The position numbers and the translations under genes were made by a program. From contig QEUP01000001.1 in the NCBI GenBank assembly GCA_003577145.1, positions 124,001-188,000 on the forward strand: DNA of 64,000 bases, given 5' to 3'. Shown here piece by piece: positions 1 through 64,000 of the stretch (position 1 is its first letter; the number at the start of each line of letters is the position of its first letter). The notes below the pieces were generated by a model that was given only the letters and a program-made list of their open reading frames with translations, was not told where the DNA came from and ran no database searches. Source of the DNA: Acidobacteriota bacterium (GTDB lineage Bacteria; Actinomycetota; Acidimicrobiia; Acidimicrobiales; Microtrichaceae).

Positions 1-659
1 CCAAGGAGCCGCCGGAGGACTTCGTGATGGAGGTCCTCGTCGATTGCATGAACACCCGGCTGGTCGTGGTGGGCCAGGACTTCCATTTCGGTCATCAACG
101 CCGGGGCAACGTGGCCCTCCTGCGGGAGCTCGGGCAGGCCAACGGCTTCTCCGTCATCGGACACCACCTGGTCGACCGGTTCGGTCATGACGCCCGCGAC
201 GACACCCTCGTGTCGTCCACGGCGATTCGTCGCGCCCTTCACGATGGTCGGCTGAACGATGCGAACGCCTTGTTGGGTCGGCCGCACGAGATGCGCGGGC
301 CTGTCGTCCGTGGTGACGGCCGGGGTCGTGAGCTGGGATTCCCCACTGCCAACATCGCCATCGCGCCCGAGATGCTCATGCCGGCCGACGGCATCTATGC
401 GGGTTGGTACGATCGGCCGGGCGGCGACACCCACCCCGCGGCGATCTACATCGGGACCCGGCCGACCTTCTACGCCAACGAGGAGATGTCGCTTCTCGAG
501 GCGCACCTGCTGGACTTCGACGGCGACCTGTATGGCGAGATGGCAAGGGTTCACCTGATCGAGCAGTTGCGCGGCGACAAAGCCTTCGACACCGCCGAGG
601 CGCTTGCTCGCCAGCTCCGGGTGGATTGCGAGGACGCGCGTGTCGTCCTCGGTGCTTGA
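1..659 (+). CDS. ribF: Bifunctional riboflavin kinase/FAD synthetase, 5'-truncated
   Basis: The 3' 218 codons of ribF; the reading frame is open through base 3 and the start lies before the window. RibF phosphorylates riboflavin to FMN and adenylylates FMN to FAD. The first residues (FVMEVLVDCMNTRLVVVGQDFHFG) belong to the end of the N-terminal nucleotidyltransferase domain, including the conserved VVGxDFxFG segment. The riboflavin kinase domain follows, with GRELGFPTANI near base 327 and PADGIYAGWY near base 384, both hallmarks of that fold. It sits upstream of rpsO and pnp, the usual actinobacterial order. Identification is firm; the missing N-terminus cannot be judged. Confidence 0.95.
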   Translation, partial: KEPPEDFVMEVLVDCMNTRLVVVGQDFHFGHQRRGNVALLRELGQANGFSVIGHHLVDRFGHDARDDTLVSSTAIRRALHDGRLNDANALLGRPHEMRGPVVRGDGRGRELGFPTANIAIAPEMLMPADGIYAGWYDRPGGDTHPAAIYIGTRPTFYANEEMSLLEAHLLDFDGDLYGEMARVHLIEQLRGDKAFDTAEALARQLRVDCEDARVVLGA

Positions 660-784
660 GGCGCACGTGGGGGGCGCGGCCTCGAGACATGCGTTCAGGC
701 CGAGATCGGGTGGTATGGCGGCGGGCAGGCCAAAAGCGGCCTATTTTCGTGCGGATGGGGGAAGCCAAGGAGGTGACTCCGCCA

Positions 785-1882
785 GTGAGTCAGATAGTCG
801 AGCCTGTAACCGGTCCCGCCGTGCAGCCGGCCGTAGAGGGTGCTCCGGTCACCACGCCGCGCCTCGCTCGTCACCTGATCCATCTTTCCGATGGGCACGC
901 GGTCGGTGTCGCCGTCAGCGGCCGCGGCATCCCGATCGTGGTCGTGCACGGCTTCTCGGCTGAGGGGTTTCTCTACGCCCAGACCCTCTCCCGCCTGGTG
1001 GCCATGGGTTTCAAGGTCGTAGCCGTCGATACCGCGGGACACGGAGGGACCCAGGGCCTGCCGGCCGGGGGAGGCGACCTGGAGGCCTACAGCGGGCTGC
1101 TGGGCAGGATCCTCGACGAGTTGGGCATCGAGCACGCGATCCTCGCCGGTCACTCCATGGGAGGTCGCCTCATCACCGATCTGGCGGCAGCGCGACCGGA
1201 ACGGACCATCGCCATACTCCTCCTGGACGCAATCGTCGGGGACACCTGGGACCGCATGGTGTACCTGTTCCGGTTGGCACCACCGCTGCTGGTGGGCATG
1301 GCCGTGGCGTTGGTGGCGGACACGTTGAACCCGCTGCCCCTGCTCAAGAACCCACAACAGGTGGCCAAGCTGTTCAAGTTGGTGGTGCCCAGCTACGCAG
1401 CCCACGTCGTCCAGCCCTGGCGTCTGCTCGGGCCGGCGTTCTCGATCCTGCGTTCGGGCCCGAGCACCCCGTCACTGACGGAGTTGGGCGAGTGGGAGGT
1501 GCCGGTGTTCGCCTTCCACGGTGAGTGGGACCTCGTGGTGCCGATCCGGACTGCCCACGATGCCGTCAGGCGGTCGAACGGGCACATGGTCATCATCGAG
1601 CGTGCGGGCCACTCGTGGCTCGTGAAGGATCCCGAGACCCTGCCTGCGGTCGTGTCGGATCTGATGGTCCGCGAGCTGGGCGAGGCCTGCCGCAGCGCCC
1701 TCGAGAGGGTCGGCCTGGACCCCCACACCGCTGACGTCGACCAGATCGAGGCGGCCCTCTACCGGCCTGACGCGTGGATCCTCGGGCTGTCGCCACCGAA
1801 CGTCACCCATGCGATTGCCGAGCGGCACCGGCGGCCCGCCTTCAACTGGGTGATCGAGGGAGACACCGCGGAGGCGGTGTGA
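785..1882 (+). CDS. Alpha/beta hydrolase
   Basis: A 365-residue alpha/beta-hydrolase fold protein inserted between ribF and rpsO. The nucleophile elbow GHSMGG gives Ser124, the acid is Asp249 in HGEWD and the base is His276 in ERAGHSW, so the catalytic triad is complete. VVVHGF near residue 58 supplies the oxyanion hole. An 80-residue tail follows the catalytic histidine. The start is GTG 785, preceded by a perfect AAGGAGG at 767-773; an in-frame ATG at 755 is possible but has no ribosome binding site. The family covers esterases, lipases and epoxide hydrolases, and nothing here identifies the substrate. Confidence 0.85.
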   Translation: MSQIVEPVTGPAVQPAVEGAPVTTPRLARHLIHLSDGHAVGVAVSGRGIPIVVVHGFSAEGFLYAQTLSRLVAMGFKVVAVDTAGHGGTQGLPAGGGDLEAYSGLLGRILDELGIEHAILAGHSMGGRLITDLAAARPERTIAILLLDAIVGDTWDRMVYLFRLAPPLLVGMAVALVADTLNPLPLLKNPQQVAKLFKLVVPSYAAHVVQPWRLLGPAFSILRSGPSTPSLTELGEWEVPVFAFHGEWDLVVPIRTAHDAVRRSNGHMVIIERAGHSWLVKDPETLPAVVSDLMVRELGEACRSALERVGLDPHTADVDQIEAALYRPDAWILGLSPPNVTHAIAERHRRPAFNWVIEGDTAEAV

Positions 1883-1909
1883 CAGCGGCGGTGGCTTCGG
1901 GGCTACACT
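1879..1909 (+). promoter_or_regulatory. Putative rpsO promoter
   Basis: GTGACA (1879-1884) and TACACT (1904-1909) look like -35 and -10 boxes, though the 19-nt spacer is long. The -10 lies in GGGGCTACACTG, a 12-mer that recurs exactly before the DEAD-box helicase gene (57183-57194). The predicted transcript has a leader of about 170 nt. Inferred by eye only. Confidence 0.45.
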
Positions 1910-1982
1910 GGTGCCTGTTCGTGCGCAGGTACAGGTGCGTGGGTCGTCTGGGCGGATCACGCCCAGGCCCGACGCTCTGCCA

Positions 1983-2003
1983 GGCCCCGGCTTCGGCTGG
2001 GCC
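1983..2003 (+). promoter_or_regulatory. UUCG-capped hairpin in the rpsO leader
   Basis: GGCCCCGGC and GCTGGGCC pair around a TTCG tetraloop closed by C-G, with one bulged C and one G-U pair. Ribosomal protein S15 represses its own mRNA through leader structures in several phyla, so this stem is a candidate autoregulatory element. Its sequence does not match any S15 leader class that I can recall. Confidence 0.35.
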
Positions 2004-2087
2004 GCACGCACCCCACAAGGGCTTCTCGCGACGGAATCCGCGTGCTGAAGCCGGGCCCGATGCCCACCGAGAGGAATGAGCCACCAG

Positions 2088-2360
2088 ATGTCCAAGACCG
2101 GCCTACCGGACAAGAACGAGACCATCGAGAAGTACCGCGTCCACGAAAGCGATACGGGCTCGCCTGAGGTGCAGATCGCCTTGTTGAGCGATCGCATCAA
2201 CCATCTCACCGAGCACCTCAAGGTCCACAAGAAGGACCATCACAGTCGACGAGGTCTCTTGATGCTGGTAGGCCGGCGACGTCGCTTCCTCGACTACCTC
2301 AAGCAGAACGACATCGAGCGCTACCGCTCCCTGATCACCGAACTCGGACTGCGGCGCTGA
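2088..2360 (+). CDS. rpsO: 30S ribosomal protein S15
   Basis: A 90-residue protein of normal S15 length with the signature [17 protein letters not shown] followed by [12 protein letters not shown] and a LITELGLRR end. S15 binds 16S rRNA early in assembly of the small subunit platform. The start is set at ATG 2088 because GAGAGGA (2069-2075) lies 12 nt upstream; the alternative ATG at 2076 would directly touch that ribosome binding site and add four residues. pnp follows 337 nt downstream, the widespread rpsO-pnp pair, although here a repeat element separates them. Confidence 0.97.
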
Positions 2361-2403
2361 CGCGCCCGTTCCTGGTCGGCGGGTCGTACCGTCGTAGCGC
2401 ACC

Positions 2404-2616
2404 AGCCCTGATTGTTCACGCGTTCACGCAAGCATCTCACTTCGCCCCTGAGCAGACCCCTGTGGCGTTCGAGGACCGGAGTCGAGCGGCATACGAGATA
2501 CCAAGGAGTTGAAAGCGCCTACCAGGTGAGTGCGCTCGAGCGCCGCGTTCTCCAAGGAGTGCCGCTGTTGTCAGCAGTTGACGCTGCTCGGGTCCTCACC
2601 GTGAATGATCAGAGCT
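2404..2616. repeat. Inverted-repeat-ended element, copy A (MITE-like)
   Basis: This 213-bp segment fills most of the 337-nt rpsO-pnp gap. Its ends are imperfect inverted repeats, AGCCCTGATTGTTCACG on the left and AGCTCTGATCATTCACG read inward from the right (14 of 17 match). Its reverse complement aligns along its length with the segment at 8754-8964, and its first 55 bases with 40748 onward. It has no convincing gene; a 91-codon open frame inside it looks like chance. It resembles a non-autonomous transposable element or an old insertion-sequence remnant. Confidence 0.7.
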
Positions 2617-2640
2617 ACATTTCAGGCAACCAAACCACAC

Positions 2641-2658
2641 GCGGCGGTGTACCGCCGC
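2641..2658 (+). promoter_or_regulatory. GC-rich hairpin ahead of pnp
   Basis: GCGGCGGT is followed after GT by its exact complement ACCGCCGC, about 35 nt before the pnp ribosome binding site. pnp leaders in other bacteria carry a stem that RNase III and PNPase use for autoregulation, so this may play that role; the function is inferred. Confidence 0.4.
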
Positions 2659-2697
2659 AAGCCGGGCGCCTTGCTGTGCGCCCGTAAGGAGAACCTC

Positions 2698-5076
2698 ATG
2701 GCGGAAGCCATTTCCGTTTCGGGTCCCGTGAACGGGGCCGAAGACAAGCAGATCACCCTCGAGACCGGCAGGCTGGCCGGCCAAGCCGACGGAGCCGTGC
2801 TCGGCTCCTTGGGAAACACGAGCGTCCTCGTGACGGCCACGGCGGCCAGGACCGTCAGGGAAGGCATCGACTTCTTCCCCCTGACGGTGGACATAGAAGA
2901 GCGGATGTATGCCGCCGGCAAGATCCCCGGTTCGTTCTTCCGGCGCGAAGGAAGGTCGGGGGAATCGGCCATCCTGACCTGCCGGCTCATCGATCGTCCG
3001 CTGCGGCCGTCCTTTCCCGACGGCTTCCGCAACGAAGTGCACATCGTCGGGACCGTCATGGGGGCCGATCAGGAGAACCCCTACGACGTCATCGCCATCA
3101 ACGCTGCTTCGGCTGCCCTGTGCCTCTCAGGCATCCCGTTCGGGGGACCGATAGGGGCGGTCCGGATCGCCCACAGCAGCGAGGGTCAATGGATCCCGTT
3201 CCCGACCTACGACGAAGGGGAGGACTCCACCTTCGAGCTCGTGGTCGCCGGTCGTCTGCTCGACGACGGTGACGTCGCCATAATGATGGTCGAGGCGAGC
3301 GGGACCGAGAACGCCTGGGAGCTCTACGAGGGCGGCACACGCAAGGTCGACGAGAGCGTGCTGGCAGAAGGGCTCGAAACCGCCAAGCGATGGATCAGAG
3401 ATGCGATCGATCTCCAGCGGCGGCTCGTGGAGGAGTTCGGTGACGTCGTCCCCCTCGAGTACGAGGTTCAGATCGACTACGGCGACGAGATCTACCGCGC
3501 GGTCGAAGAACTGGGTTCTGCCCGACTGGCTGAGACTCAGCAGATCGCCGAGAAGGCCGAGCGCGGAACAGCCGAGGACGCGGTCCGGGACGACATCTTG
3601 GCGGAGCTGCTCCCTCGTTTCGACGACGAAACCGCCGAGAAGCAGATCCGAGCGGCCATCCGGTCCATCACCAAACAGATCGTGAGGAAGCGCATACTCG
3701 AAGACGGGGTCCGCATCGACGGTCGTGGCGTGGCCGACATCAGGCCATTGAGTTGCGAGGTCGGAATCTTCCCGACTGCACACGGCTCGGGGCTGTTCCA
3801 ACGTGGGGAGACCCAGGTCCTCAACTTCACGACCCTCGGTGTGAAGCGCATGGATCAGATGATCGACGGGATCGACCCGGTCGAGAAGAAGCGCTACATC
3901 CACCACTACAACTTCCCTCCGTTCTCGACCGGCGAAACCGGTTTCATGCGAGGACCCAAGCGGCGCGAGATCGGCCATGGCCTACTGGCCGAGAGGGCGC
4001 TGGTTCCGGTGGTTCCCAAGTTCGACGAGTTCCCCTACACCATTCGCCTGGTATCCGAAGTGCTGTCCTCCAACGGCTCGACCTCCATGGGGTCGGTTTG
4101 TGCGTCGACGCTGTCGTTGATGGACGCCGGCGTGCCCATCAAGGCTGCGGTTGCCGGTATCGCCATGGGGCTCGTCAACGAAGGTGACCGCTACGTGACC
4201 CTCACCGACATCCTCGGTGCAGAGGACGCCTATGGCGACATGGACTTCAAGGTTGCCGGCACGGCCGACTTCGTGACCGCGCTGCAGCTCGACACCAAGA
4301 TCGACGGGATCCCCGCCGACGTGCTGGCGGCCGCACTCGAGCAGGCCAAGGTTGCCCGGATGGCGATCCTCGGGGTCATGACCGAGACCATCGCCGAGCC
4401 GCGTCCCGAGGTCGGTCCAACGGCGCCGAAGATCGTCAGCTTCGAGATTCCGATCGACAAGATCGGCGACGTCATCGGACCCAAGGGAAAGGTCATCAAC
4501 AGCATCCAACTCGAGACAGGTGCCGATATCAGCGTCGACGACGACGGGATGGTCGGGGTCGTCTCGATCGCGTCCAACGACCTCGGCGCGGTCAACGAGG
4601 CCCAGCGCCAGATACAGCTGATCCTGAACCCACCCCAACCCGAGGTCGGCGAGACCTATCGGGGGAAGGTGGTCAACATCACCAACTTCGGAGCCTTCGT
4701 CAACATCCTCCCTGGCCGTGACGGCCTGGTTCACATATCGAAGCTCGGCGGCAAGCGGCGACTCAGCAGCGTCGAGGAGGTTCTCGACCTCGGTGACGAG
4801 CTGCAGGTCCGCGTGGAGGATGTCGATCCCAGCGGGAAGGTGAGTCTCACTCCGGTCGGTGACCTTCCCGCCGGAGACGCTGAGGAGGATGCGGAGCCGC
4901 CGGGTGGGGGAGGGGCGGCAGAAGAGCGGGCGTCGGAGGAACGGTCATCGGGTGGAGGCCGCCGAAACGTCTCGTTCGAGGCGAAGTTCGAACAGGAGAT
5001 GGTCGAGGCGTACGGTCCGTTGGGCCCGGGTGCACCCGAACGTCAGCGGGGGGGCGGGCGGCGGCAACGTCGCTGA
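2698..5076 (+). CDS. pnp: Polyribonucleotide nucleotidyltransferase (PNPase)
   Basis: A 792-residue PNPase, the phosphorolytic 3'-5' exoribonuclease that can also add tails. Visible in order are RNase PH domain 1 (KIPGSFFRREGR near residue 78), the helical linker, RNase PH domain 2 (RIDGRGVADIRPL, then GSTSMGSVCASTLSLMDAGVP), a KH domain from about residue 583 with IGPKGKVINSIQ, and an S1 domain from about 651 with GKVVNITNFGAFV. The last 70 residues are acidic, then Gly/Arg-rich low-complexity sequence ending RRRQRR, longer than in E. coli but common in actinobacteria. The ATG at 2698 follows AAGGAG. Confidence 0.97.
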   Translation: MAEAISVSGPVNGAEDKQITLETGRLAGQADGAVLGSLGNTSVLVTATAARTVREGIDFFPLTVDIEERMYAAGKIPGSFFRREGRSGESAILTCRLIDRPLRPSFPDGFRNEVHIVGTVMGADQENPYDVIAINAASAALCLSGIPFGGPIGAVRIAHSSEGQWIPFPTYDEGEDSTFELVVAGRLLDDGDVAIMMVEASGTENAWELYEGGTRKVDESVLAEGLETAKRWIRDAIDLQRRLVEEFGDVVPLEYEVQIDYGDEIYRAVEELGSARLAETQQIAEKAERGTAEDAVRDDILAELLPRFDDETAEKQIRAAIRSITKQIVRKRILEDGVRIDGRGVADIRPLSCEVGIFPTAHGSGLFQRGETQVLNFTTLGVKRMDQMIDGIDPVEKKRYIHHYNFPPFSTGETGFMRGPKRREIGHGLLAERALVPVVPKFDEFPYTIRLVSEVLSSNGSTSMGSVCASTLSLMDAGVPIKAAVAGIAMGLVNEGDRYVTLTDILGAEDAYGDMDFKVAGTADFVTALQLDTKIDGIPADVLAAALEQAKVARMAILGVMTETIAEPRPEVGPTAPKIVSFEIPIDKIGDVIGPKGKVINSIQLETGADISVDDDGMVGVVSIASNDLGAVNEAQRQIQLILNPPQPEVGETYRGKVVNITNFGAFVNILPGRDGLVHISKLGGKRRLSSVEEVLDLGDELQVRVEDVDPSGKVSLTPVGDLPAGDAEEDAEPPGGGGAAEERASEERSSGGGRRNVSFEAKFEQEMVEAYGPLGPGAPERQRGGGRRQRR

Positions 5077-5181
5077 CGGGCGCGGCGGTGCCCGGCGCCG
5101 CCCCAGGCAAGCGCGCGGGCTCAGTGGGCACGAAACGAGCCGGTGCAGACCGTCCAGGGATTCGTTGCAACCCTCGACGGC

Positions 5182-5187
5182 TACTGT
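5182..5187 (+). promoter_or_regulatory. -10 box placing dapB on a leaderless mRNA
   Basis: TACTGT ends 7 nt before the dapB ATG at 5195, so transcription would begin at or next to the start codon. No -35 is obvious. Confidence 0.5.
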
Positions 5188-5194
5188 GTGCGTC

Positions 5195-5983
5195 ATGAGC
5201 CTGCGAGTCGGCGTCTTCGGGGCCGGAGGACGCATGGGCAGCACCGTGTGCCAGGCGGTCGACGCCGACCCTGCCCTGGAGCTGGTGGCTGCTGTCGATC
5301 CCCATCACGCCGGGCTGGACCTCCATTCGGTCGCCCACGTCGAGGGTTACGGGATCCAGGTGGCCGGGGATCCCGAGGTCTTCGTCGATGCCGCCGTCGA
5401 GGTTGCCGTGGACTTCACGCTGGCCGAGGCGGCGCGCGAGAACCTGCTGTGGCTCGCCCGCCAGAGGATTCATGCGGTGACCGGGACAACCGGGTTCAGC
5501 GAGCAGGACTATGCGGACTTCGAGAGAGCGTTCACCGATTCCAACTGCGTGATCGCTCCGAACTTCGCCATCGGCGCAGTGCTGATGATGAGGTTCGCTG
5601 AGATCGCCGCTCCGTTCTTCGAGACGGCTGAGGTAGTCGAGTACCACCACGACCAGAAGGTCGATGCGCCTTCCGGAACCGCGATGATGACGGCCCGCAA
5701 GATCGCCGAGGCGTCCAAGGACTGGGCGGCTGATCCGACCGAGCACGAGGTCGCCGAGGGTGCCCGTGGGGGTGTGGCCGACGGAATTCGTGTCCACGCC
5801 GTTCGTATGCGGGGGATGGTCGCACATCAGGAGGTGGTGATGGGCACGACCGGTCAGACCCTGACGCTGCGGCACGACAGCTACGACCGCACTTCCTTCA
5901 TGCCCGGTGTGCTGCTCGCCGTCAAGGCGGTATCCCAGCGGTCCGGGCTGACGGTGGGTCTGGACCGGCTGCTGGAGATCTGA
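5195..5983 (+). CDS. dapB: 4-hydroxy-tetrahydrodipicolinate reductase
   Basis: A 262-residue DapB that reduces the DapA product with NAD(P)H to tetrahydrodipicolinate on the lysine/diaminopimelate path. The N-terminal nucleotide motif is VFGAGGRMG, and the catalytic signature EYHHDQKVDAPSGTA (around residue 148) carries the conserved His pair, Lys and substrate-binding loop. The start ATG has no Shine-Dalgarno sequence, consistent with the leaderless promoter at 5182. dapA, dapC, dapD, dapE and dapF lie elsewhere in this window, each in a different small transcription unit. Confidence 0.97.
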   Translation: MSLRVGVFGAGGRMGSTVCQAVDADPALELVAAVDPHHAGLDLHSVAHVEGYGIQVAGDPEVFVDAAVEVAVDFTLAEAARENLLWLARQRIHAVTGTTGFSEQDYADFERAFTDSNCVIAPNFAIGAVLMMRFAEIAAPFFETAEVVEYHHDQKVDAPSGTAMMTARKIAEASKDWAADPTEHEVAEGARGGVADGIRVHAVRMRGMVAHQEVVMGTTGQTLTLRHDSYDRTSFMPGVLLAVKAVSQRSGLTVGLDRLLEI

Positions 5984-6110
5984 ACGACCGGGCCTACATC
6001 CATCACCACAGACGCCTGCTCGGTTCGGGGGAGCCCGGCAACAACCGGCGCGGCCGGAGGCGGCCCGATCCGGAACTCGACTGCAAGATCTGTCGTCTTC
6101 GGGCGGAGTA

Positions 6111-6968
6111 CTACTCGTTGTCGGCACTCTCGCGGATGTCGTGCTCGAGCTCGGCTACGGCAACGACGTCGCCCTTCTTGCGGGCCACCTGAACGACAAC
6201 CGTGATGACGACGAGCAGGACGGTACCGATGAGCAACCAGTTCTGGTAGCGGTCGATGAAGCGGAGGATCACGTCGAGCTGGTCGACGAACACCCACCCC
6301 AACCAGCGGATCAGCATCAGCCGGGCGATGGTGCCGCTCAGGTTCAAGCTGATGAACGTGAGAGGTCTCATGCCTGTTGCACCTGCCAGGAGGCAGACCG
6401 GGTTGTTCGGCGCGATGAACACCAGTGGCTTGGCGAAGCGTCCGAATACGTGCTCGAACTGGTAGAAGTAGCGGCTCGATCCGGGGTACCGGCGGGCGAA
6501 CCACTTGACTGCTCGTTCCCCGTAGAAGAAGCCCAGCACGTAGAACAGCGGGTCGGACAAGAGCAGCCGGAGCGTGCCGACGACGAAGAACGGCGTCACA
6601 GCCACCTGGTTGGTCACGAGGATGAGGATGCGATTCCGGGAGTTCATCGCCATCAGCAGCAGCGGGTGGTGTACGACGAGCTTCGGCGAGAGTGCGTCGC
6701 CGACCTGGGCTGTCACGACCAGCGAGACGAGCAGCACGGTGATCACCGGCAACAGCCAGCGGGGTGGATCGGGGTGGTCCTTGAACCGCTCGGTGATCCG
6801 CGCGTGCTCGTCGTCGATGGTGGCCGGGGCCTCGCCGACCACGTCGTCGTCGGCGTCGTCGTCGGTGGGCGACCGCTCAGGGCTCACCGGATGGGTGGCG
6901 GCATCCGTGTCGATGTCGTCAGGCGGCGCGGGTGTCCGGGCCGGGTCCGGCGATGGAGAGTCGCTCAT
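6111..6968 (-). CDS. VTT/DedA-like membrane protein
   Basis: A 285-residue protein with a 65-residue acidic, proline-rich cytosolic N-terminus and then several hydrophobic segments (WLLPVITVLLVSLVV, PFFVVGTLRLLLSD, a C-terminal LIGTVLLVVITVVVQVA). The central FYVLGFFYGERAVKWFARRYP and the FIAPNNPVCLLAGATGM motif fit the VTT (SNARE-associated, DedA-related) family, members of which are implicated in lipid carrier transport across membranes. The Asp-rich N-terminal tail is unusual. It is transcribed away from the acyl-CoA synthetase gene and shares a 148-nt divergent promoter region with it. Confidence 0.7.
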   Translation of the reverse strand: MSDSPSPDPARTPAPPDDIDTDAATHPVSPERSPTDDDADDDVVGEAPATIDDEHARITERFKDHPDPPRWLLPVITVLLVSLVVTAQVGDALSPKLVVHHPLLLMAMNSRNRILILVTNQVAVTPFFVVGTLRLLLSDPLFYVLGFFYGERAVKWFARRYPGSSRYFYQFEHVFGRFAKPLVFIAPNNPVCLLAGATGMRPLTFISLNLSGTIARLMLIRWLGWVFVDQLDVILRFIDRYQNWLLIGTVLLVVITVVVQVARKKGDVVAVAELEHDIRESADNE

Positions 6969-7116
6969 CTGGTTGTGGCTCCATTGTCGATCCTGCCAGC
7001 ACGCACCCTGCTGAGCTCGTGCCGACGAGGATACAGACCTTTACAGGGACGTAGGAGCCGAGGTAGAAGCAGGGTCCGGCCGGCTGATGCCATGGGTGCA
7101 GACGAGGGGAGTGTCG

Positions 7117-8751
<1,635 letters not shown>

Positions 8752-8753
8752 CT

Positions 8754-8964
8754 GGCCCTGATTATCCACCGTGAGGGCCCGAGCCCCACCAGAGCCCGAC
8801 AGCACAAGCGTTCTTGGACGGCGTGACGCTCGAGAGCATTCACCTCCGAGGTGCTCGGACCCGTTGGCATCTCGTGTGCTGCCCAACTTGGATCCTCCAA
8901 GGCTGAGAGGGTTGTCACCGACCAGCTGCGAGTCGCTCGTGCGAGCTCGTCAATGATCAGGGCT
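8754..8964. repeat. Inverted-repeat-ended element, copy B (MITE-like)
   Basis: A 211-bp element between the acyl-CoA synthetase stop codon and SURF1. Its ends are GGCCCTGATTATCCACC and, inward from the right, AGCCCTGATCATTGACG (12 of 17 match). It aligns to the reverse complement of copy A with shared blocks such as GTGAGG-CCCGAGC, CTCGAG-GCA-TCACCT and TTGG-ATCTCGT-TGC, spaced the same way. Divergence between copies suggests they are old. No gene is visible inside. Confidence 0.7.
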
Positions 8965-9015
8965 ACGCGGATGAGGGCGAGCCAGCGCGACAAGGCAGGG
9001 GTGAACGGCAGGACC

Positions 9016-9021
9016 TAGCCT
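9016..9021 (+). promoter_or_regulatory. -10 box for a leaderless SURF1 mRNA
   Basis: TAGCCT ends 7 nt before the GTG start at 9029. It lies just outside repeat copy B, so the gene's promoter is separate from the element. Confidence 0.5.
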
Positions 9022-9028
9022 CGCGGGG

Positions 9029-9895
9029 GTGTACCGGTTCCTCCTGAAACCCCGTTGGATCGTCTCACACGTGCTCATCGGCACGCTCATCTTCACGATG
9101 GCTGGCGCGGCCGTGTGGCAATGGACCCGCTACAACGAGGAGAAGGCCGGCGAGGAGCGCCTCGATGCGAGGCTGGCAGCCGCGCCGGTGCCGCTTCCGG
9201 ACCTTGTGAGCGTCGACGATCCGTACGATGTCGGCGATGACTTGGCCGGCACGAGAGTGGTGATCGAAGGCACCTACCTGCCCGAGGACGAGGTGACGGT
9301 ACGCAACCGCTCGCTGGAAGGTGTTCCCGGTAGCTGGGTGTTGACGCCGCTCCTCACCGAGACCGGCGTGGCGGTTGTCGTCAACCGGGGCTGGACGGAC
9401 AAGACAGCGGCAACCGTCACACCCGCGACCGCCGAGGCCGAGTCGGCGGGCAGCGCAGGTGACGCCGGAGATGTCGCCCCGCCCGATGGATCGGTCGAGG
9501 TCATCGGGGTCCTCCAACCGACGAGCACACGCCGCGGCTTCTTCAGCCCGAGCGATCCCGCAGGAGGGGTGCTGAGCGACATGGCCCGACCGGACCTCGC
9601 CCGGATCGAGCAGCAACTCGACGTTGAGATCTACCCCGTGGTCGTACAGCTCCAGGAGCAACAACCCGGCCAGCCGGGAGCCGAGCCGATTCCGGTCCCG
9701 GTCGACGAGCCCACGCCAGGCCAGAACCTGGGTTACGCGGGCCAGTGGCTGATCTTCACCACCATCGCCGTCTTGGGCTACCCGTTGATCCTTCACCGGG
9801 TTGCCCACTCGCGCCGGTCACCCGATGTCGACCTGACCGGGGAGGATGAACCCGAGCGCACGACGCAGGCGACCGCGCAGATGGGGTCGAGCTGA
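9029..9895 (+). CDS. SURF1 family cytochrome oxidase assembly protein
   Basis: A 288-residue protein with the SURF1 plan: an N-terminal membrane segment (VLIGTLIFTMAGAAVWQW, with the typical short cytosolic start RFLLKPRWI), a large external loop with the conserved GVPGSWVLTPLL and VVVNRGW motifs, and a C-terminal membrane segment (WLIFTTIAVLGYPLIL). SURF1 helps insert heme and copper into the aa3-type terminal oxidase. No oxidase subunit genes are nearby. The loop holds an Ala/Ser/Gly-rich insertion (around residues 138-150). GTG start, leaderless by prediction. Confidence 0.85.
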   Translation: MYRFLLKPRWIVSHVLIGTLIFTMAGAAVWQWTRYNEEKAGEERLDARLAAAPVPLPDLVSVDDPYDVGDDLAGTRVVIEGTYLPEDEVTVRNRSLEGVPGSWVLTPLLTETGVAVVVNRGWTDKTAATVTPATAEAESAGSAGDAGDVAPPDGSVEVIGVLQPTSTRRGFFSPSDPAGGVLSDMARPDLARIEQQLDVEIYPVVVQLQEQQPGQPGAEPIPVPVDEPTPGQNLGYAGQWLIFTTIAVLGYPLILHRVAHSRRSPDVDLTGEDEPERTTQATAQMGSS

Positions 9896-9905
9896 TCGCG
9901 CTGGC

Positions 9906-9911
9906 TACGCT
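9906..9911 (+). promoter_or_regulatory. -10 box for the first tetR gene
   Basis: TACGCT ends 7 nt before ATG 9919; no ribosome binding site is present, so a leaderless mRNA is expected. Confidence 0.5.
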
Positions 9912-9918
9912 GTGAGCC

Positions 9919-10509
9919 ATGGCTTCCCCGCCGAGTGGAAGCTCACTGAGGAGTCGGATCCTGGCGGCCACGTTGGCCTGTGCCGAGGTGAAGGGCCTGT
10001 CGGGATTCGCACTCGAAGACGTGGCCGCCAAGGCAGGCGTGGCCCGAGCCAGCATCTATCGGCACTTCCCGGGTGGCCGGGCACAGCTCATCGAGGACAC
10101 CATCGCCTGGGAGGTGGCGAGGTTCTGGGCCCAGCTCGTCGAGGCGGTCGCCGATGCAGAGGATCTGGCAGGGGTCCTGGAGCGGGGGCTCAGCGAGGCA
10201 CACCGGGCCATCGAGGGACACGACCTCTTGCAGCGGCTCCTCGCCAATGAGCCCGGCGAGCTGCTGTCATCGCTGCTCGCCTCCGAGCCGGTTCTCCATG
10301 ATGTGGTGAGGGACCACCTACGGCCGCTGCTCGACCACGAGGAGCTCGCCGCAGGTGTGGACGTGGATGACGCCGCCGACTACCTCGCCCGCATGTTCGA
10401 GACGTGCATGTCCTCGCCGGGACGCTGGGATCTCGACGACGCCGAGCAGGTGAGGAGGCTCGTCGCCACCGAGTTCCTGGCCGGCGTGCTGGCGCCCGAC
10501 GAGGCCTGA
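9919..10509 (+). CDS. TetR/AcrR family regulator
   Basis: A 196-residue TetR-type repressor. The N-terminal helix-turn-helix reads FALEDVAAKAGVARASIYRHFPGGRAQLI, the standard TetR signature with the SIYRHF recognition helix. The remaining 140 residues form the variable ligand-binding region with no recognisable ligand. It precedes a second tetR gene (10665) in the same direction; the two share the FPGGxAxL variation of the HTH and look like ancient paralogues. The target is unknown, with the adjacent diiron protein operon the nearest candidate. Confidence 0.88.
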   Translation: MASPPSGSSLRSRILAATLACAEVKGLSGFALEDVAAKAGVARASIYRHFPGGRAQLIEDTIAWEVARFWAQLVEAVADAEDLAGVLERGLSEAHRAIEGHDLLQRLLANEPGELLSSLLASEPVLHDVVRDHLRPLLDHEELAAGVDVDDAADYLARMFETCMSSPGRWDLDDAEQVRRLVATEFLAGVLAPDEA

Positions 10510-10601
10510 CCCCGGTCCTGACCCCGGGCCTGCACACCTGGCACCCTCCGCGAAGGTCGGTTGCTGGAGCGGGTTCGGTCCGCAGGACCGACGAAATCGG
10601 T

Positions 10602-10662
10602 TGAGACGGAAGTCACACCACTCTTCGCTTGTCAATGAGACGGATTTGATCTTATTGTCTCA
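10602..10662 (+). promoter_or_regulatory. Promoter and repeated operator of the second tetR gene
   Basis: The promoter is TTGTCA (10629-10634), an 18-nt spacer and TATTGT (10653-10658), ending 6 nt before ATG 10665. The 9-mer TGAGACGGA occurs at 10602-10610 and again at 10636-10644, and TGTCTCA, its inverted core, lies at 10656-10662 across the -10/start point. Three copies of one half-site on this promoter strongly suggest an autorepressor operator. Confidence 0.65.
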
Positions 10663-10664
10663 GC

Positions 10665-11372
10665 ATGGTGACGAGCACTGCCCCCTCGGTCGGGGCCGGC
10701 CGGGTCGGGGCCGTGCTGGGGGGACGCGACAGAAGCACCGGCAGAAGCACCAAGTCCTCAGCTGAGGTCGCGCCGGAGGAGAAGGTCGTCATCGCGGCGC
10801 TTCGCTGCTGCGCCCGCTGGGGCCACACCAAGACCACCCTCGACGACGTCGCCCGCGAAGCGGGCATAAGCCGGGCGACGGTCTATCGCCTCTTTCCCGG
10901 CGGCAAGGCGCCGCTGATGGAGGCAATGGTCCGACACGAGGTCTCCCGGCTCATGAGGGCTGTGTCGGCGGCGACCAACTCGGCGAGGGGCCTGGAGGAC
11001 TTCTTGGGCCGCGGGATGGTGGCCACTGCAGAGTTCGTCTCCGACCACGAGGCCCTTCAGTATCTGTTGGCCCACGAACCCGAGGTGATCCTTCCCCACC
11101 TCGCCTTCGATCGCCTCAAGCCGTTGTTCTCCACCGCTGCGGCGTTCCTGGTCCCGCGTCTTCGGCGCTTCGTCGACGAGCAGACCGCAGAGGAGCTGTC
11201 GGAGTGGGTGGTGAGGCTTGTCATGTCCTACATCTTCGTGCCCAGTCCCTCGATTGACCTGCGCGACGAGTACGACGCTCGTCGCCTGGTGCGGAGCTTC
11301 GTGCTTCCCGGCGTCGAGAAGGCGGCGCGGTGTTCATCCGGTGCATCGCCAATCCAGATGGGAGCTCACTGA
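10665..11372 (+). CDS. TetR/AcrR family regulator, operon leader
   Basis: A 235-residue TetR-type regulator with a 40-residue Gly/Ser/Arg-rich N-terminal extension before the helix-turn-helix (TTLDDVAREAGISRATVYRLFPGGKAPLM). Its stop codon TGA abuts the ATG of the diiron-protein gene at 11373, so the two are cotranscribed and probably coupled. The upstream region carries repeated half-sites across the promoter, implying that it represses itself and the diiron gene together. The ligand is unknown; lipid-like inducers are common in this family. Confidence 0.88.
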   Translation: MVTSTAPSVGAGRVGAVLGGRDRSTGRSTKSSAEVAPEEKVVIAALRCCARWGHTKTTLDDVAREAGISRATVYRLFPGGKAPLMEAMVRHEVSRLMRAVSAATNSARGLEDFLGRGMVATAEFVSDHEALQYLLAHEPEVILPHLAFDRLKPLFSTAAAFLVPRLRRFVDEQTAEELSEWVVRLVMSYIFVPSPSIDLRDEYDARRLVRSFVLPGVEKAARCSSGASPIQMGAH

Positions 11373-12518
11373 ATGGCAACGACTGAAGAGATCTCCACCA
11401 ACCAGCAGATGATCGGCCGCCAGGACGTCAACGACATCAGGGCCATCCTGGAAGTCACCAACACCGATGTCGATGAGTTGACGCATGCCGTCACCGATCA
11501 TGCCGATGCCATCTTCACCTGGGACTACGAGAAGGGCGCTCGGCCGGCGCTCGACAAGCTCTACGAGAAGGCGAAGAAGGCCCAGTGGAACGGCCAAACC
11601 GACCTCCCCTGGGCGACCGAGGTCGACCAGGAGCAGGTGGTCATCGCCAACCAGATGCAGTTCAACGACGGCAACGGTGCGATGCCCGAGTTCGATGTGA
11701 GCGGAACTCCTTTCGAGCGCTGGACCGAGAAGGAGTGGATCCAGGTCGGCATCGAGTCCCAGAACTGGACGCTCAGCCAGTTCATGCACGGCGAGCAGGG
11801 TGCCCTCATCTGCACCGCCAAGATCGTCGAGACCGTGCCCTGGGTCGATGCGAAGTACTACGCGTCCACCCAGGTGATGGACGAAGCCCGTCACGTGGAG
11901 GTCTTCGCCAGGTATCTCGACGAGAAGCTCTCCGGCCACTATCCGATCAACGCCCACCTCAAGCTCCTGCTCGACGACATCGTCGCCGACGGGAGGTGGG
12001 ACATGACCTACCTGGGCATGCAGATCATGGTCGAAGGCCTGGCTCTGGCCGCCTTCGGCTTCATGCACCAGATGACGACCGAACCGCTGCTGAAGCAGTT
12101 GCTGCGGTACGTGATGGCCGACGAGGCCCGTCATGTGGCCTTCGGCGTGCTGTCGCTGAAGGAGTACTACGAGCAGCTGAGCGCCCCCGAGATCCGCGAG
12201 CGCCAGGAGTTCGCCTTCGAGGCGGCCGTCCGTATGCGCGATCGCTTCCTGCAACAGGAGGTGTGGGATCGCATGGGGGTGCCGGTCAAGGATGCCGTGG
12301 AGCTGGTGATGCGCACTCCCATGCAGCAGATGTTCCAGATGATGCTGTTCTCCAAGATCGTTCCCAACTGCAAGAAGCTGGGGCTGCTCGACACCGGCGA
12401 TGCCTGGTTGCGCGAGCGCTTCCAAGAGCTGGGTGTCATCCAGTTCGAGGATTGGCAGGACACCGGAGAGGAGTACGAGTCGCTTGCCATCGGGGCCGAG
12501 GAGGCAGGCAACAACTAA
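11373..12518 (+). CDS. Ferritin-like diiron protein, probable oxidase/oxygenase
   Basis: A 381-residue protein with the full ferritin-like diiron ligand set: Glu141 (GEQGA), Glu171 and His174 (DEARH), Glu221 (VEGLA), Glu251 and His254 (a second DEARH). This E...ExxH...E...ExxH pattern is that of ribonucleotide reductase R2, acyl-ACP desaturases and N-oxygenases; length and context favour an oxidase or oxygenase over an R2 subunit, and the window has a metal-independent class II reductase instead. It is the second gene of an operon led by a TetR regulator and ends at a strong terminator. The substrate is unknown. Confidence 0.75.
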   Translation: MATTEEISTNQQMIGRQDVNDIRAILEVTNTDVDELTHAVTDHADAIFTWDYEKGARPALDKLYEKAKKAQWNGQTDLPWATEVDQEQVVIANQMQFNDGNGAMPEFDVSGTPFERWTEKEWIQVGIESQNWTLSQFMHGEQGALICTAKIVETVPWVDAKYYASTQVMDEARHVEVFARYLDEKLSGHYPINAHLKLLLDDIVADGRWDMTYLGMQIMVEGLALAAFGFMHQMTTEPLLKQLLRYVMADEARHVAFGVLSLKEYYEQLSAPEIRERQEFAFEAAVRMRDRFLQQEVWDRMGVPVKDAVELVMRTPMQQMFQMMLFSKIVPNCKKLGLLDTGDAWLRERFQELGVIQFEDWQDTGEEYESLAIGAEEAGNN

Positions 12519-12637
12519 CCCGATCATCGACGTTCGCTCGGCTGGCGCACGTCTCGGGCCGGCCCCTGCCTCACCCGCCCCGACGGCGTCTGTTCGAAAT
12601 CCACAAGATCCCCGAACCAACAACGACCAAGGGGTGG

Positions 12638-12663
12638 AAGGGCCGCCCGAAAGGGCGGCCCTT
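12638..12663 (+). terminator. Intrinsic terminator after the diiron gene
   Basis: AAGGGCCGCCC and GGGCGGCCCTT form a perfect 11-bp stem around a GAAA tetraloop, followed by CTCGTTG. It closes the tetR-diiron operon. Confidence 0.85.
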
Positions 12664-12716
12664 CTCGTTGCAGCGGTGAGTGAGGTATCGACCGCTACGG
12701 GGACCGGCAGCGCTGG

Positions 12717-12722
12717 TATGGT
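12717..12722 (+). promoter_or_regulatory. -10 box for the gene at 12730
   Basis: TATGGT ends 7 nt before ATG 12730, favouring this start over the ATG at 12718, which lies inside the hexamer. Confidence 0.5.
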
Positions 12723-12729
12723 CGGGCGG

Positions 12730-13374
12730 ATGGCGATCGTGTCGCCCCACCGGTCCGACGCACAGCTCCTGGTTCTGCACGGGCTGCGTCTCAAGGGCAT
12801 CGCCGAGGCACATGTCCTCGCCGAGCGCGTCGGTCTCGATGAACCCACCGTGCGTCAGCACCTGGCTGAGTTCGAGGTGAGCGAGCAGGTACGCCGTCGT
12901 GACGGGAGGCTGTCAGGATGGAGCCTCACACCCGCGGGCCGGGCCGAGAACGAGCGGATGCTGCGTGCCGAGCTCGACGACGTCGACGGGCGGGCGGTCG
13001 TCAGCGAGCAGTACGAGCGCTTTCGTTCGCTCAATGTCGACTTCCTCGGGCTCTGTACGCTCTGGCAGCTGCGCGACGTAGAGGGCAACCAGGTGCTCAA
13101 CGATCACTCCGATCCACGTTACGACCGGGAGATCGTCGAATCGCTCGAGTCAATGCACGCCGAGGCCGTCCCGATCTGTGACGAGTTGCGGCGACTGCTC
13201 CAGCGCTTCGATCGCTACCGCGACCGATTCGGGTCGGCGCTGGGCCGAGTTCGTGCGGGTGAGACCGACTGGTTCACCAAGCCGATCCTGGACTCGTATC
13301 ACACGGTCTGGTTCGAGCTTCACGAGGACTTCCTGGCAACACTCGGTATGGAAAGATCGAAGGAGGCGAGCTGA
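12730..13374 (+). CDS. Winged-helix DNA-binding-like protein
   Basis: A 214-residue protein whose first 75 residues resemble a MarR/ArsR-like winged helix (LLVLHGLRLKGIAEAHVLAERVGLDEPTVRQHLAEFEVSEQVRRRDGRLSGWSLTPAGRAE). The rest is helical and acidic, with no known domain recognised. It ends in TGATG, the A of its stop being the first base of dapA's ATG, so dapA is translationally coupled to it. It may be a regulator cotranscribed with dapA. Predicted leaderless start. Confidence 0.7.
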   Translation: MAIVSPHRSDAQLLVLHGLRLKGIAEAHVLAERVGLDEPTVRQHLAEFEVSEQVRRRDGRLSGWSLTPAGRAENERMLRAELDDVDGRAVVSEQYERFRSLNVDFLGLCTLWQLRDVEGNQVLNDHSDPRYDREIVESLESMHAEAVPICDELRRLLQRFDRYRDRFGSALGRVRAGETDWFTKPILDSYHTVWFELHEDFLATLGMERSKEAS

Positions 13375-14252
13375 TGGCGACTTTCGGCAAGGTCTGCACT
13401 GCGATGGTCACGCCCTTCGACGAGGGTGGCTCTCTGGATCTGGATGGAGCTGCGACGCTGGCCGGCTGGCTCGTCGAGAACGGCAGCGACGGGTTGGTGC
13501 TGTCGGGTACCACCGGTGAGAGCCCGGTCCTGTCAGACGCCGAGGCTCTGGCTCTGTACCGGGCGGTGCGCGAGGTCGTATCGGTGCCCCTCCTCGCCGG
13601 GACGGGCAGCAACGACACCGCGCACGCCGTCGAGTTGACCGAGCGCGCAACGGAAGTCGGCGTTGACGGGATCCTCTCGGTGACGCCTTACTACAGCAAG
13701 CCCTCGCAGGAGGCACTCGTCGAGCACTTCCGCACGGTGGCGTCGGCGACTGACCTGCCGGTCATCATCTACGACATCCCCGGTCGAACCGGTCGCAAGG
13801 TGGCCACCAACACGCTTCTGCGACTCAGCCGCGAGGTCGACAACATCGTCGGCGTGAAGGACGCAGCGGGTGATCCCGCCGAGTCGGCTCGTCTCGTGGC
13901 CCAGGCCCCGGGGGAGTTCGAGCTCTACAGCGGCGACGATTCCCTGACGCTGGCACTCCTGTCGGTGGGGGGCGTCGGAGCGATATCGGTGGCCAGCCAC
14001 TGGGTGGGCCGCCAGATCGGCGAGATGATAGCCGCCTACGAGAAGGGCGATGTCTTGACGGCGCGGCGCATCAACGCCCAGTTGATCGAGTCCTACGACT
14101 ACGAGTCTTCCGAGGCTGCCCCCAATCCCGTGCCCACGAAGGCACTCCTGCGTGTGCTCGGCCTGCCGGTAGGGGAATGCCGGCTGCCGATGGGGCGAGC
14201 GCCGCAGGGCCTCGAGCAGCGGGCCAGGGAAGTCCTGGCGAACCTGAGCTAG
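13374..14252 (+). CDS. dapA: 4-hydroxy-tetrahydrodipicolinate synthase
   Basis: A 292-residue DapA that condenses pyruvate with aspartate semialdehyde, the first committed step to diaminopimelate and lysine. Visible are the GTTGESPVLSD substrate loop, Tyr133 in YDIPGRTG and the Schiff-base Lys162 in GVKDAAGD. Length is typical. The ATG overlaps the stop of the preceding gene (TGATG) and has AAGGAGG 7 nt upstream. rnj follows after 17 nt, the conserved dapA-rnj pair of actinobacteria. Confidence 0.97.
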   Translation: MATFGKVCTAMVTPFDEGGSLDLDGAATLAGWLVENGSDGLVLSGTTGESPVLSDAEALALYRAVREVVSVPLLAGTGSNDTAHAVELTERATEVGVDGILSVTPYYSKPSQEALVEHFRTVASATDLPVIIYDIPGRTGRKVATNTLLRLSREVDNIVGVKDAAGDPAESARLVAQAPGEFELYSGDDSLTLALLSVGGVGAISVASHWVGRQIGEMIAAYEKGDVLTARRINAQLIESYDYESSEAAPNPVPTKALLRVLGLPVGECRLPMGRAPQGLEQRAREVLANLS

Positions 14253-14269
14253 GGCACCGCCGAGGAACC

Positions 14270-15931
14270 ATGGCCGATCCCGTCCGCATCACCTTCCTGG
14301 GGGGTCTCGGTGAGATCGGTCGCAACTGCGCTTGCATCGAGGTCGAGGACCGACTCCTGCTGCTCGACTGCGGCCTCATGTTCCCCGACCTCGACATGCT
14401 CGGCATCGATCTCGTGCTGCCGGACTTCAGCTACCTGAGGGACAGCGCTGATCGGATAGTCGGTTGCGTGGCGACCCACGGCCACGAGGACCACATCGGC
14501 GGGCTCTCGTTCCTCCTGCGCGAGATGTCGTTTCCCGTGTACGGGTCGGAGCTCACGCTGGGCCTGGCACGCAATCGCATCGAAGAAGCCGGCCTGCTGG
14601 GCCGCACCCGTCTCAACCCGCTGGCAGACTATGAGCGGGTCGAGATCGGGCCCTTCGACTGCGAGTTCATCCCGGTGGCGCATTCGGTGCCACAGGGGTT
14701 CGCCACGGTCATCCGAACCGAACAGGGCGTGATCCTGCACTCCGGGGACTTCAAGCTCGACCTCACACCGGTGGATGGTCGGACAACCGATCTGGGCTGC
14801 CTGGGCGCCATCAGCGAGAACGAAGGCGTCCGGCTGCTCCTGGCCGACTCGACCAACGCCGACGCACCCGGCTACGCCGCTTCGGAGAAGTCGGTCGGGC
14901 GGGTGCTCTACAACCTCATGCACGCCCACGAGGGCAGGCGGGTGATCACGACCTGCTTCGCCAGCCACATCCACCGCATCCAACAGATAGCCGATGCCGC
15001 GGTCTCGTTCGGCCGAACCGTGGCGCCGCTCGGCATCAGCATGCGAAAGAACCTGAGGCTCGCGCGCGACATGGGGGCCCTGCGGATACCCGATCACGCC
15101 ATCGCCGACGTCGAGGACGTGTCGGACATGGAGCCGGGTCGTGTGTGCGTGATCTCCACCGGCTCCCAGGGGGAACCGCTGTCCGCGCTGGCCCTGCTGG
15201 CGGCGAACGAGAACCGCTTCCTGAAGATCACACCCGACGACACCGTGATCATCAGCTCGCACCCCATTCCGGGCAACGAGGCGAACATCGGCAAGGTGAT
15301 CGACGGACTGACACGCTTGGGCGCCGATGTCGTGCACTCCGGGACCGACGACGTGCACGCGACAGGCCACGCCAAGCAGGAAGATCTGAAGATGCTCCAC
15401 TCGATCGTGCGCCCCGACTGGTTCGTGCCGGTACACGGTGAGTACCGGCACCTGAGCAAACATGCGCGGATCGCCCGGCTGATGGGGACGCCCGCCGACC
15501 GCGTGATCATCGCCGAAGACGGCGACCAACTCGTCCTCGACGACGACGGCTTGCGGATCGCCGGCCGGGTTCCCGCCGGCTACCTCTACGTCGACGGAAC
15601 CGTCGGTGACGTCGGCCACGGTGTGTTGCGCGACCGACGCGTGCTGTCCGAAGAGGGGATGGTGGTGGTCGTGGTCGGCGTCGACGTGGCGACCCGGTCG
15701 ATCATCAGCGGCCCCGAGATAATCACTCGGGGATGGGTGTTCGCCCCCGAGGCCGAGGGGCTCCTGGAGGAGGCAACCGAGCGGGTGCGGCGCGCGGTCC
15801 AGGACGCCTTCGACCACGATGCGGTCGACATCGAAACGCTCCAGCGCCACGTCCGGCGGGCTGCTGGAGCATTTGTCAACGAACGGACCCGCCGTCGGCC
15901 TATGATCCTTCCGGTTGTGCTCGAGACGTGA
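14270..15931 (+). CDS. rnj: Ribonuclease J
   Basis: A 553-residue metallo-beta-lactamase/beta-CASP nuclease with 5'-3' exo- and endonuclease activity on RNA. The zinc motif HGHEDHIGG is at about residues 70-78, LLLDCGLMFPD precedes it, the beta-CASP part carries DSTNAD and TCFASHIHRIQQIADAA, and VPVHGEYRHLSKHARIA is the C-terminal zinc-binding block shared by RNase J enzymes. It joins pnp and the helicase at 57483 as likely RNA-turnover genes. Start ATG 14270 follows GAGGA. Confidence 0.96.
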   Translation: MADPVRITFLGGLGEIGRNCACIEVEDRLLLLDCGLMFPDLDMLGIDLVLPDFSYLRDSADRIVGCVATHGHEDHIGGLSFLLREMSFPVYGSELTLGLARNRIEEAGLLGRTRLNPLADYERVEIGPFDCEFIPVAHSVPQGFATVIRTEQGVILHSGDFKLDLTPVDGRTTDLGCLGAISENEGVRLLLADSTNADAPGYAASEKSVGRVLYNLMHAHEGRRVITTCFASHIHRIQQIADAAVSFGRTVAPLGISMRKNLRLARDMGALRIPDHAIADVEDVSDMEPGRVCVISTGSQGEPLSALALLAANENRFLKITPDDTVIISSHPIPGNEANIGKVIDGLTRLGADVVHSGTDDVHATGHAKQEDLKMLHSIVRPDWFVPVHGEYRHLSKHARIARLMGTPADRVIIAEDGDQLVLDDDGLRIAGRVPAGYLYVDGTVGDVGHGVLRDRRVLSEEGMVVVVVGVDVATRSIISGPEIITRGWVFAPEAEGLLEEATERVRRAVQDAFDHDAVDIETLQRHVRRAAGAFVNERTRRRPMILPVVLET

Positions 15932-15996
15932 GTCTGCCAGGGTGTGCTGCACCCCGGTCGAGCACTGCCTGTTCCGGGTGCGACGCTGGGGCGGCG

Positions 15997-17685
15997 ATGG
16001 ACGAGGCGGCAGATATCGAGATTGGTGCTGGCGTCGATGTCGACGACCTGTTCCTTCACCTCGCCCTCGGGATGGCCATCGTCGCTCCTGACGGGAGGTT
16101 CCTGTCGGTCAACACGACCCTCGCCAACATGCTCGGCATCGGGGAGCACGAAGCCGTCGGACTCAGCGCACGGCTGCTCTTCGGCGACGACCTGGACATG
16201 GCGATCGCCGGGGGCGTCAACGAACCCTGGCCCACTGCGGGTGAGCTGGTCGCCGACCGCGAGATCATCCGCGACGACGGCGAGTCGCTCTGGCTCGAGA
16301 TCCGCTCCAGCCCCATCCACGACCTGATAGGGCACCGGATAGCGCTGGTCTGCCTGGTAACGGACGTGAGCCGTCATGTCGAGGCTCAACACCGCGTGAC
16401 TGCCGCGCAGACCCAGCTGAGGCTACTCCTCGAGCAGACCGGTGATCTGGTGATGGTCCTCGACGACGGTGGGCGGGTCAAGTACTCCTCCCCCTCCGAG
16501 GAGCGGATTCTCGGCTATCCGCGCGAGCAACGGATCGGACGTAGAGCACTGGAGGTCGTTCACCCCGACGATGCCGCCCAGGTTCGAGCGACGCTGGAGC
16601 GTGTGGCCAAGTCGAGCCATCAGCCCTACCCGCTGAGGTGCCGCTTGCGCCATCTCGATGGGTCCTACCGGAGAGTCGAAGGCACGGTTGCAAACCACTT
16701 CGACGAGCCATCGTTGCAGGGGCTCGTGCTGAGCCTCCGCGATGTCTCGACAATCCATCAGACCGAAGCCGTGCACCTCGAGCGCGAGCGGCGTTATCGC
16801 CAGCTCGTCGACGACTCCCCCCATGCGATCATGATCGATGTCGACTGGCAGATCATCTTTGCCAACCGAGCCGCGGCCGAGCTCTTGGGGGCCGCTCACC
16901 CCGACGAGCTGGTAGGACGGCGGCTGCTCGACCTGGTGCAGCCCGACGCCCGCGGTCTGTTGATCGACGCCCGGCAACGAGCACAGGGTGCATCCGAGAC
17001 CGTCCAGACCGAGACCCGGCTGGTGCGATTCGACGGCAGCGAGGTCGAGATCGCGACCGTCGCCCGACCGCTGCGGTTCACGGGCCGCGACGCTACTTAC
17101 ACACTTGCCTGGGACATCACCGACCAGAAGAGGAACGAGGAACAGCTCGCGTATCAGGCGGCACACGACCAGTTGACGGGTCTGCCGAACCGCTGGCTGC
17201 TCTTCGACCGCATCGATCAAAGCGTTGCCCGCCGTGCCCGCGAGGGAAGCGAGACGGCGGTGATGGTCGTCGACCTCGACCACTTCAAGCGGATCAACGA
17301 CGAGTTCGGTCATGGTGTCGGCGACGAGATCCTCCGGGAGGCTGCCACCCGTCTCATCGGGGTGGTGCGGCCGACCGACACCGTCGCTCGGCTGGGTGGC
17401 GACGAGTTCACCATCGTGTGCGAGGTGGCCAGCCCCCAGGAAGCGGGACTCATCGCTGCACGCATCGTGTCCGAGCTCGGACGCTCGGCATCCCGCATGG
17501 GGCTGACAGTGCCGCTGGGCGCCAGCGTTGGCGTCGCGCTCTCCAGCGAGAGACGGCTCACGCCCCGTGCCCTGCTGCGAGCTGCCGACAGCGCCATGTA
17601 CGAGGCCAAGCAGGCGGGGCGGGGCCAGTGGCGCGTCGCCGACGGCACCCCGGCGGACGCCCCCCGCAGCAGCCCGCACGATTGA
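15997..17685 (+). CDS. PAS-sensor diguanylate cyclase
   Basis: A 562-residue signalling protein with three consecutive PAS-like sensor domains (about 20-130, 135-258, 262-380) and a GGDEF domain to about 555. The active-site motif GGDEF is intact at 467-471, and an RxxD inhibitory site (R458-D461) sits five residues before it, so it should make cyclic di-GMP with product feedback. DLDHFKRINDEFGHGVGDEIL is the metal-binding half. No transmembrane segment is seen, so it is a cytosolic sensor of unknown signal. It is placed between rnj and ftsK, where such a gene is not usual. Confidence 0.92.
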   Translation: MDEAADIEIGAGVDVDDLFLHLALGMAIVAPDGRFLSVNTTLANMLGIGEHEAVGLSARLLFGDDLDMAIAGGVNEPWPTAGELVADREIIRDDGESLWLEIRSSPIHDLIGHRIALVCLVTDVSRHVEAQHRVTAAQTQLRLLLEQTGDLVMVLDDGGRVKYSSPSEERILGYPREQRIGRRALEVVHPDDAAQVRATLERVAKSSHQPYPLRCRLRHLDGSYRRVEGTVANHFDEPSLQGLVLSLRDVSTIHQTEAVHLERERRYRQLVDDSPHAIMIDVDWQIIFANRAAAELLGAAHPDELVGRRLLDLVQPDARGLLIDARQRAQGASETVQTETRLVRFDGSEVEIATVARPLRFTGRDATYTLAWDITDQKRNEEQLAYQAAHDQLTGLPNRWLLFDRIDQSVARRAREGSETAVMVVDLDHFKRINDEFGHGVGDEILREAATRLIGVVRPTDTVARLGGDEFTIVCEVASPQEAGLIAARIVSELGRSASRMGLTVPLGASVGVALSSERRLTPRALLRAADSAMYEAKQAGRGQWRVADGTPADAPRSSPHD

Positions 17686-17698
17686 CTTCAGCGCCGCC

Positions 17699-17719
17699 GG
17701 CGGGGTCGGGGTCCCCGCC
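17699..17719 (+). terminator. Possible terminator after the diguanylate cyclase
   Basis: GGCGGGG and CCCCGCC form a perfect 7-bp stem with a 7-nt loop just after the stop codon. No U-tract follows, so it may be only an RNA-stabilising hairpin. Confidence 0.4.
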
Positions 17720-17848
17720 CGGAGCTGATCACACCTTGACCGACGCATTTGGGGGAGGACTTCAGCGCGGCCGACGGGTGGGGTCTCGCGCCGCGATGGG
17801 GAGCTCGGCCCCAGGACGTGTGTCCGGGGTGGCGGCCCCTCAGAGGAC

Positions 17849-17854
17849 TAGCCT
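17849..17854 (+). promoter_or_regulatory. -10 box of ftsK
   Basis: TAGCCT ends 9 nt before GTG 17864, predicting a leaderless or nearly leaderless ftsK mRNA. Confidence 0.45.
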
Positions 17855-17863
17855 CTTGTCACT

Positions 17864-20203
17864 GTGGGTACCAAGCAGAAAACCCGCCGTGGCGAACGGC
17901 ATCGTGGTTCGCCCCGGCGCCCCCAGCCGACCCCGCAGTCCTGGCTGGGCGACAACGTGGCGCGCGCCTTCGATGGCCACGGTGCCGATGTGGCCGGCCT
18001 GTTGTTGATATCGGCCGGCCTCGTCGCCGGCCTGGGCATCTATGCCGATGTGGCCGGGCCTGTCGGGCGGGTCGTCGACCACGCCGGAGGAGTGCTCATA
18101 GGCGTCCTGCGCTACCTGCTGCCCGTCGCGCTGGTCGTCGTCGGCGTGCTGCTCATCCGCGGCCCCGTCGACAGAGGCGACGGTCCAGGCGTCCGCCCCG
18201 TCCTGGGCGCGCTCCTGCTGCTCGTCAGCGTCGCCGGGTTGGCCCATCTGGCGGCCGACCCGCCACCGCTCTCCCAGGGCATCGATTCCTGGCAGGGAGC
18301 GGGCGGCCTGGTAGGTGGTGGGGTGGCGGAGCCCGCGCGGCGGGTCATGGGCTTGTGGGGCTCTTCGATCGTGTTGTTCGCGGTCGGGCTCATGGCTGTG
18401 TCGATGTTGGCGGGGAGCTCACTCCGCAGCGTCGGAGCCGGTGCGGCCGGTAGGCTGTCGCCCACCTGGAGGAGCGTCCGGGGTGTCGCAACCTCCTTGT
18501 TCAGGGTCGGTGACCGCACCGCCGACGTCGATCTCGAACCCGCCGGCAGCGCCCGTGAGGTGAGGTTGTTCGACCAGGACGCCCACAAAGCCCCCGAGCC
18601 CGCGCCGAGGGTCCTGACGGGGCGCAACCGAACCGACGACCCCGAGGCCGGCAAGCCCGCCATCACCGTTCCCTCGTATGACGAGCTCACGGAAGGCGAG
18701 CAGCTCAACATCGACCTCGGGCCTGCGGGGAAGGAATCGGTCTGGAAGCTCCCGCCGCGCAAGCTCCTGTCCCGAACCGGGGCCCAGCAGGTCGACGCGC
18801 ATGAGATCGAGGAGAAGGGCCGGTTGCTCGAGGCCGCCCTCGCCGAGCACGGCGTCGAGACCAGGCTCGTGGGCATGGTGGTCGGGCCGACTGTCACCCG
18901 GTACGAGCTCGAGCTCGGGGTCGGGGTGAAGGTGAACCGCGTGACAAGTCTCCACAAGGACATCGCCTATGCGATGGCCTCCCCCGATGTCCGCATCCTG
19001 GCTCCGATCCCGGGGAGGCAGGCCATCGGCGTCGAGGTGCCCAACGTCCGCCGGCAGCTCGTGAAGCTCGCCGACATCCTCACCAGCGAGGAAGCTCACC
19101 GTGCCGTCCACCCACTCGAGGTCGCAGTAGGGCGGGACATCAACGGCAAGGCGGTCCTGGTCAACCTCGCCACCATGCCTCACCTCCTGATAGCCGGCCA
19201 GACCGGGGCCGGGAAGTCGTCGTGCATCAACTCGATCCTCACCTCGATCCTCATGCGGGCGACACCGGAGCACGTGCGCCTGATCCTGATTGACCCGAAG
19301 CGCGTGGAGCTCACTCATTACAACCGGATCCCCCACCTGCTCACCCAGGTGGTCACCAATCCGAAGAAGGCGGCCAACGCCCTCGGCTGGGCGGTGAAGG
19401 AGATGGAGCGTCGCTACGACGTGTTGTCCGAGGTCGGCGTTCGCGACATCACCGGCTACAACGCCGCGTACGACCGCGGTGAGCTGGAGCCTCAACTGGG
19501 TGAGGACACCGAATATCACCGGCTGCCGTTCATCCTGGTGGTCGTCGACGAGCTGTCAGACCTCATGATGGTCGCGGCACGAGATGTGGAGAACTCGATC
19601 TGCCGCCTCGCCCAGATGGCACGTGCGGTTGGCATACACCTGGTGATCGCAACCCAGCGGCCATCGGTGAACGTGATCACAGGGGTGATCAAGGCGAACG
19701 TACCGGCCCGGTTGGCCTTCAGCGTGTCCAGCGCCACCGACTCCAAGGTGATCCTCGATCAGTCGGGTGCCGAGCGCCTGGTCGGCCAGGGCGACATGCT
19801 TCTCCTCGGGCCTGCCTCGAGCAGCCCGCACCGCATCCAGGGTGCGTGGGTCGACGAGAAGGAGATCAACGCCGTGGTCAGGGCCTGGAGATCCCAGGCC
19901 CCCAAGGTCGAGTACGTCCCCGGCGTCGAAGGCGAGGATGGCTCACTTGCAGGCTCCGGCGGAGATCTGGTGGGTGATGACGAAGAGCTCCTCTCCGAGG
20001 CGATGGACCTGGTGGTCAGGTCCCAGCTCGGTTCGACCTCCATGCTGCAGCGCAAGCTCCGGGTCGGCTTCGCCCGGGCAGGCCGGCTGATGGACCTGCT
20101 CGAGCAGCGGGGTGTCGTCGGACCGTCCGAGGGGTCCAAGGCCCGAGCCGTGCTGATGACCGCGGAGGAACTCGACGAGATCTACCAGGGCGACCTGAGC
20201 TGA
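17864..20203 (+). CDS. ftsK: DNA translocase FtsK
   Basis: A 779-residue FtsK/SpoIIIE ATPase that pumps chromosome ends through the closing septum. The N-terminus has four hydrophobic segments (about residues 40-200), then a linker, the alpha domain, the motor with Walker A GQTGAGKSSCIN near residue 444 and Walker B FILVVVDELSDLMMV, and a C-terminal winged-helix gamma domain (LVVRSQLGSTSMLQRKLRVGFARAGRLMDLLEQRGVVGP). The linker is shorter than in mycobacteria. Start GTG 17864, supported by the promoter 9 nt upstream. Confidence 0.95.
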   Translation: MGTKQKTRRGERHRGSPRRPQPTPQSWLGDNVARAFDGHGADVAGLLLISAGLVAGLGIYADVAGPVGRVVDHAGGVLIGVLRYLLPVALVVVGVLLIRGPVDRGDGPGVRPVLGALLLLVSVAGLAHLAADPPPLSQGIDSWQGAGGLVGGGVAEPARRVMGLWGSSIVLFAVGLMAVSMLAGSSLRSVGAGAAGRLSPTWRSVRGVATSLFRVGDRTADVDLEPAGSAREVRLFDQDAHKAPEPAPRVLTGRNRTDDPEAGKPAITVPSYDELTEGEQLNIDLGPAGKESVWKLPPRKLLSRTGAQQVDAHEIEEKGRLLEAALAEHGVETRLVGMVVGPTVTRYELELGVGVKVNRVTSLHKDIAYAMASPDVRILAPIPGRQAIGVEVPNVRRQLVKLADILTSEEAHRAVHPLEVAVGRDINGKAVLVNLATMPHLLIAGQTGAGKSSCINSILTSILMRATPEHVRLILIDPKRVELTHYNRIPHLLTQVVTNPKKAANALGWAVKEMERRYDVLSEVGVRDITGYNAAYDRGELEPQLGEDTEYHRLPFILVVVDELSDLMMVAARDVENSICRLAQMARAVGIHLVIATQRPSVNVITGVIKANVPARLAFSVSSATDSKVILDQSGAERLVGQGDMLLLGPASSSPHRIQGAWVDEKEINAVVRAWRSQAPKVEYVPGVEGEDGSLAGSGGDLVGDDEELLSEAMDLVVRSQLGSTSMLQRKLRVGFARAGRLMDLLEQRGVVGPSEGSKARAVLMTAEELDEIYQGDLS

Positions 20204-20218
20204 TCCCGAGCCGGCCCA

Positions 20219-20236
20219 CCGATCGGTGACGATCGG
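20219..20236 (+). terminator. Small hairpin after ftsK
   Basis: CCGATCG and CGATCGG pair around GTGA (a GNRA loop) 15 nt past the ftsK stop. There is no U-tract; termination is uncertain. Confidence 0.35.
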
Positions 20237-20404
20237 CTGCTCCCGATCTCATGACTTCCGTTCTTCGGTCGAGGAAAGGATACGCCTTGGCGGCTTCGTC
20301 CTGAGATGGCCGCCGCCACACCGCGGCGAGGGGTGTTGCCGCTACCTCGCCGCGGCGGTCGGACTGCATGAGGATCGGCCTGCAGCGGTAACGTTGGCAG
20401 CGCG

Positions 20405-21643
20405 ATGGCGTGTCGTTTCTGGCTCGAAACTCTGGGCTGTCCGAAGAACCAGGTCGACTCGGACAAGCTCGCAGGGGCCATGCTGGAGGACGGCATGGTC
20501 CCGGCAGACGCGCCGGACGAGGCCGACCTCGTTGTAGTGAACACCTGTGCCTTCATCGAGGAAGCGCGCCAAGAGTCCGTCGAGACCATCCTGGCGCTGG
20601 ACGACCTTCGCTCGGCGGGCGCCGAGCTGGTGGTCACCGGCTGCCTCGCCGAGCGCTACGGAGAGGAGCTGTCGGTGGCGCTTCCCGAGGTCGACCGGGT
20701 GGCGGGCTTCGGCGTTCCGGTCAGTCTCGGGCGACGAGCTGAGCCGGCGGTTCCGGAGCTCGATCTGCTCGAGCTCCCGAGGCCACCCGCCAACGGGCCG
20801 TGGGCCTACGTGAAGGTCGCCGAGGGCTGCGACCGGTCGTGTGGGTTCTGCGCGATTCCTTCGTTTCGGGGCCCGCAGCGGTCGAGAAGGATGGAGGATG
20901 TCCTCGCCGAGGTCGAAGCGCTGGGTGTCAGCGAGGTGGTGCTGGTCGCCCAGGATCTCGCTTCGTACGGGCGCGATCAGGGACGGGGGGAGCGGCGGCT
21001 CGTTCCACTGGTGAGAGCGGTTGCCGAACGGGTCGCGTGGGTTCGACTGCTCTACCTCTACCCGGCGGACATCACCGATTCGTTGGTCGACACGATCTGT
21101 GACACCGGTGTGCCCTATTTCGACCTGTCGCTGCAGCACGTGTCGAGAGCCCTTCTTCGACGGATGCGCAGATGGGGGGACGGCGAGCGCTTCCTCTCCC
21201 GCATCCGCCGGATCAGGCGGCGCGAGCCCGGGGCGGTCTTCCGCTCCAACTTCATCGTCGGCTACCCGGGCGAGACCGAGAGCGATCACGATCAGCTCAT
21301 ACGCTTCCTCGAAGAGGCTCGCCTCGACTGGTGCGGCTTCTTCGCCCACTCGGAGGAGGAGGGAACACCTGCCGCAGATCTGGATCGGAAGATCCCGCGG
21401 GCTCTGGCAGAAGAACGCCTGGCAGAGCTGAGGTCAATACAGGACGAGATCACGCGGTCCCGGCGCGACGAGCTGATTGGGGCGCCGATCGAGGTGCTCG
21501 TCGACGCCCCGGGAGTCGGGCGCAGCTTCCGTGAAGCGCCCGAAAGCGACGGCGTGGTGCATGTGCCGCATCTCCTCGAGCCGGGGGAGTTCGTTCGCGT
21601 CACCGTCACAGGTGCGCTCGGCCCCGACCTGGTCGCATCATGA
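20405..21643 (+). CDS. rimO: Ribosomal protein S12 methylthiotransferase
   Basis: A 412-residue RimO, a radical-SAM enzyme with two iron-sulfur clusters that methylthiolates an aspartate of S12. The N-terminal UPF0004 domain starts LGCPKNQVDSD; the radical-SAM cluster motif is CDRSCGFC in KVAEGCDRSCGFCAIPSFRG; a TRAM domain ends the protein. The CPKNQVDS start separates it from MiaB, also in this window (29581). A -10-like TAACGT at 20389-20394 lies 10 nt upstream. Its stop overlaps the pgsA start (ATGA). Confidence 0.96.
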   Translation: MACRFWLETLGCPKNQVDSDKLAGAMLEDGMVPADAPDEADLVVVNTCAFIEEARQESVETILALDDLRSAGAELVVTGCLAERYGEELSVALPEVDRVAGFGVPVSLGRRAEPAVPELDLLELPRPPANGPWAYVKVAEGCDRSCGFCAIPSFRGPQRSRRMEDVLAEVEALGVSEVVLVAQDLASYGRDQGRGERRLVPLVRAVAERVAWVRLLYLYPADITDSLVDTICDTGVPYFDLSLQHVSRALLRRMRRWGDGERFLSRIRRIRRREPGAVFRSNFIVGYPGETESDHDQLIRFLEEARLDWCGFFAHSEEEGTPAADLDRKIPRALAEERLAELRSIQDEITRSRRDELIGAPIEVLVDAPGVGRSFREAPESDGVVHVPHLLEPGEFVRVTVTGALGPDLVAS

Positions 21644-22203
21644 CGGACACCGGCTACGGACCATCGGCCCTTGCCACGCCGGCCAACGCCATCACCGTGG
21701 CCCGCCTCCTGCTGGCGCCGGTCGCGTTCGCGATGATCGTCGCCCAGCCGTCCTCCTGGCCCCTCGTAGGTCTGTGGTTCGTCCTCTCGGTCACCGATCT
21801 GCTGGATGGCTACTTCGCCCGTCGACACGGCACCACGAGGTCGGGGGCCTTCCTCGACCCGCTCGCCGACAAGGTGCTGGTGATCGGTGGCATGTCGGCC
21901 ATGGTCGCAGCCGGCAAGTTCAGCTGGGCACCCGTCGCGCTGACCATCGTGCGGGAGGTGGGGATCAGCGTGTTCCGGTCCTACTGGGGACGCCGCGGGC
22001 TGGCAGTGCCGGCCCGGAGGCTGGCGAAGTACAAGACCTTCCTGCAACTCTCGGCTGTGGGGTGGGTGACGCTCCCGCTGACAACCGACCTCAGTTGGCT
22101 GTACAACAGCTTCTTGTGGGCGTCGGTACTGCTGGCGTGGGTGAGCGGGGCCCAGTACCTGCTCGACGGTGGCAAGGCAACCAGATCGATGGAGCCCGAG
22201 TGA
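21640..22203 (+). CDS. pgsA: CDP-diacylglycerol-glycerol-3-phosphate 3-phosphatidyltransferase
   Basis: A 187-residue integral membrane CDP-alcohol phosphatidyltransferase. The signature DG-x2-AR-x8-G-x3-D-x3-D reads DGYFARRHGTTRSGAFLDPLADK at about residues 54-76. It should make phosphatidylglycerophosphate, the first step to phosphatidylglycerol and cardiolipin. The ATGA overlap with rimO implies coupled translation, and the rimO-pgsA-cinA neighbourhood is typical of actinobacteria, favouring PgsA over a phosphatidylinositol-type enzyme. Confidence 0.92.
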   Translation: MTDTGYGPSALATPANAITVARLLLAPVAFAMIVAQPSSWPLVGLWFVLSVTDLLDGYFARRHGTTRSGAFLDPLADKVLVIGGMSAMVAAGKFSWAPVALTIVREVGISVFRSYWGRRGLAVPARRLAKYKTFLQLSAVGWVTLPLTTDLSWLYNSFLWASVLLAWVSGAQYLLDGGKATRSMEPE

Positions 22204-22221
22204 GCCCCGGACGCGCTCCGG

Positions 22222-23892
22222 TCAGACGGCGGCGAGCCGGCGCTCGAAGCCGGTCTTGCGGAAGTTCTTGAGCCAGGCCAGGACCACGAGGTGCCCCTGG
22301 AACCGGCGTTTGGAGTCGCGCCACAACCGATGCCAGCGACCCCACCCTACGATCGGCCAGGCGAGGGGCAGCGAGATGGTCACGAGGCCGATGCGGGCCA
22401 GATGCAGGACCAGCGAGGTCGTCTTGAAGCGCCAGAGCCACGGGAACGCGTAGAAAGCGCGCATCAAGTTGATGGCCTCACGCTGCAGCTCTGCCGGTTC
22501 GGCTCCCTCATCGGGTTCGAACAACAGCCAGGTCCCGTCGTAGTACTCCCAGCCGAAGGGGTAGATCCGTCCCTCTTGTTCGAGGAACTCGCGGTCCTCG
22601 GTGCCCGGTAGGGGTGTGTAGAGGAGCGCTTGGAGCGTGTCGGGACGTACCCGCCGAATGAAGCGGCGGAAATGGCGTGCCCGCTCGCGAGCTGACATGC
22701 GGAGGAGCTGCGCGCCCTCCCCGGCGTGGTCACGTGCGTGCGGCGGAAGGGGGTACCCGAAGATGAGCATCATGTGCACGAAGAACCCGTGCCGCTTCCA
22801 TTCCCGGCTCCATTCGAGCATCTTCGATGGCTTGAGGGGCTTGCGCATGGCTCGCAGCTCTGCGGGGATGGGGGACTCGAAGCCGATCGCCACCGTCTTG
22901 ACCCCGGCTTGCCTCATGAGCTCGAGGACCTCGGGGCGCTCTGCCAGCGACAGGCGGTTCTGGGTGGTCAGATCGAGGCGTAGCTTGCGGTCCTTCTTGA
23001 TCTCGGCCAGGCCCCGCAGCCAATGCTCGAAGCCCGGCAGGTCCTGCTCGGAGCGGTCGTCGATCACGAAGAAGCGCCGCGCTCCCTTGCTGGAGAGGAC
23101 GATGAGTTGCTCGAGGAACCGCTGGGGCGAGATCCATCGGGCTCCGCTCTTGACGCGGCAGAACCGGCAACGGCCGTCACAGCCTCTCGTGCGCCCGACC
23201 GGGAAGATCTTGATGTTCGCGTAGCGCACGAGCGCGAAGTCGGGGTCGGGGAGGCGGTCCATCATCTCCTGAGGCACCTGGGCCTCGCCGGGATTCGAGA
23301 GGATCTCCGTTCCCCTCCGGTAGGAGATCCCCGAGATGTTCTCGAGGGAGTGCCCGTCGCGCAGGGCCGTCAGGAGCGTCCCGATCATGGGCTCGGCCTC
23401 ACCGCGGACCACCACGTCGGCACCGGCTTCGAGGAAGGGCGTCGGGTTGTCCATGGCATGCCATCCGCCCACGATGATCCGTTCGGGCCGGATCTCTTCT
23501 GGCATGCTCCGGTAGGCGCGGATGAGCTCCAAGCAGCGGGGTGCAGAGCTCGTCATGCCACAGGACAAGCCGATGAAGGCGGCGTACCTCTCACGTTGAA
23601 GGGCGCCATGGTCGGGTGCACCCGAGTCGTCACGCGGGCCCTTGCGACGCGGGCTGTAGTTGTTCTCGTCGATGACTTCGGCCGAGAGCCAGGGGCCGGT
23701 GTCGTCGACGCAGGACGCTTTCGCCACCGTGGCCACCATGACCGGCCCGAGCGCCGTCGTCTTGGTGGCCTGGTAACGGTAGATGTTGTGGGGAGGGAAC
23801 CGGCAGTTCACCACGCGCAGCAGCAGCGGGCTGCACGAAGCCGGGGATGGCGACCGCGGGTTGGGTGTTATGGCGACGTCGGTGATGGTCAT
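22222..23892 (-). CDS. B12-binding-domain radical SAM protein
   Basis: A 556-residue protein with an N-terminal cobalamin-binding-type domain (about 20-210; IGLSCGMTSSAPRCLELIRAYR, IIVGGWHAM and GEAEPMIGTLL fit the Rossmann-like B12 fold) and a radical-SAM core with the cluster motif CDGRCRFC near residue 228. FESPIPAELRAMRK and MLIFGYPLP follow in the TIM barrel. Such proteins modify lipids, tetrapyrroles and antibiotics. The C-terminal 60 residues include a hydrophobic stretch (LVLHLARIGLVTISLPLAWPIV) that could attach it to the membrane. It lies between pgsA and cinA, in opposite orientation. The substrate is unknown. Confidence 0.8.
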   Translation of the reverse strand: MTITDVAITPNPRSPSPASCSPLLLRVVNCRFPPHNIYRYQATKTTALGPVMVATVAKASCVDDTGPWLSAEVIDENNYSPRRKGPRDDSGAPDHGALQRERYAAFIGLSCGMTSSAPRCLELIRAYRSMPEEIRPERIIVGGWHAMDNPTPFLEAGADVVVRGEAEPMIGTLLTALRDGHSLENISGISYRRGTEILSNPGEAQVPQEMMDRLPDPDFALVRYANIKIFPVGRTRGCDGRCRFCRVKSGARWISPQRFLEQLIVLSSKGARRFFVIDDRSEQDLPGFEHWLRGLAEIKKDRKLRLDLTTQNRLSLAERPEVLELMRQAGVKTVAIGFESPIPAELRAMRKPLKPSKMLEWSREWKRHGFFVHMMLIFGYPLPPHARDHAGEGAQLLRMSARERARHFRRFIRRVRPDTLQALLYTPLPGTEDREFLEQEGRIYPFGWEYYDGTWLLFEPDEGAEPAELQREAINLMRAFYAFPWLWRFKTTSLVLHLARIGLVTISLPLAWPIVGWGRWHRLWRDSKRRFQGHLVVLAWLKNFRKTGFERRLAAV

Positions 23893-24000
23893 GGGCGCTC
23901 CCGGACAGCCTGTGCTGAATCTGACTGCCGGCCGCCAAGACTAGTTACGTTGGCGAGGGAATCGAGCAATTGCGGCCGGGGAGTCTGCTATGCCTTCGTC

Positions 24001-25248
24001 ATGCGCTGTGAAGTCGTAGCCGTCGGCACCGAACTGCTGCTGGGTCAGGTGGTGGACACCAACTCAGCCTGGATCGGCGAGCAGCTGGCGCTGGCCGGCA
24101 TCGATTCGCACTTCCAGACGAAGGTGGGGGACAACTTCGAGCGGATGGTCGAGTGCCTCGGACTGGCAGTGAGCCGTAGCGATGCCGTCATCGTCTGTGG
24201 TGGGCTGGGCCCCACCCAGGACGACATAACGCGAGAGGTCCTCGCGGCGGTGATGGGGGTGGAGCTGGTCCGGTCGGCCGAGATGGAGGAGCGGATACGT
24301 TCCCTGTTCGGATCGCGCGGGCGGTCGATGCCGGAGAGCAACCTCCGGCAGGCCGACTGCCCTGCCGGCGCTTCGTTCCTGCCGGTCATGCCGGGCACCG
24401 CGCCGGGGATCCGCGCGGTGCTCGACGGCAGCCTGGTCTACCTGGTGCCGGGGGTCCCCTGGGAGATGGAGGAGATGATGCGCCAGGCCGTGCTGCCCGA
24501 TCTGAGGGCCCATGCCGGCGTGAGCTCCGTGATAAGGAGTCGCGTGCTGCGCACATGGGGCCAGTCGGAGTCCGGGCTGGCGGAGATGCTGGCCGACCGG
24601 ATCCATGCCCTGGACGAAGCGGGCAATCCCACGCTGGCCTTCCTGGCCAGCGGCATCGAGGGGTTGAAGGTGCGCGTGACGGCCAAGGCGAGCGACGAGG
24701 CCGAAGCGGAGCAGATGCTGCGGTCCGAGGCGGTGCGGCTCGAGGAGCTGCTCGGACCACTCGTGTTCGGTGCCGACGAGGACACCATGGAATCGGTGGT
24801 CCTGGGGCTGCTCGCGCGGAGGGGCACCACCTTGGCGGTGGCGGAGTCCATGACCGGCGGGATGATCGCCGATCGGCTGGTGGCCGTTCCGGGAGCGAGC
24901 AGGGTCTTTCGTGGCGGCGTCGTATCCTACGCCGGTGAGGTGAAGCACGAGGTCCTGGGAGTCCCGCCCGGGCCGGTCGTGACCGAAGAGGCGGCGAGGG
25001 CCATGGCAGTGGGGGTGCGTGCTCTGCTGAGGAGCGATGCCTCGGTGGCCGTCACCGGGGTGGCGGGACCCGACGAGCAGGAAGGGCGACCACCCGGCAC
25101 GACCTGCATGGCTGTTGCTCTCGGCGAGGAGGTGACCTCGCTCGACATCCAGCTACCCGGAGGGCGCCAGCAGGTGCGGGAGTTCGCCACCATCTCTGTC
25201 CTCAACATGTTGAGGTTACGGTTGCTCGGCGATGAGGGTTCCGGCTGA
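24001..25248 (+). CDS. cinA: CinA family competence/NMN deamidase protein
   Basis: A 415-residue CinA. The N-terminal molybdopterin-binding-like domain starts EVVAVGTELLLGQVVDTNS and contains CGGLGPTQDDITREV; the C-terminal domain, homologous to nicotinamide mononucleotide amidohydrolase PncC, carries LAVAESMTGGMIADRLVAVPGAS and VAVTGVAGPDEQEGRPPGT. It is thought to salvage NMN and damaged nucleotides and often lies near recA, as here. A weak -10 (TATGCC, 23989-23994) ends 6 nt before the ATG, and there is no ribosome binding site. Confidence 0.93.
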   Translation: MRCEVVAVGTELLLGQVVDTNSAWIGEQLALAGIDSHFQTKVGDNFERMVECLGLAVSRSDAVIVCGGLGPTQDDITREVLAAVMGVELVRSAEMEERIRSLFGSRGRSMPESNLRQADCPAGASFLPVMPGTAPGIRAVLDGSLVYLVPGVPWEMEEMMRQAVLPDLRAHAGVSSVIRSRVLRTWGQSESGLAEMLADRIHALDEAGNPTLAFLASGIEGLKVRVTAKASDEAEAEQMLRSEAVRLEELLGPLVFGADEDTMESVVLGLLARRGTTLAVAESMTGGMIADRLVAVPGASRVFRGGVVSYAGEVKHEVLGVPPGPVVTEEAARAMAVGVRALLRSDASVAVTGVAGPDEQEGRPPGTTCMAVALGEEVTSLDIQLPGGRQQVREFATISVLNMLRLRLLGDEGSG

Positions 25249-25305
25249 AGGGCGGGTTGGGCTCGTGGCCGTGCGTCAGCGGCTCGCCAGCGGCAGGATT
25301 GGCCT

Positions 25306-25806
25306 GTGCCCCGCCTCTTCGTAGCTGTGCGGCCTCCTCCGACGATCATGCAGTTGATCGCAGCGCTGCCCCGGCCCGGGCAACCGGGCGTGCGTTACAC
25401 GCCGCGGGAGCAATGGCACGTCACCCTCCGCTTCTTCGCAGAGGCCGAGTTCGACGAGGTGGATCGGGCGCTGGGCGGGCTGATGTTCGAGGAGGGTGAG
25501 GCGGTCATGGGGCCGGCGGTCCAGAAGTTGGGGCAGCGGGTGGTCGCAATCCCTGTCAGCGGCCTCGACGCGATCGCCGAAGCGGTCAACGAGGCGACCA
25601 GCGGCATCGGCTCACCGCCTGACGACAGGCCGTTCCGGGGCCACATCACGGTCGCCCGGCTCAAACGGCGCGGCTCTTGTGCGGTCGTGGGCCGGGCGAT
25701 CACGGGTCGATTCCGTGTCGCGCGGCTGACGCTCGTGCGAAGCGTCCTCGGCAGCGCCGGGGCCCGGCACGAGGACCTGATGGAATACCCGAGCCGCCCG
25801 GGGTGA
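25306..25806 (+). CDS. thpR: RNA 2',3'-cyclic phosphodiesterase
   Basis: A 166-residue 2H-phosphoesterase with both HxT motifs, HVTLRFF near residue 39 and HITVARL near residue 113, spaced as in ThpR (LigT). The N-terminal LFVAVRPP matches the family start. It opens 2',3'-cyclic phosphates at RNA ends. It lies 57 nt after cinA in the same direction, likely one operon; in many bacteria thpR sits between cinA and recA. Confidence 0.9.
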   Translation: MPRLFVAVRPPPTIMQLIAALPRPGQPGVRYTPREQWHVTLRFFAEAEFDEVDRALGGLMFEEGEAVMGPAVQKLGQRVVAIPVSGLDAIAEAVNEATSGIGSPPDDRPFRGHITVARLKRRGSCAVVGRAITGRFRVARLTLVRSVLGSAGARHEDLMEYPSRPG

Positions 25807-25825
25807 GTCCAGGCTGCTCACCCGC

Positions 25826-26218
25826 TCATTCGTCGGGTGCCAGGCGCAGCGAGGCTGAGTTCATGCAGTAGCGGAGGCCGCTCGGTTGGGGTCCGTCGGT
25901 GAAGACGTGCCCCAGATGGGCACCACAGCCTGAGCAGACGGCTTCGGTGCGGACCATCCCGTGGGAGGTGTCGGTGTTGCAGGCGACAGCATCGTCACCG
26001 AGCGGCTGCCAGAAGCTCGGCCAGCCGGTACCGGAGTCGAACTTCGTCTCCGAGGAGAACAGCGGCTCGTCGCAGACCACGCAGCGGTAGGTCCCCTCGT
26101 CCTTGCAGTCCCAGTAGGCGCCGGTGAACGCCCGCTCGGTGCCGCCTTCCTGGGTGACGTGGTACTGCTCGGGGGTGAGACGTGAGCGAAGCTCGCTCTC
26201 GGGCTCGTCTGGGGGCAT
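25826..26218 (-). CDS. msrB: Peptide-methionine (R)-S-oxide reductase
   Basis: A 130-residue MsrB that repairs the R-epimer of methionine sulfoxide. Two CxxC zinc motifs (Cys46/Cys49 and Cys95/Cys98), the [11 protein letters not shown] block and the catalytic Cys118 in RYCMNSASL are all present, so it should be the zinc-binding active form. It is transcribed convergently with thpR, with 19 nt between stops, and a GAGGAG site lies before its ATG. Confidence 0.95.
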
Positions 26219-26348
26219 GCAGCGGCTCCTCGACCCTCATCGTTCAGATGAGGAGGCTAGTCCGGTACCAGCCCGGCAGGTGCTGAAAATGGGGCAACCG
26301 CGGGCGTGGGCGCTCGACCCCGGCACCGCAGGAATCGGCGGGAGCGAA

Positions 26349-26966
26349 TCACTCGGCTCCGGGCTGGGGAGCGCGGTGCAGCCACAGGATCACCTCGGTA
26401 CGCAAGCTGTCACCGCCGGTATCGCCACGGTTCTGGCGATCCACCTCGGGACCCCCGGGGGAATCGTCCTGCCGCACGCCCGTGTCACCACCCTGCTGCC
26501 GCGCGAGCTCCTCCTCGGCGAGCAGACCGATCAACCCGCCACCGGTACGGAGGTAGTCGTCGGGCCCGAGGGGGGCACCTCGGACGCCCGGTAGCGGGAA
26601 CCCGTCGCCGGCCCGGGAGTACCTCATGCTCGTGTGGCCGAACTCGTCGAGCAACGGCGGGTGCTCCACTTCGCCGAGTTGGAGGAGAACCGAGATTCCA
26701 TCGCGGGTTGCAGTGCCCGAGCGGGGAGTGTCCCAGCCGACGGCGAAGCCGGCCTCGACGAGAGCCTCGGTGAGGTCGGCCTGGGTGCGTCCGGGGCCAT
26801 GGGGCGTAACGAGGCGGACCGCGTCGGTTGCGGTGAAGCGTGCCTCGGTGAGCGGTAGCGGAACGAGGTGATCGGGGATCCGTACCGCTGCAAGGACCTC
26901 GGCCACGTCGGTACCCCTTCTCATGCGGGGCAGGACCGGTTCGGCGGGATCGGGGGAGAGGGCCAT
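26349..26966 (-). CDS. Hypothetical protein upstream of recA
   Basis: A 205-residue protein with no domain that I recognise. It begins MALSPDPAEPVLPRMRRG and has a mixed hydrophobic/charged composition through about residue 150 (IPDHLVPLPLTEARFTATDAVRL, DGISVLLQLGEVEHPPLLDEFG), then a disordered Gly/Asp/Gln-rich tail. Codon usage looks genic. It is divergent from recA and shares the 333-nt intergenic region containing the SOS box, which lies about 70 nt from its start. The start could instead be the internal ATG of MRRGTDV. Confidence 0.6.
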   Translation of the reverse strand: MALSPDPAEPVLPRMRRGTDVAEVLAAVRIPDHLVPLPLTEARFTATDAVRLVTPHGPGRTQADLTEALVEAGFAVGWDTPRSGTATRDGISVLLQLGEVEHPPLLDEFGHTSMRYSRAGDGFPLPGVRGAPLGPDDYLRTGGGLIGLLAEEELARQQGGDTGVRQDDSPGGPEVDRQNRGDTGGDSLRTEVILWLHRAPQPGAE

Positions 26967-27299
26967 GTCGCTGTATCGGCACGAGGAGAGCGCGGGTTCG
27001 CGGGATGGGGTCGAAAAAGTGCTCGAAAGGCTTGAGCGAACAGGCGTTCGGAATTACGCTGGTGTCATTCGTCCGCCGGCGCGAGCACTTGCCACACACC
27101 GAGGAGACACGTTCAGGGGGTCGCCGGACGGTGCCCTGTGCAGGGTGGTGCGAACCCGGCTCGGCTTCGTTGTCACCCCTCGTCGTTATGGTCAGGTCTC
27201 AAAGCATCTGGTGGCCGGCGGGCGACCCGTGAGAACCGGTAGCGCCGCAAGCAGGTCACCACAACACAAGAGGGTCACGACACAGAAGGGAACGATGCA
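26967..27299 (+). promoter_or_regulatory. recA control region: promoter, SOS box, long leader
   Basis: A 333-nt gene-free stretch. TTGAGC (27032-27037), a 17-nt spacer and TACGCT (27055-27060) form a good promoter. Between them lies CGAACAGGCGTTCG (27037-27050), a consensus actinobacterial LexA box, so LexA binding would block the polymerase. Transcription would start near 27067, leaving a leader of about 230 nt before the recA GTG. I see no protein in the leader. Confidence 0.8.
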
Positions 27300-29498
27300 G
27301 TGGAGCGAGCTCGAGTGCAGCGACAGGGACTCGACGAGAGAGACAAAGCCCTTCAGATGGCCGTCAGCCAGATCGAGAAGCAGTTCGGCAAGGGCTCGGT
27401 GATGAAGATGGGCGAGAAGGGCACGATGGCCATCGAGGCCGTGTCCACCGGTGCTCTGGCTCTCGACATCGCCCTCGGCATCGGGGGGCTGCCCCGGGGT
27501 CGGGTCACCGAGATCTACGGTCCCGAGGCTTCGGGCAAGTCCACCCTGGCCATGCACGTTGTAGCCGAGGCTCAACGCAACGGGGGGATCTGTGCTTACA
27601 TCGACGCCGAGCACGCCATGGACCCGATCTACGCGGCGGCCATCGGGGTCGACATCGACGAGTTGCTCATATCCCAGCCCGACACCGGCGAACAAGCTCT
27701 GGAGATCGCCGACATGCTGGTGCGCTCAGGCGCCATCGACGTCGTGGTCATCGACTCGGTCGCTGCTCTCACTCCGCGGGCCGAGCTCGAGGGCGAGATG
27801 GGCGATGCCCATGTCGGCCTGCAGGCACGCCTCATGTCGCAGGCCCTGCGCAAGCTCACCGCCAACCTCAACAAGTCCAAGACCATCTGCATCTTCATCA
27901 ACCAGTTGCGCGAGAAGGTCGGGGTCATGTTCGGCTGCTTGTCATATGCGAGCCGTGTCACCCTGGCTGACGGGACACAGGAGGAGATCGGCAAGATCGT
28001 CAACCAGAGGTTGCCTGTGGAGGTGTTGTCATACGACCCGGATGTCGACCGGATCGTTCCGAAGAAGGTGACGAACTGGTTCGACAACGGACGTACTGAG
28101 GAATTCTGGCGGTTCACGGTTGCCCGAGGCAGCGGTAGCGGTCATGCCCGGTTCTCTGTCACGCGCAACCACCTGATCCGTACGCCGGGCGGGTGGCGCG
28201 AGGCCGGGGAGCTGAAGGTCGGCGACCGTGTCCTACAGGCGCTCACCCATCACCTGTCGGAGTTCCAGTGGCAGGTGATGCTGGGTTCATTGATGGGAGA
28301 CGGTTCTCTCTCTCCCACACCGAGCGGCCACGGCCCCCGGTTCGGTTGGGGTCACTGTGCCGGGCAGGCCGAGTATGGGGATTGGAAGGCCTCGCTCTTC
28401 GCAAACGTCGAGATCTCCAGGTCCACGAACGCCGATGGAGCGGTGTTTCACGAGATGCATCCGTTGCCCGAACTGGCTGAGCTGCACCGCGCGGTCCACC
28501 TCGGCGGGAAGAAGGTGCTCAGTGACGACTACCTGAAGGCCCTGAGCCCGTTGTCCCTCGCCCTGTGGTACATGGACGATGGTTCGCTCACCCCGAGATC
28601 CAAGGGGGCCCAGGAGCGCACCCGTGAGGGTTCCGCCCGAGCCGAGCTCGTGGTCGAAGCAATTGAGCCGACGAGTCGTGAGCGTCTGGCCCGGTACCTC
28701 GCCGACACCTGGGACCTGCATCCCCGGCTGCGGCTGTGCGGAGAGCAGCAGAAGGCGGTACTCACGTTCAGCACGGCCGACACCGCGAAGTTGCAGGCCC
28801 TCATCGCGCCTTTCGTGCATCCTTCGATGGAGCACGAGCTCTGGCCCAGGTTCCGCGGCAGGTTTGCAGTGGAGCCTCATTTCGTTGCACCCCGATACGC
28901 ACTCGTCGCGATGCCCATCGTCGACATCCGCGTGGGTCCCCCGAACGGGAGACATACGCATCGTTTCGATCTCGAAGTAGAAGGAACTCACAACTACTTC
29001 GCCGATGGGGTCATGGTTCACAACTCGCCCGAGACGACGCCGGGCGGTCGGGCGCTGAAGTTCTACTCGTCGATACGTCTCGACATCCGGCGTATCGAAT
29101 CCATCAAGGACGGAGTCGAGGTGGTCGGCAACCGCACGAGGGTGAAGGTGGTGAAGAACAAGACGGCGCCACCCTTCAGGCAATGTGAGTTCGACATCAT
29201 GTACAGCAAGGGCATCAGCCGCGAGGGTTCACTGCTCGACATCGGCGTCGATCTGGGCCTCGTGAAGAAGTCGGGTGCCTGGTACACCTACGAGGGCGAG
29301 CAACTCGGCCAGGGCCGGGAGAACGCCAAGACCTTCCTCGTCGAGAACCCCGAGGTGATGGTCGAGATCTCCGAGAAGGTCCGTTCAGCAGTGGGATTGG
29401 GCGGCGACGGGCGCGACGGAGCCAGCGACGGAGCCAGCGACGAAGACAGCATCGTCGAGCTGTCCGACGACGATCTGCCCATCACCCTGGACGACTGA
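27300..29498 (+). CDS. recA: Recombinase RecA precursor with intein
   Basis: A 732-residue precursor: RecA residues 1-212, an intein of 363 residues (213-575) and RecA again to the end, giving a 369-residue spliced protein. RecA pairs homologous DNA and triggers LexA self-cleavage. Walker [10 protein letters not shown] is near residue 74, Walker [14 protein letters not shown] near 147, and the extein junction joins GVMFG to [14 protein letters not shown], restoring the L2-loop region. The start is GTG 27300 after AAGGGAA. The spliced tail is acidic ([18 protein letters not shown]), as in other RecA proteins. recX is absent downstream; miaB follows at once. Confidence 0.97.
27936..29024 (+). 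mobile_element. In-frame intein with LAGLIDADG endonuclease in recA
   Basis: The intein runs from Cys213 ([13 protein letters not shown], splicing block A) to Asn575 (GVMVHN) followed by Ser576 of the extein. Block B is [12 protein letters not shown], block F is [17 protein letters not shown]. Two LAGLIDADG-type helices, [10 protein letters not shown] and [11 protein letters not shown], mark a homing endonuclease with its acidic catalytic residues. All splicing residues (Cys1, block B His, terminal His-Asn, Ser+1) are present, so it should splice and may be active in homing. The insertion point GVMFG/SPETT matches, from memory, that of the Mycobacterium leprae RecA intein rather than the M. 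tuberculosis one. Confidence 0.93.
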
Positions 29499-29567
29499 TC
29501 ACCCGGAAGCACTCTGGGGAGGCTGCCGTTGCAGGAACAGGGTGCAGCTGGTTTGGCACGCACGTCC

Positions 29568-29573
29568 TAGGCT
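29568..29573 (+). promoter_or_regulatory. -10 box for a leaderless miaB mRNA
   Basis: TAGGCT ends 7 nt before GTG 29581, which is where MiaB homology begins (SRKYFIRTYGCQMN). Confidence 0.55.
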
Positions 29574-29580
29574 TGTGCGG

Positions 29581-31041
29581 GTGAGCAGGAAGTACTTCAT
29601 CCGCACCTATGGGTGCCAGATGAACGAGCACGACTCGGAGCGAATCGCCGGACTGCTCGAGACCGACGGCATGCGGCCCGCGACACGAGTCGAGGACGCC
29701 GATGTGGTTGTGCTCAACACCTGCTGCGTCCGCGAGAACGCTGACAACAAGCTCTACGGGGCTCTGGGGCACCTCAAGGCCCTCAAGGAGCGCCGCCCCG
29801 AACTCGAGATCGCAGTCGCCGGCTGCTTGGCGCAAAAGGACCGCGAGGCGATTCAGGGGCGAGCCGGACACGTCGATGTCGTGTTCGGCACCCACAACCT
29901 CCATCGTGTCACCGAACTGCTCGAGAGGGCCCGTAGGGCCGGCCCGGTGACCGAGATATGCGACGAGGCAGAGATCGACGAGCATCGTCACTTGCCGTCG
30001 GCGGCGCCTGTTCGACGTGACCTCGGTTGGGCAGCCTGGGTCACGATCCAGACGGGCTGTGACAACCGCTGCGCGTTCTGCATCGTGCCCTCGGTGAGAG
30101 GCTCCGAGATGAGCCGTCCCTTCGGTGAGGTGGTCGCTGAGGTCGAGCGCCTCGCTGCAGAGGGAGTCAGCGAGGTCACGCTCCTCGGGCAGAACGTCAA
30201 CTCCTACGGGCGAGACCTCACCGCTCGTCTGCGCGACGAGGCACCCGGCGCGGATCGCGTGCATCTTGCCGGGCACACCTGGGCCCGGGCCCAGCGCCGA
30301 ACCGCCCGCCCACTGTTCGCCGACCTGCTCCGGGCCGTGGGTGGCGTGGAGGGGATCCGCCGGGTTCGCTTCACCAGCCCTCATCCGAAGGACCTGCGAG
30401 CAGACACCGTGAGCGCCATGGCCGAGACCGCCAGCGTGGTCGAGCACCTCCACCTCCCGCTCCAATCAGGGAGCGACCGGGTGCTGGCGGCCATGCACAG
30501 GGGGTACACCGCCGACCGTTTCCTCGAGCGCCTCACCGCCGCTCGCCGCCAGATCGACGACCTTGCTGTGAGCACGGACATCATCGTGGCATTCCCCGGA
30601 GAGACCCCTGCGGATTTCGAGGACACTCTCGAGGTCGTAGCGGCCGCTGAGTTCGACAGCGCATTCACCTTCGTCTACTCGCCCCGGCCCGGTACCGAGG
30701 CGGCTCGCAGGGAGGCCGACTTCATCCCGCGAGCGGTTGCGGCAGAGCGCATGGCGCGGCTCCGTGTGGTGGTGGAGCACTCGGCACTCACGCGCAACAG
30801 GCTGCGTATCGGTGCCCGCGAGGAGGTCGTCGTCGAAGGGCCCAGCAAGAAGGACTCGAGGCTGCTCGGCGCTCGAACCCGCCAGAACAAGGTGGTTCAC
30901 TTCGACGCAGACAACCTCGGGCCGGGCACCTATGCGCTGGTCGAGATCAACGACGCCTCGACCCATCATCTCTCCGGTGAACTGGTAGAGGTGCTCGCGC
31001 CCCCGCGTCGCCGGGCCCGGATAGCGGTGGTGCCGGTCTGA
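29581..31041 (+). CDS. miaB: tRNA-2-methylthio-N6-isopentenyladenosine synthase
   Basis: A 486-residue MiaB that methylthiolates i6A37 of tRNAs. The UPF0004 domain opens with RTYGCQMNEHDSERI, the radical-SAM cluster is CDNRCAFC in QTGCDNRCAFCIVPSVRG, and a TRAM domain closes the protein (VVVEGPSKKDSRLLGARTRQNKVVHF). An Arg-rich insertion (about residues 215-240, LRDEAPGADRVHLAGHTWARAQRRTA) follows GQNVNSYGRD. The GTG 29581 start has a -10 box 7 nt upstream; an upstream in-frame ATG at 29542 would add 13 unconserved residues. Its product partner miaA follows with overlap. Confidence 0.96.
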   Translation: MSRKYFIRTYGCQMNEHDSERIAGLLETDGMRPATRVEDADVVVLNTCCVRENADNKLYGALGHLKALKERRPELEIAVAGCLAQKDREAIQGRAGHVDVVFGTHNLHRVTELLERARRAGPVTEICDEAEIDEHRHLPSAAPVRRDLGWAAWVTIQTGCDNRCAFCIVPSVRGSEMSRPFGEVVAEVERLAAEGVSEVTLLGQNVNSYGRDLTARLRDEAPGADRVHLAGHTWARAQRRTARPLFADLLRAVGGVEGIRRVRFTSPHPKDLRADTVSAMAETASVVEHLHLPLQSGSDRVLAAMHRGYTADRFLERLTAARRQIDDLAVSTDIIVAFPGETPADFEDTLEVVAAAEFDSAFTFVYSPRPGTEAARREADFIPRAVAAERMARLRVVVEHSALTRNRLRIGAREEVVVEGPSKKDSRLLGARTRQNKVVHFDADNLGPGTYALVEINDASTHHLSGELVEVLAPPRRRARIAVVPV

Positions 31042-32006
31042 AGGGATCGGCCGGCTCGCCTGCCGGCAGGCACCTCGCCCTCGTCGGGGTGACCGCGGTG
31101 GGGAAGTCCAGCGTGGCCTTGGAGGTGGCTTCCCGTCTTGGCGACGTGGAGATCGTGTCGATCGACTCCATGCAGGTGTATCGGGGTATGGACATCGGGA
31201 CCGACAAGGTCTCGGTCGAGGATCGGCAACGGGTGCCTCACCATCTGATCGACATCCTCGAGCCCGACGAGGAGTGCTCGCTCAGTTGGTTTCGGGACCG
31301 CTTCGACATCGCTCTCGCCGAGATCGAGGGCCGGGGACGGCGAGCGCTGCTGGTGGGCGGGACTGCCCTGTACCTGCGGGCAGCGATCGACCGGCTGGAG
31401 ATCCCCGGACGCTTTCCGGGGGTGCGGGCCGAGTTCGAGGGAGTCGATGACACCGAAGAGCTGCATCGGCGACTGGCTGTCCTCGACCCGGTTGCGGCCG
31501 GGAGGATGGAGCCCACCAACCGCAGGCGTGTCACGAGAGCGCTCGAGGTCACGCTGGGCTCGGGCCGGCCCTTCTCCAGCTATGGCCCCGGCTTGGACAT
31601 CTACCCTGGTACCGAGTTCGGCCTGGTCGGGCTCTGGGCGCCGCTGGCGGTGGTGGATCAACGAATCGGGCACCGTTGTGCCAAGCAGTTGGAGTCCGGC
31701 TTCGTCGAGGAGGTGAGGAGCCTGGCCGGGCGTCCCGGTGGCCTTTCCCGAACGGCACGCCAGGCGCTGGGTTACAAAGAGGTGCTCGCGCATGTCGAAT
31801 GCGGTCTGGCGCTCGATGAGGCGCTCGAAATGGCAGTCCGGCGTACACGACGCTTTGCCCGGCGCCAGCGTGCCTGGTACCGCCGCGACCCCAGGATCTG
31901 GTGGTACGGCCACACCGGCGATCCCGGTCGCGTGGTCGACTCGGTCATCGAGCACTGGACCGAGCTGATCGACGCAGGACACAACGACCGGGACCGTGGC
32001 GCCTGA
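31038..32006 (+). CDS. miaA: tRNA dimethylallyltransferase, probable CTG start
   Basis: A 322-residue MiaA that prenylates A37, giving the substrate of MiaB. The P-loop is GVTAVGKSS, followed by IVSIDSMQVYRGMDIGT and VPHHLIDI, with LVGGTALYLRA and the tRNA-contact block RRTRRFARRQRAWYRRD. The first ATG/GTG/TTG in frame is GTG 31089, which would delete the first P-loop glycine and the preceding strand (HLALVG). The only upstream option before the frame runs into miaB is CTG 31038, whose CTGA overlaps the miaB stop. I place the start there, giving N-terminus (M)KGSAGSPAGRHLALVG; a sequencing error is the alternative. Confidence 0.85.
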   Translation: MKGSAGSPAGRHLALVGVTAVGKSSVALEVASRLGDVEIVSIDSMQVYRGMDIGTDKVSVEDRQRVPHHLIDILEPDEECSLSWFRDRFDIALAEIEGRGRRALLVGGTALYLRAAIDRLEIPGRFPGVRAEFEGVDDTEELHRRLAVLDPVAAGRMEPTNRRRVTRALEVTLGSGRPFSSYGPGLDIYPGTEFGLVGLWAPLAVVDQRIGHRCAKQLESGFVEEVRSLAGRPGGLSRTARQALGYKEVLAHVECGLALDEALEMAVRRTRRFARRQRAWYRRDPRIWWYGHTGDPGRVVDSVIEHWTELIDAGHNDRDRGA

Positions 32007-32137
32007 AGCCCGCCTCAGCCGCTGTCGCCGCGCACCGTCACCCCCAGATCCCTCCATGCGGTCTGCACGTGACGTCAGCGGCCAACCCGCGAGGTGTGGA
32101 GCGGCCTGGCTTGCACCAGACTGGAACCGATGATCGT

Positions 32138-32229
32138 GATGAGGGAGCGAATGCATCCGAGAAGGTACCAGGCAGGAGGTCGAACGCCTCGGTGTCCCTG
32201 AACGCATCGACGAGGGAGCGAATGCATCT
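32138..32229 (+). repeat. Partial duplication of the dapF start region
   Basis: GAYGAGGGAGCGAATGCATCY occurs at 32138-32158 and at 32209-32229 (19 of 21 identical, 71 nt apart), each time with GAGGGAG and an ATG. The second is the dapF start. The first opens a 16-codon frame (32151-32201, MHPRRYQAGGRTPRCP) whose first residues echo DapF (MHLSKHQ). It may be a decoy or upstream regulatory frame, or simply a relic duplication. Confidence 0.6.
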
Positions 32230-33034
32230 GAGCAAGCATCAGAGCATGGGCAACGACTTCCTGATCACCTTCGTTCCCGAGCTGCCCGCGGACCGCGAAC
32301 CCGGTGACCTGGCCCGGCGATGGTGCCACCGCCGCCGGGGGATCGGGGCCGACGGGTTGATCTTCGTGACACCCGTCTCGCAGCGCTCGTCGCATCGTGC
32401 AGGAACGGCTGACATGCGCATGCACCTCTTCAACTCGGATGGGAGCGAGGCAGAGATATCGGGCAATGGCATCAGGTGCCTGGCGCAGGCCGAAGCCCTC
32501 AGGCGCGGCACCACCCACTGCGTCCTCACCATCGCGTCCGCTGGTGGTGACCGAGAAGTGGACGTGACGGGCTTTGTCGACGACCGGACCGCCCTCGTGA
32601 GCGTCGACATGGGTGCGCCCAAGCCCGGCCCCGCCATTCCGAGCGAGGTGATCGCCACCGTTCCGGGTCGAGTGGGCAGCGTCGACCTCGGTAACCCGCA
32701 CCTGGTGGTCGAGGTGCGGGACCCGGACTCCGTTGTGCTCGCAAAGGAGGGTCCCGAGCTAGAGCGCCACTTCCCTGGTGGCATCAACGTGCACTTCGTA
32801 CGACAGGACCGCGATGGCCACATTGACATGAGGGTTTGGGAACGCGGGGCGGGTGCCACGGATTCCTGCGGTTCCGGGGCGTGCGCTGCTGCTTCGGTGG
32901 TGCGCCTGTGGGAGCCAGGCAGCCGGATCGTGAAGGTCCGCATGCCAGGCGGCGAGGCGGAGATCACGCTGGACGAGGCCGTCACGCTCTCAGGGCCCGT
33001 CAGCTGGGTCGGCGATGTCGAGGTCCTGCTGTGA
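32222..33034 (+). CDS. dapF: Diaminopimelate epimerase
   Basis: A 270-residue DapF converting LL- to meso-diaminopimelate. The two catalytic cysteines are Cys86 in GNGIRCLA and Cys216 in ATDSCGSGACA; MGNDFL near the N-terminus and NSDGSEAEISGNG are family hallmarks. ATG 32222 follows GAGGGAG. The gene ends at GTGA, shared with hflX. It lies 215 nt after miaA; miaA-dapF-hflX is the order conserved in actinobacteria. Confidence 0.96.
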   Translation: MHLSKHQSMGNDFLITFVPELPADREPGDLARRWCHRRRGIGADGLIFVTPVSQRSSHRAGTADMRMHLFNSDGSEAEISGNGIRCLAQAEALRRGTTHCVLTIASAGGDREVDVTGFVDDRTALVSVDMGAPKPGPAIPSEVIATVPGRVGSVDLGNPHLVVEVRDPDSVVLAKEGPELERHFPGGINVHFVRQDRDGHIDMRVWERGAGATDSCGSGACAAASVVRLWEPGSRIVKVRMPGGEAEITLDEAVTLSGPVSWVGDVEVLL

Positions 33035-34386
33035 GCGATGGTGCCGAGGGAAGCTGGAAGACGCATCGCGGTGGCTTCGGGGAATACGGGGGACAGCAGC
33101 GCGCCTTCATCGAGCGGGCGTTCCGCGAGAAGATCGTCATCGTGGGGGTGGCCCTGAACGGGGCGCCCGGAGACGCCGACGCCTCACTCGACGAGCTCTC
33201 TCTGCTCATCGACAGCGCCGGTGCCGACGAGGTGGGCCGGATTGTCCAGCGTCGGGATGCCCCCGACCCTGCGTTCTACGTGGGAAGGGGTAAGGCCGCC
33301 GAGATCAAGGATCTCGCCGAGGAGACGGACTGTGACACGGTCGTGTTCGACGATGAGCTCAGCCCGGCCCAGCTGTTGAATCTCGAGCGTCTGCTGGGCC
33401 GGACAGCCATCGATCGCACTGCGGTGATCCTGGACATCTTCGCGCAGAACGCACATACCCTCGAGGGCAAGGCTCAAGTCGAGCTCGCCCAGCTTCGTTA
33501 CCGACTACCTCGTCTGCGGGGCAGGGGGGGTGCGCTCAGCCAGCAGGCGGGCGGTATCGGTACGCGGGGCCCGGGCGAGACCCAACTCGAGGTCGACCGT
33601 CGGCGGATCGAGAGGCGCATCCACAAGTTGGAGGCCCAGCTGCGTGCGATAGCACGGCACCGTGATGTCCAGGCGAAGGCGCGCCGGGGCTCGCCGGTCC
33701 CCGAGGTCGCCATCGTGGGCTACACGAACGCAGGTAAGTCGACCCTGCTCAACCGGATCACCGACGCACGTGCCCTGGTTGCCAACCGGTTGTTCGCCAC
33801 GCTCGACCCCACCACTCGACGCCGCGAGCTGGCTGGAGGGGAGGCGGTGCTGTTCACCGACACGGTGGGCTTCGTGGCCAAGCTGCCTCATCAACTCGTC
33901 GAGGCCTTCAAGTCGACCCTCGAAGTCGTGGTCGATGCCGACCTGTTGATACACGTGGTGGACTCGTCCGCTCCCGAACCCCAGGCGCAGATCGAGGCCG
34001 TTCACGGCGTCCTTGGTGAGATCGGCGCGTCCGATGTCGCCGAAGTCCTGGCATTCAACAAGGCCGACCTCAGCCGCGACGCTGAGCGGCTGGCCGAGAA
34101 ATATCCGGTGGCCGTCGCGGTGTCGGCGCGAACGGGAACTGGCGTCGGCGAGTTGCTCGAGTTGGTGGCGCAGAAGCTGCACGAGTCTGCTGCCGAGATC
34201 GAGCTGCTCGTTCCCTTCGATCGTGGGGATCTGCTGGCGGGGCTCCACCGGGACGGCCGCGTGTTGTGCGAGGAACCACGCGAGGACGGCGTGCTGGTGC
34301 GGGTGCTGCTTGCCCGGCACCTGGCGGAGCGGATGTCGGAGTTCGTCGTGGGCACCCTGGAGGGGCAGCCGGGAGAGGAGCGGTGA
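33031..34386 (+). CDS. hflX: GTPase HflX
   Basis: A 451-residue HflX, a ribosome-associated GTPase that splits stalled or antibiotic-blocked ribosomes. The N-terminal HflX domain includes DPAFYVGRGKAAEI and the Gly-rich loop GGIGTRGPGETQLEVDRR; the G domain has G1 GYTNAGKSTL, G3 DTVGF and G4 NKAD. The GTG start overlaps the dapF stop (GTGA), implying coupling. The C-terminal domain is present. Confidence 0.95.
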   Translation: MSDGAEGSWKTHRGGFGEYGGQQRAFIERAFREKIVIVGVALNGAPGDADASLDELSLLIDSAGADEVGRIVQRRDAPDPAFYVGRGKAAEIKDLAEETDCDTVVFDDELSPAQLLNLERLLGRTAIDRTAVILDIFAQNAHTLEGKAQVELAQLRYRLPRLRGRGGALSQQAGGIGTRGPGETQLEVDRRRIERRIHKLEAQLRAIARHRDVQAKARRGSPVPEVAIVGYTNAGKSTLLNRITDARALVANRLFATLDPTTRRRELAGGEAVLFTDTVGFVAKLPHQLVEAFKSTLEVVVDADLLIHVVDSSAPEPQAQIEAVHGVLGEIGASDVAEVLAFNKADLSRDAERLAEKYPVAVAVSARTGTGVGELLELVAQKLHESAAEIELLVPFDRGDLLAGLHRDGRVLCEEPREDGVLVRVLLARHLAERMSEFVVGTLEGQPGEER

Positions 34387-34426
34387 CGCCTGGACCGTCG
34401 AAGCTGCGCCGGGATCAGGTCATCTC

Positions 34427-35584
34427 GTGACGCCGAGCAGCGGCTTCGAACCACCGCCGTATCCCTACGACCGCCTCGACGATCTCCGCCGGTTGGCGGC
34501 GACACATGCCGGTGGTGTGGTCGACCTCTCGGTCGGCGCTCCGACTGACCCTCCGCCTCGGGCGGTACAGAGGTCACTGGCGGACGTGAGCGACGTCCAC
34601 ACCTACCCCCCGTCGATCGGTCAGGAGCAGACCCGCGAGGCCGCGAGCCGCTGGATGAGGCGGCGCTTGGGCGTGGAAGCGTCGCCCGACGATATCGCCG
34701 CGTGCGTGGGCACGAAGGAGTTCGTGGTATCGCTGCCCCGATACATGAGGCTGCGCAATCCGGAACGGGACACGGTCCTGTACCCCGAGGTCGCCTATCC
34801 CTCCTATGCGATGGGTGCGACACTTGCCGGCTGTCGGAGCGTCCCGGTTCAGGTCGATCAGCGATGGCGCATCGACGTCGCGGCCATCTCCGAGCAGGAC
34901 GCAGCCAGAGCCTTGTGCCTGTGGGTCAACACACCAGGGAACCCCGCGGGAGGGCTCGACGATCTCGCCGAGGTCGCCCGTTGGGGAAGAGCCCACGGCG
35001 TGCCGGTGTTCAGCGACGAGTGCTACGTCGAGTTCACCTGGGTCGGTCCAGGCGTCGGGGAGCTCGGCCTGCCCGGCGGGACGATCGTTCGGTCAGGGCT
35101 GGATGGCGTGGTCGCGCTTCATTCGCTCTCCAAACGTTCGAACTTCGCCGGCGGGAGGTTCGGCTTCTATGTCGGGGATCCGGAGATCGTGCGATATCTG
35201 CGTGAGGTCCGCAAGCATGCCGGCTTGATGGTTCCTGCACCCGTCCAGCGAGCCGCAGTCGCGGCGCTCGATGACGATGCGCATGTCCTCGAGCAGCGCG
35301 ACCGATACAGGCAGCGCCTGAGCCGCCTGGCCGAGATCCTCGTGGCGATGGGGATTCCGGCGTCGCTTCCGGAGGGAGGCTTCTACCTGTGGGTGCGGGC
35401 ACCGGATGGCGACGGCTGGAGCTTGGCACGACGCTTTGCCGAGCGAGCCGGTGCGCTCGTCAGCCCCGGCGAGCTGTACGGGACTCGCGGCGCGAGGTAT
35501 GTGCGTGTCGCCGCCGTGGCCGACATGGCCGCTCTGGACCTGATGGCCGAGCGCCTCGGCCCGGCGACGGGGATCTGTCGCTGA
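34427..35584 (+). CDS. dapC: Succinyldiaminopimelate aminotransferase
   Basis: A 385-residue fold-type I PLP aminotransferase. The PLP lysine is Lys236 in HSLSKRSNFAGGRFGF, with DECY (PLP-ring Asp) and NTPGNPAGG upstream. The N-terminal segment PPPYPYDRLDDL...GVVDLSVGAPTDPPP matches the actinobacterial DapC form. Its position between dapF and dapE/dapD makes N-succinyl-LL-2-amino-6-oxopimelate transamination the best call. Start GTG 34427; a GGATCAGG site lies 7-8 nt before it. Confidence 0.88.
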   Translation: MTPSSGFEPPPYPYDRLDDLRRLAATHAGGVVDLSVGAPTDPPPRAVQRSLADVSDVHTYPPSIGQEQTREAASRWMRRRLGVEASPDDIAACVGTKEFVVSLPRYMRLRNPERDTVLYPEVAYPSYAMGATLAGCRSVPVQVDQRWRIDVAAISEQDAARALCLWVNTPGNPAGGLDDLAEVARWGRAHGVPVFSDECYVEFTWVGPGVGELGLPGGTIVRSGLDGVVALHSLSKRSNFAGGRFGFYVGDPEIVRYLREVRKHAGLMVPAPVQRAAVAALDDDAHVLEQRDRYRQRLSRLAEILVAMGIPASLPEGGFYLWVRAPDGDGWSLARRFAERAGALVSPGELYGTRGARYVRVAAVADMAALDLMAERLGPATGICR

Positions 35585-35657
35585 TCGCCGGCCCGGTGGG
35601 GCTGCCTCGCCTGGCTGCGACGCGACCGGGCAACGGACGGCTGGCTCACGCATGTGT

Positions 35658-35663
35658 GACAAT
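35658..35663 (+). promoter_or_regulatory. -10 box for the gene at 35670
   Basis: GACAAT ends 6 nt before GTG 35670, predicting a leaderless mRNA and deciding between this start and ATG 35652. Confidence 0.4.
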
Positions 35664-35669
35664 GCGGAT

Positions 35670-36323
35670 GTGGTAAGCGAGCAAGGTCCGCGTCGGCTCT
35701 GGTACTGGATCGCCGGTCTGATCGCGCTGGCTGGTATCGGCAGCGCGATCGCCTGGGGTTTGATCAGCTGGAATGGCCTGGTGGAGACGGTCGATGACTT
35801 CGAGAGGATCGCCGTTCCCGGGCAGGCCCGCCTCGACTTCTCGGAGGCGACCGGCTACACGATCTACTACGAGGAGTCCGACCAGGGCCCCGAAGCCACC
35901 TACTTCGGCACGCCAGGCGTGGAGATCACCAACGTCGCCACCGCCGAGGTGCTACCGGTCTCGACCTATCTCACCGATCTCACCTACAACCTGGGCGGGA
36001 GGCGCGGTGTGGCCCTCTACACCTTCGAGGTGGACGAGCCGGGTGAGTACGAGGTGGTCGTGACCGGCGAAGCGGGGCCGAACTCCGGAGTCGAACTGGC
36101 CTTCGGGCCGGGGATCGGAGGCACGCTCGTGTGGACCATCCTGGGGGCTTTGGCGCTCCTCTTCGGTGGATTCGTGCTGGCCATCGTGGTTGCAGTGGTC
36201 GTGGCCGTCCGGCGAGCCTCGGTCCGCAGGAAGTACCGCCAGCAGGCGCTTCCACCGCCACCGTATGCACCACCGTCCCCTACGCCGGGCTGGCCGATCC
36301 CACCACCTCCTGGGCACACATGA
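35670..36323 (+). CDS. Membrane protein of unknown function
   Basis: A 217-residue protein: a short start, a transmembrane helix (WYWIAGLIALAGIGSAIAWGLI), an external region of about 110 residues with beta-rich, acidic sequence, a second helix (LVWTILGALALLFGGFVLAIVVAVVVAV), a basic stop (RRASVRRKYRQQ) and a Pro-rich cytosolic tail (PPPPYAPPSPTPGWPIPPPP). The topology is that of a small envelope protein with a jelly-roll-like ectodomain. No family recognised with certainty. It is between dapC and dapE but transcribed from its own promoter. Confidence 0.75.
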   Translation: MVSEQGPRRLWYWIAGLIALAGIGSAIAWGLISWNGLVETVDDFERIAVPGQARLDFSEATGYTIYYEESDQGPEATYFGTPGVEITNVATAEVLPVSTYLTDLTYNLGGRRGVALYTFEVDEPGEYEVVVTGEAGPNSGVELAFGPGIGGTLVWTILGALALLFGGFVLAIVVAVVVAVRRASVRRKYRQQALPPPPYAPPSPTPGWPIPPPPGHT

Positions 36324-36429
36324 ACCCGGTCGGCAACAAACGAACGGGCATGTCGGCGCCATCGGCCCCAGACTGGAAGGGCGCGCGTGGCGGCGGAAGG
36401 AGCGAGTGCGAAGGAGCACGACCGCGATC

Positions 36430-37494
36430 ATGAAAGACCTCGTCGAGCTGACAGCACAGCTGGTGGACATCCCGTCGGAGAGCTTCGAAGAGACCGCCAT
36501 GGCCGAGTGGATCGAGGGCTACCTGTCGGATCTTCCTTGGCTGGAGCTGACCCGCGTCGGGGACAACGTCGTCGCTCGCAGCGATCGCGGTCGCGATCAG
36601 CGTGTGATGCTGGCCGGACACATCGACACCGTACCCGCTCACGGAAACGACACAGCCAGGGTGGAGGGTGACGTGGTGTGGGGTCTGGGCAGCTGTGACA
36701 TGAAGGGCGGGTTGGCCGTGATGCTCGCGCTCGCCAGGGAGCATCAGACCCCGGCGCTTGACGTCACGTATGTCTTCTACGCCCGCGAAGAGGTGGGAGC
36801 CACCTATTCGGGCCTGGGTGAGCTCTACGAGCACCGACCGGACCTCCTGGTGGCGGACGCTGCCATCCTGGGTGAGCCCACCGCGGGTCGCTTCGAGGCC
36901 GGCTGCCAGGGATCGGTGCGAGCCGAGATCCGGATCAAGGGCAGGAGGGCCCACACCGCACGGCCGTGGCGAGGCCGAAACGCCATCCACCGGCTCGGCG
37001 ATCTGCTGGCTGCGCTCGAGCGATACGAGCCCCGCCGGCCCGAGATCGGCGGGTGTGAATACCGCGAATCGGTCCAGGCGGTAGCCATCGAGGGTGGCGT
37101 TGCCGGCAACGTCGTCCCGGATCTCGTGACCATACGCGTGGTGCACAGGTTCGCTCCCGATCGCAGCGTCCGTGAGGCCGAGGACGCGCTACGTGACCTG
37201 ATCAAGGCACACCTCGAGCCCGGCGACGAGTTCCATGTCGTCGATGTCGCCTTGGCTGCCCCGCCGGGGCTGTCGCATCCGCTGTTCCATGGTCTGATCG
37301 AGCGGAGCCGACTTGACGTGGTGGCCAAGTTGGGCTGGACCGACGTGGCTCGATTCGCCGAGCATGGCGTACCCGCCATCAACTTCGGTCCCGGTGACCC
37401 GCTGCTGGCTCACACGGCCGAGGAGCGGGTGGAGAGGGAGAAGCTCGAGGGCGTGTACACGGTACTGGAGGAACTCCTTGGCGAGCAGAGATGA
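36430..37494 (+). CDS. dapE: Succinyldiaminopimelate desuccinylase
   Basis: A 354-residue M20-family metallohydrolase. Metal ligands are visible in AGHIDTVP (His), GSCDMKGG (Asp), [12 protein letters not shown]-type YAREEVGA (catalytic and metal Glu) and LGEPTAG. It removes succinate to give LL-diaminopimelate. The start is ATG 36430; AAGGAG at 36411-36416 is 13 nt upstream, a long spacing. It overlaps dapD by 17 nt, so both are one unit. Confidence 0.92.
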
Positions 37495-38554
37495 CGCTGG
37501 TGTAGCCGCCTTCGGCGTTGGACTGGCGACGGTGTCGCTCAACGGGCGCGTGCTCGACACCTACTACCCAGCCCCCCACCTGAGCGAGGCGTCCACCGCC
37601 GCGGCGATCATGGCCGACGTCTGCGGTCATGGGCCGGGTTCCGGGACATGTGACCTGGGTGGCGAAGCACTGGTGGCCGCGGTCGAGGCACTGGAGGGAT
37701 CGGGCGACTCTGTAGGTGGCGAGGTAGCGACCGTGCTCTCCGCGTTCGCTCGACCCCTCCAACACGAGTCTCCGCTGCCAGTTCGACGCTCGGCGGTCGT
37801 GACGTTCATAGACGATCTGGGTTCGGCACCCCTCGATGCACACGACGTGTACCTCCGGCTCCACCTGCTTTCGCACCGGCGGCTACGCCCCCACGGCTGC
37901 AACCTGGACGGCGTGTTCGCGCTGCTGAGCAACGTGGTCTGGACCGATCTCGGTCCCGCCGATCCCGAGGGGTTCGAGGCTGTGCGGTTGGAGCTGAAGG
38001 CGCGGGGCCTGCCCTTGCAGGTGAGCTGCGTGGACAAGTTCCCCCGGATGACGGACTACGTGGTGCCGTCAGGGGTGAGGATCGCCGACGCTGACCGTGT
38101 GCGGCTCGGGGCGCACCTGGCAGAGGGCACCACCGTCATGCACGAGGGGTTCGTGAACTTCAATGCCGGCACTCTGGGACGAGCGATGATCGAAGGAAGG
38201 ATCAGCGCCGGCGTGGTGGTGGGCGACGGGTCGGACCTCGGCGGGAGCTCATCGATAATGGGAACGCTCTCGGGTGGCGGTACCGAGGTGATCAGGGTGG
38301 GCGAGGGATGCCTGCTGGGTGCCAACAGCGGCATCGGTATCTCGCTCGGGGACAACTGCGTTGTCGAGGCAGGTCTGTACGTGACAGCGGGCACCCGGGT
38401 GAAGCTGCCCGGAGGTGAGGTGGTGAAGGCCATCGAGTTGAGCGGTCAGGACGACCTGTTGCTCCTCCGCAACAGCGAGACGGGCGCGGTGGAGGCCCGG
38501 GACCGCAACGCGAGACGGGTCGAGCTGAACGCCGAGTTGCACGCGCAGGAGTAG
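37478..38554 (+). CDS. dapD: Tetrahydrodipicolinate N-succinyltransferase, TTG start
   Basis: A 358-residue DapD of the actinobacterial type, with left-handed beta-helix C-terminal half. [50 protein letters not shown] and [25 protein letters not shown] are close to the mycobacterial protein. It succinylates tetrahydrodipicolinate. The only start that keeps the conserved N-terminus ([17 protein letters not shown]) is TTG 37478, 5 nt after GGAGGA inside dapE. Confidence 0.94.
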
Positions 38555-38597
38555 CGCAGATCAGCCGGCTTTGCCAGGAACCCGCCAGTCCGGGAGG

Positions 38598-39233
38598 TCA
38601 GATGCGGCGGAGCACCGTCACCACCTTGCCGTAGACGACGACCCGTTTCGGTTCGTAGACGAGCGGCTCGAAGTCGGGGTTGGCGGGGGTGAGGGTGATG
38701 AGTCCGTCGGGCGAGCGGCTGAAGTACTTGACCGTCGCCTCACCGCCGGGGATCCCGGCCACGACCATCTCGCCGTTGTTGGCGTCTCTCTGCGCCCGGG
38801 CCACCACGTAGTCACCGTCGAGGATTCCTGCCTCAACCATGGAGATCCCGCGCACGCGGAGCATGAAGAGCTCACCCTGACCGGTGAAGTCGGCCGGGAG
38901 TGGTAGCACCTCCTCGATGTTTTGTTCCGCCAAGACGTCGGTGCCGGCGGCGACGTCACCTACGAGTGGAACATGCCGTACCGGCCGGCGGTCGACCGCG
39001 GCGCCCGAGGACGGGTCGTAGCGGACCTCGATGGCACGCGGCTTGGTGGGGTCGCGCTTGATGTACCCGAGCTTCTGGAGTGCTGAGAGGTGAGTGTGTA
39101 CCGTCGACGGCGAGGTCAGGCCTACGGCCTTGCCGATCTCGCGCACCGAGGGCGGGTAGCCCCGCTCGTTGGTCGCCTCCTCGATGTAGTCGAGGATCTG
39201 GCGTTGGCGCTCGGTGAGTTTGCTCTCGGTCAT
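38598..39233 (-). CDS. lexA: LexA SOS repressor
   Basis: A 211-residue LexA: winged helix-turn-helix (YPPSVREIGKAVGLTSPSTVHTHL), a cleavage site Ala96-Gly97 in GDVAAGTDV, and the Ser131/Lys169 self-protease dyad (GISMVEAG and GGEATVKYF). It represses the boxes at recA, at its own promoter and at the LysM gene. ATG 39233 follows GGGAGAGAGA. A longer form starting at ATG 39293 (20 more residues, MIVPVAGSAQVPSPTPQGER) is possible because that ATG overlaps the stop of a leaderless upstream frame. Confidence 0.96.
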   Translation of the reverse strand: MTESKLTERQRQILDYIEEATNERGYPPSVREIGKAVGLTSPSTVHTHLSALQKLGYIKRDPTKPRAIEVRYDPSSGAAVDRRPVRHVPLVGDVAAGTDVLAEQNIEEVLPLPADFTGQGELFMLRVRGISMVEAGILDGDYVVARAQRDANNGEMVVAGIPGGEATVKYFSRSPDGLITLTPANPDFEPLVYEPKRVVVYGKVVTVLRRI

Positions 39234-39289
39234 TCTCTCTCCCTGGGGGGTCGGGGAGGGCACCTGAGCGCTGCCGGCGACGGGCACGA

Positions 39290-39367
39290 TCATGGCGCTA
39301 CTCCGCTGAGGGGTGAGCAGAACGGGGATCGACAGCCGGCGCCACCGGCTCTCGCTCTCACGAACAT
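39290..39367 (-). CDS. Possible leaderless upstream frame before lexA
   Basis: A 25-codon frame (MFVRARAGGAGCRSPFCSPLSGVAP) whose ATG at 39367 is 7 nt past the lexA -10 box. Its TGA overlaps ATG 39293 of the extended lexA frame as ATGA. If translated from the leaderless end it would feed ribosomes into lexA. No homology is known to me. Confidence 0.35.
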   Translation of the reverse strand: MFVRARAGGAGCRSPFCSPLSGVAP

Positions 39368-39374
39368 GCGTACG

Positions 39375-39416
39375 AGGTTAGCAGTCAGGCAATCCTGCCA
39401 CAAGAACACCTGTTCG
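39375..39416 (-). promoter_or_regulatory. lexA promoter with SOS box
   Basis: On the minus strand TTGTGG (39398-39403) and TAACCT (39375-39380) are 17 nt apart. The LexA box GAACACCTGTTC (39404-39415) touches the -35, as expected for autorepression. Confidence 0.8.
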
Positions 39417-39425
39417 AGATTTTCC

Positions 39426-39475
39426 TTGACTCCGGAGCCGGCTGCATGGTTCGATCATGGGCGAACAGGCGTTCC
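39426..39475 (+). promoter_or_regulatory. Promoter and SOS box of the LysM gene
   Basis: TTGACT (39426-39431) and TTCGAT (39450-39455) are 18 nt apart, and CGAACAGGCGTTCC (39462-39475), nearly identical to the recA box, covers the start point. The gene should be induced by DNA damage. Confidence 0.75.
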
Positions 39476-39580
39476 CGGTCTGTCGAATCCATTTTCGGCC
39501 CAACCAGACCTCCCGGGACGGTCCCGGCTCGAGGGCCGCCGCCTCGCCGGGATGTCACACCCTTCAGGGAGAATCGCCTC

Positions 39581-39994
39581 ATGGTTGCAGTAGCGCATCC
39601 CTCGCCGAGTAACGGCCCCCGACAAAGACCCCACCTGGTCGCCGTGCCGAGCGGGTCGTTGGCACCACGGCGGCCGGCATCGCCGTATCGGCGCCGCCGG
39701 CTCATCGCCTTGCTGCTCGTGGCAGCGGTCACGGTGGCCGGCTACGCCGGCCTCAAGGGGGCGGTCGGCTCGTTGGCGCCGGATCCTACCGTCCCGGCCT
39801 CTCCCGGGCCGCGCACCGGCGGAGCCGCAGCAACGCATGTGGTCCGGCCCGGTGACACGCTGTGGGCCATAGCCGAGGACATCGCCGCCGGTCGCGACGT
39901 TCGTGTCGTGGTCGATGCGCTGGCCGAGGCACACGGCTCTGCGGAGCTGCAGGTCGGCGAGGTGGTTCAGATCCCGGCCGAGCTGTTGCCCTGA
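39581..39994 (+). CDS. LysM protein, SOS-induced cell-division inhibitor-like
   Basis: A 137-residue protein with a basic cytosolic start, one transmembrane helix (LIALLLVAAVTVAGYAGL, about residues 46-63), a short linker and a C-terminal LysM peptidoglycan-binding domain (HVVRPGDTLWAIAEDI...VGEVVQIP). It is divergent from lexA and has its own SOS box. That is the arrangement of Rv2719c (ChiZ) in M. tuberculosis and, by function, YneA in Bacillus, which halt division after DNA damage. I infer the same role here. Its 3' end overlaps the convergent reductase gene by 28 nt. Confidence 0.8.
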   Translation: MVAVAHPSPSNGPRQRPHLVAVPSGSLAPRRPASPYRRRRLIALLLVAAVTVAGYAGLKGAVGSLAPDPTVPASPGPRTGGAAATHVVRPGDTLWAIAEDIAAGRDVRVVVDALAEAHGSAELQVGEVVQIPAELLP

Positions 39995-40734
39995 CGCCGA
40001 TCGCGCAGGTAGCGGTAGAACAGGACACCGTCTTCGGCCAGCACGCGGTCGAGTCGCAGGCGGCGAGGTTCGGGGCGGGCTCCGGCCACTATCCGCTTGG
40101 AATCACCTCCGACCAGGAGGGGCGCAGATGTGAGACAGATCTCGTCGAGGAAGTCGCCCTCGACCAGTTGTCCGAGCAGGCTGGGGCCTCCCTCGCTCAA
40201 CAAGGTCGTGACGCCCGCATCCCTCAGCCGGCGCAGGGCCCATCCGATGTCCACCGTGTAGTCGCCGGTCTCGACGACCTCGGCGACCTGCTCGGCGCGG
40301 GCACGCAGGCCCGCCGGGGCCGACGCCGCAGTGAAGATCATGGTTTGGCGAGGAGCCACCCGGAACAGCTCGGCGTCGAAGTCCAGGCGCAGGCTCCCGG
40401 TCACGATCGCCAGGCGAGGGAGGCGACGCTGACCCCGTTCTGAACGCCGCCGCTGCGAGGCCTCGCTCAGGCGGGGGGGTCCGTATCGCTCACTGCGAAC
40501 GGTGCCTCCCGCGACGAGGATCGCATCGGGGACCGCACGGATGGCGGCGAAGACGAAACGGTCAGCCGCGCCCCCCAAGGGCCCCGAAACCCCGTCCAGC
40601 GCAGTTGCCCCGTCCACCGACGACACCATGTTGGCGAGGACCCAGGGACGGTCGGGCGGGGCGGGACGCTGGTCGGCCGCGTAGACGGCTTCCACGTCGA
40701 CGGTCTGCACCGGCTGCGGGTAGAGCTGTTGCAT
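39967..40734 (-). CDS. RibD C-terminal/dihydrofolate reductase-like reductase
   Basis: A 255-residue protein of the RibD_C (pyrimidine reductase/DHFR-like) family. Typical features are NMVSSVDGATALDG, DAILVAGGTVRSERYG, TTLLSEGGPSLLGQLVEGDFLDEICLT and a C-terminal reductase strand. The deaminase domain of RibD is absent. It may reduce a riboflavin precursor or another NADPH substrate. A TAGCGT on the minus strand (40743-40748) ends 8 nt before its ATG and touches repeat copy C. Confidence 0.85.
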   Translation of the reverse strand: MQQLYPQPVQTVDVEAVYAADQRPAPPDRPWVLANMVSSVDGATALDGVSGPLGGAADRFVFAAIRAVPDAILVAGGTVRSERYGPPRLSEASQRRRSERGQRRLPRLAIVTGSLRLDFDAELFRVAPRQTMIFTAASAPAGLRARAEQVAEVVETGDYTVDIGWALRRLRDAGVTTLLSEGGPSLLGQLVEGDFLDEICLTSAPLLVGGDSKRIVAGARPEPRRLRLDRVLAEDGVLFYRYLRDRRQGNSSAGI

Positions 40735-40747
40735 CGGACCGGACGCT

Positions 40748-40857
40748 AGTCCTGATCATTCACGGTGAGGGGGCCGGGAAGCGTCAGGGGCTGACAACAG
40801 GACTCCGGAGGGCGGTGTTCGATAGCGCTGACTGAGGAGTGCTCGGAGATTTTCTTT
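40748..40857. repeat. Inverted-repeat element, truncated copy C
   Basis: AGTCCTGATCATTCACGG at 40748 matches the outer end of copies A and B. The next blocks (GTGAGG, GCGTCA, CTGACAACAG) match copy A (reverse complement) in order, and GTGCTCGGA matches copy B. Similarity fades near 40857 and no right-hand end is seen, so this is a truncated copy. Confidence 0.6.
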
Positions 40858-41289
40858 CGGCGGACCGGACCGCAGCGTGTCCACAGGCGGTCAGAGCCTG
40901 TGGACGGCGGTTGCCACGCTGCGGAGCGATCGCGGGAGGAAATCCCGCTTCACGCGCGTTCCAGGGGTTGCGGGGCAATTCGGGGCACCGCGGGCTGGAG
41001 GCGCACAACGGTGCCTGTGGACGGTTTGTGGGCAACGGGGGCCAAATCCACAACCTCGTCCTCTTTTGTCCCACAGGCTGGCGTCTTTAGATTGCTGACT
41101 TGCCAACGGGCCGTGGCGCGGGCGATCGGAATGGTGGCTGGCGTCTCGTCTCATGGCAGGCTGGGACGACTCCTGGGGGTCCAGTCGTGTGCCCACCGGC
41201 GTCAGCCGGCGGACGCACAACGCACCTTGCCTCCGCCTGGTCGTCCGTGCTGCGGAACCGGTGGCCACCGCGGGCAACCGCGCGAATTA
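40858..41289. other. Gene-free structured region upstream of nrdJ
   Basis: About 430 nt without a plausible gene. Two nested hairpins lie in it. The first (40870-40924) has outer arms CCGCAGCGTG/CACGCTGCGG and inner arms GTCCACAGGC/GCCTGTGGAC. The second (41013-41078) has outer arms GCCTGTGGAC/GTCCCACAGGC and inner arms GGTTTGTGG/CCACAACC. A separate GCGGGA/TCCCGC stem is at 40932-40948. From 41093 to 41289 I see nothing. Confidence 0.55.
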
Positions 41290-41314
41290 CGATGGTGTAA
41301 GTACACTTCCATCG
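41290..41314 (+). promoter_or_regulatory. Palindrome over the nrdJ -10 box
   Basis: CGATGG and CCATCG flank TGTA-AG-TACA, and the -10-like TACACT is 41302-41307. Regulator binding here would block nrdJ. It does not match the NrdR box I know. Confidence 0.5.
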
Positions 41315-41350
41315 AGTGGCGCAGATGCGCTGGTGAGGAGACCTTTCTCG

Positions 41351-44137
41351 ATGTCGTTGGCACCCGAGCAGATAGCAGTCGGACTCCGTAGGTACTTCAC
41401 CAGGGAGGGAGTGCATCCCTACGACGAGGTGGAGTGGGAGAGGCGAGATGCTCGTATCGTCAACCATCAGGACGGCTCGATCGCTTTCGAGCAGACAGGT
41501 GTCGAGTTCCCCAAGTCGTGGTCGCAGAACGCCACCAACATCGTCGCCCAGAAGTACTTCCGCGGGGCGCTGGGCAGCCCCGAACGTGAGAGCTCCCTGC
41601 GTCAGGTCATCGACCGGGTAGCCGACACCATCGCCGCTTGGGGCAGCCGCGACGGCTACTTCGCCGACGACGACGAAGCCGGCATCTTCGCCGCTGAGCT
41701 GAAGGCGCTGCTGGTCGAGCAGCGGGCAGCGTTCAACTCACCAGTCTGGTTCAACATCGGCGTCGAGGGAGTGCGCAACCAGGCGTCGGCCTGCTTCATC
41801 CTGTCGGTCGCAGACACCATGGCATCGATCCTGAACTGGTATGCCGAGGAGGGCATGATCTTCAAGGGTGGGTCCGGCGCGGGTGTGAACCTGTCGAACA
41901 TCCGGGCGTCGTGCGAACAGCTGCGTGGTGGCGGCACCGCCAGTGGACCTGTGAGCTTCATGCGGGGGGCTGACGCGTCCGCCGGCACCATCAAGAGCGG
42001 CGGTACCACTCGCCGAGCCGCCAAGATGGTCATCCTCGACGCCGGCCACCCCGACGTCGAGGAGTTCATCTGGTGCAAGGCCATCGAGGAGCGCAAAGCC
42101 CGTGCCCTGCGCGACGCCGGGTTCGACATGAACCTCGACGGCTCCGACGGCTTCTCGGTCCAGTACCAGAACGCCAACAACTCGGTACGCGTCACCGACG
42201 AGTTCATGCAGGCGGTCCTGGAGGACGCTGCTTGGCCCCTGACGGCGGTGACTACTGGCGAGGTCGTCAAGAACCTGCCTGCGCGGGCACTCATGCGGCA
42301 GATTGCCGAGGCGGCCTGGGAGTGCGCTGACCCGGGCATCCAATTCGACACCACGATCAACCGCTGGAACACCGCGGCGTCCACCGGGCGCATCAACGCG
42401 TCCAATCCGTGCAGCGAGTACATGCATCTCGACAACTCGGCGTGCAACCTCGCCAGCTTGAACCTGCTGCGGTTCCTGCACGGCGACGAGTTCGACTCAG
42501 AGGGCTTCTGCCATGCCGTCGAAGTGGTCTTCCTGGCGCAGGAGATCCTGGTAGGGAACGCCGACTACCCGACCGAAGCGATCGCCGAGAACGCCCGCCG
42601 CTTTCGCCAGCTCGGCCTGGGGTACGCAAACCTCGGGGCTCTCCTGATGGCGCTGGGCCTCCCTTATGACTCCGAGGAAGGCAGGGCCTGGGCGTCGGCG
42701 ATCACTGCTCTCATGACCGGCCACGCGTATGCGACCTCAGCCCGGATAGCCGCTCGAATGGGTCCATTCGCCGGCTTCAGCGACAACACCCGCCCGATGC
42801 TGCATGTCCTGGACATGCACCGGCGGGAGGCGGCCGCAGTCAACGAGGAACTGGTGCCCGCCGGCTTGTTGAGCGCCGCCCAGGAGGCCTGGGACCACGC
42901 CTGCGAGATGGCCGCTCGATACGGAGTACGCAACTCGCAGGCCAGCGTGATCGCTCCCACGGGGACGATCTCGTTCATGCTCGACTGTGACACTACGGGT
43001 ATCGAGCCCGACCTCTCCCTGGTGAAGACGAAGAAGCTGGTCGGTGGCGGCCAGATGGCCATCGTCAACCAGACCATACCGAGGGCGCTGCAGCGGCTCG
43101 GCTACGCCGACGAGCAGACGGCGGAGATCGTCGCTCACATCCACGACCACGGGACCGCGCTGGGGGCGCCGCATCTGGCTGCGGAGCACATGCCGGTGTT
43201 CGCCTGCTCCATGGGCGAGAACCACATCCACTATTCGGGCCACATAAAGATGATGGCGGCGGTCCAACCCTTCATATCCGGCGCCATATCCAAGACGGTC
43301 AATCTGCCGGAGGCCATGTCGGTCGACGACATCGAGGTCCTCTACCTCGACGCCTGGCGGCTGGGCCTGAAGGCCCTGGCGATCTACCGGGACAACTGCA
43401 AGGTGGCCCAGCCGCTTTCGTCGGGCTCGGGCCGCACGGCTGCTGGGCAGTCCGGTCGAGACGAGACGGCCGGCCCAGAGGCAGAGCGGGTGGTCGAACG
43501 GATCGTCCGGGAGCCGATTCGCGAGAGGCTGCCGCGCCTGCGCACCTCGCGAACCTTCGAGTTCCGCGTCGCCGACTGCAAGGGCTTCGTCACCGTGGGC
43601 GAGTACGAGGACGGGCGGCCCGGCGAGCTTTTCATCCGCGTCTCGAAGCAGGGCTCCACCCTCGCCGGGATCATGGATGCCTTCGCCATCTCGGTGAGTC
43701 ACGGTCTGCAGTACGGGGTTCCGCTGCGAGCGTTCGTGGAAGCCTTCACCGGCATGCGCTTCGAGCCCATGGGCATGACCGACGATCCCGAGGTGCGCAT
43801 CGCGTCGAGTCTCATCGACTACCTCTTCCGACGCCTGGCGCTGGAATACCTGAGCTACGAAGAGCGCGCCGAGTTGGGGATACTGAGCGTCAGCGAGCGG
43901 ACCCAGCCGACTCTTCCCGGCGTCGAGGAGTCCAGCGTCGAGACCTCCCAGGGCCATGACGTGGTCCCAGATCCACCCTCGATCCCCTCGGCGAGCCACT
44001 TCGAGGCAGCGCTGGAGATCTCCCAACCCATACCCGAACCCAACGCGCCGTTGTGCATGCAGTGCGGCGTACGCATGCTGCGAGCCGGATCGTGCTTCGT
44101 GTGCGCCGATTGCGGGTCCACCAGCGGCTGCTCGTAG
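41351..44137 (+). CDS. nrdJ: Vitamin B12-dependent ribonucleotide reductase (class II)
   Basis: A 928-residue class II reductase that makes deoxynucleotides using adenosylcobalamin. GSGAGVNLSNIRAS, GPVSFMRGAD, NPCSEYMHLDNSACNLASLNLL and ASVIAPTGTISFMLDCDTTGIEPD are active-site blocks of the long NrdJ type. The C-terminus has a zinc-ribbon-like tail (CMQCGVRMLRAGSCFVCADCGSTSGC) carrying the reducing cysteines. ATG 41351 follows TGAGGAGA. Being oxygen-independent, it needs no radical-generating R2 subunit. Confidence 0.96.
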   Translation: MSLAPEQIAVGLRRYFTREGVHPYDEVEWERRDARIVNHQDGSIAFEQTGVEFPKSWSQNATNIVAQKYFRGALGSPERESSLRQVIDRVADTIAAWGSRDGYFADDDEAGIFAAELKALLVEQRAAFNSPVWFNIGVEGVRNQASACFILSVADTMASILNWYAEEGMIFKGGSGAGVNLSNIRASCEQLRGGGTASGPVSFMRGADASAGTIKSGGTTRRAAKMVILDAGHPDVEEFIWCKAIEERKARALRDAGFDMNLDGSDGFSVQYQNANNSVRVTDEFMQAVLEDAAWPLTAVTTGEVVKNLPARALMRQIAEAAWECADPGIQFDTTINRWNTAASTGRINASNPCSEYMHLDNSACNLASLNLLRFLHGDEFDSEGFCHAVEVVFLAQEILVGNADYPTEAIAENARRFRQLGLGYANLGALLMALGLPYDSEEGRAWASAITALMTGHAYATSARIAARMGPFAGFSDNTRPMLHVLDMHRREAAAVNEELVPAGLLSAAQEAWDHACEMAARYGVRNSQASVIAPTGTISFMLDCDTTGIEPDLSLVKTKKLVGGGQMAIVNQTIPRALQRLGYADEQTAEIVAHIHDHGTALGAPHLAAEHMPVFACSMGENHIHYSGHIKMMAAVQPFISGAISKTVNLPEAMSVDDIEVLYLDAWRLGLKALAIYRDNCKVAQPLSSGSGRTAAGQSGRDETAGPEAERVVERIVREPIRERLPRLRTSRTFEFRVADCKGFVTVGEYEDGRPGELFIRVSKQGSTLAGIMDAFAISVSHGLQYGVPLRAFVEAFTGMRFEPMGMTDDPEVRIASSLIDYLFRRLALEYLSYEERAELGILSVSERTQPTLPGVEESSVETSQGHDVVPDPPSIPSASHFEAALEISQPIPEPNAPLCMQCGVRMLRAGSCFVCADCGSTSGCS

Positions 44138-44166
44138 CTGAACCTGAACTCCCCACCACCTACACG

Positions 44167-44203
44167 GGACCGGCGAGGGGCCGCCAAGGCCCCTCGCCGG
44201 TCC
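44167..44203 (+). terminator. Terminator after nrdJ
   Basis: A perfect 16-bp stem (GGACCGGCGAGGGGCC with its complement) around GCCAA, followed by TTGGGTG. Confidence 0.85.
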
Positions 44204-44350
44204 TTGGGTGAGTTCCCCGACTTGGGACCGCGAAGTCGAGCCGAGCGCGACCGATCGATCCAGAACGGCAAAGGGCCGGGTGCCTGCGGTGTTGGTGACG
44301 TGTCGCTGCCGGTTCACGGCACCGACACGAACCTGGCAGACTCCACGATC

Positions 44351-45283
44351 GTGGCGGCGTTACCTCGGCTGATCCTCGATTGTGATCCCGGTCATGACGA
44401 CGCCTTTGCCATCTTGGTGGCGGCAGCCTTTGGTGAGCTGATCGGGGTGACGACGACCCACGGCAACGTAGGCGTCGAACTGACGACGAACAACGCGTTG
44501 ACCGTCATCGAGATGGCCGGGCTCGAGGTTCCCGTTCACAAGGGCATGTCCCGACCGTTGCTCGCTCCATTGAGGAACGCTACGAGGGTTCACGGCGAGA
44601 CGGGCCTGGCCGGGGCCCGCCTGCCCGCCGTCGCGACCGAGGCTGCTTCCACCGACGCGGTCGGGTTCATCATCGGAACGGTCCGAGAGACCGAGGACGT
44701 GTGGCTGGTTGCCACGGGACCATTGACGAACGTAGCGGCGGCGCTACGGGCGGCACCGGACCTCTCGGAGCGGTTGGCGGGCATCTCGTTCATGGGCGGA
44801 TCGGCTGGGTGTGGAAACGTCACCGCGGTGGCCGAGTTCAACCTGGCGGCCGATCCCGAAGCCGCCGCGATGGTCATCGCAAGCGGGGTGCCGGTGATCA
44901 AGATGGTTGGTCTGAACCTCACCTACCAGGTGCTGGTCGGGGCCGAGACGATCACCCGGCTCAGGGCGGTGGGGGGCGGCCTCTCCGAGGTCACTGCTGA
45001 CCTGATAGCCCACTATGCAGGCGTCTACGACGAGCTCTACGGATGGCGCGGGGCGCCGATGCACGATCCTTGTGCAGTTGCAGGCGTGCTCATCCCCGAA
45101 CTGATCGGCTACGAGCGACGCTGGGTCGAAGTCGAGCTGAGGGGTGAGCACACCCGCGGCATGACCGTCGTCGACGAACGACCGCGACTCGACTTGACCC
45201 AGTCGAACCTCGAGGTCGGCTACACCGTTGACGCCGAGCGCATGCGAGACGCGCTGGTCGAAGCGGTGGCCAGGTTCAGCTGA
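44351..45283 (+). CDS. Inosine-uridine-preferring nucleoside hydrolase
   Basis: A 310-residue IUNH-family enzyme that splits nucleosides to base and ribose. The calcium-binding signature LILDCDPGHDDAFAILVA is at the N-terminus, THGN follows, and MHDPCAVA near the C-terminus carries the fourth ligand Asp. GTG 44351 gives the family's usual length; GTG 44300 or further upstream is possible. The TGATG overlap with the ribokinase gene fits a salvage operon: ribose freed here is phosphorylated next door. Confidence 0.9.
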   Translation: MAALPRLILDCDPGHDDAFAILVAAAFGELIGVTTTHGNVGVELTTNNALTVIEMAGLEVPVHKGMSRPLLAPLRNATRVHGETGLAGARLPAVATEAASTDAVGFIIGTVRETEDVWLVATGPLTNVAAALRAAPDLSERLAGISFMGGSAGCGNVTAVAEFNLAADPEAAAMVIASGVPVIKMVGLNLTYQVLVGAETITRLRAVGGGLSEVTADLIAHYAGVYDELYGWRGAPMHDPCAVAGVLIPELIGYERRWVEVELRGEHTRGMTVVDERPRLDLTQSNLEVGYTVDAERMRDALVEAVARFS

Positions 45284-46179
45284 TGGTGGGCGATCGCCTC
45301 GATGTGATGGTGGTGGGAAGCTGCAACCTCGATCTGGTGGTGGATGTCGACCATCATCCCGGGCCTGGTGAGACGGTGTTGGGGGGAGAGCTGGCTCAGC
45401 ATCCGGGCGGCAAGGGTGCCAACCAGGCGGTGGCCGCCGCCCGGCTGGGAGTCAGGACCGGCATGGTCGGCTGCGTCGGTGAAGACGACGCAGGACTTCT
45501 GCTCCTCGATGAGTTGCGCAGTGCCGGGGTGGACACGCTTGGTGTGAGGCGTGTCGCCGCGACGCCTTCCGGAGCAGCGTTCATAGCTGTCGACCGTGCA
45601 GGGGAGAACACCATCGTGGTGAGTCCCGGGGCGAACAGCTGTCTAGAGTCCGGGGAGGTCGCCGCGGCTGTCGAGGAGAGACCGGCCGCTGTCCTGCTGG
45701 TGCAACTCGAGATCCCCGAGTCTGCCGTAGAGGCTGCGGTCCGCAGCGCGGGAGGGATGGTCGTGCTCAATCCTGCGCCGGCGCGGTTCCTGCCCACCAC
45801 GGTTGTGGAGCAGGTCGATGTGCTCGTCCCCAACCAGCACGAACTGGCTGCCCTGACCGATCGACCAGCGCTGCATTCGATCCATGACATCGTCGATGCC
45901 GCGTTGCAGTTGCCGGCGGGCTCGGTCGTGGTGACGCTGGGCGCGAGCGGGTCGGTGGTGGTCTCCGGTGGCGACTGGCTGCATGTGCCCGCCGCGGAGG
46001 TCGTACCGGTCGACACGACCGCGGCCGGGGACGCGTTCTGCGGGGCATTGGCGGCGAGCCTGTCGAGAGCCCGGTCGCTGGAGGAGGCAGTCCAGTATGC
46101 CAATCGGGCGGCAGGTGTCGCAGTGTCACGCCACGGGGGTCAGCCGTCGTTGCCCACGCCGACCGACCTGCCGTCGTGA
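45283..46179 (+). CDS. rbsK: Ribokinase (PfkB family)
   Basis: A 298-residue sugar kinase. GSCNLDLVVDVDHHPGPGETVLGGE and HPGGKGANQAVAAARLG are the N-terminal PfkB signature, and VDTTAAGDAFCGALAA is the C-terminal one with the catalytic Asp. Its coupling with a nucleoside hydrolase makes ribose the likely substrate. Confidence 0.88.
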   Translation: MVGDRLDVMVVGSCNLDLVVDVDHHPGPGETVLGGELAQHPGGKGANQAVAAARLGVRTGMVGCVGEDDAGLLLLDELRSAGVDTLGVRRVAATPSGAAFIAVDRAGENTIVVSPGANSCLESGEVAAAVEERPAAVLLVQLEIPESAVEAAVRSAGGMVVLNPAPARFLPTTVVEQVDVLVPNQHELAALTDRPALHSIHDIVDAALQLPAGSVVVTLGASGSVVVSGGDWLHVPAAEVVPVDTTAAGDAFCGALAASLSRARSLEEAVQYANRAAGVAVSRHGGQPSLPTPTDLPS

Positions 46180-46215
46180 AGCACGCGGGTCACCCCGATC
46201 GGGAGACACCCCGGT

Positions 46216-46221
46216 TATCGT
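46216..46221 (+). promoter_or_regulatory. -10 box for the gene at 46229
   Basis: TATCGT ends 7 nt before GTG 46229. Confidence 0.45.
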
Positions 46222-46228
46222 CTGGGAG

Positions 46229-46942
46229 GTGCCGGACCCGACGACAACCCAGCGCCAGGCGTTCCCGGGGCGGACGCCGACCGAAGGGTCGGTCGCGACG
46301 GGGACCGGCCTGGCGGTCGAAGGCGGCCGGGGCGCCTGGCGCCACCTCACCGCGTTCGTGGCCTACCTCCGCTACCTCACGGGGCCGCGCTCGGGCCAGG
46401 TCACGATTGCCAAGGTGAGCCTGGGGGTCGCCAGGCTCCACGAAGCCGGCCCGATCACCTACGTGTCACGCCAGCTCGTCAACGCGCTGGGTGTGAGTCC
46501 CGACGAGATCCGGCGAGTCGAGGAGGGCGTCCTTGCAGCACGGGACCTGCCTGACGCTGCGGCGGTTGCCTATTCGAGGTCGCTGGTCCGCAGGCGGTTC
46601 GCGGCGGTGCCGGAACTCCGCGACCCGTTGCTTCGCTACTTCAGCCAGGGCGAGATCGAACGGCTCGAGCAGGCCGCTGAAGCCATCAGCGCCTCCTGTC
46701 GAACTGGTTGGTCGCTGCCGGCCTTGCGTGACCGGTTCGCCGGGGACCGCCTGTCCGGTAGGAGGTTCTCGGCTGAGCTGGCTGCAGCAGCGGTTCACCT
46801 GTTGGGGCTCGGCCCGCTGGTGGTTCGCGTGTCGTGGCTCAGGCGGCGCTCGCCGCTCTCCCTACTTCGGGAATACCGGTCCGCACGCGGGGCCGTCTCG
46901 CGGGTCATCGATCTGCGGCTTCCCTCCGGCGAGAGCGGGTAG
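46229..46942 (+). CDS. Hypothetical helical protein
   Basis: A 237-residue protein without a domain I recognise. After a 30-residue polar start it is mostly amphipathic helix (HLTAFVAYLRYLTGPRSGQVTIAKVSLGVARLHEAG, LRDPLLRYFSQGEIERLEQAAEAISASC). It has no membrane segment. The last 81 nt overlap the convergent methyltransferase gene, and in that overlap it stays Ser/Arg-rich. Evidence that it is real: an open frame with normal codon bias and a -10 box 7 nt before its GTG. Confidence 0.6.
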   Translation: MPDPTTTQRQAFPGRTPTEGSVATGTGLAVEGGRGAWRHLTAFVAYLRYLTGPRSGQVTIAKVSLGVARLHEAGPITYVSRQLVNALGVSPDEIRRVEEGVLAARDLPDAAAVAYSRSLVRRRFAAVPELRDPLLRYFSQGEIERLEQAAEAISASCRTGWSLPALRDRFAGDRLSGRRFSAELAAAAVHLLGLGPLVVRVSWLRRRSPLSLLREYRSARGAVSRVIDLRLPSGESG

Positions 46943-47449
46943 CAGGCGTCCCGTCCGCTCGATGTAGGCCCGGTACTCGGGGTGGATCTCCTCGAGGCGT
47001 GCCTCCTCGTACCTGGTCTTCAGCTCATAGAAGGCCACGAGGACCGACCAGAGGGTCAGGCGCCACCACACGCCGGTGCACAAGACGAAGCCCAGGTAGG
47101 CGAGGATCACCCCGCCGTACACGGGGTGGCGGACCCTGCGATACGGACCACCGGTCACGAGGCGCCCACTGGCGTTCGGCATGGGCGATGGAGTGAAGGC
47201 CGCGCCCAGACACAGCCCCGCAGCAATCGCTGTGGACAAGCCGACAGCGAGCATCGTCACCCCGAGCGTGGCCGACCAGGCACGCACCGGGAACCGCGGC
47301 CCACCGTCGATGACCACGATCGCCACCAGCAGGGCGATCTGAACCGTGACCCATTCGCCGGGACGGACCAGACTCAGCGTTCGCGACAGCCGGGTGCTCC
47401 GGGGGGTTGACGCCTGTGCCGACCTGCCTGCTCGGTCCTGGTGCTCCAC
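46862..47449 (-). CDS. Isoprenylcysteine carboxyl methyltransferase-like membrane protein
   Basis: A 195-residue integral membrane protein with four or five hydrophobic segments and the family motif GPYRRVRHPVYGGVILAYLGF followed by RYEEARLEEIHPEYRAYIERTGRLLP, the SAM-binding part shared by ICMT and phospholipid methyltransferases. The substrate is probably a membrane lipid or isoprenoid. Its 3' end overlaps the convergent gene by 81 nt. Confidence 0.8.
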   Translation of the reverse strand: MEHQDRAGRSAQASTPRSTRLSRTLSLVRPGEWVTVQIALLVAIVVIDGGPRFPVRAWSATLGVTMLAVGLSTAIAAGLCLGAAFTPSPMPNASGRLVTGGPYRRVRHPVYGGVILAYLGFVLCTGVWWRLTLWSVLVAFYELKTRYEEARLEEIHPEYRAYIERTGRLLPALAGGKPQIDDPRDGPACGPVFPK

Positions 47450-47664
47450 AGCGTCCTATCGGCAGGTGGTGGCCCGCGGGCAAGCCCTGCAGGCTCTCCT
47501 CGCTCGTGGGCAAGTGCTGTGACGCACGGCACGCCCGAAGGCGCGCCGTGACAGCGTTGGTTGCATCCGGCGCGCAGACCGCTCGGGTTGGACTGGTCGC
47601 AGTGCTCGACTTCTGGCATCTTGGGCGTTGACGTTCGAGCCTTGGTAGTCGAAGAGGAGCAAAG

Positions 47665-48150
47665 GTGAGCTTCGACGTGGGAGATCGCGTTGTCTATCCG
47701 CACCACGGTGCGGCAGTGATCGAGAAGAAGGAGAAGCGCAAGGCCTTCGGCGAGGTGAAGGAATACCTCGTCTTGAAGATGGCCCACGGCGACCTCACCC
47801 TCTCAGTCCCGGTCAGCATGGCCGAGGAGGTCGGCATGCGTCCGCCCATAGGTGAGGAGGAAGTCCAGGACCTCTTCGAGTTGCTGGCCAAGAAGGACGT
47901 GCGGGAACCGGCCAACTGGAGTCGACGCTTCAAGAACCACCAGGAGAAGCTCAAGTCGGGTGACGTCTACCAGGTCGCCGAGGTGGTCAGGAACCTGGCG
48001 CTGCGCGACCACTCGAAAGGCCTGTCTGCCGGCGAGAAGTCGATGTTCATCAAGGCCCGCGGTGTGCTCGTCTCCGAGCTGAGCTTCGCCCTCGATGTCT
48101 CCGAGGACGAAGCTCTCGCCGAGGTCGAGGATCAACTGGCGCTGGGCTGA
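47665..48150 (+). CDS. carD: CarD transcription factor
   Basis: A 161-residue CarD, which binds RNA polymerase beta and stabilises open complexes, especially at rRNA promoters. The Tudor-like domain begins VGDRVVYPHHGAAVIEKKEKR; the helical DNA-binding domain includes NWSRRFKNHQEKLKSGDVYQVAEVVRNL and LSAGEKSMFIKARGVLVSELSFAL. GTG 47665 follows AGGAGCAAAG. Its last codons are inside the first unit of a tandem repeat. Confidence 0.95.
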   Translation: MSFDVGDRVVYPHHGAAVIEKKEKRKAFGEVKEYLVLKMAHGDLTLSVPVSMAEEVGMRPPIGEEEVQDLFELLAKKDVREPANWSRRFKNHQEKLKSGDVYQVAEVVRNLALRDHSKGLSAGEKSMFIKARGVLVSELSFALDVSEDEALAEVEDQLALG

Positions 48151-48328
48151 CCGACCAAGCGCTGCTTGCAGCTGCGAATCGATCACCCCTGGAGGGTCGG
48201 CAGTTCGACTCTGCCTGGGCTGACCGACCAAGCGCTGCTTGCAGCTGCGAATCGATCACCCCTGGAGGGTCGGCAGTTCGACTCTGCCAGCGCTGACCGA
48301 CCAAGCGCTGCTTGCAGCTGCGAATCGA
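48142..48328. repeat. 73-bp tandem repeat (2.5 units) with tRNA T-arm-like stems
   Basis: Units start at 48142, 48215 and 48288 (last truncated at 48328); units one and two are almost identical. Each full unit ends with GGCAGTTCGACTCTGCC (48199-48215, 48272-48288), a 5-bp stem around TTCGACT exactly like a tRNA T-arm, preceded by an ACCC/GGGT hairpin like a long variable arm and by CGCTG-CTTGCAG-CTGCG, like an anticodon arm. No matching acceptor or D arm is present, so it is not a working tRNA gene. From 48329 to 48447 I see nothing. Confidence 0.75.
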
Positions 48329-48447
48329 CCGAGGCTGTCGCGCCGGGAGACCCCTATCGCCGAGCTGCGCCTGGCTCGACACGGCGCCCTCACAGCGGGG
48401 CGCCGCCTCCCTGTAGCCGCTCCTGGTATGCAGACCGTAGGTCTTGA

Positions 48448-49176
48448 TCACGGTAGTGGCTGCCGTCGGCGTGCGATCTCCCGTCGTCCCGCTTCAGTGG
48501 CGGGATCAGGATCGGCGGCGATGGGATCGCCGGGCGGGTGTCCCTCCGCACCCTCACCGGACCGAAGCGTCCGGAGCGTGTCCAGCAGGATGCGCAGATC
48601 CAGCGCAGGGGACTGGTGATCTACGTACTCCAGGTCGTGTTCGATGCGCTCGGCCCAGGTGAGGGTGTTCCGGCCCCTGACCTGTGCCAGGCCGGTGAGC
48701 CCCGGCCTGACGGCGTGCCGTCGACGCTGCCTCTTCTCGTAGCGCTCGACTTGATAGGGAAAGGTCGGGCGGGGCCCGACGATGCTCATGTCCCCCTTCA
48801 AGACGTTGATGAGCTGAGGTAGCTCATCGAGCGAGCTCCTCTTCAACCAGCGACCTACCCGGGTGCTGCGGTTGAGCTCGGGGGAGTCAGGGTTTTGACC
48901 GAGGACCATGGTGCGGAACTTGTAGATGTGGAACTCGCGCTCACCGAGGCCCACACGCTGTTGGCTGTAGACGACCGGTCCGCGGCTCGTGAGACGGATG
49001 GCGAGCGCGCAGACAAGGGCGACAAGCAGTGCCGGCACGGCGACGACGGCGAGCAGCGCCAGGTCGAAGAGTCGCTTGCCCCGGTACGGCCGGTCCCGTC
49101 CGGTCACACCCAGCCGCACGAGTTGTGCTTGATTCACCCGGTCGGGCCCCCGGCTCGCGGCGTTCAACGGCTCCAT
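48448..49176 (-). CDS. Undecaprenyl-phosphate sugar phosphotransferase-like
   Basis: A 242-residue sugar transferase of the bacterial WcaJ/short EpsL type. One membrane segment (LFDLALLAVVAVPALLVALVCALAI) is followed by GPVVYSQQRVGLGEREFHIYKFRTM, RSSLDELPQLINVLKGDMSIVGPRP and RPGLTGLAQVRGRN, all family signatures. It starts a lipid-linked glycan by loading the first sugar phosphate. No other polysaccharide gene is next to it. The ATG at 49176 overlaps the hydratase stop by 13 nt; GTG 49137 is an alternative start. Confidence 0.9.
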   Translation of the reverse strand: MEPLNAASRGPDRVNQAQLVRLGVTGRDRPYRGKRLFDLALLAVVAVPALLVALVCALAIRLTSRGPVVYSQQRVGLGEREFHIYKFRTMVLGQNPDSPELNRSTRVGRWLKRSSLDELPQLINVLKGDMSIVGPRPTFPYQVERYEKRQRRRHAVRPGLTGLAQVRGRNTLTWAERIEHDLEYVDHQSPALDLRILLDTLRTLRSGEGAEGHPPGDPIAADPDPATEAGRREIARRRQPLP

Positions 49177-50036
49177 CCCTGGGCGATGTTCTCGCCGCTG
49201 TCCCGTTCTCGTACGGCCTGCTTGAAGCCGACCTCCTCGGCTCGGCGCTTGAACCACTCCCCCTCGGGGGTGTGGCGGGTGATGCCGTCGAAGAGCGTCG
49301 CCAGCACTTGGGTCTGGTTGAGGCCCATGGCCTCGATCGCATGGTTGACCATGAGCTTTTGCATCATCAACTGGTTGCGGGGAACGCCCTTCACCCGGTC
49401 GGCGATCTGCGCCACTCTCGCGTCGAGGTCATCGGGCGGCACCGCCTCGAGGACCAGGCCGATGTCGGCCGCTTCGCGTCCGGTTATGAGGTCCCCGGTG
49501 AACAGCATGCGCTTGGCGCGCTCCGCGCCGATCCGGTAAGCCCACATGGCGGTTGTGGGGCAGCCCCAGACACGAGCCGGTGGGTACCCGATCATGGCGT
49601 CCTCAGCGATCACGACGAGGTCGCAGCACAGCGCGATGTCGCTGCCACCTGCCACTGCGTAGCCGCGTACCTTCGCGATGGTCGGCTTGTGTGACCTCCA
49701 CAGGGACATGAAGTCGATCGTGTTGCGGTGCATCATCGTGAAGTCGAGCATCGGGTCCCACGGAAGCTCTGCGCCGTCCTCGGAGCGGGCGGCGCCTTGG
49801 GTTCCGCCTGTGCCGGCGATCTCGGCGAACGCCTGGAGGTCGTAGCCGGCGCAGAAGGCCCTGCCTGCACCGGAGACGACGATGACGTGGACCCCGCGGT
49901 CGCTGTTCGCCAACTCGACCGCCGCGGCGATCTCGGCCGGCATGGAGAGATCGATAGCGTTGAGTCTGTCGGGGCGGTTGAGCGTGATGGTCGCCACACG
50001 ATCGTCGACCTCGTAGGTGATGCTGTGAAAGCTCAT
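49164..50036 (-). CDS. Enoyl-CoA hydratase/isomerase family protein
   Basis: A 290-residue crotonase-fold protein. The first oxyanion-hole strand is AFCAGYDLQAF and the second VRGYAVAGGSDIALCCDLVV; ITLNRPDRLNAIDLSM is the usual N-terminus. The usual catalytic glutamates of true hydratases are not obvious (GCPTTAMWA replaces the common segment), so another crotonase reaction is possible. It is divergent from the YihY gene and coupled to the sugar transferase by overlap. Confidence 0.88.
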   Translation of the reverse strand: MSFHSITYEVDDRVATITLNRPDRLNAIDLSMPAEIAAAVELANSDRGVHVIVVSGAGRAFCAGYDLQAFAEIAGTGGTQGAARSEDGAELPWDPMLDFTMMHRNTIDFMSLWRSHKPTIAKVRGYAVAGGSDIALCCDLVVIAEDAMIGYPPARVWGCPTTAMWAYRIGAERAKRMLFTGDLITGREAADIGLVLEAVPPDDLDARVAQIADRVKGVPRNQLMMQKLMVNHAIEAMGLNQTQVLATLFDGITRHTPEGEWFKRRAEEVGFKQAVRERDSGENIAQGWSR

Positions 50037-50169
50037 GACCGTGTTCGCCTCGCCTCGCCTCGTCGACTGGGTTCGGTGGACCAAGAGCACCTTAGGTCGG
50101 ACCCTCGCTAGTGTCCTGCCAGACCGGATCGACCGGGATCGACAAGCGGGAAGCTCGAGTTCGATTGTG

Positions 50170-51057
50170 ATGTCGTTGAGGCGACGCATGCGAGGGCACC
50201 GGTGGCTGTCCGAGGTCGCCGAGGTCACTGGTGACATCGGCCGTGACTGGAAGGCGGATCGGGTCAGCTCGCTGGGTGCCGAGATCGCGTTCTGGGGTGT
50301 TCTCGCCATCTTCCCAGCGCTCCTGGCGGTCACCGCGATGATCGGAAGTCTCGAGACGATCACGGGCGCTGGTTTCGCCGAGCAGGCCCGAGAGACGATC
50401 ACCGAGGGACTCGACCGGCTCTTCGGCGGCAACGAGGCGGCCATGGCACCGTTCCTGGACATCCTGAACAGCTCGAATGCCGGGGTGGCTGTCGTCGGTC
50501 TCGTGGGTGCCCTCTACACGACCTCTCGCGGTGTCGTGGCAGCAATCAACGGCCTGACCGTCGTGTACGACGTGCCCGAAACCCGATCGTGGCTGCGTCT
50601 GCGCCTGCTGGCCTTCGGGCTCTCATTCGCGGCGGTGGTCGCCTACGTGCTGGTGCTGGCGGTGTTCATCCTGGGTCCTCTGCTCGGGCTCGCCGACGAC
50701 GTCGACAGCGGTGCCTCCCAAGCCGTTTGGTCCTGGGTGCGCGGGCCGTTCCTCGTCGTGGCTCTCGCGGTGGGCGCCGCCACGCTCATGCACATGGCGC
50801 CGAGCCGGCGCAGCCCGTGGCGCTGGGACCTGCCGGGAGCGCTTCTCTCAACCGTGTTCTGGGGGTTGGCAGTGGTCGGATTCCGCATCTACATCACGGT
50901 CGCGAGCAGGGGCAACGAGGTCTACGGCGTGATCGGGGGAGCGATCACCTTGATGCTGTTCATGTACATCATGAGCATCGGCCTGCTCGTCGGGGGCGTG
51001 CTCAACTCGGTCCTCATTCGCCGCTACGGCCCGGTTCGGCCTACCGGCTCCGGCTAG
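50170..51057 (+). CDS. YihY/virulence factor BrkB family membrane protein
   Basis: A 295-residue protein with six hydrophobic segments and the family blocks SSLGAEIAFWGVLAIFPALLAVTAMIG, YTTSRGVVAAINGLTVVYDV, PSRRSPWRWDLPGALLSTVFWG and YGVIGGAITLMLFMYIMSIGLLVGGVLNS. The former name RNase BN is not correct for this family; function is unclear. Start ATG 50170 (GTG 50167 possible). The stop codon overlaps a promoter-like TAGGTA before the next gene. Confidence 0.88.
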   Translation: MSLRRRMRGHRWLSEVAEVTGDIGRDWKADRVSSLGAEIAFWGVLAIFPALLAVTAMIGSLETITGAGFAEQARETITEGLDRLFGGNEAAMAPFLDILNSSNAGVAVVGLVGALYTTSRGVVAAINGLTVVYDVPETRSWLRLRLLAFGLSFAAVVAYVLVLAVFILGPLLGLADDVDSGASQAVWSWVRGPFLVVALAVGAATLMHMAPSRRSPWRWDLPGALLSTVFWGLAVVGFRIYITVASRGNEVYGVIGGAITLMLFMYIMSIGLLVGGVLNSVLIRRYGPVRPTGSG

Positions 51058-51104
51058 GTACCATCAACTGGTCGAGGCGGACCCGACACCTCATGGGGGA
51101 ACCA

Positions 51105-52373
51105 ATGGTGGCACCTGAATCCAACAGCCTCCGGTTCGAGGCCCCCCACAGGCCGGCGTTCGTGCGGATCCTCAACGAGGTGGGCCGACGGATCGAGGCG
51201 CTGGGCCTGAACCCCTTCGAGATCGACGAGTCGCGTATTACCGCGGCAGTCGAGAAGCAGACCGGTCTGCACGACTTCGGCGAGGACCTCTACCGCCAAC
51301 CGATGAGAGTGCTGATCGACTCGTTCAACAGCGAGGCGCGGCTGAACCCGCTGGGTCGGTACTTCGCCCGGGGCTTTGTGCTGGCTGCTCTCAGGAACCG
51401 ACTCCAACTCCAGGACTGGTGGACCCGCCATCCGGAGATCCTCGATCAGCCGGTGGTGAGACCCATAGTCGTGATCGGGCTGCCACGGACAGGGAGCACT
51501 CTCCTCCAGAACCTGCTCGCTCAGGACCTGCACAACCGCTCTCTGCTCGGGTGGGAGGCCTCGTTTCCGACACCCCCCCCGGAGCGGGAGACCTACCTCA
51601 CCGACCCCAGGATTCGACGCGTGGAGATGGTGTCGAAGGTCGTGGACTACCTGTCACCCGCGGCGCGGGGGCTCCACCCGGTAGGTGCGACGATGCCGAC
51701 CGAGTGCGTCACCTTGTTCGCCAACAGCTTCGGCAACATGGACATCTCGGGCATCAACTGGGTTCCCAGCTATCTCGACAACTGGCTGGCAAGCGACTTG
51801 ACGCCTCACTACCGGTACTTCAAGAAGCAGTTGCAGCTACTCCAATGGCAGAACCCGCGGGAGCGTTGGTCCCTGAAGACGCCGGCGCACCTGTTCGCCC
51901 TCGACTCGCTGCTGGAGGTCTTCCCCGACGCCTGCGTCGTGCAGACCCACCGCGACCCCTCGCGGGTCATCGGGTCGTTCTGCAGCCTCGCAGCCACCCT
52001 CTACGCGATCGGCAGCGACGAGGTCGACGTCGATGCGCTGGGAAGGGCGTGGTGCGAGGTGTGGGCGGTCGGCCTCGATCGCACCATGGCCTTCCGCCGC
52101 AAGGCCGGCGAGTCCGATCAGTTCCTCGATGTCCACTACCGCGACCTGCTGGCTGACCCGGTCGGGACGGTGCACCGGATCTATGACCACTTCGGGCTGG
52201 AGATGGCGAAGACCGCCGACACGCACATGCGGGCCTTCATGGTGAAGAATCCCCAGCACAAGAAGGGTGTTCACCGCTACACGCTCGAGCAGTTCGGTCT
52301 GGCGGCGGCCGACGTCGAACGGCGCTACGCCGAGTACTGCCGCGAATACGGGGTCGCCACCGGGTCCGGTTGA
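51105..52373 (+). CDS. Sulfotransferase family protein
   Basis: A 422-residue PAPS-dependent sulfotransferase. The 5'-phosphosulfate loop is PIVVIGLPRTGSTLLQNLLAQD near residue 116 and the 3'-phosphate site is THRDPSRVIGSFCS near residue 281, both intact. An N-terminal domain of about 110 residues precedes the core. This form is common in actinobacteria and marine bacteria and is thought to sulfate lipids or small molecules. No PAPS synthesis genes are adjacent. ATG 51105 follows GGGGGA. Confidence 0.87.
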   Translation: MVAPESNSLRFEAPHRPAFVRILNEVGRRIEALGLNPFEIDESRITAAVEKQTGLHDFGEDLYRQPMRVLIDSFNSEARLNPLGRYFARGFVLAALRNRLQLQDWWTRHPEILDQPVVRPIVVIGLPRTGSTLLQNLLAQDLHNRSLLGWEASFPTPPPERETYLTDPRIRRVEMVSKVVDYLSPAARGLHPVGATMPTECVTLFANSFGNMDISGINWVPSYLDNWLASDLTPHYRYFKKQLQLLQWQNPRERWSLKTPAHLFALDSLLEVFPDACVVQTHRDPSRVIGSFCSLAATLYAIGSDEVDVDALGRAWCEVWAVGLDRTMAFRRKAGESDQFLDVHYRDLLADPVGTVHRIYDHFGLEMAKTADTHMRAFMVKNPQHKKGVHRYTLEQFGLAAADVERRYAEYCREYGVATGSG

Positions 52374-52648
52374 GATCCGCGGCCCCCGACCTGGTGGTCG
52401 CGTCCGCCTCGTCCCACGCGGAGCAGGTCCTTCCGACGGCGCAGTACCTGCTCCGGCAGCTGACTCCACATGCCGAGACGATGATGTCGTTCGACTCCTG
52501 AGCCCATGCCGAGCGGTTGGACACAGCGGGTCATGGCGGTCACAGCGTGGAGCTGCGGTGCTCAGCTACCGTACTGGTGCTGCCCCCAGATCCATCCAGG
52601 GCACGCTTGCAGGCGTCGGATCCGGCCGTCGGAGGGTTGAGACCCATC

Positions 52649-53689
52649 GTGTTCGTTTCAATTCCGAGTCCCAGCAGCGGTGGTGTCGAGATCGGTCCTC
52701 TCAACCTCCGCCTCTACGGGGTGATGATCGCGCTGGGCGTCCTGGCAGCGGTCTGGCTCGCACAGCGGCAGTGGAGGAGCCGCGGCGGGGACCCGGAGGA
52801 CATCACAGTCATCGCGCTCTGGGCGGTTCCTGCCGGCCTGATCGGAGCACGGCTCTATCATGTGATCACCGACTGGAGCCGCCTCTACGCCGACTCTCCC
52901 CAGGACATTGTCAAGATCTGGCAGGGTGGGCTGGGCATTCCGGGTGGCATCGCGCTCGGCGCGCTGGTCGGCGCCGTCGTCGCTCACCGCAGGGGCCTCG
53001 ACTGGCGCACGATCGCCGACTGCGTGGCCCCCGCTCTGCCCCTGGCGCAGGCAATAGGCCGCCTGGGCAACTACTTCAATCAGGAGCTGTACGGCAGGCC
53101 GACCGATCTGCCGTGGGGGCTGGAGATCGACAGCGAGAACCGGCCAGTCGAGTACCTCGACCAGGAGACGTTTCACCCGACGTTCCTGTACGAGGGTCTG
53201 TGGAACATCGGTGTGATGTTCATCCTGCTCTGGATCGACCGGAGGCACCGCCTCAAGCCCGGCCGGCTGTTCGGGGCCTACCTGGGCCTGTACTTCGTCG
53301 GCCGACTCTGGGTGGAATCCATTCGTATCGACACCGCCACCGAGATCCTCGGCCTGCGCGTGAACATCTGGTTGAGCCTGGTGATGATCGTGGTCTCGCT
53401 GATATGGGTGTTCTGGGGTGGCTCTCCTGTCGCAGGCGAGGCCCCGGCGGTGGTGGCAGGGGACGCCGCACCGGACACGACCCCCGCGCGCCGGGCTGTC
53501 GACGCCGACGCGAGCGACGCTGAGCTCGATGGGACCGAGACCGCCGCAGGTGGCGATGAGACTGCCGCCGGCAGCGATGGGACTGCCGCCTCGCCCGCGC
53601 CCGGCAGCGATGAGACTGCCGCCGGCAGCGATGAGACAGCCGCCTCGCCCACAGCCGGCAGCGATGAGACAGCCGCCCCTGACCCCTGA
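52649..53689 (+). CDS. lgt: Prolipoprotein diacylglyceryl transferase with repeat tail
   Basis: A 346-residue Lgt that attaches diacylglycerol to lipobox cysteines. The signature GRLGNYFNQELYGRPTDLPWGL and the arginine-containing GLIGARLYHVI and DSENRPVEYLDQETFHPTFLYEGLWN are present with seven membrane segments. After the last one (IWLSLVMIVVSLIWVFWG) is an acidic tail of about 90 residues with repeats of GSDETAA. GTG 52649 follows GGAGGG; TTG 52637 is less likely. The lipoprotein at 58725 is a client candidate. Confidence 0.93.
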   Translation: MFVSIPSPSSGGVEIGPLNLRLYGVMIALGVLAAVWLAQRQWRSRGGDPEDITVIALWAVPAGLIGARLYHVITDWSRLYADSPQDIVKIWQGGLGIPGGIALGALVGAVVAHRRGLDWRTIADCVAPALPLAQAIGRLGNYFNQELYGRPTDLPWGLEIDSENRPVEYLDQETFHPTFLYEGLWNIGVMFILLWIDRRHRLKPGRLFGAYLGLYFVGRLWVESIRIDTATEILGLRVNIWLSLVMIVVSLIWVFWGGSPVAGEAPAVVAGDAAPDTTPARRAVDADASDAELDGTETAAGGDETAAGSDGTAASPAPGSDETAAGSDETAASPTAGSDETAAPDP

Positions 53690-53705
53690 GCGTCACCCCG
53701 GCGGG

Positions 53706-54515
53706 CTAACCGAGGTCGTTCAGCACCGCATCGCTCAGGGCCGGCCACGCCCGGGTTGCCCACGGGCCGAACTCACGATCGGTCAGGCAGATGCAGGCCA
53801 GCTCCACTCGTGGGTCCACCCACAGGAAGGTGCCCGCGCGGCCGAAGTGGCCGTAGGTGCCGGGGGAGTTCAGCGAGCCGGTCCAGTGGGGGTGCTTGTC
53901 GTCCCGGATCTCGAATCCCAGGCCCCAGGAGTTCGGCGATTGCGGGCCGAAGCCGGGGAGCACGCCCTCCAGCCGGCGGTAGACGGGGTTGGTGGCCAGA
54001 TCGAGGATGCCTTCGTCGAGGAGGGTCGGCCTCAACAACTCGATCGCGAACCGGACCAGGTCGGCGACCGTGGACACACCGGAGTGGGCCGGCGAGCCGG
54101 CGAGGCGCGTGGCTCGCATGGCGAGCGGCTCCAGGACCCCTTCGAGCAGGTACTCCGAGAAGCTCATGCCCGCTCTGGCCGCCAAGTGATCACCCAGGAT
54201 CTCGAAGCCGGCGTTCGAGTAGATCCGCCTCGTACCCGGCTTGGCCAGCACGGTGGACCCGTCGGTGGCCAAGCCTGATGCGTGCGCGAGGAGGTGACGA
54301 ACCGTGGACGCCGGAGGTCCGGCCGGCTCGTCGAGGCCTACTGTCTCTTCTTGGATGGCGACGAGCATTGCCGTGGCGGTGAGGAGCTTCGTGACCGATG
54401 CCAGGGCGTAAGGGCGGTCCTGGTCCCCGTGTCGCGCGATCACACCACGGGGGCTCACCACGGCGGCACTGACGGCCAGGGTCGGCCAGGCGGCGATCTG
54501 ATCGAAGGGGTTCAT
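53706..54515 (-). CDS. Serine hydrolase, beta-lactamase class C-like
   Basis: A 269-residue penicillin-binding/beta-lactamase-type hydrolase. The SxxK nucleophile is Ser40-Val-Thr-Lys43, the YSN motif is at residues 99-101, and HFGRAG replaces the KTG box. This is the pattern of EstB-like esterases and D-aminopeptidases. It has no signal peptide, so it is likely cytosolic and not an antibiotic resistance enzyme. Its ATG overlaps the ctpE stop (ATGA). Confidence 0.82.
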   Translation of the reverse strand: MNPFDQIAAWPTLAVSAAVVSPRGVIARHGDQDRPYALASVTKLLTATAMLVAIQEETVGLDEPAGPPASTVRHLLAHASGLATDGSTVLAKPGTRRIYSNAGFEILGDHLAARAGMSFSEYLLEGVLEPLAMRATRLAGSPAHSGVSTVADLVRFAIELLRPTLLDEGILDLATNPVYRRLEGVLPGFGPQSPNSWGLGFEIRDDKHPHWTGSLNSPGTYGHFGRAGTFLWVDPRVELACICLTDREFGPWATRAWPALSDAVLNDLG

Positions 54516-56875
54516 GCAGGCCTGCTGACCCCGCCGATCCTCTTCCCGATCTGGAGCCCGGCCTCTATCAGGACGATGCCGATTCCCACCGCTATGGCTA
54601 CGGCAACCCACTCGTCGGCGGGTGGCAGGACGAGATCGAAGAACTCGGCGCTCAGCGGTAGGAACAGCGTCAGCACGAAGAGCCCGCACAGGCCGAACAC
54701 GAGCGCGGCCTCCTTGGTGCCGAGAGGCCGGATCAGCGCGTAGAGGATCCAGAAGGCCAGCAGGGTGAGGGTGATCGTCGCCGCGGTGCGAGCCTGGCTG
54801 AGCGAGGCGTCCACGAAGGTCTCGCGGGCCAGTTCGTAGACGAGGAAGGTGCACGTTCCGGCCACGACACCGGAAGGTATGGCGAACCTGAGCACCCTGG
54901 GGACGAAGCCCGGGTGGGTGGGCTCGCTGCTGGGCTCGAACGAGAGCACGAATGCCGGGATCCCGATGGTCAAGGCGCCGATGAGGGTGATGTGGCGGGG
55001 TAGGAACGGGAACGGGATCACCGCGAAGCCGACGAGGAATGCGAGGATGGTCGCGTAGGCGGTCTTGGTCATGAACAAGCAAGCGACCCGCTCCATGTTG
55101 GCGACGACTCGCCGACCCTCGGCCACCACGCGCGGCAATGTCGCGAAGCGGTTGTCGAGCAGCACCAACTGGGCGACCGACTTGGTGGCGCCTGTGCCCG
55201 AACCCATGGCAATACCGATGTCGGCGTCCTTGAGGGCGAGCACGTCGTTGACGCCGTCACCGGTCATGGCGACCGTGTGGCCTCCAGCATGCAGGGCACC
55301 GACCATTGCCTGCTTCTGCTGGGGCGTCACCCGCCCGAACACGGTGTGCTCATCGACTGCGGTGACGAGCTCGGGTCCCGCAGAGGGCATCGAACGGGCA
55401 TCGAGGTAGCTGTCGGCGTGCGGTATGCCGACCTGGCCGGCGATGGTGCTCACGGTCCTCGGATCGTCGCCGGAGATGACCTTGAGGGTGACGTTCTGGT
55501 CGAGGAAGTACCGGACCGTCGAGGCCGCGTCGACGCGGATGCTCTCGCTCAGGGTGATCAGGGCTACCGGCAACCGGGCCGCCGGCAGCGACTGCTCGGT
55601 GCCGAGCCCGTCGGTCCGCACGAGCGCCAGGACCCGCCGACCCTGGAGGGCGAGCTCTGCGGCACGTCGGCGGACATCGGCGAAGCCGTCAGCCAAGACG
55701 ATCTCGGGGGCCCCGAGGTACCACGCGGACCTCCCGGCGAAGGCGACTCCGCTGTATTTGCGTGCCGACGAGAAAGGCACCGCATCTGATACTGGCCAGT
55801 GAGGGTCCGCGGGGAACGCGTTGCGGATGGCGTCCAGGGTCGGGTTGGGATTGGATTCGGCGGCGGCGCTGGCGGCCAGCACATCCTCGACCTCTTGCTC
55901 GTCGACTGAGGGGTCGAGCAGCTCGAGACGTTCATAGACGATCCGACCTTCGGTGAGCGTGCCTGTCTTGTCCACGCACACGACATCGACTCGCGCCAGG
56001 GTCTCCACTGCCGGCAGTTCCTGCACCAGGACCTGCTGCTTGCCGAGACGAATCACTGCGACGGCCAGAGCGAGGCTGACCAGCAGCACCAGTCCCTGTG
56101 GCACCATCCCCTCGACTCCCGCCACCGCACTGACCAGCCCTTCGGCGAGGTCGGAGTTGTCCCGCAGCTGGCTGTACAAGAGGAGGGCGGCGGTGGGGAT
56201 GATCACCCAGGTGACGATCTGGAGGATCCGGTTGATGCCGACGCGGAGCTCGGAATGGGTGAGGGTGAAACGTTTGGCTTCGTCGGCCAGTCGGCGGGCG
56301 TAGGCGTCTCCACCGACGGCGACGGCTCGGGCCGCGCCGCTGCCGGCGAAGACGAAGCTGCCCGACAGGATCGTGTCGCCCGGCTGTTTGTCGACGGGAT
56401 CGGCCTCGCCGGTGAGCAGCGACTCATCCAGTTGCAGGCCTGTGGATGCGAGGATCTCGCCATCGACCGGGATCTGGTCGCCGGGCGCCACCAACAGCAC
56501 GTCGTCGAGCACCAGGTCCTCGGCGGGGATCTCGGCCTCGACTCCGTCGCGGAGGACGGTCGCCTTCGGTGCGCTCAGGACCGTCAGGTGATCGAGCGTG
56601 TACTTGGCCCGGAGCTCTTGGACGATGCCGATGAGTGTGTTGAAGACCATGACCAGCCCGAACAGGGCGTCGGGCAGGTGACCGAAGACGAGAACCACCG
56701 CCAGCAGGACCGTGATGATCGCGTTGAAGCGGGTGAGGATGTTCCCCCGCAGGATGCTGGCGACCGAGCGGGAGGTCCGGTCCTCTACGGCGTTCCCCTG
56801 ACCGTGTTGCCGTCTTTCCTCCACCTCCGAGGAGGAGAGCCCGGTGAGGTCCACGGACCCGGGGGCTCTGGTCAT
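54512..56875 (-). CDS. ctpE: P-type cation ATPase, CtpE family
   Basis: A 787-residue P-type ATPase. The phosphorylated Asp302 is in VCVDKTGTLTEG, the actuator loop is LLTGEADP (TGEA instead of TGES, as in the actinobacterial family), MTGDGVNDVLALKDADIGIAMGSG is the hinge, and GMVPQGLVLLVSLALAVA is the metal-site helix. Closest remembered relative is mycobacterial CtpE, associated with calcium uptake. It lacks an N-terminal metal-binding CxxC domain. The serine hydrolase gene is coupled downstream. Confidence 0.9.
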   Translation of the reverse strand: MTRAPGSVDLTGLSSSEVEERRQHGQGNAVEDRTSRSVASILRGNILTRFNAIITVLLAVVLVFGHLPDALFGLVMVFNTLIGIVQELRAKYTLDHLTVLSAPKATVLRDGVEAEIPAEDLVLDDVLLVAPGDQIPVDGEILASTGLQLDESLLTGEADPVDKQPGDTILSGSFVFAGSGAARAVAVGGDAYARRLADEAKRFTLTHSELRVGINRILQIVTWVIIPTAALLLYSQLRDNSDLAEGLVSAVAGVEGMVPQGLVLLVSLALAVAVIRLGKQQVLVQELPAVETLARVDVVCVDKTGTLTEGRIVYERLELLDPSVDEQEVEDVLAASAAAESNPNPTLDAIRNAFPADPHWPVSDAVPFSSARKYSGVAFAGRSAWYLGAPEIVLADGFADVRRRAAELALQGRRVLALVRTDGLGTEQSLPAARLPVALITLSESIRVDAASTVRYFLDQNVTLKVISGDDPRTVSTIAGQVGIPHADSYLDARSMPSAGPELVTAVDEHTVFGRVTPQQKQAMVGALHAGGHTVAMTGDGVNDVLALKDADIGIAMGSGTGATKSVAQLVLLDNRFATLPRVVAEGRRVVANMERVACLFMTKTAYATILAFLVGFAVIPFPFLPRHITLIGALTIGIPAFVLSFEPSSEPTHPGFVPRVLRFAIPSGVVAGTCTFLVYELARETFVDASLSQARTAATITLTLLAFWILYALIRPLGTKEAALVFGLCGLFVLTLFLPLSAEFFDLVLPPADEWVAVAIAVGIGIVLIEAGLQIGKRIGGVSRPA

Positions 56876-56896
56876 CGGATCGTCGACGGAACGCCA

Positions 56897-57008
56897 GAGG
56901 GCTCGGGGTAGCTGGGGGCCCTGTTACCCGACCCCGAATGGTTACCGGGACCACCCCTGCCTCCTTTGGAGGGCTCGGGGTAGCTGGGGGCCCTGTTACC
57001 CGGCCCCG
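56897..57008 (-). repeat. Two 40-bp direct repeats in the ctpE leader
   Basis: The repeats at 56897-56936 and 56969-57008 differ at one position and are 72 nt apart. Read in the ctpE direction each can fold on itself with arms CGGGGT (or CGGGGC) and ACCCCG around GGGTAACAGG-GCCCCC. They lie 22-133 nt before the ctpE start, so they may be RNA or protein control sites. I cannot match them to a known riboswitch. Confidence 0.6.
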
Positions 57009-57482
57009 TCGAGGAGACAGCCATCCCATCAGCCATGACAGCACGTTAGGGCGACACAGCACGTCGGCGGTTGTTCCCCGTACTTCCGGCGGGAGGCTGC
57101 GCTCTGCTGTTGGCGCCGGACGGCGTCTCGACGTGCCGACCGGGACTTGTCCCGGCGGGCTGACTCGGAATGATGCCTGGTTGGGGCTACACTGCGCCCC
57201 AGCGGGTAGATCGCAGCGAGCGGTCTGTTCCTTCGTGGATTCCAGAGCCGTTCTCTCACTCTGCGTGAGTGACGGGACGGCAGCGCTCGACGCAGCCCGC
57301 GGGGCCATCCCGTTCCCTGATCCGTGTGCCTGGGGACCGGCGGCGGCCCGGACCCCGGTGGCAGAGAGCCACCCAGGTGCAACGAGCGGGGCTGCAAGGA
57401 GCAGCCTCGAGGCCGGTCGGATCGTTCCGGCCGGAGCTCGACCCGGTGGTCGAGCAACAACGAGAACGAGGAACCCCCCTAC
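57009..57482 (+). promoter_or_regulatory. Upstream region and long leader of the helicase gene
   Basis: A 474-nt stretch without a likely gene. TACACT (57188-57193), inside the 12-mer GGGGCTACACTG also found before rpsO, is a candidate -10, giving a leader of about 280 nt. CTCAC/GTGAG and CCGG-based stems are visible in it. Long structured leaders occur on cold-shock helicase genes in other bacteria. From 57009 to 57180 I see nothing clear. Confidence 0.4.
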
Positions 57483-58655
57483 ATGACAAAGACCTTCGAA
57501 GGCCTCGGCGTGGCCGAGGACCTGGTGGACGCCCTCGCCGAACGCGGCATCACCGAACCGTTCCCCATCCAAGAGCTCGCCATTCCCGACGGGCTGAAGG
57601 GAAAGGACATCTGCGGTAAGGCCAAGACCGGCTCGGGCAAGACACTCGCCTTCGGTCTCCCGGTGATCGAGAACTGCCGCCAGGGCCGTGCCGGCCGCCC
57701 GACAGCACTGTGCCTGGTCCCCACCCGGGAACTGGCCGTTCAGGTCCATGACGAGCTCCGACCGCTGGCCGCCCAGCGCAACGTGCGGATGGCGGTCATC
57801 TACGGCGGAGCCGACATCGACAAGCAGGTGAAGAGGTTGCGAAAGGGCGTCGACTTCGTCGTTGGTACCCCCGGGCGGATGATCGATCTCATCGACCGCA
57901 ACGAGCTGGCCGTGAACGACCTCACCCAGGTGGTTCTCGACGAGGCCGACCGTATGGCCGACATGGGGTTCATGCCCCAGGTCGAGTGGATCCTCCGCAA
58001 CGTCGCCGGGGATCACCAGACGTATCTGTTCTCGGCGACCCTCGACGGGGCGGTCAACGGGCTGATCCAGCGCTACCAGACCGATCCCGCCCGTCACGAG
58101 GTGGCCTCGAAGAAGGTCACCGTGGACGAGATGCATCACCGGTTCCTGCTGGTCCACGAGATGGACAAGGTGAAGGTTGCCGCAGCCATCGCCAGGGCGC
58201 AAAGACGCACCCTGGTCTTCGTCGCCACCAAGCACGGTGCCGACCGCCTTGCCCGCAAGCTCCAGAAGGAGGGCATCGAAGCCGCGGCGATCCACGGCGA
58301 CCTCCGCCAGCGCCAGCGCGAGGGTGCGCTGAGGGACTTCGCCGACGGCAAGCTCGAAGCACTGGTGGCCACCGACGTGGCAGCCCGGGGAATCCATGTC
58401 GACGAGGTCGACGTGGTCATCCACTACGACCCGCCCTCGGACCACAAGGCTTATCTGCACCGTTCGGGCCGTACCGCCCGAGCCGGCGAGACGGGTGTCG
58501 TCGTGAGCCTGGTCCTGTGGAACCAGGAACTGGAGCTGCGTCGGCTGCAGCGCCGCATCGGCGTGAGCCAGCCGATCGTCGAGGTCTTCTCCAACGATCG
58601 CAGGCTCGGTGACCTGGCCGGCTGGAACCCCTCCGAGGGCGAGAACGTGGCTTGA
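57483..58655 (+). CDS. DEAD-box RNA helicase
   Basis: A 390-residue ATP-dependent RNA helicase of minimal length. Motifs: Q motif FPIQELAIPDGLKGKD, Walker A AKTGSGKT (47-54), PTRELA, GTPGR, DEAD (153-156), SAT, and HRSGRTARAG in domain 2. There is no long C-terminal RNA-binding extension, unlike DeaD/CsdA, so it resembles the core RhlE type. Likely role: ribosome assembly or RNA decay with PNPase and RNase J. ATG 57483; ACGAGGAA lies about 9 nt upstream. Confidence 0.94.
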   Translation: MTKTFEGLGVAEDLVDALAERGITEPFPIQELAIPDGLKGKDICGKAKTGSGKTLAFGLPVIENCRQGRAGRPTALCLVPTRELAVQVHDELRPLAAQRNVRMAVIYGGADIDKQVKRLRKGVDFVVGTPGRMIDLIDRNELAVNDLTQVVLDEADRMADMGFMPQVEWILRNVAGDHQTYLFSATLDGAVNGLIQRYQTDPARHEVASKKVTVDEMHHRFLLVHEMDKVKVAAAIARAQRRTLVFVATKHGADRLARKLQKEGIEAAAIHGDLRQRQREGALRDFADGKLEALVATDVAARGIHVDEVDVVIHYDPPSDHKAYLHRSGRTARAGETGVVVSLVLWNQELELRRLQRRIGVSQPIVEVFSNDRRLGDLAGWNPSEGENVA

Positions 58656-58724
58656 GGCCGCCCGGTCGGGAACCAGCGGGGGTGTGAGGTTCGTCTCAGT
58701 TGTCGACTCGCGGGAGGACCGACC

Positions 58725-60083
58725 ATGAGACGATACCGAGCAGGGTCCATACGGCACGCGCTGGCACGTGGTGTCGCGGCGCTGGCAGCGATGGCGTTGG
58801 CATTCACGAGCTGTGCGGCCGGTGAGGACCGCTCCGACGAGTCGGTCGATGCCGAGTCGTCCCACGGCGGATGGACCCACGACGAAGGATGGTCTGATCC
58901 CGGCGATCACGGCGCAGGCACCACCGGGCCCGCGACCGGGGGAGTCGGCATCGCCGAAGACGCTTCGCCAGTTCTGTCCCCGACCGAGGGCGAAGCGCTC
59001 TCCGAAGAGGTGTCGACGACGCTGGCAGGTTCGGAAGTCGTCGACACGAACCTGAGTGCCGGGAGTGTGGACGACAACGAGAAGTGGGAGGAGTACCTGC
59101 TCTATCGGCAGGCGTTCCTGGCCAGCGGGGTGGCAGTCGAAGATGTCGATGTCGGCGGCCGCCAGATCGTCACGGTGAGCACGAGTGGCGGCGCCGGCGT
59201 CCTCGGAGCGACGGTGGAGATCACCGACAGCACCGGCGCGGTGGTAGCGACGCTGAGGACCTTCGCCGACGGGCGGGCCATGTTCTTCGGCTCGACCGAG
59301 GTCGATCCCAACAGCCAGGAGCGGCGGACCTACACGGCGACGGTCGCCAAGGGTGATGAGAGCGTCACTCAGGAGCTAGACCCCGAGGCGACCTCTCACT
59401 CGGTCGTGCTGGACGCCGACCCTCATGGTGAGGCAGTCCAACTCGACGTGTTGTTCCTGATCGACGTCACCGGCAGCATGAGTGACGAGATCGAGCAGCT
59501 CAAGGCGAACATGATCTCGGTGGCCCAGCAGATCGACGAGCTACCCGGCGAACCGGATGTCAGGTTCGCGATGACCGTCTACCGCGATCGCGATGACTCG
59601 TTCCAGACCAACACGTTCGACTTCACTGACGACATCGACTTCTTCATCTCCGAAGGGCTGCAGAAGGTTCAGGCCAACGGCGGTGGGGACTATCCGGAGA
59701 TGCTGAGCGAGGCGTTCAACGAGGCGATCACCGCTCCTGCCTGGCGGGTGGACGACACCGTGAAGCTCGTGTTCCTCGTTGCCGACGCGCCGCCGCACCT
59801 CGATTACGGCGGACCCAGCTATGCCGACGACGCCCTCAGTGCGGCGGCGGCCGGGATCAAGGTCCTCCCCGTCGCATCCAGCGGCCTCGACGCACAAGGC
59901 GAGTACGTCTACCGCCAACTGGCCCAGTTGACGATGGGCCGTTTCGTCTTCTTGACCTACGGCGCCGACGGAGTCAGCCCTGGTGAGGAGACGACGATGA
60001 ACGTCGACGACTACGGCGTCTTGTCCCTCGACGAGCTGGTCGTGCAGCTGGTGTCGGAGGAACTGGCCCATCTGAACGCTTGA
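58725..60083 (+). CDS. Lipoprotein with von Willebrand factor A domain
   Basis: A 452-residue secreted lipoprotein. The N-terminus has Arg-rich start, hydrophobic core and lipobox FTSC (Cys about residue 29); then a Ser/Asp/Gly-rich acidic linker, an Ig-like segment (about 125-225, GAGVLGATVEITDSTGAVVATLRTFADGRAMFF) and a VWA domain from about 240 with the metal-site motif DVTGSMSDE. Metal-dependent adhesion or assembly is the family theme; the partner is unknown. ATG follows GGGAGG. Confidence 0.85.
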   Translation: MRRYRAGSIRHALARGVAALAAMALAFTSCAAGEDRSDESVDAESSHGGWTHDEGWSDPGDHGAGTTGPATGGVGIAEDASPVLSPTEGEALSEEVSTTLAGSEVVDTNLSAGSVDDNEKWEEYLLYRQAFLASGVAVEDVDVGGRQIVTVSTSGGAGVLGATVEITDSTGAVVATLRTFADGRAMFFGSTEVDPNSQERRTYTATVAKGDESVTQELDPEATSHSVVLDADPHGEAVQLDVLFLIDVTGSMSDEIEQLKANMISVAQQIDELPGEPDVRFAMTVYRDRDDSFQTNTFDFTDDIDFFISEGLQKVQANGGGDYPEMLSEAFNEAITAPAWRVDDTVKLVFLVADAPPHLDYGGPSYADDALSAAAAGIKVLPVASSGLDAQGEYVYRQLAQLTMGRFVFLTYGADGVSPGEETTMNVDDYGVLSLDELVVQLVSEELAHLNA

Positions 60084-60120
60084 CGTCCGGCGCAAGCATC
60101 CGTCACCACTCGGAAGCCGG

Positions 60121-60660
60121 TCAGGTGTCAGCGTTGCAGACGAAGGCCAGCGTGTAGAGAGCCGCCGCGAAGGACAGCCCGTCGAGCATCTCGCCCTCGC
60201 GGACGATGCGTCGGAACTCGTCCATGCCGACCCATTCGACTCGCTCGGACTCGAGCTGGTCGGCGGGCGCGCCCACGGGGGAGGCGCCTTCGGCCAGGTA
60301 GAGGTGGAAGCACTGGGTCGACAGCCCGCTCACCGGGTAGAAGTGGGCCAGCTCGGTCAGTGGACCGGGCTCCCAACCGGTCTCCTCGAGCGTCTCACGC
60401 CGGGCGGCCTGAGCGGGGTCTTCGTCACCGTCGACCATGCCGCCGGGCAGCTCCCATGCCCAGGTGTCGGGTATGAACCGGTGACGCCACAGCAAGAGCA
60501 CGCCACGATCGGGGTCGTGCACCACGGCACCGGCCGCGTCGGGCACCCTGACGACGTGGTGGTCGAAGCGCCGGCCGCCGGGTACCTCCACATCGGCCAT
60601 CGTGACGGTCACCCACTCGCTCTCGTAGAGCGCGCGCTCGCCGTGGATCTCCCACCTCAT
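60121..60660 (-). CDS. NUDIX hydrolase
   Basis: A 179-residue Nudix protein with the full box GGMVDGDEDPAQAARRETLEETGWE (consensus GX5EX7REUXEEXGU). The layout, with ALYESEWVTVTMADVEVPGG before the box and LYLAEG after it, is that of ADP-ribose/ADP-sugar pyrophosphatases. It is divergent from the DNA methylase gene and convergent with the VWA lipoprotein. Confidence 0.92.
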   Translation of the reverse strand: MRWEIHGERALYESEWVTVTMADVEVPGGRRFDHHVVRVPDAAGAVVHDPDRGVLLLWRHRFIPDTWAWELPGGMVDGDEDPAQAARRETLEETGWEPGPLTELAHFYPVSGLSTQCFHLYLAEGASPVGAPADQLESERVEWVGMDEFRRIVREGEMLDGLSFAAALYTLAFVCNADT

Positions 60661-60783
60661 CGCCCGGCCCTCCCGATTCGGTACCGCCCGTTGCGCCCTT
60701 CGTCGAAGGGTGCAGATCCAGCGTAGTTGCGAGGCCCGGGAACACCCGGTTCGCGGCGTAGCCTCGGGGGCGAGGGAGGCACA

Positions 60784-62601
60784 TTGAAGCCAAGCGGTGA
60801 GGGCCAGAGGCGAGCCGGGAAGGCCGTCGGGATGGCGGGCGGGATGGCCGCCCGGGTGGCCGAGCTCAGCTCGGCCCGCGGTCTTTCGCCGCTGGAGGCT
60901 GTCGCCGCGGTCGCTGCCGGCATGGCCGACCAGAGGCGCATCCCGCCCCCGGCCGCTCTCGCCGGCCGGTGCCGGCCCGACGCCGCGATCCGCGGCACCG
61001 TGGCGGAGGCCCCGCCTCAGACCCCTGCACTGGTGGCCGAGGTGTACGAGGCCTGCCTCGGGCGCAGGGAGCGGCGGGCCGGTGGGGTCCATTACACCCC
61101 GACGGAGGTGGCCCTCGGCCTGTTCGCGGCGGCTCTGGCGACGCTGGACCCCGATCGCGAGGTCGCTCGGATCCGGGTGCTCGATCCGGCGTGCGGGGGT
61201 GGCGGCTTCCTGCTGGCTGCGGCCGATCTCCTCGTCGAACGAGGCGCCGAGCCCGATCGGGTTGTGGCGGATCAGCTCCACGGGTTCGATCGGGACGCTG
61301 ATGCGGTAACGGTCAGCAGAGCGGCTCTGTCGTTCTGGCTGGCCGACCAGGGCCGCGCTGCGCCCGGAGCCGAGCACCTCCGGGTGAGGGCACTCGACTT
61401 CCTCGCCGAGGACCCCGGTGGGTATGGACGCTTCGACATCGTGATCGGGAACCCGCCGTTTCAGAACCAGCTCGGTGCCGAAACAGTGCGGGACCGCGCC
61501 GCCCACCGTGCGTTGAGAGCCAGGCTGGGCCCTGCCATGACCCCCTACGTCGACAACGCCGCCGTCTTCTTGCTGGTGGCCGCAGAACTGGTCGCTCCAC
61601 GAGGGGTTCTGTGCCTCATCCAACCGATGTCGTTCCTCTCGGCCCGCGACGCCGCAGGAGTGCGGGAGTCCCTGCTCGGGTCGTTCAGGCTCCGTGGGCT
61701 CTGGCTGGCGGGGGAGCCGGTCTTCTCGGCGAGCGTGTTCGTCTGCGCCCCGGTGCTGCGGCGACTCCCCGACGACAGCCCGCCAGAGCTCCGGCGCTAC
61801 CGGGGAGGTGGCGTCGAAGCGGTGGACCCCCCGGGTATCCCGCTCGAGGCGGCCTCGGGCGCGAGTTGGTCGCCACTCGGTGCAGAGCTGCTCGGTGTTC
61901 CCCGGCTCGAGCTGACCCACGGGGGCAGGCTGGCCGACCTGGCTGCGGCTACTGCCGGATTCCGGGACCAGTTCTACGGGTTCATCCCTCATGTGCTCGA
62001 GGAGAGCGACCTCGCTGCCGGTGAGCCGTCGGCGCGACTCGTCACATCGGGGATGATCGACCCGGGTGTGCTGCGCTGGGGACAGCGCCGGTCCCGGTAC
62101 GCCAAGCGGTCCTGGGTCGCTCCCCGACTGAGCCTGGCGTCGCTGGAGGCGGACCCCGCGCTGGCCCGTTGGACGAAGGATCGGCTGGTGCCGAAGGTGC
62201 TGGTCGCGACCCAGACGAAGGTGCTGGAGGCCGTCGTGGACCTCGATGGCGACTGCGTTCCCGTCACCCCGGTGATCAGCGTCGAAGCCGCGGTCGCGGA
62301 TCTCTGGCTGGTCCTCGCTGTCCTCCTGGCCCCGCCGATCTCGGCCTGGGCGATGCGGCACTACTCGGGGGCCGCGCTCACCAGCCAGGCCATAAAGCTC
62401 TCGGCCCGCCAGGTGCTCGACATACCCACCCCGCGCGACCGCCACAGATGGGAGGAGGCCGCTGCGCTGTTGGCCTCCCGCAGGGGATTGCTCGACCTCG
62501 ATGACCGGGAGTGCTTCGGTTCCATGATGAGCGCTGCCTACGGGATAGCCGATGGCCAGGAGCTGATCGGCTGGTGGAGCAGGCGCTGGCCGCAACGCTG
62601 A
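60784..62601 (+). CDS. Orphan N6-adenine DNA methyltransferase, TTG start
   Basis: A 605-residue class I SAM-dependent DNA methylase. The entry motif GGVHYTPTEVA is near residue 101, motif I DPACGGGGFLL at 134-144 and catalytic motif IV NPPF at 223-226. The C-terminal half (from about 330) is likely the target-recognition part, with LADLAAATAGFRDQFYGFIPHV as in TaqI/Eco57I-type enzymes. No endonuclease or other defence gene is adjacent. The start is TTG 60784, 4 nt after GGGAGG, with TAGCCT (60759-60764) as a possible -10. Confidence 0.85.
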   Translation: MKPSGEGQRRAGKAVGMAGGMAARVAELSSARGLSPLEAVAAVAAGMADQRRIPPPAALAGRCRPDAAIRGTVAEAPPQTPALVAEVYEACLGRRERRAGGVHYTPTEVALGLFAAALATLDPDREVARIRVLDPACGGGGFLLAAADLLVERGAEPDRVVADQLHGFDRDADAVTVSRAALSFWLADQGRAAPGAEHLRVRALDFLAEDPGGYGRFDIVIGNPPFQNQLGAETVRDRAAHRALRARLGPAMTPYVDNAAVFLLVAAELVAPRGVLCLIQPMSFLSARDAAGVRESLLGSFRLRGLWLAGEPVFSASVFVCAPVLRRLPDDSPPELRRYRGGGVEAVDPPGIPLEAASGASWSPLGAELLGVPRLELTHGGRLADLAAATAGFRDQFYGFIPHVLEESDLAAGEPSARLVTSGMIDPGVLRWGQRRSRYAKRSWVAPRLSLASLEADPALARWTKDRLVPKVLVATQTKVLEAVVDLDGDCVPVTPVISVEAAVADLWLVLAVLLAPPISAWAMRHYSGAALTSQAIKLSARQVLDIPTPRDRHRWEEAAALLASRRGLLDLDDRECFGSMMSAAYGIADGQELIGWWSRRWPQR

Positions 62602-62715
62602 TGGCGATCTGGGACAGCCGAACAGCGCCAGGCACACCAGAAGCGACCTGTCGACCCCGGGAAGAAGTGGGCTTGGCTGTTTGACTGCGCGCAGCCGACG
62701 TGGTCTGCTGGTGAG

Positions 62716-62795
62716 CACATCAGGAGCGGCCCGAGAGGGTCCGGCAACCTGGGACGGACACCCAAGGTGCTATCCCGTCGCCAAGCGGGGATGTG
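62716..62795 (+). ncRNA. SAM riboswitch (SAM-I/SAM-IV superfamily, compact form)
   Basis: Stem P1 is CACATC (62716-62721) with GATGTG (62790-62795). The class-defining GGCAACC (62743-62749) and AAGGTGCTA (62764-62772) lie inside with the right spacing; P3 is ACCTGGG/CCCAAGGT and P4 CCCG/CGGG (around 62774-62789). The P2 region is much shorter than in ordinary SAM-I and lacks its kink-turn, as in the actinobacterial SAM-I/IV variants. Gene context, homoserine acetyltransferase, is the expected one for methionine feedback. Confidence 0.85.
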
Positions 62796-62883
62796 GTTCC
62801 TGGAGCAGCGCAGCTGCCGGGCACAACGAAATGTCCGAGCGTCACCCCCAGGGGAGCGGGATCGGCGCACGGCGCCGAAGGTG

Positions 62884-62904
62884 TCCTCCACCGAGAACGG
62901 AGGA
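62884..62904 (+). promoter_or_regulatory. Hairpin that can hide the metX ribosome binding site
   Basis: TCCTCC (62884-62889) is complementary to GGAGGA (62899-62904), which is the Shine-Dalgarno of metX (ATG 62912). With the riboswitch upstream, this is a credible translational off-switch. Confidence 0.65.
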
Positions 62905-62911
62905 GTTGGAC

Positions 62912-64000
62912 ATGGCGCCGAGGAGAAGCCACCGATCGCCGGCTTCACGCGCCCTGTTCGCGCATCGCGATGCCGAGGAGTCGTCGCCCCACAGTCCGCG
63001 GGATTTCGGCATGACTTCCGGCTCGGTGGCGCCCGAGCACCGCTCCGCTGCGGGGAATCGCCCCGGGGAGGGACTCGACTCCAGCGTGGCGGCCGAGCCG
63101 GCAGAGGAGCCTTTGCCGGTTACCGGTGCGTGGCAGCCGGGGGACCCGGTGGGCCGGCGCCAGTTCCTCCCAACAGCCACCGAACGGCCCTTCCACCTCG
63201 AAGGTGGCGGATCCCTACGCGACGTGACAGTCGCCTACGAGACGTGGGGCGAACTGGACGCCGCGGCCTCCAACGCCGTGCTGGTCTGCCATGCTCTCAC
63301 CGGCGACTCGCACGCGGCCGGCCGCCTCGGCGAAGGGCACCCGACCCCTGGCTGGTGGGGGGATCTCATCGGTCCCGGGCTGGCTGTCGACACGGATCGC
63401 TACTTCGTGGTGTGCGCCAACGTGCTCGGAGGGTGTCAGGGCAGCACCGGCCCGGCGTCGGTGGATCCTGGCACCGGTCGCCCGTACGGCTCGCGCTTCC
63501 CGGTGGTGAGCATTCGCGACATGGTGAGGGCTCAGGGGCTGCTTGCCAACCACCTGGGTGTGCGACGCTGGCTCACAGTTCTCGGCGGCTCCATGGGGGG
63601 AATGCAGGTCCTCGAGTGGGCGGTGATGTACCCGCACCGCGTGCGCTCCATCATCCCCATCGCCACCTGTACGGCGGCCAGCGCGCAACAGATCGCGTGG
63701 AGCTACATGGGCCGCCGGGCGGTGCACACCGACCCCAACTTCTGTGACGGCGACTACTACGACAATCCACCCGGGCAGGGCCCACACCGCGGCCTGGCGG
63801 TGGCACGGGGGATCGCGCAGATCACCTACCGCAGCGAGGGCGTGTTCGCCGAGCGCTTCGGGCGAAACCTCCTCGACCCTCTCGACGAGTTCACGCTGTG
63901 GCAGCGCTTCGATGTCGAGGGCTACCTCGACTACCACGGGGACAAGCTCGTCCGGCGCTTCGATGCCAACACCTACCTCGTGTTGAACAAGTCGATGGAC
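62912..64000 (+). CDS. metX: Homoserine O-acetyltransferase, 3'-truncated
   Basis: The first 363 codons of MetX, running off the window. It acetylates homoserine in methionine synthesis. Motifs: VTVAYETWGELDAAASNAVLVCHALTGDSHA, NVLGGCQGSTGP and the nucleophile elbow LGGSMGGMQVLEW with Ser227. The ATG at 62912 follows GGAGGAG and gives an N-terminal extension of about 80 polar residues before the core; ATG 63011 is a weaker alternative. The catalytic Asp and His would be past the window edge. Confidence 0.93.
   Translation, partial: MAPRRSHRSPASRALFAHRDAEESSPHSPRDFGMTSGSVAPEHRSAAGNRPGEGLDSSVAAEPAEEPLPVTGAWQPGDPVGRRQFLPTATERPFHLEGGGSLRDVTVAYETWGELDAAASNAVLVCHALTGDSHAAGRLGEGHPTPGWWGDLIGPGLAVDTDRYFVVCANVLGGCQGSTGPASVDPGTGRPYGSRFPVVSIRDMVRAQGLLANHLGVRRWLTVLGGSMGGMQVLEWAVMYPHRVRSIIPIATCTAASAQQIAWSYMGRRAVHTDPNFCDGDYYDNPPGQGPHRGLAVARGIAQITYRSEGVFAERFGRNLLDPLDEFTLWQRFDVEGYLDYHGDKLVRRFDANTYLVLNKSMD

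Follow-up and report, generated by a model that had tools for sequence, protein, structure and literature searches.

A 73-bp tandem array at the 3′ end of carD carries a segment resembling the 3′ half of tRNA-Val(CAC)

Introduction

Tyrosine integrases that use an anticodon-centred site in a tRNA gene split off its part between the anticodon loop and the 3′ end, and 2083 of the 3919 islands in the Islander table have such a site (PMC4383910). For tandem repeats that contain tRNA fragments, our literature search found nothing but PMC9897764, which deals with non-canonical tRNA gene fragments of prokaryotes. Here, we describe a tandem array beside carD whose unit includes a segment, here named V, that resembles the same anticodon loop to 3′ end piece of tRNA-Val(CAC), joined to a segment, X, that does not resemble it. 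The array lies in a 64-kb window (the whole stretch of DNA that was analyzed), and an earlier note on this window had proposed for it derivation from a tRNA, a tRNA mimic or an integration hotspot.

Results

The carD gene (47665..48150, + strand) has a GTG start and a TGA stop; its open reading frame carries the Pfam domains CarD_TRCF_RID and CarD_C, and the protein is up to 85% identical to the CarD of relatives. TRF detected an array at 48142..48328 with a period of 73 bp, 2.6 copies, 98% matches and a score of 360, the highest among the 8 rows for the window, and the same array was found by a repeat search and as a run of matches at period 73. This bears out the 73-bp tandem repeat reported at 48142-48328 in the earlier note, and also its placing of the carD stop codon in the first unit, as TGA sits at 48148-48150 in copy 1. 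The array is almost entirely beyond the carD coding region, and its 73-bp unit is not a multiple of 3.

When each base was compared with the base 73 positions further on, we found an unbroken match over 48142-48215, then 2 mismatches in 3 bases, and matching that resumed over 48219-48255. The anatomy of the array is X-V-X-V-X, with X (37 bp) in three identical copies and V (33 bp) in two identical copies. The carD stop is held by X copy 1 (48146..48182); X copy 2 is at 48219..48255, and X copy 3 is at 48292..48328, where the array stops at the expected start of another V. V copy 1 occupies 48183..48215, and V copy 2 with an acceptor-like tail occupies 48256..48298 (the 33 bp run to 48288), both on the + strand. 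The joints after the V copies are 3 bases each, TGG in copy 1 and AGC in copy 2. Array copies 1 and 2 show 100% identity over 73 bp, and copy 3 retains X alone. Together, the TRF score and the identical copies show a head-to-tail tandem duplication above chance.

Used as a blastn query against the own genome, the array matched itself, a truncated tRNA-Val on contig C43 and the tRNA-Val(CAC) gene on contig C3. The earlier note had counted the lack of any related tRNA in the genome against its proposal, and a related tRNA was found. In a comparison with 46 tRNA/tmRNA sequences (the ARAGORN reads of the fetched own-genome loci), tRNA-Val(CAC) was the best relative of V, with a raw score of 44 versus 31 for the second, and the own tmRNA, rejected as a source of V, reached 18. 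When the window was compared with 30 own tRNAs, the array ranked top with a score of 42 (E 1.7e-4), against a maximum of 37 and a mean of 31 in 60 simulated windows. Aligned without gaps to tRNA-Val(CAC) positions 34-76, V copy 2 is identical at 34/43 positions (79%) and V copy 1, with its tail to 48225, at 32/43. The core of copy 2, made of variable loop and T-arm, is identical at 20/21 positions, and the flanks at 7/12 and 7/10. These in-register flanks outside the T-arm core (14/22) gave a shuffle P of 0.0005, which rises to 0.012 if end points and copy may vary, so that we take the flank agreement as moderate support. With blastn scoring, 26 nt alone are aligned (positions 46-71), less than the whole half. 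With +1/-1 scoring, the likeness starts at U33 in the anticodon loop, which is the base at which copy 3 ceases to follow copies 1 and 2; the similarity extension score is 2 for copy 1 and 6 for copy 2.

The other half of the unit behaves differently. X agrees with tRNA-Val at 12/33 positions in register. For the upstream part of the unit, shuffled sequences attained the gapped tRNA-Val score in 17% of cases and the best score with any of the tested tRNAs in 28%. Because X is without tRNA-Val similarity, the unit does not represent a duplicated tRNA, and we rejected the duplication of a whole tRNA at a period of one tRNA; the closeness of 73 bp to tRNA length, which the earlier note had pointed out, looks coincidental, as one half of the unit has no likeness to a tRNA. 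We also sought, and rejected, a better source tRNA elsewhere in the class: of 395 genomes, the own one alone contains the 28-base end of V with no more than 3 mismatches. The proposed derivation from a tRNA is therefore supported for the 33-43 nt V segment, which resembles the 3′ half of tRNA-Val(CAC), but not for X. Judging from these alignments, V is probably descended from a tRNA-Val(CAC)-type gene, of which it would represent the 3′ half.

The T-arm GGCAG-TTCGACT-CTGCC is present and perfect in each of the two units that contain V, at 48199-48215 and 48272-48288, as the earlier note had it. The window has three perfect 5-bp stems with a TTCRANY loop, namely the two array copies and one on the minus strand near 22237; with the duplicated pair counted once, these make 2, whereas 60 simulated windows had 0.08 on average and never more than 1. 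The anticodon-arm-like stem was seen as GCTG-CTTG-CAGC, but its loop has 4 bases, not 7. ARAGORN called 0 tRNA genes in the 64-kb window, hence no intact one, and Rfam, with E allowed up to 10, matched no tRNA model in 47950-48550, so that the check with tRNA models suggested in the earlier note came back negative. The array is not a tRNA. A class II tRNA with a long variable arm was likewise rejected, as neither program called a tRNA and the hairpins ACCC-CTGGA-GGGT and GCTG-CTTG-CAGC, picked by eye, form no cloverleaf.

We also considered the array as RNA. The lowest-energy fold omits the T-arm and has instead a shifted pairing centred on GTCG-GCAGTT-CGAC. The energy of the V hairpin is unexceptional for this GC-rich window, as 10% (+) and 1.7% (-) of 55-nt stretches are at least as stable. 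Versus shuffles, the fold z-scores were -1.9 (+) and -3.8 (-) over 221 nt, -2.5 and -3.6 for the V hairpin and -1.3 for one unit on the + strand, for stretches that were chosen by hand and with tandem copies that inflate z. No terminator-like site was found at the array, and an intrinsic terminator was rejected on that ground. Elsewhere in the window, at 62712-62840 (+), a SAM-I/IV riboswitch scored 44.8 bits against an Rfam gathering score of 41.1.

Of the 397 genomes searched in the order, the array's own was the only one to show it, and five others showed short or tRNA matches alone. Two of these outside matches (L071 and L073) are tRNA-Val(CAC) genes; the other three (L070, L072 and L074) have no ARAGORN tRNA and look like chance. 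The comparison of carD 3′ flanks covered 32 of 59 relatives where carD was found, and in the 600 bp 3′ of carD, covering 37 stretches from these 32 relatives, none of the matches listed (E up to 1) exceeded 13 nt; the relatives searched included no second genome of the array's genus. A cis-regulatory RNA of carD would be expected to be conserved, and no such conservation appeared at the carD 3′ end of the 32 relatives. Other arrays of short period (12-24 bp) lie 3′ of carD in 3 of the 32. The rest of the window held no second V or X beyond 14-nt matches. At up to 3 mismatches, the T-arm core occurs on the array's contig in the array alone and in the own genome at six sites, including C53:32313 with 3 mismatches. 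A dispersed repeat family was rejected, given that, judged from the sites other than C53:32313, the own genome has the array alone plus short T-arm matches. A mobile element shared with others was rejected on 0 matches in plasmids and phages, in collections whose coverage possibly excludes the records nearest the own genome. The exact unit patterns had 0 matches in viral contigs and 0 in genome contigs, and a degenerate tRNA-Val-half pattern had 0 in viral contigs, in both cases in sets from which the records nearest the own genome were possibly left out.

The gene order class II ribonucleotide reductase, carD, lgt is shared by 7 of the 8 relative stretches that we fetched; the eighth, L118, showed carD alone. 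carD and lgt are 0.1 to 2.1 kb apart in the 7 relatives and 4.4 kb apart here, where the array adjoins the carD end of a 4.2-kb segment (48329..52516) without counterpart in the carD-lgt interval of those 7. By Pfam and tblastn synteny, this segment encodes a sugar transferase (-), an enoyl-CoA hydratase (-), a BrkB-type protein (+) and a sulfotransferase (+), none of which had a match in the 8 fetched relative stretches (tblastn, E up to 1e-10). Pfam naming covered 12 window proteins, and the names of these four carD-lgt genes are metabolic or membrane, with no recombinase among them. The length of the interval between the ribonucleotide reductase gene and carD also varies in relatives. As the neighbourhood is generally changeable, the position of the array at the start of the segment is weak evidence for a hotspot.

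Other tandem repeats were seen around these genes. In L115 (12581-13026) and L120 (7615-7814), the interval from the ribonucleotide reductase gene to carD contains arrays with periods of 54 and 81, which are possibly coding, because both periods are multiples of 3. In the window, 21/54-bp tandem repeats (53537-53677) lie where the lgt frame has its 3′ end, and 30-45-bp tandem repeats come right after the lgt match in L115 (6593-6685) and L116 (6266-6354). These lgt-end repeats are perhaps a repetitive C-terminal tail.

The tRNA-Val(CAC) gene was searched for in 33 genomes of the family. In the own genome, a displaced 3′ half of it lies at G000:C43:58442-58486 (93%, positions 32-76). In the genome with handle G021, another (80%, from position 32) lies at G021:C303:4583-4628, 2.5 kb from an intact tRNA-Val(CAC) at G021:C303:2018-2094; an intact gene and a displaced half at this distance (locus L127) have the layout of a small integrated element. 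A third site, G019:C92:136-175 (85%, from position 36), has no ARAGORN tRNA and is probably also a displaced tRNA-Val(CAC) 3′ half. The C43 half (locus L002) sits between the end of an ORF and a terminator-like hairpin. Its anticodon-stem strand is GGCAG, which matches L073 from another family of the order and not the GTAGG of the own tRNA-Val(CAC), so that this half may stem from another lineage.

The genome-wide search for recombinases was a search for tyrosine integrases (PF00589). It gave 10 matches in the own genome, of which, as raw counts, 6 are up to 5 kb and 4 up to 1 kb from a tRNA gene. Contigs C10, C12, C35, C42, C61 and C63 have integrase matches less than 5 kb from a tRNA (Met, Arg, Met, Arg, Ala and Gly, respectively). 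This suggests that the own genome holds several tRNA-integrated elements. No tyrosine integrase is near the array: on its contig, C27, the sole PF00589 match (C27:103085, an open frame of 300 aa) is 69 kb upstream.

Discussion

We lean, by a modest degree of confidence, towards reading the array as a neutral, decayed half-tRNA relic beside carD that was recently duplicated in tandem and has no function. In this scenario, a 3′ fragment of a tRNA-Val(CAC)-type gene, running from the anticodon loop to the CCA end, would have reached the stop codon side of carD and decayed there. Such a fragment would correspond to what remains after a tyrosine integrase has acted on its target tRNA gene, or to what the integrase's element has in its attP, and the boundaries of V, with its relatives elsewhere, lead us to infer that V may have arrived as an integrase scar or attP fragment. 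A half-tRNA scar is plausible because displaced tRNA-Val(CAC) 3′ halves occur elsewhere in the genome and family. Later, a 73-bp stretch comprising the relic V and the unrelated 37-bp X would have been duplicated in tandem, possibly by replication slippage or unequal recombination. The identity of the copies suggests that this duplication was recent or that the copies are still homogenized. The lack of conservation agrees with this reading, as the array was found neither in the other 396 of the 397 genomes of the order nor within 600 bp 3′ of carD in the 32 relatives. Several features fit less simply. The contrast between core (20/21) and flanks (14/22) disfavours a simple uniform decay; a different source tRNA would give such a contrast, and none was found in the 395 genomes of the class. 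The blastn alignment is confined to 26 nt, copy 1 extends the likeness less well than copy 2, and neither an intact tRNA or a second V elsewhere in the window nor a tyrosine integrase close to the array was found. Moreover, an att scar does not account for X and its threefold copying. The evidence does not indicate a function for the array.

Rather unlikely, in our judgement, is a plain tandem duplication of ordinary intergenic DNA in which the likeness of the T-arm to tRNA-Val arose by chance. The lack of tRNA similarity in X, the lack of a covariance match to tRNA and a flank P no better than 0.012 with free end points are all consistent with it, as are the arrays of period 30-81, with scores up to 273, in 154 kb of relatives, whose copies are less alike; however, the window's blastn E of 1.7e-4 and a score above that of every simulated window speak against chance. 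We regard as improbable a live secondary attachment site, where tandem half-tRNA cores would be used by an integrase targeting tRNA-Val(CAC) and the carD-lgt interval would be an insertion hotspot. The hotspot of the earlier note finds indirect support in the half-tRNA scars elsewhere, in the integrase matches close to tRNA genes and in the 4.2-kb segment that starts at the array, but no att partner was found, given that V and X do not recur in the window beyond 14 nt and that the T-arm core is confined to the array on its contig, and neither a nearby tyrosine integrase nor a recombinase among the four carD-lgt genes was seen. In addition, the intervals flanking carD vary in relatives even though none of these showed the array, and L115 and L120 have other tandem arrays upstream of carD. 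Still less probable is the stronger form of this idea, that the half-tRNA cores at the carD stop are a working, amplified secondary attachment site at which tRNA-Val(CAC) elements insert harmlessly, the copy number changing with each insertion or excision.

A structured RNA in the carD 3′ UTR, acting as a terminator, a stabilizer or a tRNA mimic cut by RNase P/Z, is in our view very doubtful. The array folds somewhat better than shuffles (z -1.3 to -3.8), but the stretches were chosen by hand and tandem copies inflate these values, equal stability is reached by 10% (+) and 1.7% (-) of the window's 55-nt stretches, and neither a terminator-like site nor a tRNA nor a counterpart 3′ of carD in the 32 relatives was found; the tRNA mimic of the earlier note is unsupported on the same grounds, the T-arm not being the preferred fold. 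That the copy number is an assembly artefact could be imagined for a draft of 68 contigs, but the different joints after the two V copies make it highly improbable, and a 73-bp unit is shorter than usual sequencing reads. We give almost no credence to a minimal CRISPR-like array with X as 37-bp repeats and V plus 3 bases as 36-bp spacers, the spacer being a tRNA fragment. Its geometry alone suggests it, together with the tRNA fragment recorded as a CRISPR spacer in PMC9897764; against it, the 96.6% complete genome has no Cas1 match, the two "spacers" are alike in 34/36 bases, the first repeat holds the carD stop codon and X was found nowhere else in the genome or order. A CRISPR array was rejected for the absence of Cas1 and for the likeness of the spacers.

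If the decayed relic is the right reading, the array is one more tRNA gene fragment that persists as a worn scar, missed by annotation tools and easily mistaken for a tRNA gene. It changes no view of carD or of tRNA biology.

Among described systems, the array is closest to the 3′ tRNA fragment at the attR of islands with an anticodon-centred site, as catalogued in Islander. In both, the part of a tRNA gene between anticodon loop and CCA end is separated from the intact gene, and other displaced halves of this tRNA-Val(CAC) are present in the own genome and family. As Islander looks for, V matches the end part of a tDNA of the own genome (20/21 in the core, 34/43 to position 76, positions 46-71 by blastn). 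Islander also places the island between the tDNA and its downstream 3′ fragment, and such a placement is not seen here: carD, a gene of shared order in 7 of 8 relatives, is directly upstream of the array. Unlike an Islander-type fragment, the array is 79% identical over 43 nt and has two copies, with no tyrosine integrase near it and no intact tRNA at its other end, the intact tRNA-Val(CAC) being on C3. With the non-canonical tRNA gene fragments of prokaryotes (PMC9897764), it shares a partial tRNA with a T-arm and without D-arm or acceptor; compared with these fragments, it is too diverged for ARAGORN or Rfam and is embedded in a tandem repeat. Finally, it resembles an ordinary intergenic minisatellite in its identical head-to-tail copies, its fractional copy number and its presence in one lineage alone, but differs from it in that each full unit carries a half-tRNA-like segment.
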